A stretch of DNA of 22,554 bases from a virus. The translations under genes were made by a program, and so were the position numbers. The notes beneath the pieces were generated by a model. The model did no database searches. It was not told where the DNA came from and saw nothing but the letters and a program-made list of their open reading frames with translations. This document shows positions 1 to 22,554 of this stretch, piece by piece (the stretch's first letter is position 1; each line of letters opens with the position of its first letter). Location of the stretch: positions 1-22,554 of the IMG/VR virus record IMGVR_UViG_3300042523_000392; one strand, given 5' to 3'.

Positions 1-260
1 GACCCAACATGGGCGCGCTCGCGCATTGTTTCCTCAGCGTACTTGTAGAACATCTCAGGGTTGTTATGGTTCTGTCGCATGGGCGACGGAGCGGTGTCCT
101 CGTAAGCACCAACGCCGAAGTCATAAGGGACATCGGTATCGGTGGCTACGCCTTCTTCAAAGCGGAGCGGGCCACGGTTACCCGGGATGCTTGGGGCGTA
201 CGAACGCTCAAACACTGGGGTGCCTTTTTCTGGAAACATGGGAACAGGTGCAACTGCCAT
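1..260 (-). CDS. Hypothetical phage protein, N-terminal 86 residues (truncated by window edge)
   Basis: An open frame begins with ATG at 260 and runs off the window edge without a stop. A strong Shine-Dalgarno AGGAGG lies at about 268-273, directly after the terminase stop, so the gene is very likely real and cotranscribed with terminase. The translation starts MAVAPVPMFPEKG and is rich in Pro, Gly and Glu, with a more helical end (YAEETMRERAHV). I do not recognise the family. Position after a large terminase gene often holds portal, scaffold or other head-assembly genes, but nothing in the visible part proves this. Confidence 0.75.
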   Translation of the reverse strand, partial: MAVAPVPMFPEKGTPVFERSYAPSIPGNRGPLRFEEGVATDTDVPYDFGVGAYEDTAPSPMRQNHNNPEMFYKYAEETMRERAHVG

Positions 261-309
261 CTATGGATTCCTCCTAGTAGGGGTTTATCTCCACTTATCG
301 TAGCATAGT

Positions 310-1884
310 TTACCTGTAAAAGGGAGAGTTAAATGACTCTACCATTGGCATTACCTCTAGTGCTGTCATACTGCAAGCAATTGCTAGTGAATCGGGGTAG
401 TCGTCAAACGCACCCTTCTCATCAGGGGCGGCTGCTAATAGGTACGGACCGCGGTAAATCTTTTCAAGGTCACACATCTGTTGGTTGAACTTCTTCCATG
501 ATCGGGTGCGCCGAGCCTTGGAGTGTCCAGGAATAATCAACTGTTCCCGTTGCATTAACTCGGTTAGATGGACCCATCGCTCGTTCTGAGTCTTGGCATC
601 AGACGAAACAGCCAACACCTCAATCTCAGGGAGCAAGAGTTGTAGACGCTCGGTGACAGCGCCGCCCACACCTTGGGAGTCCACACCAATGCGGTAGACA
701 TCAAAGTTACGGATGAAGTCAATCATCTCAAAGTACTGCTGTTCCCACTCAACATTGTTAATTTCTAACCAGTCAAGGACGCGGTGCTCAAAGAAACCAA
801 ACCCATCAGGGTGGTCCCAATCAACCCATACTGCGGTAGCCACGGTGGAGTCATTGGTTCGCGCCACATCTATACCCATGACAATGGGGCTACGCCACCA
901 CTTTTTCACAATAGCCATAGATGGGTCGTACAGGCGCTCTAGGCGCTCCTCGGTAACAAACATACCCTTTTCCAAAATCCACTTGTTGCAGTAGGACATT
1001 TGGAACTCGTCAGAATCTTCACCAATACGGGTCTTTTCCTTAGCAATGAACTTGCCGTAGTTATCGTTGTATTTAGCGGCAACTCGCCAGTCGTACTCAA
1101 AGTGTGCCTGTCTGTGGCCCCGTCTGGCGTTTGTGTCACGGCGCTTATTAAACTGGATCATCTTATAAAAGTAAGACTTATTCCTAGTAGCCGTGCCCGT
1201 AAGAACAATAGAACCGTTGTTGAACGCCAACATTGGCTTAATTGACTTAGAAATCATGAACTCGTCAGCCTCTTGGGCTTCGTCAATCATGACGAAGTGG
1301 TAGGTCTTAGATTCAATCTTTGCCTTAGGGTTACAGGTCTGCATACGGCAGAGTGACCCTGACTTCTTCAGGCTGATAATGCGACCCTTACCTCGGGCGC
1401 CACCTGATGCTGCTTTGTCGTCAATCTCGGGATCAAGCAGGAAGTTCATGGCGTGTTCGCTGGTCAACTTACTGACGATACGACCGAACACGGTGTCAGC
1501 CTGATCCTCAACGGGGGCAAACACACCGCACCAAAAGCCCCTCTCAAACTTACCCAGCCATGTGGGATAGACCTTGGACAGGCGCGGGAGAATGACCATC
1601 ATGGATGCCATGACATTAGAAAGAACCTCAGACTTACCCGATTGGCGGGTAGCAACGAGGGTTATTTCTTCACCGTCGCCAAGGACAATTGATTCAATGA
1701 TCCGATAAGCAATTGGGACCTGATAAGGGAACAAGGTGACATTAGTGAACTCTTCGGTAAAGACGATTAACTTCATGACCAGTTGGTCAACGAATTCCGT
1801 AGATGTTTCGTCTAGTTCTTCCTCTTGGTAGTCACCAATATCTTCGTTGTATTCCGTATCTTCAATATCTGATTCTTCACTCAT
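310..1884 (-). CDS. terL: Terminase large subunit (packaging ATPase and nuclease)
   Basis: This 524-residue protein is the DNA-packaging motor: it cuts concatemeric DNA and pumps it into the prohead through the portal. The ATPase domain shows Walker A (ATRQSGKSE, residues 78-86), Walker B with catalytic Glu (FVMIDEAQ, 197-204) and a coupling motif LTGTATR (228-234). The C-terminal RNase H-like nuclease shows MGIDVART (336-343), RIGVDSQGVGG (398-408) and an acidic DDYPDSLA near residue 496. Length and motif order are normal for the family. The first 30 residues are very acidic. The ATG at 1884 has no Shine-Dalgarno but a TATACT box 7 nt upstream, suggesting its own leaderless promoter. A small terminase is not obvious nearby. 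Confidence 0.97.
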   Translation of the reverse strand: MSEESDIEDTEYNEDIGDYQEEELDETSTEFVDQLVMKLIVFTEEFTNVTLFPYQVPIAYRIIESIVLGDGEEITLVATRQSGKSEVLSNVMASMMVILPRLSKVYPTWLGKFERGFWCGVFAPVEDQADTVFGRIVSKLTSEHAMNFLLDPEIDDKAASGGARGKGRIISLKKSGSLCRMQTCNPKAKIESKTYHFVMIDEAQEADEFMISKSIKPMLAFNNGSIVLTGTATRNKSYFYKMIQFNKRRDTNARRGHRQAHFEYDWRVAAKYNDNYGKFIAKEKTRIGEDSDEFQMSYCNKWILEKGMFVTEERLERLYDPSMAIVKKWWRSPIVMGIDVARTNDSTVATAVWVDWDHPDGFGFFEHRVLDWLEINNVEWEQQYFEMIDFIRNFDVYRIGVDSQGVGGAVTERLQLLLPEIEVLAVSSDAKTQNERWVHLTELMQREQLIIPGHSKARRTRSWKKFNQQMCDLEKIYRGPYLLAAAPDEKGAFDDYPDSLAIACSMTALEVMPMVESFNSPFYR

Positions 1885-1891
1885 AAGAGTA

Positions 1892-1897
1892 AGTATA
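1892..1897 (-). promoter_or_regulatory. Putative -10 box (TATACT) for leaderless terL transcript
   Basis: TATACT reads on the minus strand and ends 7 nt before the terL ATG, with no ribosome-binding site between them. In actinobacteria such spacing usually gives a transcript that starts at the start codon. No good -35 box is evident. This is a sequence-only call. Confidence 0.45.
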
Positions 1898-1917
1898 AAA
1901 CAAAAAGCAACATAGGG

Positions 1918-2139
1918 TTACTTACTGATATCTCTGGAGGCGATTTCTTTTAATATCTCGTGGAATACTTCAGCGGCCTGGAGTACCTCATCGTTAGTAC
2001 CATCTCGGTAGCGCCAGTTATCAAATGACTGACAAGTGTAGATAAGGCACTGCTCTCCCCATGTGGCTAATTCTGACTTAGTCATCTTTTGGAGTCGGGC
2101 AATCTTTGGGAGATCAGACTTAGGCTTGCGTCGCATCAT
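1918..2139 (-). CDS. Small hypothetical protein (73 aa)
   Basis: The gene starts with ATG at 2139 in an ATGA overlap with the stop of the upstream membrane-protein gene, so the two are probably translationally coupled; a second in-frame ATG follows at once (MMRRK). The N-terminus is basic (RRKPKSDLPKIARLQK) and the rest is predicted helical and acidic, ending in an amphipathic stretch (EVFHEILKEIASRD). No known motif is seen. Its place just before terL invites comparison with a small terminase subunit, but 73 residues is short and no helix-turn-helix is clear, so I leave the function open. Confidence 0.75.
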   Translation of the reverse strand: MMRRKPKSDLPKIARLQKMTKSELATWGEQCLIYTCQSFDNWRYRDGTNDEVLQAAEVFHEILKEIASRDISK

Positions 2140-2543
2140 TTCCAGTCCCTGATTTCTTTTGCTTTGTCTTTAAGGAAGCGCCCCTGAACAGCGGTCATCA
2201 GACCATCATCGTCAGACATGTCAGAACCTACCTTAGAAATACCAATTTGGAAGGTATGTTTCCGAACTTTTATTTGGATGCCCTTACCGATGCGCCACGG
2301 CGCAGATGTTTGGCGCATAAAACCAAATGCAATAAATGGTGTACCCACAGGTACCACATCTCTACAAATCCAATACACAGGACCTACCGCCTGGACGGCA
2401 TTCATGGTGTCCTTGAATATTAGGAACGATATGAAACAACTAATCAGTAGGGCGATTCCTGTCATGGGGGACATAAGGATAACGCTTACTATTACCCAAA
2501 CGATTGACGCCAACCATGCTGACATGGCTAGAAATGCTCTCAT
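2136..2543 (-). CDS. Small membrane protein (135 aa), function unknown
   Basis: The N-terminal third is strongly hydrophobic, with two likely transmembrane helices at about residues 5-25 and 27-43, followed by a soluble part with many basic residues (GKGIQIKVRKHTFQIGISK). The start is ATG at 2543, preceded by AAGGAA. It sits between the KTSC-like gene and the 73-residue gene, downstream of the endolysin. A lysis-related role such as holin or spanin-like accessory is possible because of this neighbourhood, but the long soluble C-terminal part is not typical of a simple holin. Confidence 0.8.
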   Translation of the reverse strand: MRAFLAMSAWLASIVWVIVSVILMSPMTGIALLISCFISFLIFKDTMNAVQAVGPVYWICRDVVPVGTPFIAFGFMRQTSAPWRIGKGIQIKVRKHTFQIGISKVGSDMSDDDGLMTAVQGRFLKDKAKEIRDWK

Positions 2544-2558
2544 TGTAATTCCTTGTTG

Positions 2559-3131
2559 TTAAACGGGCCAATTGCTCTTAGTGTATCCAAATGGTTCAAG
2601 AATCTGCCTAATACCCTTACCCTTAGAACTGTACTCACGATAATTGCGGTAGATGTCTAACGGCATGGGTCCATATTTGTAAACGCCACTGGTGACTCCA
2701 GCGCGGTTACGAAACATCACATACACATAGCCAAGGATGTTATATGACGATCCGCCCTTAGAGCGGTCAGTTTTTTTAATCCTAGAGAACTGCTTAGAAA
2801 GGATACTTAACCCCTCATCAACGCTGTCCCCAATGCCCATGTCTTCAGTTATTTCATCCTTAGTGGCGACAGGTACGAACACATGGGCCACGACGCAAGA
2901 ACTCTTGGTCGGACCCATGTAGTACTGATCTACTGGTTGTACCCAGTAGACACCAAAGTCATCACCGCTAGGTATGAGTTCATTCATACCTGCGTAGAGG
3001 TTTGTGGGTGGCAGACGGGCGCCCGTAGATGGATCTACACGACCAGTGGAACCGCCGTCCCGTTTTCCTTCTTCTAACCTGTCCCAGACGCTTTGAGCGC
3101 CTGGACCTAATCCTCGTTTTTTAGTCGCCAC
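2559..3131 (-). CDS. Hypothetical protein with KTSC-like C-terminal domain (190 aa)
   Basis: The start is GTG at 3131, 6 nt after the endolysin stop (TGA 3138-3140). The N-terminal 45 residues are polar and disordered (basic, Gly/Pro-rich). The middle is a beta-rich segment. The C-terminal part, about residues 128-178, has the layout of KTSC domains: a strand pair with V-Y-V-M-F, then GVYKYGPMP, an IY helix start, and a conserved S-KGKGI-QIL end. KTSC domains are about 60-residue modules in phage and bacterial proteins with poorly defined function. The domain call is from pattern memory only. No catalytic residues are seen. Confidence 0.75.
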   Translation of the reverse strand: MATKKRGLGPGAQSVWDRLEEGKRDGGSTGRVDPSTGARLPPTNLYAGMNELIPSGDDFGVYWVQPVDQYYMGPTKSSCVVAHVFVPVATKDEITEDMGIGDSVDEGLSILSKQFSRIKKTDRSKGGSSYNILGYVYVMFRNRAGVTSGVYKYGPMPLDIYRNYREYSSKGKGIRQILEPFGYTKSNWPV

Positions 3132-3137
3132 TGTTTA

Positions 3138-3935
3138 TCAGCCGAACATGGCTTTCCATGTCGTCGGACCAACAACGCCATCATAAGTAAGACCCTTAGC
3201 CTTCTGCCAGTTACGGACAAGTTCATGGGTCTTGGCACCAAAGTCACCATCGGGCTTTGCGCCAACGATTGCCTGAACCAACTTGACGGAGTCACCCTTT
3301 GAACCCTGCTTAACGGGTGTTCCTGGGTAAGTAAAAGTAAGTGCGGGTGCGCCTGCAGGAGCGGCGGCTGGTGCTACGGGAGCGGGTGCGCCATTAGGGG
3401 TGGCATCACCGAGGCAGTACTGCCAGTGCCATGCCTCAAACTCTTTTGACTTTGGGTCTGAACCCTGCAAGTAGAAACCGTATGAGGGTGCATTAGTGCA
3501 CATCCACTCAAAACACTTGCCACCCATTGAGGTAAGTTTGCCGTTGACATCATAACCAAGGTCAATTGCTAGCCCCCAACCGTGGTTAGAACCTTTTAGC
3601 CCTGTTGGGTCTGGAGCGGCTGAAGGGGCTTTGCCCTTCTTGAGGTACCAAGTCTTACCGTCATACTTGCGAGTAACGCCAGTACCAGTGTCTGTCGTGA
3701 CATAGCGATCCATGAACATATTCAACTGACCTTCAAATGAGCGGTAGTCGCCCACATTTTTCAATTTAAAGCCAGCGGCGAGAGCGGCGTCGTACAACTT
3801 ATTGAATTGCTCTGCGACTGGTGCGTACATCTTTCCGCCAGTCTTAACGGAAGCCAAAACGCTTGGTGCTAACTGACCGTTCTTAAACTGCTTAAGTGCG
3901 GTAGGCACTACCAGTTTGATGCAGGGGTAATTCAT
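3138..3935 (-). CDS. Endolysin: M15 D,D-/L,D-carboxypeptidase-type peptidase with peptidoglycan-binding domain
   Basis: The protein (265 aa) should cut peptide bonds in host peptidoglycan at the end of infection. The catalytic domain (about 1-178) has the zinc-peptidase signature SNHGWGLAIDLG, with metal ligands His118 and Asp125, and the second part EAWHWQY with His170. YRSFEGQ (64-70) matches the substrate-pocket Arg/Gln region of VanY-like enzymes. An Ala/Pro/Gly linker (about 180-203) joins a C-terminal PG_binding_1-type domain (about 205-265; GSKGDSV, DGDFGAKT, DGVVGPTTW). ATG at 3935 has a good AGGAG. There is no signal peptide, so release would need a holin; candidates lie about 10 kb upstream, beyond the fibre genes. 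It could alternatively be a virion-associated lysin, given the tail-gene context. Confidence 0.93.
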   Translation of the reverse strand: MNYPCIKLVVPTALKQFKNGQLAPSVLASVKTGGKMYAPVAEQFNKLYDAALAAGFKLKNVGDYRSFEGQLNMFMDRYVTTDTGTGVTRKYDGKTWYLKKGKAPSAAPDPTGLKGSNHGWGLAIDLGYDVNGKLTSMGGKCFEWMCTNAPSYGFYLQGSDPKSKEFEAWHWQYCLGDATPNGAPAPVAPAAAPAGAPALTFTYPGTPVKQGSKGDSVKLVQAIVGAKPDGDFGAKTHELVRNWQKAKGLTYDGVVGPTTWKAMFG

Positions 3936-3946
3936 AGATGTCTCCT

Positions 3947-4207
3947 TTAGGCTGAACCGCCGTCGGTTCCAGTAGTTGTCTTTAACCAGAATACATTAGA
4001 AAACTGGTCGTCGTCGCTTGCAACAATGATCATATCACCCGGAGTAGGTACGGACCAGACACCACCAATTGCCTCCCTATCCACATAGGACAGGGGTAGA
4101 TAACTATTTTCACCCATAACATGGGGCAAAGACACATAGATTTCACCCGTGGTGCTGTCGGACGACTTAACGAGCGCCCTATAAATCTTGCCACCTGGGT
4201 TAAACAT
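3947..4207 (-). CDS. Small OB-fold-like tail/baseplate protein (86 aa)
   Basis: This short beta-rich protein starts FNPGGKIYRALVKSS and contains TGEIYVSLPHVMG and WSVPTPGDMIIVASDDDQFSNVFWL. The pattern of a strand, a short interface loop, then P-x-PGD-x-I-I-x-x-x-x-D resembles the OB-fold of gp5/baseplate-spike N-terminal domains, in which the PGD turn is characteristic. I infer a tail-tip or baseplate accessory role, supported by its place at the end of the fibre cassette and just before the endolysin. The start is ATG at 4207, 2 nt after the stop of the 46-residue gene, so the two are coupled. Confidence 0.75.
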   Translation of the reverse strand: MFNPGGKIYRALVKSSDSTTGEIYVSLPHVMGENSYLPLSYVDREAIGGVWSVPTPGDMIIVASDDDQFSNVFWLKTTTGTDGGSA

Positions 4208-4209
4208 AG

Positions 4210-4350
4210 TTACTCAGTAACTTCCTCGTTATTGGCTTTCTGTATAGCATCAATCGTAGCCTCTAGGACAGCGATACGCTGGGCCTGCTGTGAAATCTGG
4301 TTTACCAGTGATTCAACAATCTTGTTGACATCTAGTTGTACATTGGACAT
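4210..4350 (-). CDS. 46-residue predicted coiled-coil protein
   Basis: The frame runs from ATG at 4350 to TAA at 4210-4212, with an AGGAG 7-8 nt upstream of the start. The product begins MSNVQLDVNKIVESLVNQ and continues with regularly spaced hydrophobics (I, L, V, I, V, L, I, I), so it should form one amphipathic helix able to trimerise or bundle. It lies between a fibre-associated gene and the OB-fold-like gene, with a 2-nt gap to the latter. Small coiled-coil proteins in this position may be tail-tip structural parts or assembly aids; no family was recognised. Confidence 0.75.
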   Translation of the reverse strand: MSNVQLDVNKIVESLVNQISQQAQRIAVLEATIDAIQKANNEEVTE

Positions 4351-4352
4351 TA

Positions 4353-4766
4353 TTATTCTCCTGTTGTTGGGGGTAACGCTTCATTTTCTAGTACTGGAAT
4401 ATCTATAATAACCCATTCTTGAGTTTCTTCGTTCCATCCCCAAGGTTCATCACCTTCTGGTCGTGGAATAGGGTAAGTCCATAATCCTGTTTCGGGGTCA
4501 ACGACAAATGAGGGAAATTCTGTTGGCTTAGGTGGGATAAAAGCATCTAGTGCTTCGTCGTAAGTGTAACCAATTCCAGCATAGTTTTTCCGTACTGGTT
4601 CTTTGCCATTCTTATGAATACCACCAATAGTATTAACTGATGTTTGAATCCATCTTCCACCAAGATTGTCAACAAACCAATCATAACCCTCATTAGGCAT
4701 ATTGTTATCCCCGACAAGCACATTGATAACAATATTGTTATCGTCTATTTGTGCAAAGTGACTCAT
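4353..4766 (-). CDS. Conserved phage fibre-associated protein, MSHFAQ family (137 aa)
   Basis: The protein begins MSHFAQIDDNNIVINVLVGD and contains RKNYAGIGYTYDEALDAF followed by IPPKP, then two W-rich Pro-containing repeats (GLWTYPIPRPEG, WGWNEETQEWV). This is the pattern of a hypothetical family widespread in marine and T4-like phages, usually next to tail-fibre genes and sometimes fused to fibres; its exact role is unknown. I choose the ATG at 4766 because it gives the conserved family N-terminus, forms an ATGA overlap with the upstream stop and is preceded by AAGGTGG; a GTG at 4775 would add only three residues. Confidence 0.88.
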   Translation of the reverse strand: MSHFAQIDDNNIVINVLVGDNNMPNEGYDWFVDNLGGRWIQTSVNTIGGIHKNGKEPVRKNYAGIGYTYDEALDAFIPPKPTEFPSFVVDPETGLWTYPIPRPEGDEPWGWNEETQEWVIIDIPVLENEALPPTTGE

Positions 4767-5566
4767 TTCAGCCACCTTAAATAAACTATTCCGCCTGTAC
4801 CTACAGAGCCAGGGCCAAAACTTGCGTCGTTTGCTCCTGAACCGCCTGCGCCACCTGAACCTTGATAACCTGAAGTGGCGTTCCTACTGTTCCAGTTACC
4901 GCCATCTCCACCTTTTCCAAATGTATTCATAACTGTTGTTGTATTTCCACCAAGTGCGCCTACATAGTAAGTTACTAGTGCTGATGCGTTAGAGCCAGCA
5001 CCTGCGCCACCTCCACCACCATTAGCAGCACTTCCGTTATACCCATTTGTCCCTGAATATGTACCATTCCCACTGCCAGTACCACCAGAGAAGCCATATG
5101 GATAGTAAACAAAACCACCACCACCACCAGCAGGGCCAGTTCTTGAAATAGTAACTGCTGCTGGTGTCAGTATGGAAGAGGTGTTACCAGTACCACCTTG
5201 GTTACCCTGTATGAATGTACCAAAACCACCATTAACTGCCCTAGCACCACCTGCTCCACCACCACCAACAGTTATGGTGTAGTTACCAAGTGGGGCATTT
5301 ACGATGGTTGTATTATTTGCTAGTGCTCCGGCTCCACCACCGCCAGCAGAGTTATATCCATAAGTAAAATTATGGGCACCTCCTCCGCCTCCTCCTCCGC
5401 CAGCAACTACAAGAACTTCAATGTCTCTAACACCATTGATAATAGTAAATGTTCCACTTGACAAAAAATACACGCCATTATAGTTGCCTTGAGTGTAGGC
5501 AGTTCCTCCAGTAGTATACAAACTACTTCTACTGCTCCCAATTAAACCAGAAACTGCACCAGCCAT
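4763..5566 (-). CDS. Glycine-rich tail adhesin (267 aa)
   Basis: After an N-terminal beta segment (GVYFLSSGTFTIINGVRDIEVLVVAGG) the protein is dominated by Gly-rich loops (runs of up to eight Gly) mixed with Asn, Thr, Ser, Ala and Tyr, and it ends GTGGIVYLRWLK. This is the usual form of phage Gly_rich adhesins, in which polyglycine-type strands build a receptor-binding tip, as in gp38 adhesins of T-even phages; I infer receptor recognition. The hydrophobic VLVVAGGGGGGG start and GGIV-strand end bracket the domain. Its start at 5566 overlaps the preceding stop as TGATG. The Asn/Gly/Tyr-rich loops are likely to vary between relatives. Confidence 0.88.
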   Translation of the reverse strand: MAGAVSGLIGSSRSSLYTTGGTAYTQGNYNGVYFLSSGTFTIINGVRDIEVLVVAGGGGGGGGAHNFTYGYNSAGGGGAGALANNTTIVNAPLGNYTITVGGGGAGGARAVNGGFGTFIQGNQGGTGNTSSILTPAAVTISRTGPAGGGGGFVYYPYGFSGGTGSGNGTYSGTNGYNGSAANGGGGGAGAGSNASALVTYYVGALGGNTTTVMNTFGKGGDGGNWNSRNATSGYQGSGGAGGSGANDASFGPGSVGTGGIVYLRWLK

Positions 5567-6111
5567 CAGGTCAAGCCGTTTCCGCTAATCATCCATGTTG
5601 TTGCAGTAACTTTAACAGCAGTTGCCATACCAAATGGGGCAAGAGTTCTAGAACCAGTTGACCCACTACTAACCAAAAGTAAAGTGTCAGATGTGATTGC
5701 AATAGTTGCGGTTGCGCCTGTAGCGTTAGCAAAAGTAATAGTTGTACCAATAGGCATGGCAACGCTTGCATTAGAGGGAATGGTTATTGTGCGAGTCGCA
5801 GTGGAATAAATGTGTTTCCCAGCATCAGCCGCAACTATCGTATAAGAACCTGTGGTCGTAGCGTTTTGAGGCAGACCCATGTAACCGACACCACTCGCAC
5901 CAGTTGTGGTTGTCCCATTAATAACAGTTCCAGTAATTTCAGAAGCGTCCGTAGCATACAGCAAAGATGTCCATGCCGTAGAACCAGTACCAATTTTAAG
6001 TTTTCCTGTGTCTGTCTCAAATCCCATCTCACCTGAAGCAAGAGTTGGGTTTGTAGATGTCCAGTTAGCGGCGGTATCACGCCGTACTTGTATGAGTGCG
6101 TTACGAGCCAT
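5566..6111 (-). CDS. Tail protein with Mtd-like N-terminal module (181 aa)
   Basis: The first 55 residues (ALIQVRRDTAANWTSTNP, then LASGEMGFETDTGKLKIG, then TAWTSLLY) match the short beta-prism module found at the N-terminus of Major tropism determinant and many fibre proteins, used for trimerisation or attachment to the tail. The remainder (60-181) is a Thr/Ala/Ser-rich beta structure with SYTIVAADAGKHIYSTATRT, a pattern frequent in phage fibre repeats. There is no C-type lectin variable domain and no nearby reverse transcriptase, so it is not a diversity-generating target. Start ATG at 6111 overlaps the stop of the 53-residue gene as TAATG. Confidence 0.85.
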   Translation of the reverse strand: MARNALIQVRRDTAANWTSTNPTLASGEMGFETDTGKLKIGTGSTAWTSLLYATDASEITGTVINGTTTTGASGVGYMGLPQNATTTGSYTIVAADAGKHIYSTATRTITIPSNASVAMPIGTTITFANATGATATIAITSDTLLLVSSGSTGSRTLAPFGMATAVKVTATTWMISGNGLT

Positions 6112-6272
6112 TATTCAGCCGTCCATTCTTCGGGGGTGTTACCTTCAGCGAGCCAAGCAAGATACTTTTCATATTCAGGGTGTTCATTATGTTCAGATGT
6201 GAACGAGATTCTAAATCCGTTTTCTTCGTACCATATCACAGTTGCATTGTTTGTTGTTTGAATGTTATACAT
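6111..6272 (-). CDS. 53-residue fibre-associated small protein
   Basis: The frame runs from ATG at 6272 to TAA at 6111-6113. The product starts MYNIQTTNNATVIWYEENGF and ends in an acidic region (HPEYEKYLAWLAEGNTPEEW). The ending YLAWLAEGNTPE recurs in small proteins and C-terminal tails encoded beside phage fibres, some of them tail-fibre assembly proteins, so I infer a chaperone or fibre-accessory role. It overlaps its neighbours on both sides (TGATG upstream, TAATG downstream), which argues strongly that it is translated as part of the fibre operon. Confidence 0.8.
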   Translation of the reverse strand: MYNIQTTNNATVIWYEENGFRISFTSEHNEHPEYEKYLAWLAEGNTPEEWTAE

Positions 6273-7510
6273 CACAACTCCGAGTTAAAAGCGACAGATG
6301 CCGATGCGTTGTTGGTTATCAAAACTGAACCTTGCAAAGCGGTTCCAGAGGTTTCAGTGCTGTTGTAAAAATAAGCCGAGTTAGTGGATGAATACTGCAA
6401 TGTGAATGAGTTAAATGTGTCTGTGGTCAATCCATAAACAGAAGCATAATAATCTGTTCCTGATGAAGCAACAAGTGCGGGTGCAATTCTCATCGTTACA
6501 GGGAAAGGAACAACTGTAGCGACAAGTGTAGAAAAAGAATAAAACGCCATGCCTATTGGCAAGTTTGTTGCACCACGCACCAAAGAATAATAATACCGTT
6601 GACATAACGCTAGTTCTGTGCCGATAGGTCGCTGTTCAAACGGTGTAGCAACACTGCCACGCTCAACCTGAACACCCCAAATATCAAAAGTATTATTTTG
6701 AATACCAAGAGTGTTTAATCGCGCATTAAATGAAGAACCAGCAGAAGTCCACAAGTTTACATTTAATGCTGAGTCTGAATTAGTCCCCATTGTTTTACCA
6801 TTAATATTAGGAACATTTATTGTCACCGAATATCTTGCCCACGATGTAGACAAAGTTACTTGATCAACATAATTATTAACATCTGCCGATGGAGAACCAC
6901 CCGTACCAAAAATTTGAGACAATTCAACAGTTACTTTAGGTGTGCCACTAGCGGCTTTAGCAAAAAAAGAAACAGTAACTGTACTGTTAGCAAAAGTGCG
7001 TACATCTTCAATCCGTTGTTGAAGAACAGCAAAATCTCCTGAAGCGGATTGGCTCGCAGATACTAGACGAGCAAACTTTACTGCTTCATATCCAGTTGCA
7101 GCAGGAGAACCAACAGTGAAAGATTGCGTTGAATATGTAACAGTACCGCCACCAGCAAAAAAAAGCCATCTATCAAATCCATATGTACCCGATGTTGTAC
7201 TGCTAGTAAAAACTCTTTGGTTAATACCAAAGTCACCGTTAATTATCTTGTTACGGAAACCCTGATACGGACTCAAGTAATCCGTATCCTGCAAAAACTG
7301 CGTGCCCTCAATAGTACCGTTAACATCCAACGCATACGCAGGAGACTGATTGTTGATACCAACCCTAGCGTTAGTAGCGTCAACTTTTAACACAGATGGC
7401 GAAATGTTGGCAGCATAAGAAATCCATGTTGTGCCATCCCACTGCCATGACTTACTGCCTGAGGTAAAGACCTGACCGTTAGTTGGTGATGCTGGAAAAG
7501 TAATAGCCAT
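6272..7510 (-). CDS. Tail fibre with carbohydrate-binding-like C-terminal region (412 aa)
   Basis: The N-terminal module (ITFPASPTNGQVFTSGSKSW, then QWDGTTWISY, residues about 3-33) is nearly the same as that of the fibre encoded at 7659-8534, so both may attach at the same tail site. A middle segment (KVDATNARVGINNQSPAYAL) is a typical fibre shaft repeat. From about 86 the pattern FRNKIINGDFGINQRVF, then FDIWGVQVERGSVATPFEQR, then PIGTELALCQRYYY is the well-known phage fibre fold resembling CBM4/9 jelly rolls, probably binding surface glycan. The last 100 residues are a separate Thr/Ser-rich beta tip. A receptor-binding role is likely but its ligand is unknown. Confidence 0.9.
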   Translation of the reverse strand: MAITFPASPTNGQVFTSGSKSWQWDGTTWISYAANISPSVLKVDATNARVGINNQSPAYALDVNGTIEGTQFLQDTDYLSPYQGFRNKIINGDFGINQRVFTSSTTSGTYGFDRWLFFAGGGTVTYSTQSFTVGSPAATGYEAVKFARLVSASQSASGDFAVLQQRIEDVRTFANSTVTVSFFAKAASGTPKVTVELSQIFGTGGSPSADVNNYVDQVTLSTSWARYSVTINVPNINGKTMGTNSDSALNVNLWTSAGSSFNARLNTLGIQNNTFDIWGVQVERGSVATPFEQRPIGTELALCQRYYYSLVRGATNLPIGMAFYSFSTLVATVVPFPVTMRIAPALVASSGTDYYASVYGLTTDTFNSFTLQYSSTNSAYFYNSTETSGTALQGSVLITNNASASVAFNSEL

Positions 7511-7656
7511 TATTCATCCACCTTGGGCAGTGCAAAGCCACCTTCGCTTAAAGGGGTTTGAGACAATTCTTGTAGTTTTAATAAGTTAGCGTACTCTTCA
7601 TCCGTCATGGGGCGCACAAGGTCATCAATTTGAATGTTTGGTCGTTCAGTTTTCAT
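7510..7656 (-). CDS. 48-residue fibre-associated small protein
   Basis: The frame runs from ATG at 7656 to TAA at 7510-7512, with AGGA upstream and a 2-nt gap after the previous fibre stop; its own stop overlaps the next ATG (TAATG). The product contains LVRPMTDEEYANLLKLQELS and is acidic and helical. The RPMTDEEY motif is common in small phage proteins encoded beside fibres and in tail-fibre assembly proteins of the gp38 type. I infer a folding or assembly helper for one of the adjacent fibres; it could also be a small structural subunit. Confidence 0.8.
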   Translation of the reverse strand: MKTERPNIQIDDLVRPMTDEEYANLLKLQELSQTPLSEGGFALPKVDE

Positions 7657-7658
7657 TA

Positions 7659-8534
7659 CTAGTTCCTATATCCATAGACGCGAATTGTTCCGCCTGTAAA
7701 AGTCCCAGCAGTACTAGCCAAAGTAAACGCAGTAAACGATGTATTTGCTGAATGTACACCCGAAGCATGTCCAAAAGCAGCATCGGGATGTGCAAGGTAT
7801 GCTGATGTTTCCATACGAGTGTGACGAGTTAAAAATGGGTTAAATAACTTAAAATGAGCATATGCATCGTTGCTTGAACCGCCACCAACCCAAGTAAAGG
7901 CAGACTGCACAGTACTTGCCGCTAAAGGCGTTGAATTATTGGAAACATAGACAAGAGTAGTTCTATAGTTTGCATTTGCTGAACCAAGTTGACAAGTAAA
8001 TTGAGCATCAATTGTTGCTAACGATGTACCTGTATAAATAATCTCATAATTATCATATGCCGAACTAAATGCATCAGAAACAACAACAGAACTAGCCGTA
8101 CCTGTTACTGCTTGACTTTTTACTAACACCATTCCTGGTGCAAGACTAGATGACATGTTAGTAACAAGGTTGCCGTAAGTAATCTTACTAGAAGCCGTAG
8201 CACTAGCAGGATTATCAACCACAGGAAACACATCATCCGAAGTCAACGAAGTAACCGCACTCAAAGCAGTCACCTGACTAGGTTGCAACGCCCCAGCAAT
8301 ATCCGTAGCGTTACCCACCTCAACCCATGCTGTTCCAACATAGGCAAATAGGCGACCAGTGTCTGTTTCATACCAAAGATCGTTTGCGTTAGGCGAAGAT
8401 GGGGGCGCATCAGATGCGCGTAAAACTGGGCTAGTACCATAAGCAGACCAATAGGTACTATTCCACTGCCAGGTCTTACCACCAGCGGTGTAGAGGTCAC
8501 CTGCGGTAGGGCTATTTGGGAAGTCAATTGCCAT
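7659..8534 (-). CDS. Tail fibre protein (291 aa)
   Basis: The N-terminal module (IDFPNSPTAGDLYTAGGKTW, then QWNSTYWSAY) is shared with the 412-residue fibre. A second short module (NDLWYETDTGRLFAYVGTAW) recurs in neighbouring fibre genes. A Ser/Thr/Ala/Val-rich region (about 75-150) looks like a shaft. The C-terminal half is a beta-sandwich-like tip (DNYEIIYTGTSLATIDAQF, later FTAFTLASTAGTFTGGTIRV, ending YGYRN) of a kind common in phage fibres; I infer receptor contact. Start ATG at 8534 overlaps the upstream stop. Nothing suggests an enzyme such as a depolymerase. Confidence 0.87.
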   Translation of the reverse strand: MAIDFPNSPTAGDLYTAGGKTWQWNSTYWSAYGTSPVLRASDAPPSSPNANDLWYETDTGRLFAYVGTAWVEVGNATDIAGALQPSQVTALSAVTSLTSDDVFPVVDNPASATASSKITYGNLVTNMSSSLAPGMVLVKSQAVTGTASSVVVSDAFSSAYDNYEIIYTGTSLATIDAQFTCQLGSANANYRTTLVYVSNNSTPLAASTVQSAFTWVGGGSSNDAYAHFKLFNPFLTRHTRMETSAYLAHPDAAFGHASGVHSANTSFTAFTLASTAGTFTGGTIRVYGYRN

Positions 8535-9229
8535 TATGCGCTACCTCCATCTAAAGTTGCGTAGTTTGGCGCGCTTGTGTCAATCCAGTATGAGTCATAA
8601 TACACAAGAAGGTTGCCAGTATCAGATTTAAACCACAAGTTTCCTGATGATGGCGAACCTGGCGCAGTGTCAGATACTGCCATAACTCCAGAGGCACCCG
8701 TTTCGCCTGCTAAATGGACACTAAAAGATGGGTCAAAGTCTGGTGTCCCAACAGTTACATCAGGGGCAACAGACATATAGTAAGAACCAGAAAAGAAAGA
8801 AATAGCGTAACAAGTACCAAGTATGTAATTACTTGAATCCTCTTCCACCCGTACATAATCGCCAGACGCAAATGCTCCGACGCTACTAACCTTAAAACTC
8901 CAATCGCCAGATTCAGGGTCTTCTTCTGCTAATTCTGCCGTGCCAATAACATAACCAAGACCTTGTGCACCAGTTGGGCCAGTTGCTCCTGTAGGGCCAA
9001 CAGGACCAGTTGTATTTACCCAATTAGTCCCGTTGTACACCAATAATTGGTCTGTAGCAACAGAGGTAATAACAACATCTGTAAGGTCGTTTAATGCCGC
9101 TACTGCTGATCCACCGACAGAAGCCGCCCCAAACTTAGTTCCGTTATATACAAGGGCATCACCATTAGAGGCTCCTGCTGTATCAATTTCAACCCCCTTA
9201 ACAAAGAGGGACTTTAGAAAGTTAGCCAC
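8534..9229 (-). CDS. Tail fibre protein with short collagen-like segment (231 aa)
   Basis: The protein starts MANFLKSLFVKGVEIDTAG and has two LVYNGT-type repeats (26-31 and 63-70), then a collagen-like run of five Gly-X-Y triplets (GPVGPTGATGPTGAQG, 75-90), which normally forms a trimeric stalk. The C-terminal part contains the module GNLWFKSDTGNLLVYYDSYW shared with the next fibre. The start is GTG at 9229, preceded by AAAGGA. Its place directly after the long 413-residue fibre suggests a shaft or connector part of the tail fibre. The collagen block is short, so the stalk would be only a few nanometres long. Confidence 0.87.
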   Translation of the reverse strand: MANFLKSLFVKGVEIDTAGASNGDALVYNGTKFGAASVGGSAVAALNDLTDVVITSVATDQLLVYNGTNWVNTTGPVGPTGATGPTGAQGLGYVIGTAELAEEDPESGDWSFKVSSVGAFASGDYVRVEEDSSNYILGTCYAISFFSGSYYMSVAPDVTVGTPDFDPSFSVHLAGETGASGVMAVSDTAPGSPSSGNLWFKSDTGNLLVYYDSYWIDTSAPNYATLDGGSA

Positions 9230-9249
9230 TGTTGTCCTTTAATGACAGA

Positions 9250-10491
9250 TTAAGCAAGAATGACGACTCGGTACTGGTTTGAAGTGGGGGCAGTGGCAAA
9301 ATATACAGTTGTTGTAGAACTGGTATTAACAATATCAGCGTACACAACTTCTCCTGTGGAAACTTCATATACCGATACGGAAATGTCTGCGGTGCCAAGC
9401 CCATGGGTAAGTGCATAAGAAGTGGCGCTAGTGGCTAAGGTTTCAGCATGCTTCTTCTTTGTCCAAACTGGTGCGCTTGCTCCTGCGGTAAGTACATGTC
9501 CTGAAGTTCCTAACCCAAGGGTGCTTGTTGTTGCAGAACCAGTCTGATAAACAATTGAACCAGCGGCACCACCAGTAACATTGGTGGCAGTTGTAGCAGT
9601 TGAGGCATTGCCCGTGTACTCAGTTGCTGATAATACCTGGGTACCAGCAATTTTAAGTACTTTGCCTGCCGCAAGATCAAGGTTCTCAGAAGAAGTCCAT
9701 GAACTGGTTGCAGACACCCAGTTCCAGGTTTTGTCTCCATCTACACCACCTGCAACAGTGATACCTCCACCATTTGCGGTGCTGTTGGTTGGAGTAGTTA
9801 CTGAACCCAGGACAATGTTTAGATCGTCTACGGTGACAGTAGTGCTATTAATAGTAGTGGTAGTACCGTTGACCACCAAGTCACCAGCGATTGTGGTGGT
9901 GCTATTGGAAGCACCAATATTGACCGCAGTAGCCGCACCAGCAAAGTTGACAGTAGCAACTGTGGTGTTAAGCAAGTCAAAGGAAGAAGAGCCAGTTGTC
10001 AAACTGGTGGTAATGGCTGGTGAGGTGCCAAAAACAAGAGCACCAGAACCAGTCTCATCTGAAATGACACCAGCAAGGGCAGATGAGGTAGTAGCCGCAA
10101 ACTGCCCAAGGGTTCCAGAAGTTACAGCCACTCCCGTGACTGCACCAACGCTTGCGTTGACACTACTAACACCAGTACTTGAAGTTAGGTAGGTAGCGGT
10201 GTCAACTGACCAATTACTAGCACCATCGGTTTTAAGGAAGCCTGCGGTACCCGTGAGGGCGGCAATAGCCGTGAGGTCAGCATCTGCTGGTTGCCAAGTT
10301 CCTGATGCACCAGATGAGAGTTCTACCCAGGCGCTACCGTTGTAGTACTTAAGTTTATTTAACCCGCTGGCGGTATCAAAATATAAGCCACCTAGTTTTG
10401 CACTAGCGGCTGGGGCGGTACCAGTGTTATGAATTACAATATTCTGTAGTTCATTACCAGTTAGATCAATATTTGTAAGAAACTTAGACAT
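9250..10491 (-). CDS. Long tail fibre protein (413 aa)
   Basis: The protein starts MSKFLTNIDLTGNELQN and then GLYFDTASGLNKLKYYNGSA, a module that resembles those in three other fibre genes here. The core is highly Thr/Ser/Ala-rich beta repeats (DLTAIAALTGTAGFLKTDG; GDLVVNGTTTTINSTTV; TEYTGNASTATTATNVTGG), the standard shaft of phage long fibres. The C-terminal 70 residues (ATSATSYALTHGLGTADISV, then SVYEVSTGEVVYADI, ending QYRVVILA) form the characteristic end domain. The start is ATG at 10491 with GAGGT upstream. It is the first and longest of the pure fibre genes in transcription order, so it may be the tail-proximal part. Confidence 0.9.
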   Translation of the reverse strand: MSKFLTNIDLTGNELQNIVIHNTGTAPAASAKLGGLYFDTASGLNKLKYYNGSAWVELSSGASGTWQPADADLTAIAALTGTAGFLKTDGASNWSVDTATYLTSSTGVSSVNASVGAVTGVAVTSGTLGQFAATTSSALAGVISDETGSGALVFGTSPAITTSLTTGSSSFDLLNTTVATVNFAGAATAVNIGASNSTTTIAGDLVVNGTTTTINSTTVTVDDLNIVLGSVTTPTNSTANGGGITVAGGVDGDKTWNWVSATSSWTSSENLDLAAGKVLKIAGTQVLSATEYTGNASTATTATNVTGGAAGSIVYQTGSATTSTLGLGTSGHVLTAGASAPVWTKKKHAETLATSATSYALTHGLGTADISVSVYEVSTGEVVYADIVNTSSTTTVYFATAPTSNQYRVVILA

Positions 10492-10497
10492 GATACC

Positions 10498-10923
10498 TCA
10501 CGATAAATAGGCTTTTCCACCAAAGGAAGCGTTGAATGATACGGTTACAATGTTTTGTGATACATAGTTTACATCACCTATTACATAGTTGCCCCCGCTA
10601 TCCACTACGGATACGGCAGGGAAAAACCCAAGGTTATGTGTAATTGTCCAAGTTGTAGACGAAGTTATTTGGTTATGCGTGTAATTACCACCAACTGGTA
10701 GAACAAAATTAAGAGTTTGAGACGGCGCTGTACCAGTAAGTGTTACCGCAGGAGCAGGTCCAGAAACGACTGTACCAACCGTTAGAACATTAGGTGGCCC
10801 AGCCACACCAGGGTCGTGTATCTCCAGCAGACGATCAGCGGGTTCTGAGACCACTGAGTCTGTCTTAGTGCGGGTAACCGTAATAAATGTGCCCGCGGGC
10901 TTGGATACCTCTACAGTGCTCAT
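10498..10923 (-). CDS. Tail/baseplate-associated protein (141 aa)
   Basis: The C-terminal part (SSTTWTITHNLGFFPAVSVV, DSGGNYVIGDVNYV, VTVSFNASFGGKAYLS) is a well-known end domain of phage fibre and virion proteins. The N-terminal part has a Pro/Val-rich disordered region and a beta repeat. I take the ATG at 10923, which forms an ATGA overlap with the upstream stop; a frame upstream to 10983 stays open but would overlap the neighbouring gene by 64 nt. The family is usually structural and near fibre genes; a connector between baseplate and fibre is a reasonable inference. Confidence 0.82.
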   Translation of the reverse strand: MSTVEVSKPAGTFITVTRTKTDSVVSEPADRLLEIHDPGVAGPPNVLTVGTVVSGPAPAVTLTGTAPSQTLNFVLPVGGNYTHNQITSSTTWTITHNLGFFPAVSVVDSGGNYVIGDVNYVSQNIVTVSFNASFGGKAYLS

Positions 10924-11657
10924 GCTGGGGGCGTAGACACCGCTTGCTGGACAAATAGCGTTCCCGATGCGAGGTTGTCCCAATCTCCAGCGGAGTCCTT
11001 AACGAACAGGTCAAATGAGTGATTACCAGCGGGAATGCTGTTCTTATCAGAAATATGAATTTCTAAGGTAGCGCCAGCCTTGGGTGCAATGTAACCACGA
11101 CGATTAGCCGTTAGCGCAAGAATGGTAGCCTCATTGGGAGCGGTGGCATACCAGCGTAGGTCTAGGACCGTAGTACCTGCGGCGTCTTTTGCCTGCATAT
11201 ATGCGTCTGTGACTGCAATAATGACACCATCTGCATCGCGCCAAGTAAAATTACGGCGGAAGTCCACATACTGTTTGAATCTGATCTCCATTTTTTGTGA
11301 GTCCTCCGAAGGCGTAATGTCATCCGATTCTGATACTGAGATAATCCCGCGGATAACTGGTTGGGTAGTTGTGGATGATTGACCAGTGTAATAAACCAAG
11401 CGGTTACAGGTAGCAATAACATCAAATTCAAGATCACCAACTGGTAATTCTCGTGTCTGTTCGGCAGTCAGGCAGATGAATATTTCACCCTTATTTGTAA
11501 GGTTTATGTCAAACTCAACAATGCTGGCGTCACTGGTTTTGATTGACCCACGGGCCTCCTGTACCTTTACGAGTCGTCGCGTACGGCGGTCTTTGACGAC
11601 AACGAGCCGTTCCCACGGCAAACCTTTAGTAAGTGTATATGCGGCCCGATTCGTCAT
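10920..11657 (-). CDS. Phage virion protein with two similar beta domains (245 aa)
   Basis: The protein starts MTNRAAYTLTKGLPWERLVV and appears to hold two beta-sandwich units: 1-105 (with GEIFICLTAEQTRELPVGDL then EFDVIATCNRLVYY) and about 125-240 (with ATILALTANRRGYIAPKAG then IPAGNHSFDLFVKDSAGDW). Both follow the plan of a short strand, a cross-strand with LTA, then a P-x-G turn and an FD-x-x-V strand, so an internal duplication is plausible. This pattern is seen in upper-baseplate and fibre-connector proteins; I infer a structural role at the tail tip. The start at 11657 has GAGGT about 10 nt upstream. Confidence 0.82.
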   Translation of the reverse strand: MTNRAAYTLTKGLPWERLVVVKDRRTRRLVKVQEARGSIKTSDASIVEFDINLTNKGEIFICLTAEQTRELPVGDLEFDVIATCNRLVYYTGQSSTTTQPVIRGIISVSESDDITPSEDSQKMEIRFKQYVDFRRNFTWRDADGVIIAVTDAYMQAKDAAGTTVLDLRWYATAPNEATILALTANRRGYIAPKAGATLEIHISDKNSIPAGNHSFDLFVKDSAGDWDNLASGTLFVQQAVSTPPA

Positions 11658-11671
11658 GGTCTAATGATACC

Positions 11672-11842
11672 TCATTCATCATCATCAGGGGTAAGTACTC
11701 CTGCCATATGAAACAACAATGATACTACTGAAATAACTACACCAAGGTCACGAGTTGACCCTGAGAGGGTAATAAGAACTAATCCAGTACCTCCAAGGGT
11801 CCAGGCCAATCCTGATGATTCTTTCCATAATTTCTTAAACAT
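11672..11842 (-). CDS. 56-residue membrane protein
   Basis: The frame runs from ATG at 11842 to TGA at 11672-11674, starting 2 nt after the stop of the Thr-rich gene. The product starts MFKKLWKESSGLAWTLGG and has two likely membrane helices (about 13-27 and 33-48) separated by a short turn with GSTRD, then an acidic tail (PDDDE). A basic start, two short helices and an acidic tail are compatible with a small holin or antiholin, but also with a membrane-bound accessory. The tight spacing suggests that it is made together with the secreted Thr-rich protein. Confidence 0.75.
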   Translation of the reverse strand: MFKKLWKESSGLAWTLGGTGLVLITLSGSTRDLGVVISVVSLLFHMAGVLTPDDDE

Positions 11843-11844
11843 GG

Positions 11845-13125
11845 TTACTGCTTTCGGGTCACTGGGGCGGGCATTGCGAATATGACTGCTGTTGCCGCGA
11901 CTATTGCTCGTCGTGCCCCTACTGAGACTGCTGATCCCGTTGGCACATAATTATCAAATTGTCCTCCGAACACATTAATCTGATCCTGGAATTCTTCTTT
12001 TACATCGTCAGGGGCATCTGTTAGTGCTTCTGAGAGAGCCGAAGCCTGTTCATCAGATAGTTCACTCGGGACGATGGCATCAATAAGTTGCGTTACTTGC
12101 TCATCGGATAGTTCGCTAAGTACTTCTTCGCTAAAGACAGCGGAGATTGATTCCTCGGTTAATTCACCTATATCAATAGATTCTACTAGATTAGTGATTT
12201 CTTCATCAGATAATTCGTCAATTGACGAAACTAGTTCATCTGCTAATTGGTTAATTTCTTCAGTTGTGGGGTTATCAGGTATAACTGTTTCTTCTTCAGG
12301 TACGGTCGTTATAGGTGGCTCTGTACTCTCTGGAATCTCTGGAATCGTCGTAGGTGCAGATGTAACAGTCGGGGGCACACTCGTGCTTGATGTTGTCAGG
12401 GGTGTCGGGAAAAAGGGACTTAAAGTGGTTGTAGGAGTCAGAGAAGTTTGAGGGACCTCCACAGTACCAACAGATTGGCTCGTCGTAGGCATTGTAGAAG
12501 GAGCCACAGTAACCGCAACAGTAGTGCTCGTAATCTCCGTAGTAGTTGGGGAGTTTGTTGTCGTTGAGACTTCCGTAGTTGTCGTTGCCTCGGTGGTCGG
12601 AACTTCCGTTACAGGCACAGTCGTTGTTGGGGCAATAGTAGTACTCGTCGTCGTCGTTGAAGTTGTGGATGTTGTAGTTGGGACCCATGTTGTAGTCGTC
12701 TCCGGAATAGTGGTCGTTGTATTTACGGGATTGCCATTAAATGATAACTCATATTGAATGTTCCAAACAACGCCGTCACGCCAAACATCTGGTTCCCAGC
12801 AACAAGTACCTGCTCGTAAGCGGTAGTTACCTGCTGGTACTTCTAAGTCAATATTAGATTGAAGACCAATGTAATCATCATTAGAAATGATTAATTCCCC
12901 AGTATCGTCGTTGTACAACCAAAGTTGGGGGTCTGACTCAAATCCAGGTGACTGATATGTTTGTGCCAAGAACTGGGTTGGTTCTGAGTATGAAAACCAG
13001 AAGTCGGTAATTTCCGTAATTATTGGGTTCGTATCAGCCTTAGCCGATGGTACCGGAAATATTGCGATGGCTATTAAAGCCCACTGTAGTGATTGTGTGA
13101 TGCGCCGAAATACGGCGCGCTTCAC
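11845..13125 (-). CDS. Secreted Thr-rich mucin-like protein with C-terminal hydrophobic anchor (426 aa)
   Basis: Residues 1-30 are a signal peptide: basic KRAVFRR, hydrophobic ALIAIAIFPVP, then AKA before Asp31, a good signal-peptidase I site. Residues 31-130 form a beta domain resembling PPC/DVUA0089-type modules (DPQLWLYNDDTGELIISNDD, then VPAGNYRLRAG). Residues 135-290 are almost entirely Thr/Ser/Pro/Val, a long extended and perhaps glycosylated stalk. Residues 290-390 are acidic helical repeats built on ELSDEQ-L. The end has a hydrophobic stretch (AIVAATAVIFAMPAPV, about 407-422) then RKQ, a likely membrane anchor. Start is GTG at 13125, GTGA-overlapping the upstream gene. It is not a normal fibre; exposure on the infected cell surface is my inference. 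Thr/Val/Pro linkers are typical of actinobacterial surface proteins. Confidence 0.9.
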   Translation of the reverse strand: MKRAVFRRITQSLQWALIAIAIFPVPSAKADTNPIITEITDFWFSYSEPTQFLAQTYQSPGFESDPQLWLYNDDTGELIISNDDYIGLQSNIDLEVPAGNYRLRAGTCCWEPDVWRDGVVWNIQYELSFNGNPVNTTTTIPETTTTWVPTTTSTTSTTTTSTTIAPTTTVPVTEVPTTEATTTTEVSTTTNSPTTTEITSTTVAVTVAPSTMPTTSQSVGTVEVPQTSLTPTTTLSPFFPTPLTTSSTSVPPTVTSAPTTIPEIPESTEPPITTVPEEETVIPDNPTTEEINQLADELVSSIDELSDEEITNLVESIDIGELTEESISAVFSEEVLSELSDEQVTQLIDAIVPSELSDEQASALSEALTDAPDDVKEEFQDQINVFGGQFDNYVPTGSAVSVGARRAIVAATAVIFAMPAPVTRKQ

Positions 13126-13304
13126 TTCTTCTTTTCTAAGAAGGATGCAATGTTGGGGTTACCGATAAGGGTAGACGCCCATGCCATTACAGCAGATAAT
13201 GCAGGCATAAGGATAACGGCGAATTCAGGATTATTGCGGAAGCAATATGCGATAAGTCCTAGGACTGCGCCCTTACCTGTCTGGTCAGCGATTTGGTTTT
13301 TCAT
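13122..13304 (-). CDS. Holin-like small membrane protein (60 aa)
   Basis: The product starts MKNQIADQTGKGAVLGLIAY and has a hydrophobic core (AVLGLIAYCF; FAVILMPALSAVMAWASTLI) giving one or two membrane segments, ending in a basic EKKK. Size and shape fit a small holin. It overlaps the upstream 92-residue gene by 20 nt and the downstream Thr-rich gene by 4 nt, a layout like paired holin/antiholin genes. The peptidase that would need it lies about 9 kb downstream, so the role is inferred from shape only. Confidence 0.75.
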   Translation of the reverse strand: MKNQIADQTGKGAVLGLIAYCFRNNPEFAVILMPALSAVMAWASTLIGNPNIASFLEKKK

Positions 13305-13563
13305 TCCTGTCCTCCAAGTGTGTGTTAAAGCGGTTCTCTAAACGGTTTTGATCCTCACGAAGATACTTTACATCTACTTTTACTTCAGTAACGCTCGTGT
13401 GGGTATCAACAATCTTATCAGACAACTGATCTAACTTATGTTGAACGATGGCGTGATCCTTGGCATTACTCCTAGTAAATTGAGTAATCAAAGCAATTAA
13501 GATGCCACCAACTGCGGTAACTACTGAGGCTTGTACAACTTCTGATACGCCGAATGCAAACAT
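13285..13563 (-). CDS. Membrane protein with coiled coil, holin/XhlA-like (92 aa)
   Basis: A single hydrophobic helix near the N-terminus (about 7-28, VVQASVVTAVGGILIALITQ) is followed by a charged helical region with heptad-like hydrophobics (HKLDQLSDKIVDTHTSVTEV, then VKYLREDQNRLENRF). One membrane helix plus a coiled coil recalls hemolysin XhlA and other holin partners, although in XhlA the membrane helix is usually C-terminal, so the order is reversed. The start is ATG at 13563, directly downstream of the 52-residue gene (stop at 13567-13569). Pairing with the 60-residue holin candidate is likely. Confidence 0.78.
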   Translation of the reverse strand: MFAFGVSEVVQASVVTAVGGILIALITQFTRSNAKDHAIVQHKLDQLSDKIVDTHTSVTEVKVDVKYLREDQNRLENRFNTHLEDRNEKPNR

Positions 13564-13566
13564 GAC

Positions 13567-13725
13567 TTAACGGGAAACGGTGAGTGTCACAGACCACGAG
13601 TTGGGTCCAACTGGGTAGGTACTCATCACTACGACATTCCGCCAACCCTCAGCCTTGGCTCGGCGCATCGCAATAGAGCGCACATCGCCAATATATGGGG
13701 TATTAATGTCGTAGGTGATGATCAT
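13567..13725 (-). CDS. 52-residue hypothetical protein
   Basis: The frame runs from ATG at 13725 to TAA at 13567-13569. The product starts MIITYDINTPYIGDVRSIAM and continues with a basic helix (RRAKAEGWRNVVVMS) and a final strand (SWSVTLTVSR), a small alpha/beta shape. No Shine-Dalgarno is visible, but a TATACT box about 15 nt upstream lies at the centre of an imperfect palindrome, suggesting its own regulated promoter. No family was recognised. Confidence 0.65.
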   Translation of the reverse strand: MIITYDINTPYIGDVRSIAMRRAKAEGWRNVVVMSTYPVGPNSWSVTLTVSR

Positions 13726-13728
13726 AAG

Positions 13729-13757
13729 TTATAGCAGGTCAGTATAACCTGTTATAA
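13729..13757 (-). promoter_or_regulatory. Imperfect palindrome around a -10-like box: candidate operator/promoter
   Basis: Two 11-nt arms (13729-13739 and 13747-13757) pair with one mismatch around a 7-nt centre containing TATACT on the minus strand (13741-13746). It lies between the stop of the 79-residue gene and the ATG of the 52-residue gene. A dimeric repressor could cover the -10 box; the RNA could also fold. It is not a normal terminator because no U-run follows. Confidence 0.5.
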
Positions 13758-13758
13758 A

Positions 13759-13998
13759 TCAGTAAGACCGATGATCCCGCAACCATTGATCAGCAGCATC
13801 TCCGTAACCCTCAGGGTCACCGTCTACTACTGGTACGGCTCCGTACTGGTCCTGCATTTCAACGGCTTCCTGTTCGGTAACATTGCGACCAGTGAATGCC
13901 TTACGAGCCGATCCGCGACGAGCAGATGAACGCATGTCTTCAACGCCGTGCATCCATACGCGGGCTGTAGTGTCTTGTCCTCTATGATTCATTACCAT
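13759..13998 (-). CDS. Small hypothetical protein (79 aa)
   Basis: The ATG at 13998 has GGAGG 7 nt upstream. The product is polar, with a basic N-terminal third (MVMNHRGQDTTARVWMHG, SSARRGSARKAF) and an acidic C-terminal half (GDPEGYGDAADQWLRDHRSY). No membrane segment or known motif is seen. Its Shine-Dalgarno region lies within an inverted repeat (14000-14030), so expression may be controlled. Confidence 0.7.
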   Translation of the reverse strand: MVMNHRGQDTTARVWMHGVEDMRSSARRGSARKAFTGRNVTEQEAVEMQDQYGAVPVVDGDPEGYGDAADQWLRDHRSY

Positions 13999-13999
13999 T

Positions 14000-14030
14000 A
14001 TAAAACCTCCGTGTTTCGGTATGGTTTTAT
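14000..14030 (-). promoter_or_regulatory. Inverted repeat spanning promoter -10 and ribosome-binding site
   Basis: Eight-nt arms (14000-14007, 14023-14030) and an inner CCG/CGG pair (14009-14011, 14017-14019) enclose the GGAGG site of the 79-residue gene. A TAAAAT box (14029-14034 on the minus strand) overlaps the outer arm. If transcription starts about 7 nt past it, only the inner part would be in the RNA, so a DNA-level operator is as likely as an RNA hairpin. Confidence 0.4.
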
Positions 14031-14046
14031 TTTACACGATATATCA

Positions 14047-14610
14047 CTACCGTGGGTTAAACATAAATGAACCAGTATCGCCAATACCCGCTCGTTCAGC
14101 AAATACTGGTGAAGTTCGCCGTATGCCTGGTACAGGTACTAATCCTTGTATTGGTTTTGATGTTTGCCTTGGTCGGGGTGTCCAAAGACCTGGCTGGCTT
14201 GGGGTGTGGATAATAGAAGTTGGATCATCCTCAGTACCAGCCTGCCCTGCTCTTAGGATAAGACGATGTGCCCGTGACATTTCTGTAGATGAGGGCATAG
14301 CAATTGGGTGACCCATAAGAAATGTATTTCGTGATTTTTGTCCAGTAGTGGAGTTCCAATGATCCGCTAACTGAGTTGCATCTATCCTAATACGGGGAAA
14401 CTCAACAGAAGAACGAGAAACTGATCCAAAATACCGATGCTCACCTGTATCGTCTTTGGCTAATACTGAGAATAATGGCGAACCATGTTCCTTCATGTAT
14501 TTAACTCCAGATGAGCCAGAGTCTTTATGAACTTGAACCTCAGAACCAGCGTGAGTATTGACTACTTCATCCCAATCAATAATACGCTTTGGTATTTTTC
14601 TCTTAGCCAT
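14047..14610 (-). CDS. Hypothetical protein (187 aa)
   Basis: The ATG at 14610 is preceded by GGAGG inside a perfect 7-bp hairpin. The product starts MAKRKIPKRIIDWDEVV, contains beta-like segments (EHRYFGSVSRSSVEFPRIRI) and a conserved-looking stretch QKSRNTFLMGHPIAMPS followed by TEMSRAHRLILRAGQA, and ends in a Pro/Arg-rich probably disordered tail (about 130-187). No enzyme motif was recognised. Its position downstream of the ART-like gene and among accessory genes suggests host interaction more than structure, but this is weak. Confidence 0.75.
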   Translation of the reverse strand: MAKRKIPKRIIDWDEVVNTHAGSEVQVHKDSGSSGVKYMKEHGSPLFSVLAKDDTGEHRYFGSVSRSSVEFPRIRIDATQLADHWNSTTGQKSRNTFLMGHPIAMPSSTEMSRAHRLILRAGQAGTEDDPTSIIHTPSQPGLWTPRPRQTSKPIQGLVPVPGIRRTSPVFAERAGIGDTGSFMFNPR

Positions 14611-14614
14611 ATAG

Positions 14615-14632
14615 CCTCCAATACTTTGGAGG
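14615..14632 (-). promoter_or_regulatory. 7-bp perfect hairpin containing the Shine-Dalgarno of the 187-residue gene
   Basis: On the minus strand CCTCCAA, a 4-nt loop, then TTGGAGG, sit directly upstream of the ATG at 14610, with GGAGG in the 3' arm. Folding would hide the ribosome-binding site. The previous gene stops at 14638, so ribosomes finishing that gene could open the stem and couple the two. No U-run follows, so a terminator is unlikely. Confidence 0.55.
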
Positions 14633-14637
14633 TTATT

Positions 14638-14904
14638 CTACCAGTCAAGAGGCATAACGACAATTGGAGTATTTTCTCCGACCCAAGCGCCAAGGATATT
14701 AAATTCAACGAACTCCACGGCGTCTTCAAAGTCCATATTGTCACGCTCTGTCAGGATTGCAATAATCTTTTCCCAACTATAAACAGCGAGCACAGGCTCA
14801 TTGATTCTTTGTGATGTGCCAATAATGGCATCATCCAGACCATCCAGTAATAGCAGGTCGTCATGGATACTTGCGAGATGTTCGCGGATAAGGTTAGAAC
14901 TCAT
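14638..14904 (-). CDS. Conserved phage hypothetical protein (88 aa)
   Basis: The ATG at 14904 has AGGAG 7 nt upstream. The product has an acidic helical N-terminus (HLASIHDDLLLLDGLDDAII) followed by EPVLAVYSWEKIIAILTERD, NMDFEDAVEFVEFNILGAW and VGENTPIVVMPLDW. The sequence pattern D-A-I-I-G, Y-x-x-x-K-I-I, M-x-x-x-D-A-x-x-x-x-x-F-N-x-x-G-A-x-x-G-E-x-T-P is one I recognise from a family of phage hypotheticals without known function. No catalytic residues are identifiable. It probably shares a transcript with the genes downstream; an AT-rich region upstream may hold its own promoter. Confidence 0.85.
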   Translation of the reverse strand: MSSNLIREHLASIHDDLLLLDGLDDAIIGTSQRINEPVLAVYSWEKIIAILTERDNMDFEDAVEFVEFNILGAWVGENTPIVVMPLDW

Positions 14905-14937
14905 GTGATTCTCCTAATTGTGTAGTTTTTTCTTATA

Positions 14938-14958
14938 TTACTTTTTAGTTACTTTTTA
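14938..14958. repeat. Two 10-bp direct repeats (TTACTTTTTA), AT-rich spacer
   Basis: TTACTTTTTA occurs at 14938-14947 and again at 14949-14958, an 11-nt period that would face the same side of the helix. The second copy includes the stop codon of the ART-like gene. The region is very AT-rich and holds weak -10-like boxes (minus-strand TAATAT and TATAAG), so it may be a promoter/operator for the 88-residue gene. Confidence 0.45.
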
Positions 14959-15507
14959 TATAAAAGATGGACCGTTAATTCCAGTCACTTTTAAGTGTTC
15001 CTCCGGATTGTAGATGGTGACATCTGCGTCTGGACTCCACGCGGCGATACTATCGCGGTTGCCATGATAACCCCAACTTGAGAGTGTGTCAGCAACATTT
15101 TCAGTGTTCTTATTAGATTTTGCCCAGTTATGGACTGCCTGATGACCCTTACCATAATGGCTCATGTCAAAGTGACCACCGTGGTCATCTAACCATTCTT
15201 CAGGATCAGATTTACCATAGTCATGGTAATCATTCAGCGCCTGAGTAACTTGACGCTGACTCTCTAGGTGTGGGTCGTCATTAATGTCCCCATAAATACG
15301 CAATGCACGAGTTGGCTGTGTCGTGACAACATGATCACCCCATGCACGGGCATCAACCTCACGGGTAGTCATGTATGCGCCAGGAATACCTGCGATTACA
15401 TCATCACCTGAGGGTGATATACCGTGCTGAAGGATGCTCTTTACATTGTGTCCGCTGGTTCCATGGAATAGCGTTTGGTCTTTATTAATGTACTCGTGAG
15501 CAGGCAT
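14956..15507 (-). CDS. Putative ADP-ribosyltransferase-like protein (183 aa)
   Basis: The N-terminal half has the layout of ART-fold enzymes: LFHGTS (His15, NAD-binding strand), SILQHGISPS, then GAYMTTREVDARAWG with Tyr45 in the second NAD-pocket strand. A late VTIYNPEEHLKVTGI supplies a candidate catalytic Glu (169 or 170). His-Tyr-Glu is the triad of PARP/diphtheria-type ARTs. In the family, such enzymes attach ADP-ribose to proteins or nucleic acids; in phages they can modify host polymerase or act in defence/anti-defence. The middle is His/Asp-rich. Start ATG at 15507 overlaps the holin-like gene's stop (TAATG). A metabolic ART-like or inactive relative cannot be excluded. Confidence 0.75.
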   Translation of the reverse strand: MPAHEYINKDQTLFHGTSGHNVKSILQHGISPSGDDVIAGIPGAYMTTREVDARAWGDHVVTTQPTRALRIYGDINDDPHLESQRQVTQALNDYHDYGKSDPEEWLDDHGGHFDMSHYGKGHQAVHNWAKSNKNTENVADTLSSWGYHGNRDSIAAWSPDADVTIYNPEEHLKVTGINGPSFI

Positions 15508-15752
15508 TACTCCGTCTTTTCAATTTTGTCAAACACTGAGTTGATCTCTCCAGCGTCTAACTTACCATCATCAATGTATGCCCGCGCAAGTCCTTCAATA
15601 ACTGTGGACATACCACCGATACCAGCCATGAGGCAGGCTTTCCATAATGGTACACCTGCGATAGCGCCCGCTCCAACCACACCAAGTGCTGAGGCGGCAA
15701 ATACTGCCAGAATCCGCATGCTGATGGCTTTAATGTTTGTAATATCGTTCAT
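15507..15752 (-). CDS. Holin-like membrane protein (81 aa)
   Basis: The product has a basic start and two hydrophobic segments (ILAVFAASALGVVGAGAIAG, about 14-33, and PLWKACLMAGIGGMSTVIEG, about 35-54), followed by an acidic C-terminus (IDDGKLDAGEINSVFDKIEK). The pattern LAVFAASALG with ARAYIDDGKL is one I associate with putative holins of actinophages. It overlaps both neighbours as TAATG, so it belongs to the same operon as the diverged paralogue and the ART-like gene. It is one of three holin-type genes in the window; which of them controls lysis is not decided by sequence. Confidence 0.82.
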   Translation of the reverse strand: MNDITNIKAISMRILAVFAASALGVVGAGAIAGVPLWKACLMAGIGGMSTVIEGLARAYIDDGKLDAGEINSVFDKIEKTE

Positions 15753-16432
15753 TATTGGTCCTCTCCAAACAATGATTGCTGTCCCTCAATCGGTTGACCG
15801 CGCTTAGTCTTAGGCGCTTTCTCTTCCTTACCGCGTCGTACACGACCCACCAATGTGTTACGCGCCTCACGAACAACATCGGGGTGAATTGCTTCTACCC
15901 CTTCGTTTCCGTCATACTCGTGCATGTAGTTGCTAAAAAGAGGCATGACTCGCCCTGGTGGTACCGTTGCTCGCTTTGGCACATCGCGTTTGTCAACAAC
16001 ACCAAACTTTGCAAGATGGCGGACAACTCTGTGGCTGTCCCGTGTCAGAGAATGGTCAGGGATTAACGGCAAACCAGCCTCAGTGGCATCCTGGTGGGCA
16101 AGAGCCATGAGACTCATTGCCGTGGTGTTATTACCACCCATAGTTCCAGCCATCATGGACAATTTACGGTGTGCTGGTTTACCATAGTTAGCGAATAGAC
16201 GACCTTGACGGACAGTCTCTGCATTTCTATTTTTATTGTAATCCTTGGGGTAGTAAATTTTGTCTGTTGATTCTTCTTTAGTCCACTGGGTGTCATCGTG
16301 GTGTTCTACTTGAACTAACCCCAAATCTCGCTTACTATGTGGGTCAAACGCAAAATAGGTAGTTTTTGCGGGTGAACGCCTACCACCTGAATCTTGGGCT
16401 GGTGTATGGAATCTACGGTATTCAATCGGCAT
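15752..16432 (-). CDS. Diverged fifth member of the tandem paralogue family (226 aa)
   Basis: Although it starts MPIEYRRFHTPAQ rather than MTRYSR, the block from about 76 (QGRLFANYGKPAHRKLSMMA, then NTTAMSLMALAHQDATEAGL, then LIPDHSLTRDSHRVVRHLAK) aligns position by position with the central block of the four genes upstream. It ends QQSLFGEDQ, a near-perfect sliding-clamp-binding motif, and has a second Q-x-x-L-F at 76-80. The N-terminal FAFDPHSKRDLGLVQVEHH corresponds to the AHDKDG segment of its relatives. Start ATG at 16432 has TACAAT 7 nt upstream and no Shine-Dalgarno. Function is unknown. A basic patch (RVRRGKEEKAPKTKRG) precedes the C-terminal motif. Confidence 0.85.
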   Translation of the reverse strand: MPIEYRRFHTPAQDSGGRRSPAKTTYFAFDPHSKRDLGLVQVEHHDDTQWTKEESTDKIYYPKDYNKNRNAETVRQGRLFANYGKPAHRKLSMMAGTMGGNNTTAMSLMALAHQDATEAGLPLIPDHSLTRDSHRVVRHLAKFGVVDKRDVPKRATVPPGRVMPLFSNYMHEYDGNEGVEAIHPDVVREARNTLVGRVRRGKEEKAPKTKRGQPIEGQQSLFGEDQ

Positions 16433-16439
16433 ACGCCTA

Positions 16440-16445
16440 ATTGTA
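16440..16445 (-). promoter_or_regulatory. Putative -10 box (TACAAT), leaderless
   Basis: TACAAT on the minus strand ends 7 nt before the ATG at 16432; no Shine-Dalgarno is present. This suggests a separate transcript for the paralogue/holin/ART group downstream of the methyltransferase. Confidence 0.45.
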
Positions 16446-16462
16446 CTATATGTAGATACTTC

Positions 16463-17221
16463 CTATTTTTTAAGGATTACCCAAAACTCAAATGTATGCG
16501 GTGTAGTTGGGTACATTGTCTCAATAGAAAAGTTAATTAATCCAAGATCGCGCAAATCATGAATAATGTCGGTAAAACTTTCTGGAGTAAAATACCACGC
16601 ATGGTCGTTACGGAGTTCACCGTTTAAAGCCTCATATTCTTCCATTGCCTGCTTTAAGCGTTCAATACGACCTACACCAGGAAAAATAGGATTATCAGTA
16701 AATAACCCATGGTTACCAGTCCAATGTGACCCAGGATCGTTGTGAGTCATGTATAGGCGGGATTCCAGCAGGGATGACGGTGAATGCCATTTACGCTTCT
16801 CTAGGTGGGCAGAAAGGATATCAGTAATGCGAGACTGATTCATAAAGTGATCAAAGCAGTAGCGATAGTCGGGGACTAATGCAAAGTACCTACCGCCGTC
16901 ATTAAGTAACTTTTCTACCTGCTGTAGGTGACTAACGAAGTCAGGCTGGTGCTCAATCACATGACTACTCAAGACGCTATCAAATGTCTCGTTTACAACC
17001 GATAAATCAGTTGGTTCAGCGACCCAATGAATGTGGGGGATACCCTGCGTAGTAATACCCACCAACCCAGCCTGTTCATGTAACTCTTCTGTAGAGTACA
17101 CATCCACATACTTGACATGTGCTCCATGTAACAGCGGGCTGTTGAATGGGCCAATCTCCAAAGCGCTTTGTTGTGGGACTAGTGCGGCGAATTCACCGCG
17201 GTGAGTAACTTGTTGTGTCAT
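16463..17221 (-). CDS. Class I SAM-dependent methyltransferase, probably glycan-modifying (252 aa)
   Basis: The Rossmann-type core shows motif I ALEIGPFNSPLL (about 20-31), an acidic residue ending the second strand (KYVDVYS, Asp40), motif IV FDSVLSSHVIEHQPD (80-94) and LLNDGGRYFALVPD (105-118). The following YCFDHFMNQSRITDILSAH and HSPSSLLESR pattern resembles methyltransferases of polysaccharide-biosynthesis clusters more than DNA methyltransferases; no DPPY/NPPY motif is seen. I choose ATG 17221 over an upstream TTG at 17227 because TATTGT lies 6 nt before it and no Shine-Dalgarno exists. It interrupts the paralogue array. Possible roles are changing host surface sugars or a virion glycan. 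Confidence 0.88.
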   Translation of the reverse strand: MTQQVTHRGEFAALVPQQSALEIGPFNSPLLHGAHVKYVDVYSTEELHEQAGLVGITTQGIPHIHWVAEPTDLSVVNETFDSVLSSHVIEHQPDFVSHLQQVEKLLNDGGRYFALVPDYRYCFDHFMNQSRITDILSAHLEKRKWHSPSSLLESRLYMTHNDPGSHWTGNHGLFTDNPIFPGVGRIERLKQAMEEYEALNGELRNDHAWYFTPESFTDIIHDLRDLGLINFSIETMYPTTPHTFEFWVILKK

Positions 17222-17227
17222 ACACAA

Positions 17228-17233
17228 ACAATA
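17228..17233 (-). promoter_or_regulatory. Putative -10 box (TATTGT), leaderless
   Basis: TATTGT (TANNNT type) ends 6 nt before the methyltransferase ATG. It is weaker than the other boxes in this window and rests mainly on spacing and absence of a ribosome-binding site. Confidence 0.3.
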
Positions 17234-17237
17234 GCAG

Positions 17238-17969
17238 TTATTCGTCCCACAGGCTCAGTTGTGTATGTTGTTTACCCTTTTTAGAACTTCCGAGTAGGTC
17301 TCGTATACGGGTACGAGCGGCGGGTACTCGGGAAGATAAATCCTCTAAAGCATCCGATCCATGTGTATAAGCACCCATATGTCTATTAGCCAATACTGAT
17401 CCACTGTTCCAAAATGTGTGACTATTCATCACATCTCCTGCGGTTCTACCTTTTGGCATATCCTCAGAAGGAATATGACCCTCTGCGTGTAAACGGTCAA
17501 CTAGGGCACCGCTATGGGCAGACAGGTTTTTATCTGGTACCACATTTTTACCAATAGCCTCAGTAGAAGCATTATTAGCAATACCAATTAAATTCATAGC
17601 AGAAGTCTTACCAGCAAGGCTGTTCTCTGAATACAGTCCAGTTACTACTCTTTTTGCAGGAACATTCCTGTGACCAAACATAACTAACTGCTCACCAGGC
17701 TCTGCATAACGAGTGTAAGGAGTGATATCCAAATTACTTTCATTAACTGGAGTGTCCGTATGCGTCATTTCATCATCCACCACAGGTTTTCCTGTGTGGA
17801 AGTTGCTTTCTTGGGTGGCACTAACCTCTGGATGATGTTGTACAACTAATCTTGAGATAGCATCACCATCTTTATTGTGTGCTAAGTACTCCAAATATGC
17901 ATCATCAGGATTACTTTCTTTATCTGATACATCATATTCTCTATTTACAACGCGCGAATACCTAGTCAT
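17238..17969 (-). CDS. Tandem paralogue family member D (243 aa), unknown function
   Basis: The fourth copy in transcription order starts MTRYSR, with an N-terminal block YLAHNKDGDAISRLVVQHH (about 28-46), a variable acidic linker, then the conserved centre PGEQLVMFGHRNVPAKRVV, LYSENSLAGKTSAMNLIGI, ANNASTEAIGKNVVPDKN, LSAHSGALVDRLHAEGHIP, and a C-terminal helix SSRVPAARTRIRDLLG. It ends TQLSLWDE, close to the bacterial clamp-binding consensus QLSLF. Start ATG at 17969 overlaps the previous stop by 4 nt (ATGA). No enzyme signature or membrane segment is seen. A replication, repair or host-takeover role is possible; a virion role is not excluded. Confidence 0.87.
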   Translation of the reverse strand: MTRYSRVVNREYDVSDKESNPDDAYLEYLAHNKDGDAISRLVVQHHPEVSATQESNFHTGKPVVDDEMTHTDTPVNESNLDITPYTRYAEPGEQLVMFGHRNVPAKRVVTGLYSENSLAGKTSAMNLIGIANNASTEAIGKNVVPDKNLSAHSGALVDRLHAEGHIPSEDMPKGRTAGDVMNSHTFWNSGSVLANRHMGAYTHGSDALEDLSSRVPAARTRIRDLLGSSKKGKQHTQLSLWDE

Positions 17970-18718
17970 TCAAACCCCTCTAACTGGAGTTGTTCAGATT
18001 TAGGCTCTGCATTAAGATTTGGTGCAGATCGCCCCATCGCTTGACGAATACGAGCCTTTGCATGAGGCAATCGTGAGTTTAAGTCTTGGCTCGGGGTCTG
18101 GTTACTGTGGGGATAACGATCAAGTTTGTTTTCTGCATAATTAAAAGTAATACCGTTATCAAATACCCTTCCTGGCATATCCTCAGCAGAAATAGCACCA
18201 GATTTATGTAACTTATCAACTAATGACTTACTACGCGTAGAAAGATTGCTAGATGGTTGTAAAGACCTACCAGTTGTAGTTGTAGAGGCAATATCAGCCA
18301 TACCCACCAAGTTCATAGCGGCTGTCTTACCAGACAAACTGTCACGAGCGTATAACTCATGCACCTGAGATCGTGCTGGTCTGTGGTAAGTTCCAAACAT
18401 TACTAATTGCTCCCCTGACTGAGCGGGGCGAGTTAAACCATCTTGCCAATCAAGGGCAGTATCATCATGTGCCCTCTGACCATCAGCAATTGGTGTAGTT
18501 TCGGCTAATCCTGTGTTTGCATTACGACCATAGATATCCATGGCTGTACTGGTATGACCTGGGTCATGTGCAATAACAGCCATGGCAATGGCTTTACCAG
18601 ACTTGTCATGTGCGAAGTACTGATCCATCCCACCATAACTATCACCCTGTGGCACATAGTCGGATGATCTACCCTGCTCTTTATCACTGGGTGGTACATA
18701 ACGAGAATAGCGAGTCAT
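17966..18718 (-). CDS. Tandem paralogue family member C (250 aa), unknown function
   Basis: This member begins MTRYSRYVPPSDKEQGRSSD, then YFAHDKSGKAIAMAVIAHD, a variable middle, and the conserved block SGEQLVMFGTYHRPARSQV, LYARDSLSGKTAAMNLVGM, ADIASTTTTGRSLQPSSN, LSTRSKSLVDKLHKSGAIS. It ends with LPHAKARIRQAMGRSAPNLN and EQLQLEGFE. The last 40 residues are very similar to those of member A, suggesting recent duplication or gene conversion. The start at 18718 overlaps the previous stop by 4 nt. The N-terminal AHD-x-x-G segment may form a beta hairpin. No known domain was recognised. Confidence 0.87.
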   Translation of the reverse strand: MTRYSRYVPPSDKEQGRSSDYVPQGDSYGGMDQYFAHDKSGKAIAMAVIAHDPGHTSTAMDIYGRNANTGLAETTPIADGQRAHDDTALDWQDGLTRPAQSGEQLVMFGTYHRPARSQVHELYARDSLSGKTAAMNLVGMADIASTTTTGRSLQPSSNLSTRSKSLVDKLHKSGAISAEDMPGRVFDNGITFNYAENKLDRYPHSNQTPSQDLNSRLPHAKARIRQAMGRSAPNLNAEPKSEQLQLEGFE

Positions 18719-19497
18719 TCAAAGCCCTCTAACTGGAGTTGCTCATTCTTAGTCTTAGTCTTAGGACCTTTACCCATTACCTCACGAATATGAGCACGGG
18801 CGGCAGGTACTCGTTCTGTTAAATCTTGGTAACCCTCATGCGATCCATAATCTTCATCTTCTAATATTTTATTAGAATGCCAAAAATCATTTTTATTACT
18901 ATATTTTGGATCAAATTGGAAAGACTTATCAACCGCACCGGACTCAACTAGCCTATTAACTAATGCACCACTGTGGCTAGAAAGATCACGAGATGGTTGT
19001 AGGTGTCTACCAATTCTGGCTTTACTTGCGATGTCAGCCATGCCTAGAAGTGTCATAGCGGCTGTCTTACCAGCCATACTGTCTTTGGAATGCAACAGAC
19101 TAACTGAACTACGAGGTGGTTCGTAGTTATGCCCAAACATAACTAACTGTTCACCAGACTCAGCGGGTCGCGTAAAGCCCCTATCCCATCGTGGGGCATT
19201 ATTACCGTTGTCTGGTGTAATTCCTGAATCATGGGTTCTTTCATTATCAATAATGTCACGGTCAGGGTCTTCCTGAATATTTCTATATTGATCAGTAGAG
19301 TCTGAATATCGTGTACGGGTGGTATCTAAGGATGTGTAACCCTGTACCGACATTCCGGCAATGGCTTTTCCATCTTTATCATGCGCTAAATATCTATGGG
19401 TCCTCTGCTCATGATAATCATGTTCTGGGTCTGGGTTTGAAAAGTCATGCTGAGGATAACCTGGCATACCAGAAATAACTCGTGAGTACCTAGTCAT
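18715..19497 (-). CDS. Tandem paralogue family member B (260 aa), unknown function
   Basis: It starts MTRYSRVISGMPGYPQHDFS, with YLAHDKDGKAIAGMSVQGY, a variable polar linker (about 55-115), then SGEQLVMFGHNYEPPRSSV, LHSKDSMAGKTAAMTLLGM, ADIASKARIGRHLQPSRD, LSSHSGALVNRLVESGAV, then a divergent insert and RVPAARAHIREVMGKG, ending EQLQLEGFE. The central and terminal parts are the family signature. Start ATG at 19497 forms an ATGA overlap with member A. The ED-P motif after GAI, present in A, C and D, is replaced by DKSFQFDPK, so this region is free to vary. Confidence 0.87.
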   Translation of the reverse strand: MTRYSRVISGMPGYPQHDFSNPDPEHDYHEQRTHRYLAHDKDGKAIAGMSVQGYTSLDTTRTRYSDSTDQYRNIQEDPDRDIIDNERTHDSGITPDNGNNAPRWDRGFTRPAESGEQLVMFGHNYEPPRSSVSLLHSKDSMAGKTAAMTLLGMADIASKARIGRHLQPSRDLSSHSGALVNRLVESGAVDKSFQFDPKYSNKNDFWHSNKILEDEDYGSHEGYQDLTERVPAARAHIREVMGKGPKTKTKNEQLQLEGFE

Positions 19498-20405
19498 TCA
19501 AAACCCTCCAGTTGTAACTGTTCGTTCTTAGGCTCAGTATTAAGAGTTGGTACTGAGCGTCCTAAGATTTGGCGAATACGAGCCTTTGCATGCGGTAGGC
19601 GATGATTAAGGTTAATAAGTTCACCATTGTCAAATTTACTTGTATGTTGGGTATCTAAAACTCGTGCGGCATCAGAAAAATCCATGTCGTTACCTTGAAT
19701 TAATTTATCAGGTAAATCTTCCTCAGGAATAGCACCTTTTTTATGTAACTTTTTAACTAAACCTAAACTATGCTCTGACAAGTTATCATCAGGCATTAAG
19801 CCACGACCAAGGGCATCCCTAGATGCATTATCAGCCATACCAAGGATATTCATAGTCGCAAGTTTGCCAGCCGTACTATCTCGGGCATATAAACTCGTTA
19901 TCTGTCTACGAGTAGGCTTATGCTCTATACCAAACATTACTAATTGCTCACCGGGTTTTGCGGGACGAGTGTTAGTCCCATCATGAAAGTAATCGTCTTT
20001 ACCAGGAACTGGCTTAGATTTAGCATCTGTGCGTTCTAAATCAACAATAGGTGTTTGCGCTACATGCACAAAATCACCAGGTGAAGGCATTGGGCGACCA
20101 GGGGGGTTATTTACCACCCTACGGTGAGGAGGGACTAGGTGCTCTAGGTGGTTCGGGGGCTGGCGCACTTGTCTCGTGGGAGCAGTCATGCGAGTGAATG
20201 TCTGACCGTGCGTTTGCGCTACTTGGGCATATACCAGAGAGTTACCATCACGGTCATGTGCCATGTAATCAATAATTCTTCTACGGCGATCTGGTATGTC
20301 CTCGTTACCGCCTACATAGTCATGAGACAGGGCAGTGTAACTACCGGGAGTATCAGGAGATATGCGCGAATACCTAATTGCATCTTCTTTTTTGTCTTTT
20401 GCCAT
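19494..20405 (-). CDS. Tandem paralogue family member A (303 aa), first gene of the array
   Basis: The longest member has a charged extension (MAKDKKEDAIRYSRISPD) in place of MTRYSR, then YMAHDRDGNSLVYAQVAQT, a Pro/Arg-rich insert (about 75-130; LEHLVPPHRRVVNNPPGRP), and the family block PGEQLVMFGIEHKPTRRQI, LYARDSTAGKLATMNILGM, ADNASRDALGRGLMPDDN, LSEHSLGLVKKLHKKGAIP. It ends LPHAKARIRQILGRSVP and EQLQLEGFE. The ATG at 20405 has TAAAAT 6 nt upstream and no Shine-Dalgarno, so a leaderless transcript probably drives the whole four-gene array. Function is unknown. Confidence 0.87.
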   Translation of the reverse strand: MAKDKKEDAIRYSRISPDTPGSYTALSHDYVGGNEDIPDRRRRIIDYMAHDRDGNSLVYAQVAQTHGQTFTRMTAPTRQVRQPPNHLEHLVPPHRRVVNNPPGRPMPSPGDFVHVAQTPIVDLERTDAKSKPVPGKDDYFHDGTNTRPAKPGEQLVMFGIEHKPTRRQITSLYARDSTAGKLATMNILGMADNASRDALGRGLMPDDNLSEHSLGLVKKLHKKGAIPEEDLPDKLIQGNDMDFSDAARVLDTQHTSKFDNGELINLNHRLPHAKARIRQILGRSVPTLNTEPKNEQLQLEGFE

Positions 20406-20411
20406 AGAACT

Positions 20412-20417
20412 ATTTTA
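20412..20417 (-). promoter_or_regulatory. Putative -10 box (TGTAAAAT) for the paralogue operon, leaderless
   Basis: TAAAAT on the minus strand, preceded by TG, ends 6 nt before the ATG of the first paralogue. The same TGTAAAATA occurs before the genes at 13998 and 21790, supporting a shared promoter class. Confidence 0.5.
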
Positions 20418-20427
20418 CATTAAATAG

Positions 20428-20556
20428 TTAGTAGATGCCCTCACAACAGGCGTCTCTTTGCCCACAATCAACGCACTTATAGTGTGCATGCTCAGGACGC
20501 AATTCTCCGCCACAATAGACACACTGTGTGGAGGTATCGCATTTATCATCAGACAT
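20428..20556 (-). CDS. 42-residue zinc-ribbon protein
   Basis: The frame runs from ATG at 20556 to TAA at 20428-20430. The product has two CxxC knuckles (CVYC and CVDC) separated by GGELRPEHAHYK, then GQRDACCEGIY, so it should bind one zinc as a ribbon. EHAHYKC with CGQRD-CCEG is a pattern I recall from conserved small phage proteins of unknown role. No strong Shine-Dalgarno precedes it. Ribbons this small often bind nucleic acid or a partner protein. Confidence 0.75.
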   Translation of the reverse strand: MSDDKCDTSTQCVYCGGELRPEHAHYKCVDCGQRDACCEGIY

Positions 20557-20590
20557 AATTAAGCGGCAAATTTTTACTACTCCGCGGAAG

Positions 20591-20607
20591 GATTAGTAAC
20601 CCTAATC
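20591..20607 (-). terminator. Weak hairpin after the 143-residue gene
   Basis: GATTAG and CTAATC form a 6-bp stem with a 5-nt loop right at the stop codon. The stem is AT-rich and followed by no clean U-run, so termination would be weak; it may be chance. Confidence 0.25.
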
Positions 20608-21037
20608 AGCCCGTGTAATCGGCACGGTTTTTGTAAGCCTCGCGGATATCCTCACGGCTGTACGACTCGTCCGTGTCGCCAGCATCACGGTTCTGGCGGT
20701 ACTCGCGGAGCATATCCTCTGCGTCGTATTCATCAACAGAGTCAGTGATGAACTTGCTGTTGCGCTGGCGCATGGGGCTGGCGATAGAGTGCGACATACG
20801 GAACTCGTCCTCAGCCTCACCTTCGTCATACTGGTCTGCATGATCCATCCGTGAGTCTTCCAAGTAACCACCAAGTACACGACTGAGGCGGGTAAGGTCA
20901 GAACGACCACGGAAACTACGGTTCTCGTTAGGGAACTGTTCGGACATATGCGCTGGTTTCTTGGCGATTGCCTTCTTCAGCGGTGCAGACTTTGCCTCAG
21001 CGGCAATCTTTCCTGCCATTGATTTTTTCATAGCCAT
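20606..21037 (-). CDS. Hypothetical protein with basic N-terminus and acidic C-terminus (143 aa)
   Basis: The ATG at 21037 has a good AAGGAG, and a TATAAT box lies about 30 nt upstream. The N-terminal 30 residues are Lys/Ala-rich (MAMKKSMAGKIAAEAKSAPL, KKAIAKKPA), resembling a histone-like or nucleic-acid-binding tail. The rest is rich in Asp, Glu, Arg, Tyr and Ser (YLEDSRMDHADQYDEGEAED; YSREDIREAYKNRADYTG) and probably helical or disordered. No domain was recognised. Such a polarity could suit a DNA mimic, a scaffold or a packaging factor, none of which is proven. Confidence 0.78.
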   Translation of the reverse strand: MAMKKSMAGKIAAEAKSAPLKKAIAKKPAHMSEQFPNENRSFRGRSDLTRLSRVLGGYLEDSRMDHADQYDEGEAEDEFRMSHSIASPMRQRNSKFITDSVDEYDAEDMLREYRQNRDAGDTDESYSREDIREAYKNRADYTG

Positions 21038-21066
21038 GGGAGACTCCTTATCGGGTAATGCTTACT

Positions 21067-21081
21067 ATTATATATCAGAAT
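21067..21081 (-). promoter_or_regulatory. Putative promoter: ATTCTGATATATAAT
   Basis: This 15-mer is identical to one before the gene starting at 22240 and contains a consensus TATAAT (21067-21072). It lies between the stop of the ParB-like gene and the Shine-Dalgarno of the 143-residue gene, giving a short leader of about 22 nt. Confidence 0.55.
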
Positions 21082-21533
21082 TAGTTCTCGCTATAGCCAA
21101 AGTACTTTTTTGGTCTTCCGTACATATGTTTGTACTCATCAGTGGTGTTATACATAAAGTTATTATCATGGATCACGGGAATATCTACCTGATGACCTTT
21201 TTCTTCCAAATCTAAGGCGACTGAGAGGCGGTGATGACCATTACCCATACGGAACTTATCCCTGCCAGTATTTGTTAGGACGATGTGGTCCTTGATGCCA
21301 TCAGTTTCAATACCATCATGTAATCCTGAATCTTTAGCCTCTTGAAGTTTCTCTTCATGGAGGTCGCTGTAGGGGTAATCGCGTGGATCATCAATGCCAC
21401 CCCCTGCAGCATCCATAAAACCACTGATTTTGTTCAAAATCTCATGTGGACGCATGAACATCTGCAACTGTTCGGGGTTATCGCCAGGATTTCTAGTCAC
21501 TTTGGCGAATTGTTTGCTGATATGTGCTCTCAT
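21081..21533 (-). CDS. ParB/sulfiredoxin-like protein (150 aa)
   Basis: The C-terminal half has the ParB/Srx signature: DHIVLTNTGRDKFRMGNGHH then RLSVALDLEEKGHQVDIPVI, with GNGHHR at 97-102 giving the conserved G-x-H-R nucleotide-binding turn. The N-terminal part includes EQLQMF (21-26), a clamp-binding-like motif, and a Gly/Asp-rich linker. Known members include ParB (CTPase), sulfiredoxin and phage nucleases; which activity applies is unclear. Start ATG at 21533 overlaps the upstream gene by 4 nt (ATGA). The protein ends in a basic RPKKYFGYSEN. Confidence 0.82.
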   Translation of the reverse strand: MRAHISKQFAKVTRNPGDNPEQLQMFMRPHEILNKISGFMDAAGGGIDDPRDYPYSDLHEEKLQEAKDSGLHDGIETDGIKDHIVLTNTGRDKFRMGNGHHRLSVALDLEEKGHQVDIPVIHDNNFMYNTTDEYKHMYGRPKKYFGYSEN

Positions 21534-21790
21534 GGCTTGTACAGCAGAGCCTTCTTGATAACTCCTGCCTTCTTGTCGGCAATGCCCTCCGGCCCAGCGT
21601 CCCGCTCGGAGCGGTAGCGGTTAATACCCCTCTGCATATCACTTAACAATTCTTCTCGCGGTATGGAGTGGTGGGTAGATGTCTTTGGATCACGGATAGA
21701 CAATTCATAATCAACCAACCTATTCGCTAGTCGGGGTGTTGGGCGATACAAAATAGATCGGAATTGGTCAATGCTTACTTTGTCCTGCAT
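21530..21790 (-). CDS. Hypothetical protein (86 aa)
   Basis: The product starts MQDKVSIDQFRSILYRPTPR and is basic and polar throughout (RLANRLVDYELSIRDPKTST; DMQRGINRYRSERDAGPEGI), ending in a Lys-rich amphipathic helix (ADKKAGVIKKALLYKP). It may bind nucleic acid through charge, but no helix-turn-helix is clear. The ATG at 21790 has TAAAAT 7 nt upstream and no Shine-Dalgarno. Its stop overlaps the ParB-like gene, so the two probably act together. Confidence 0.75.
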   Translation of the reverse strand: MQDKVSIDQFRSILYRPTPRLANRLVDYELSIRDPKTSTHHSIPREELLSDMQRGINRYRSERDAGPEGIADKKAGVIKKALLYKP

Positions 21791-21797
21791 GCTTATT

Positions 21798-21803
21798 ATT
21801 TTA
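21798..21803 (-). promoter_or_regulatory. Putative -10 box (TGTAAAAT), leaderless
   Basis: TAAAAT ends 7 nt before the ATG at 21790. The upstream CCCTATTCT is shared with the promoter before 22240. Confidence 0.5.
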
Positions 21804-21817
21804 CACTAAGAATAGGG

Positions 21818-22240
21818 TTACTCAGAGCGTGGATATGCAGGATTTTCATTATAACGGTTATAATGTATGGGTAAACCATCCACTTGATCTTTTTTTGTAT
21901 AAGTAATAGGTATAAATGAGTGATCATCAGCGGATGCCACCCTGTGGTACCCATTCTTGATTTCTATGGTCCTACCAGATACACCTAGTTCTACGGGATT
22001 TACAATGCCATGTCTCTGTACGCTTTTATATACTCCACTATTAATTGCCTCAATACCCTTACGATCCCAAAATTCATCCTCAGGTGTCGTGTAACGCCGT
22101 TCATTTGTATATGGGTCTCGGATCGTACGGCTACCTGCATCTTCCACATCAGCAATATCTAGGTCATTGTCTACTGGTAGTGAGCGCAACCAACTCTTTG
22201 GCATAAACAGTTGATCATTTAAGTGGTGGAATGCTGCCAT
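21818..22240 (-). CDS. ParB/sulfiredoxin-like protein (140 aa)
   Basis: The segment YKSVQRHGIVNPVELGVSG then RTIEIKNGYHRVASADDHSF and IPITYTKK matches the ParB/Srx fold: a helix predicting sites, a short strand pair, the NGYHR turn (96-100) and a following strand. The N-terminal 50 residues are Asp/Arg-rich and unassigned. Family members bind or hydrolyse nucleotides, or cut DNA; role here unknown. The ATG at 22240 has TATAAT 6 nt upstream and no Shine-Dalgarno, so it is probably leaderless. It is the first gene of the minus-strand block after the G-rich spacer. Confidence 0.82.
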   Translation of the reverse strand: MAAFHHLNDQLFMPKSWLRSLPVDNDLDIADVEDAGSRTIRDPYTNERRYTTPEDEFWDRKGIEAINSGVYKSVQRHGIVNPVELGVSGRTIEIKNGYHRVASADDHSFIPITYTKKDQVDGLPIHYNRYNENPAYPRSE

Positions 22241-22246
22241 TTTCTA

Positions 22247-22261
22247 ATTATATATCAGAAT
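22247..22261 (-). promoter_or_regulatory. Putative promoter (ATTCTGATATATAAT), leaderless
   Basis: A perfect TATAAT (22247-22252) ends 6 nt before the ATG at 22240. The 15-mer is identical to that at 21067-21081. No clear -35 is seen, so an extended or phage-specific upstream element (CCCTATTCT) may replace it. Confidence 0.6.
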
Positions 22262-22283
22262 AGGGCTACATTTGGGCGAATTA

Positions 22284-22293
22284 GGGGTACCCC
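22284..22293. repeat. Perfect 10-bp palindrome GGGGTACCCC
   Basis: It lies 44 bp upstream of the first ATG of the minus-strand block and is matched by a 12-bp relative at 22408-22419. It is suitable as a dimer-binding site. Confidence 0.5.
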
Positions 22294-22407
22294 ATCTGAG
22301 CATAGAACCGGTCTCGCTCCTCAGAATAGGGCTATTTGGCAGTTGGGCAGTGCTTGGCTCCTCGCCTCTACCCCCCCACCGATTTCCCGACCCCACTTAA
22401 CCATGGG

Positions 22408-22419
22408 GGGGGTACCCCC
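22408..22419. repeat. Perfect 12-bp palindrome GGGGGTACCCCC in a G/C-run region
   Basis: It contains the 10-bp palindrome of 22284-22293 as its core and is flanked by further G and C homopolymer runs. Confidence 0.5.
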
Positions 22420-22554
22420 ACCCGTATCCCCACCGACCGACCGCCTACCTCCCTGTGTCTCCTATGCACCTGACGGATGACTGTTCGGATGGGGCGCGAA
22501 AACATCAATGAAATCAGGCTTATTTGTGCGTATGCACACACTTGTTGCATATGC

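What the first reader, a model, noticed from the sequence alone, without database searches (positions are those of the whole stretch)
15752..20405. A five-member paralogue array of unknown function in a phage late operon
Seen: four genes in a row (A-D) share an N-terminal AHD-x-x-G block, a centre built on GEQLVMFG, an LYA-x-DS-x-AGK-x-A-MN-x-x-GMA-x-x-AS block, an LS-x-HS-x-x-LV helix and a C-terminal helix plus QLQLEGFE-like end; each start overlaps the previous stop by exactly 4 nt. A fifth, more diverged copy (E) follows after a methyltransferase. Linkers differ strongly between copies while the blocks stay constant. Known: tandem duplication kept in a compact phage genome implies selection for several variants, as in multi-target inhibitors or hetero-oligomers. 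Inference: an undescribed host-takeover, anti-defence or virion family.
Basis: partly seen in the sequence, partly recalled or inferred. Interest (0 to 1): 0.82.

Follow-up and report, generated by a model that had tools for sequence, protein, structure and literature searches.

The report
Phage gene array with clamp-like tags
An uncultured virus of aquatic bacteria carries five related copies of an unnamed gene whose proteins look like worn-down acetyltransferases bearing short tags that resemble the peptides bacterial proteins use to grip the DNA replication clamp, which suggests, but does not prove, a set of host-takeover proteins.

Summary
In detail: A-D are tandem paralogues joined by 4-nt overlaps; E is a diverged homologue (HMM E 6e-9). 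No Pfam, NCBIfam or PHROG family covers them. AlphaFold models of D (pLDDT 79) and E (66) share one topology and retrieve GNAT acetyltransferase folds (best Z 8.6 and 8.4). The usual acetyl-CoA loop is absent (0 of 26 homologues): GNAT-like, perhaps inactive. The best-conserved site is a Qxx[LM]F peptide in the variable linker (26 of 26; QLVMF in A-D), echoed in most C-terminal tails (22 of 26 relaxed, 5 of 26 strict). It resembles the beta-clamp-binding motif and also occurs in unrelated proteins of these phages. ART-like and ParB-like neighbours, and metallopeptidase-like ones in relatives, recall the 'polyvalent protein' arsenal that phages are thought to inject. Best reading: solo GNAT-like effectors that dock on the host sliding clamp. 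Fold likely (about 0.85), shared peptide partner plausible (about 0.7), clamp as partner unproven (about 0.45). Binding, packaging and acetylation were not testable. New variant of a known kind.

The parts
19494..20405 (-). Gene A (303 aa), first of the array; QLVMF at 19932-19946, tail QLQLEGF at 19500-19520
18715..19497 (-). Gene B (260 aa); QLVMF at 19135-19149, tail QLQLEGF at 18721-18741
17966..18718 (-). Gene C (250 aa); QLVMF at 18395-18409, tail QLQLEGF at 17972-17992
17238..17969 (-). Gene D (243 aa), modelled as a GNAT-like fold; QLVMF at 17676-17690, tail QLSLW at 17247-17261 in a low-confidence (probably disordered) C-terminus
16463..17227 (-). Class I SAM methyltransferase between D and E; relative L011 (G002) has an unrelated 212-aa gene in that place, so it is not taken as part of the array
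15752..16432 (-). Gene E (226 aa), diverged member, same predicted topology; centre QGRLF at 16193-16207, tail QQSLF at 15767-15781
21081..21533 (-). ParB-like protein (150 aa, weak profile match, E 0.019) with NPEQLQMF near its N-terminus (QLQMF at 21456-21470); unrelated carrier of the same peptide
14956..15507 (-). ADP-ribosyltransferase-like gene (183 aa; PARP E 0.0032, below cut-off), neighbour in the module
21818..22240 (-). Module protein (140 aa) with the tag-like start MAAFHHLNDQLF and a promoter-like site just upstream
20412..20427 (-). Promoter-like site (AATGTAAAAT) just upstream of A; similar sites at 21067-21082 and 22247-22262

Best explanation
A-E are five members of one protein family with a diverged GNAT (acetyltransferase) fold that has probably lost the usual acetyl-CoA loop. 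A variable insertion between the N-terminal strands and the strand before the long helix carries an invariant Qxx[LM]F peptide, and most members carry a second, similar peptide in a floppy C-terminal tail. I propose that these are beta-clamp-binding peptides: early in infection (made at once from host-like promoters, or injected with the DNA) the proteins dock on the host sliding clamp DnaN. With two peptides each, one protein could reach both pockets of the clamp dimer and block host replication, which would spare the phage because it encodes its own family A polymerase, primase and helicase and no bacterial-type clamp was found in its relatives. Alternatively the clamp is a landing place for the GNAT-like domain. 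Several variants are kept because they differ in peptide strength, linker reach or partner. Shown: paralogy, purifying selection, predicted fold, conservation of the peptide, own replication genes. Inferred: clamp binding, timing, delivery and effect on the host.
For: Fold: models of D and E. Foldseek's first PDB rows for D are M. tuberculosis ICL2 with acetyl-CoA and acetyltransferases (E 0.03, probability 0.89-0.97 in the first four rows). VIA's best are Z 8.6 over 112 residues at 4.3 A for D (an aminoglycoside acetyltransferase) and Z 8.4 over 98 residues at 2.7 A for E (Elp3, whose acetyltransferase domain is recalled). The best viral structural match of both is the same uncharacterised phage protein (TM 0.39-0.46). 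Peptide: across 26 homologues, down to 19% identity to D, the invariant columns are M1, the Q and F of Qxx[LM]F, and L, S, G of the core. Centre: 26 of 26, strict Q-aliphatic-x-[LM]-[FL] in 21. Tail: 22 of 26 relaxed, 5 of 26 strict, against 0.17 and 0.08 from shuffled tails. Distant tails read QLKLF, QLQLDL, QLSLEL, QLSMPL, QLTLPGF, which include both the five- and the six-residue clamp forms (consensus from PMC11139829, passages). Unrelated proteins carry it: a 465-aa protein downstream of the terminase ends GQLTLF, a 381-aa metallopeptidase-like protein of G009 ends QLKLFED. Q[LM]x[LM]F falls in the last 13 residues in 5 of 533 protein clusters; the other 59 arrangements of the same letters reach at most 2. 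A family A polymerase is in 11 of 11 related records; G001 also has a primase and a DnaB-like helicase; the bacterial clamp domain PF02768 is in 0 of 13 records.
Against: No binding data. Among A-E only the centre peptides of A-D fit the strict clamp consensus; E's centre (QGRLF) and all five tails (QLQLEGF, QLSLW, QQSLF) deviate, and Trp in place of Phe weakens binding in one measured case (PMC11139829). The relaxed tail pattern was written after the tails had been seen, and the 26 rows are related. The centre peptide in D is modelled with fair confidence (block means 82-84), so it may be structural. Counted anywhere in the proteins the motif is not unusual (8 of 533 clusters, tied with another arrangement), and one of those 8 is the endolysin core. 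G007 and G008 lack the excess. Four of 26 members have no tail motif in their last 16 residues. No GNAT by sequence: Pfam, PF00583 and PF13508 searches and a profile comparison with Alice gp113 were negative at the array. Bridging of the clamp dimer has no structural support here.
Confidence: 0.42

Rival explanations
1. A-E are active acyltransferases that modify host proteins (as Rac of phiKMV-like phages is reported to act on RNA polymerase alpha) using a non-canonical CoA site; the Qxx[LM]F peptide is a structural lip of the active site and the paralogues have different substrates.
For: GNAT-like fold. Phage GNATs that act on the host are published (PMC7552054, abstract and outline seen; PMC7824862, passages). 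Solo GNATs near late genes of mycobacteriophages are described (PMC5512222, passages). A basic residue is kept at the loop (GK, AR, SR, GR and the like) in most rows.
Against: [QR]xxGx[GA] in 0 of 26; the tail copies and the copies in unrelated proteins are not explained.
Confidence: 0.2
2. The Qxx[LM]F peptides are sorting signals that bind a phage head partner, so that A-E, the ParB-like and other proteins are packaged and injected; the array supplies several internal head proteins.
For: The motif ends a 465-aa protein downstream of the terminase. Looser matches occur in head-module proteins of relatives: QQRLF in a scaffold-like protein of G005, QLALL or QLGLL in such proteins of L170, L172 and L175, QQTMF in a 133-aa protein after the terminase; 'scaffold-like' is inferred from gene order. 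Polyvalent proteins are predicted to be packaged (PMC5512222, passages). Several module proteins share N-terminal tag-like starts.
Against: Phages with a related terminase lack the motif excess (G007, G008). The five- and six-residue alternation matches a known clamp peptide.
Confidence: 0.22
3. The centre motif is only a conserved strand or turn of the fold and the tails are chance or simple acidic ends; A-E are hetero-oligomeric structural or regulatory proteins.
For: Block means of 82-84 pLDDT around the motif in D; relatedness inflates the counts; strict tails are few (5 of 26).
Against: In E the motif region is low confidence (block mean 49). Distant members have clamp-type tails of different forms. 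The C-terminal excess over letter permutations spans unrelated clusters.
Confidence: 0.16

Closest known systems
GNAT (GCN5-related N-acetyltransferase) fold proteins
   Same: Predicted topology of D and E; top structural matches of both models
   Different: No sequence match; canonical acetyl-CoA loop absent in 26 of 26; variable insertion with a Qxx[LM]F peptide
Solo GNATs of mycobacteriophages (Alice gp113) and GNATs of polyvalent proteins (Iyer et al. 2017, PMC5512222)
   Same: Small GNAT-like proteins encoded with structural genes of tailed phages of Actinobacteria; ART, ParB and metallopeptidase companions
   Different: No detectable profile similarity to gp113 (hhalign probability 0.2); array of up to five; the word 'clamp' does not occur in that paper's main text
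Beta-clamp-binding proteins (Pol IV, Hda, Pol III alpha and others)
   Same: Q-aliphatic-x-[LM]-[FL] or Q-aliphatic-x-[LM]-x-[FL] peptides in linkers and C-terminal tails (PMC11139829, passages)
   Different: Not known as clamp partners; tails in the window deviate from the strict consensus; binding untested
Twort Gp168 (phage inhibitor of the clamp)
   Same: Phage protein that acts on DnaN to stop host replication, as proposed here
   Different: Gp168 sits in the DNA channel, not in the peptide pocket (PMC11139829, passages)
phiKMV-like Rac
   Same: Phage GNAT-type protein acting on the host
   Different: Target is RNA polymerase alpha (PMC7552054, abstract); no array or clamp-like peptide mentioned in what I saw

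Membership tests
GNAT acetyltransferases | GNAT fold | tested here: met
   AlphaFold models of D and E; best VIA matches Z 8.6 and 8.4. Z only just exceeds the level typical of models without relatives, and no Foldseek PDB match for D has E below 0.001; the agreement of two models and of nearly all listed rows is what persuades.
GNAT acetyltransferases | acetyl-CoA pyrophosphate loop [QR]xxGx[GA] (motif recalled) | tested here: not met
   0 of 26 homologues in the 45 residues after the centre motif; hence not filed as an acetyltransferase
GNAT acetyltransferases | sequence profile match | tested here: not met
   No GNAT family among the matches of 26 members in Pfam or NCBIfam; PF00583 and PF13508 give no match at the array in 22 records
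Beta-clamp-binding proteins | Q-aliphatic-x-[LM]-[FL] or Q-aliphatic-x-[LM]-x-[FL] | tested here: inconclusive
   Centre 21 of 26 strict (A-D yes, E no); tail 5 of 26 strict, none of them in the window
Beta-clamp-binding proteins | physical binding to DnaN | not testable with these tools
   No complex prediction or binding assay available
Polyvalent proteins | 2-15 domains in one polypeptide | tested here: not met
   A-E are 226-303 aa and the models show one globular domain; the source paper does describe solo versions
Polyvalent proteins | domain repertoire ART, ParB, zincin, GNAT in terminase-portal phages | tested here: inconclusive
   In relatives ART-PolyVal E 5e-5, ParB_N E 0.031, M78 E 0.0016 and DUF6782 E 0.004, all below curated cut-offs; window PARP-like E 0.0032 and ParB-like PHROG E 0.019
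Polyvalent proteins | packaged in the virion and injected | not testable with these tools
   Needs proteomics
Anti-phage defence families (PADLOC) | profile match | tested here: inconclusive
   Two marginal matches among ten proteins, E 0.0083 (E) and 0.013 (C); the library covers defence, not counter-defence

The most novel reading that the evidence does not exclude
A group of uncultured actinophages tags many of its unrelated takeover proteins (GNAT-like arrays, ParB-like, metallopeptidase-like, a 465-aa protein downstream of the terminase) with clamp-binding peptides, so that the host sliding clamp is the common landing platform of an effector set; the GNAT-like array consists of non-catalytic, two-peptide proteins that bridge both pockets of the clamp and shut off host replication, each paralogue tuned to a different competitor or clamp variant.
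Probability: 0.25. Interest if true: 0.85.

Novelty: new variant of a known kind. Interest (0 to 1): 0.6.

Why it matters
If the clamp reading is right, it gives a directly testable partner for a family with no annotation, a natural set of clamp-directed phage proteins (the clamp is studied as an antibiotic target, PMC11139829), and a rule for finding further effectors in aquatic phages: look for QLxLF or QLxLxL at C-termini. It would also suggest why a compact genome keeps four or five diverged copies of one fold. Even if the partner is something else, a short peptide shared by unrelated neighbours points to one common receptor.

Tried and rejected
Sequence searches that led nowhere: PHROGs and Pfam on A-E; Pfam, NCBIfam and PHROGs on 26 homologues; profile against PDB sequences gave only MecI at E 0.74 and 1.3 and nothing for A5; tblastn in 50,697 phage records gave nothing for A, three chance-level matches at E 0.6-1 for one diverged member and nothing for two others; a scan of 84,980 bacterial and archaeal species genomes gave 163 pattern matches but no relative (limited to the two peptide patterns used). 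PADLOC was unhelpful.

A phage-encoded clamp as the partner: PF02768 absent from 13 related records (it rings in 11 of 14 control genomes). PF02916 (T4-type clamp) was also negative, but it rang in no control, so that says nothing. PCNA-type clamps were not searched.

Link to Alice gp113 (a published solo GNAT): hhalign probability 0.2, rejected at sequence level; its plasmid relatives were two weak matches.

The motif counted anywhere in proteins is not distinctive, so I rely on C-terminal position and conservation. The endolysin QLxMF (28 of 51 members of its cluster) is part of a conserved enzyme stretch and was set aside in the argument, though it stays in the counts; the QQLLF of the DNA polymerases likewise.

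A shared N-terminal tag (M.A...L..Q[FL]) was defined after it was seen, so its count (one representative per cluster: 7 hits against a shuffled mean of 0.71, maximum 4 in 200) is suggestive only. A-E do not carry it. The promoter-like pattern was also taken from the window first (5 matches against 1.01 expected, 1 of 100 shuffles with 5 or more).

Methyltransferase as part of the system: not kept, because G002/L011 has another gene in that place.

Full report
What the window is. The record is a 22,554-base virus record, the whole of what is held. Its terminase is 46% identical to that of Streptomyces phage BRock, and longer records of what appears to be the same virus exist (G001, 91 kb; loci L007-L009 carry A-E with identical scores and lengths). 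G001 has a family A DNA polymerase, a primase, a DnaB-like helicase and a recombinase; the polymerase is present in 11 of 11 related records searched. An actinobacterial host is likely, but that is inferred from the terminase only.

The observation. A-D are tandem paralogues with 4-nt overlaps; E is a diverged homologue beyond a methyltransferase. The core is 46-57% identical between A, B, C and D, the linker 17-28% with many gaps. The family occurs in 15 of 41 related virus records (E up to 0.1, weakest best match 2e-19; many records are fragments, so a zero is not an absence): five members in G001, G014 and G015 (the window's own virus), four in G002, G004, G017 and G018, three in G003 and G016, two in G005 and G020, one in G013, G019, G031 and G039. 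In a tree of 26 rows the A line (100/99) and D line (100/99) have orthologues in other phages, the C line too with weaker support (83/96); B has none among these rows. dN/dS is 0.16-0.5 in eight of nine orthologue pairs; the ninth pair is nearly identical and gives 0.73. In L012 the last array gene has a C body with a D tail, the switch falling in the CAACT shared by both at the motif: apparently a gene fused by recombination between neighbours.

The fold. With 26 aligned homologues AlphaFold gives D at pLDDT 79, pTM 0.73, with residues 233-239 below 50; with 22, E at pLDDT 66, pTM 0.63. The order of elements is alike: N-terminal strands, a variable insertion, a long strand, a long helix, a second helix, and a C-terminal helix followed by a floppy tail. 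Foldseek against the PDB puts M. tuberculosis ICL2 (with acetyl-CoA) and acetyltransferases first for D, but only at E 0.03 (none at 0.001 or below). VIA gives Z 8.6 for D (5f46_B, 112 residues, 4.3 A) and 8.4 for E (5l7l, Elp3, 98 residues, 2.7 A). Most listed rows are acetyltransferases by title; some titles do not say so (for D 7ypu, 7ypv, 3i9s and 1z4e; for E the Elp3/Elp123 entries, 1z4e, the At1g77540 entries and ICL2; that Elp3 and ICL2 hold GNAT-type domains is recalled). D and E also share the best viral match, A0A6J5QYR8, at modest TM-scores of 0.39-0.46. I take the GNAT-like fold as probable (about 0.85), although no sequence method sees it. The loop that holds acetyl-CoA, [QR]xxGx[GA] (recalled), is absent in 26 of 26, so enzyme activity is doubtful.

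The motif. In alignments reaching down to 17-19% identity to their first row the invariant columns are M1, the Q and F of Qxx[LM]F, and three core residues. The centre motif is present in 26 of 26; 21 fit the strict clamp consensus Q-aliphatic-x-[LM]-[FL]. Tails fit a relaxed form in 22 of 26 and the strict form in 5 of 26; shuffling the last 30 residues gives 0.17 and 0.08. The rows are related and the relaxed form was written after seeing them, so these counts overstate. More telling is that distant members have different tails (QLKLF, QLQLDL, QLSLEL, QLSMPL, QLTLPGF), the alternation of five- and six-residue forms known for clamp peptides (PMC11139829, passages). In the window the centre motifs of A-D are strict; E's centre and all five tails deviate.

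Unrelated carriers. The ParB-like gene at 21081-21533 has NPEQLQMF; in G011 nearly the same leader (SKQF...TRNPGDNPxQL) sits on a 545-aa metallopeptidase-like protein. A 465-aa protein downstream of the terminase ends GQLTLF, and 9 of the 14 members of its cluster hold the motif. G009 has a 381-aa metallopeptidase-like protein ending QLKLFED. With a looser form of the motif the predicted proteins of G001, G002 and G003 hold 9 each against 1.05, 1.1 and 0.8 expected from shuffles; G011 6 against 1.45; G005 4 against 1.3; G009 3 against 1.15; G008 2 against 1.3; G007 1 against 0.8. In the last 13 residues Q[LM]x[LM]F occurs in 5 of 533 clusters; the best other arrangement of the same letters in 2. 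Anywhere in the protein it is 8 of 533, tied with one other arrangement. Looser matches also occur in head-module proteins of relatives (QQRLF, QLALL, QLGLL, QQTMF), which fits a packaging signal as well.

Neighbourhood and timing. The module holds ParB-like and ART-like genes and, in relatives, metallopeptidase-like ones, as in the polyvalent-protein repertoire that is predicted to enter the host with the DNA (PMC5512222, passages). In G001 it opens the structural-gene strand next to genes on the other strand. TATAAT/TAAAAT-like sites begin 15-38 bases before four module genes (those ending upstream at 22240, 21790, 21037 and A) and 39 before a fifth, so immediate expression by host RNA polymerase is possible; this is inference. 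Freshwater phages with ADP-ribosyltransferases, some predicted to infect Actinobacteria, have been reported (PMC6802176, passages).

Mechanism and probability. Best account: GNAT-like, perhaps inactive, proteins that dock on the host sliding clamp through two peptides. Fold about 0.85; a shared peptide partner about 0.7; the clamp as that partner about 0.45; replication block in place of mere tethering about 0.25. One published phage protein acts on DnaN, Twort Gp168, but in the DNA channel. My searches listed no paper whose title or shown abstract describes clamp motifs in such arrays (listings only, apart from the passages cited; one search lists a paper on a phage DNA ligase that holds the term, not read). 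Subscription papers are mostly not held.

Verdict. A real, undescribed, selectively maintained family with a recognisable predicted fold and an unusual shared peptide. Not an acetyltransferase by the usual test, not a multidomain polyvalent protein, and not a proven clamp binder.

Noticed in passing
window 22240 and 15507 (starts, minus strand); L164 2019-2549 and 9236-9814; L165 13190-13612; G009 83307-84473; G011 8744-9280, 9287-9730 and 9727-10209: Several module proteins that BLAST does not join share a start like MSAxxxLxxQF, possibly a targeting or packaging signal. The pattern was defined after the fact; 15507 fits it only loosely.
   Followed up: partly
window 20412-20427, 21067-21082, 22247-22262 (minus strand): TATAAT/TAAAAT-like sites, some with CTATTCT upstream, 15-38 bases before start codons; suggests host-type promoters, possibly leaderless, at module genes.
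   Followed up: partly
G001 44058-45455 (L016 12499-13896): A 465-aa unannotated protein downstream of the terminase with C-terminal QLTLF; proteins in the same place in relatives end QLSLF or QLKLF.
   Followed up: partly
L012 6192-6929: C-type body with a D-type tail, apparently a chimera made by recombination within the motif codons.
   Followed up: yes
window 11845-13125: Thr/Ser-rich protein with a signal-peptide-like start, probably exported; similar proteins are seen in relatives.
   Followed up: no
window 14956-15507: ADP-ribosyltransferase-like gene (LFHGTSGHNVKSILQHGI), weak PARP match.
   Followed up: partly
L011 5764-6402 versus window 16463-17227: The slot between D and E holds an unrelated 212-aa gene in L011/G002 and a methyltransferase in the window: an exchange site.
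   Followed up: no
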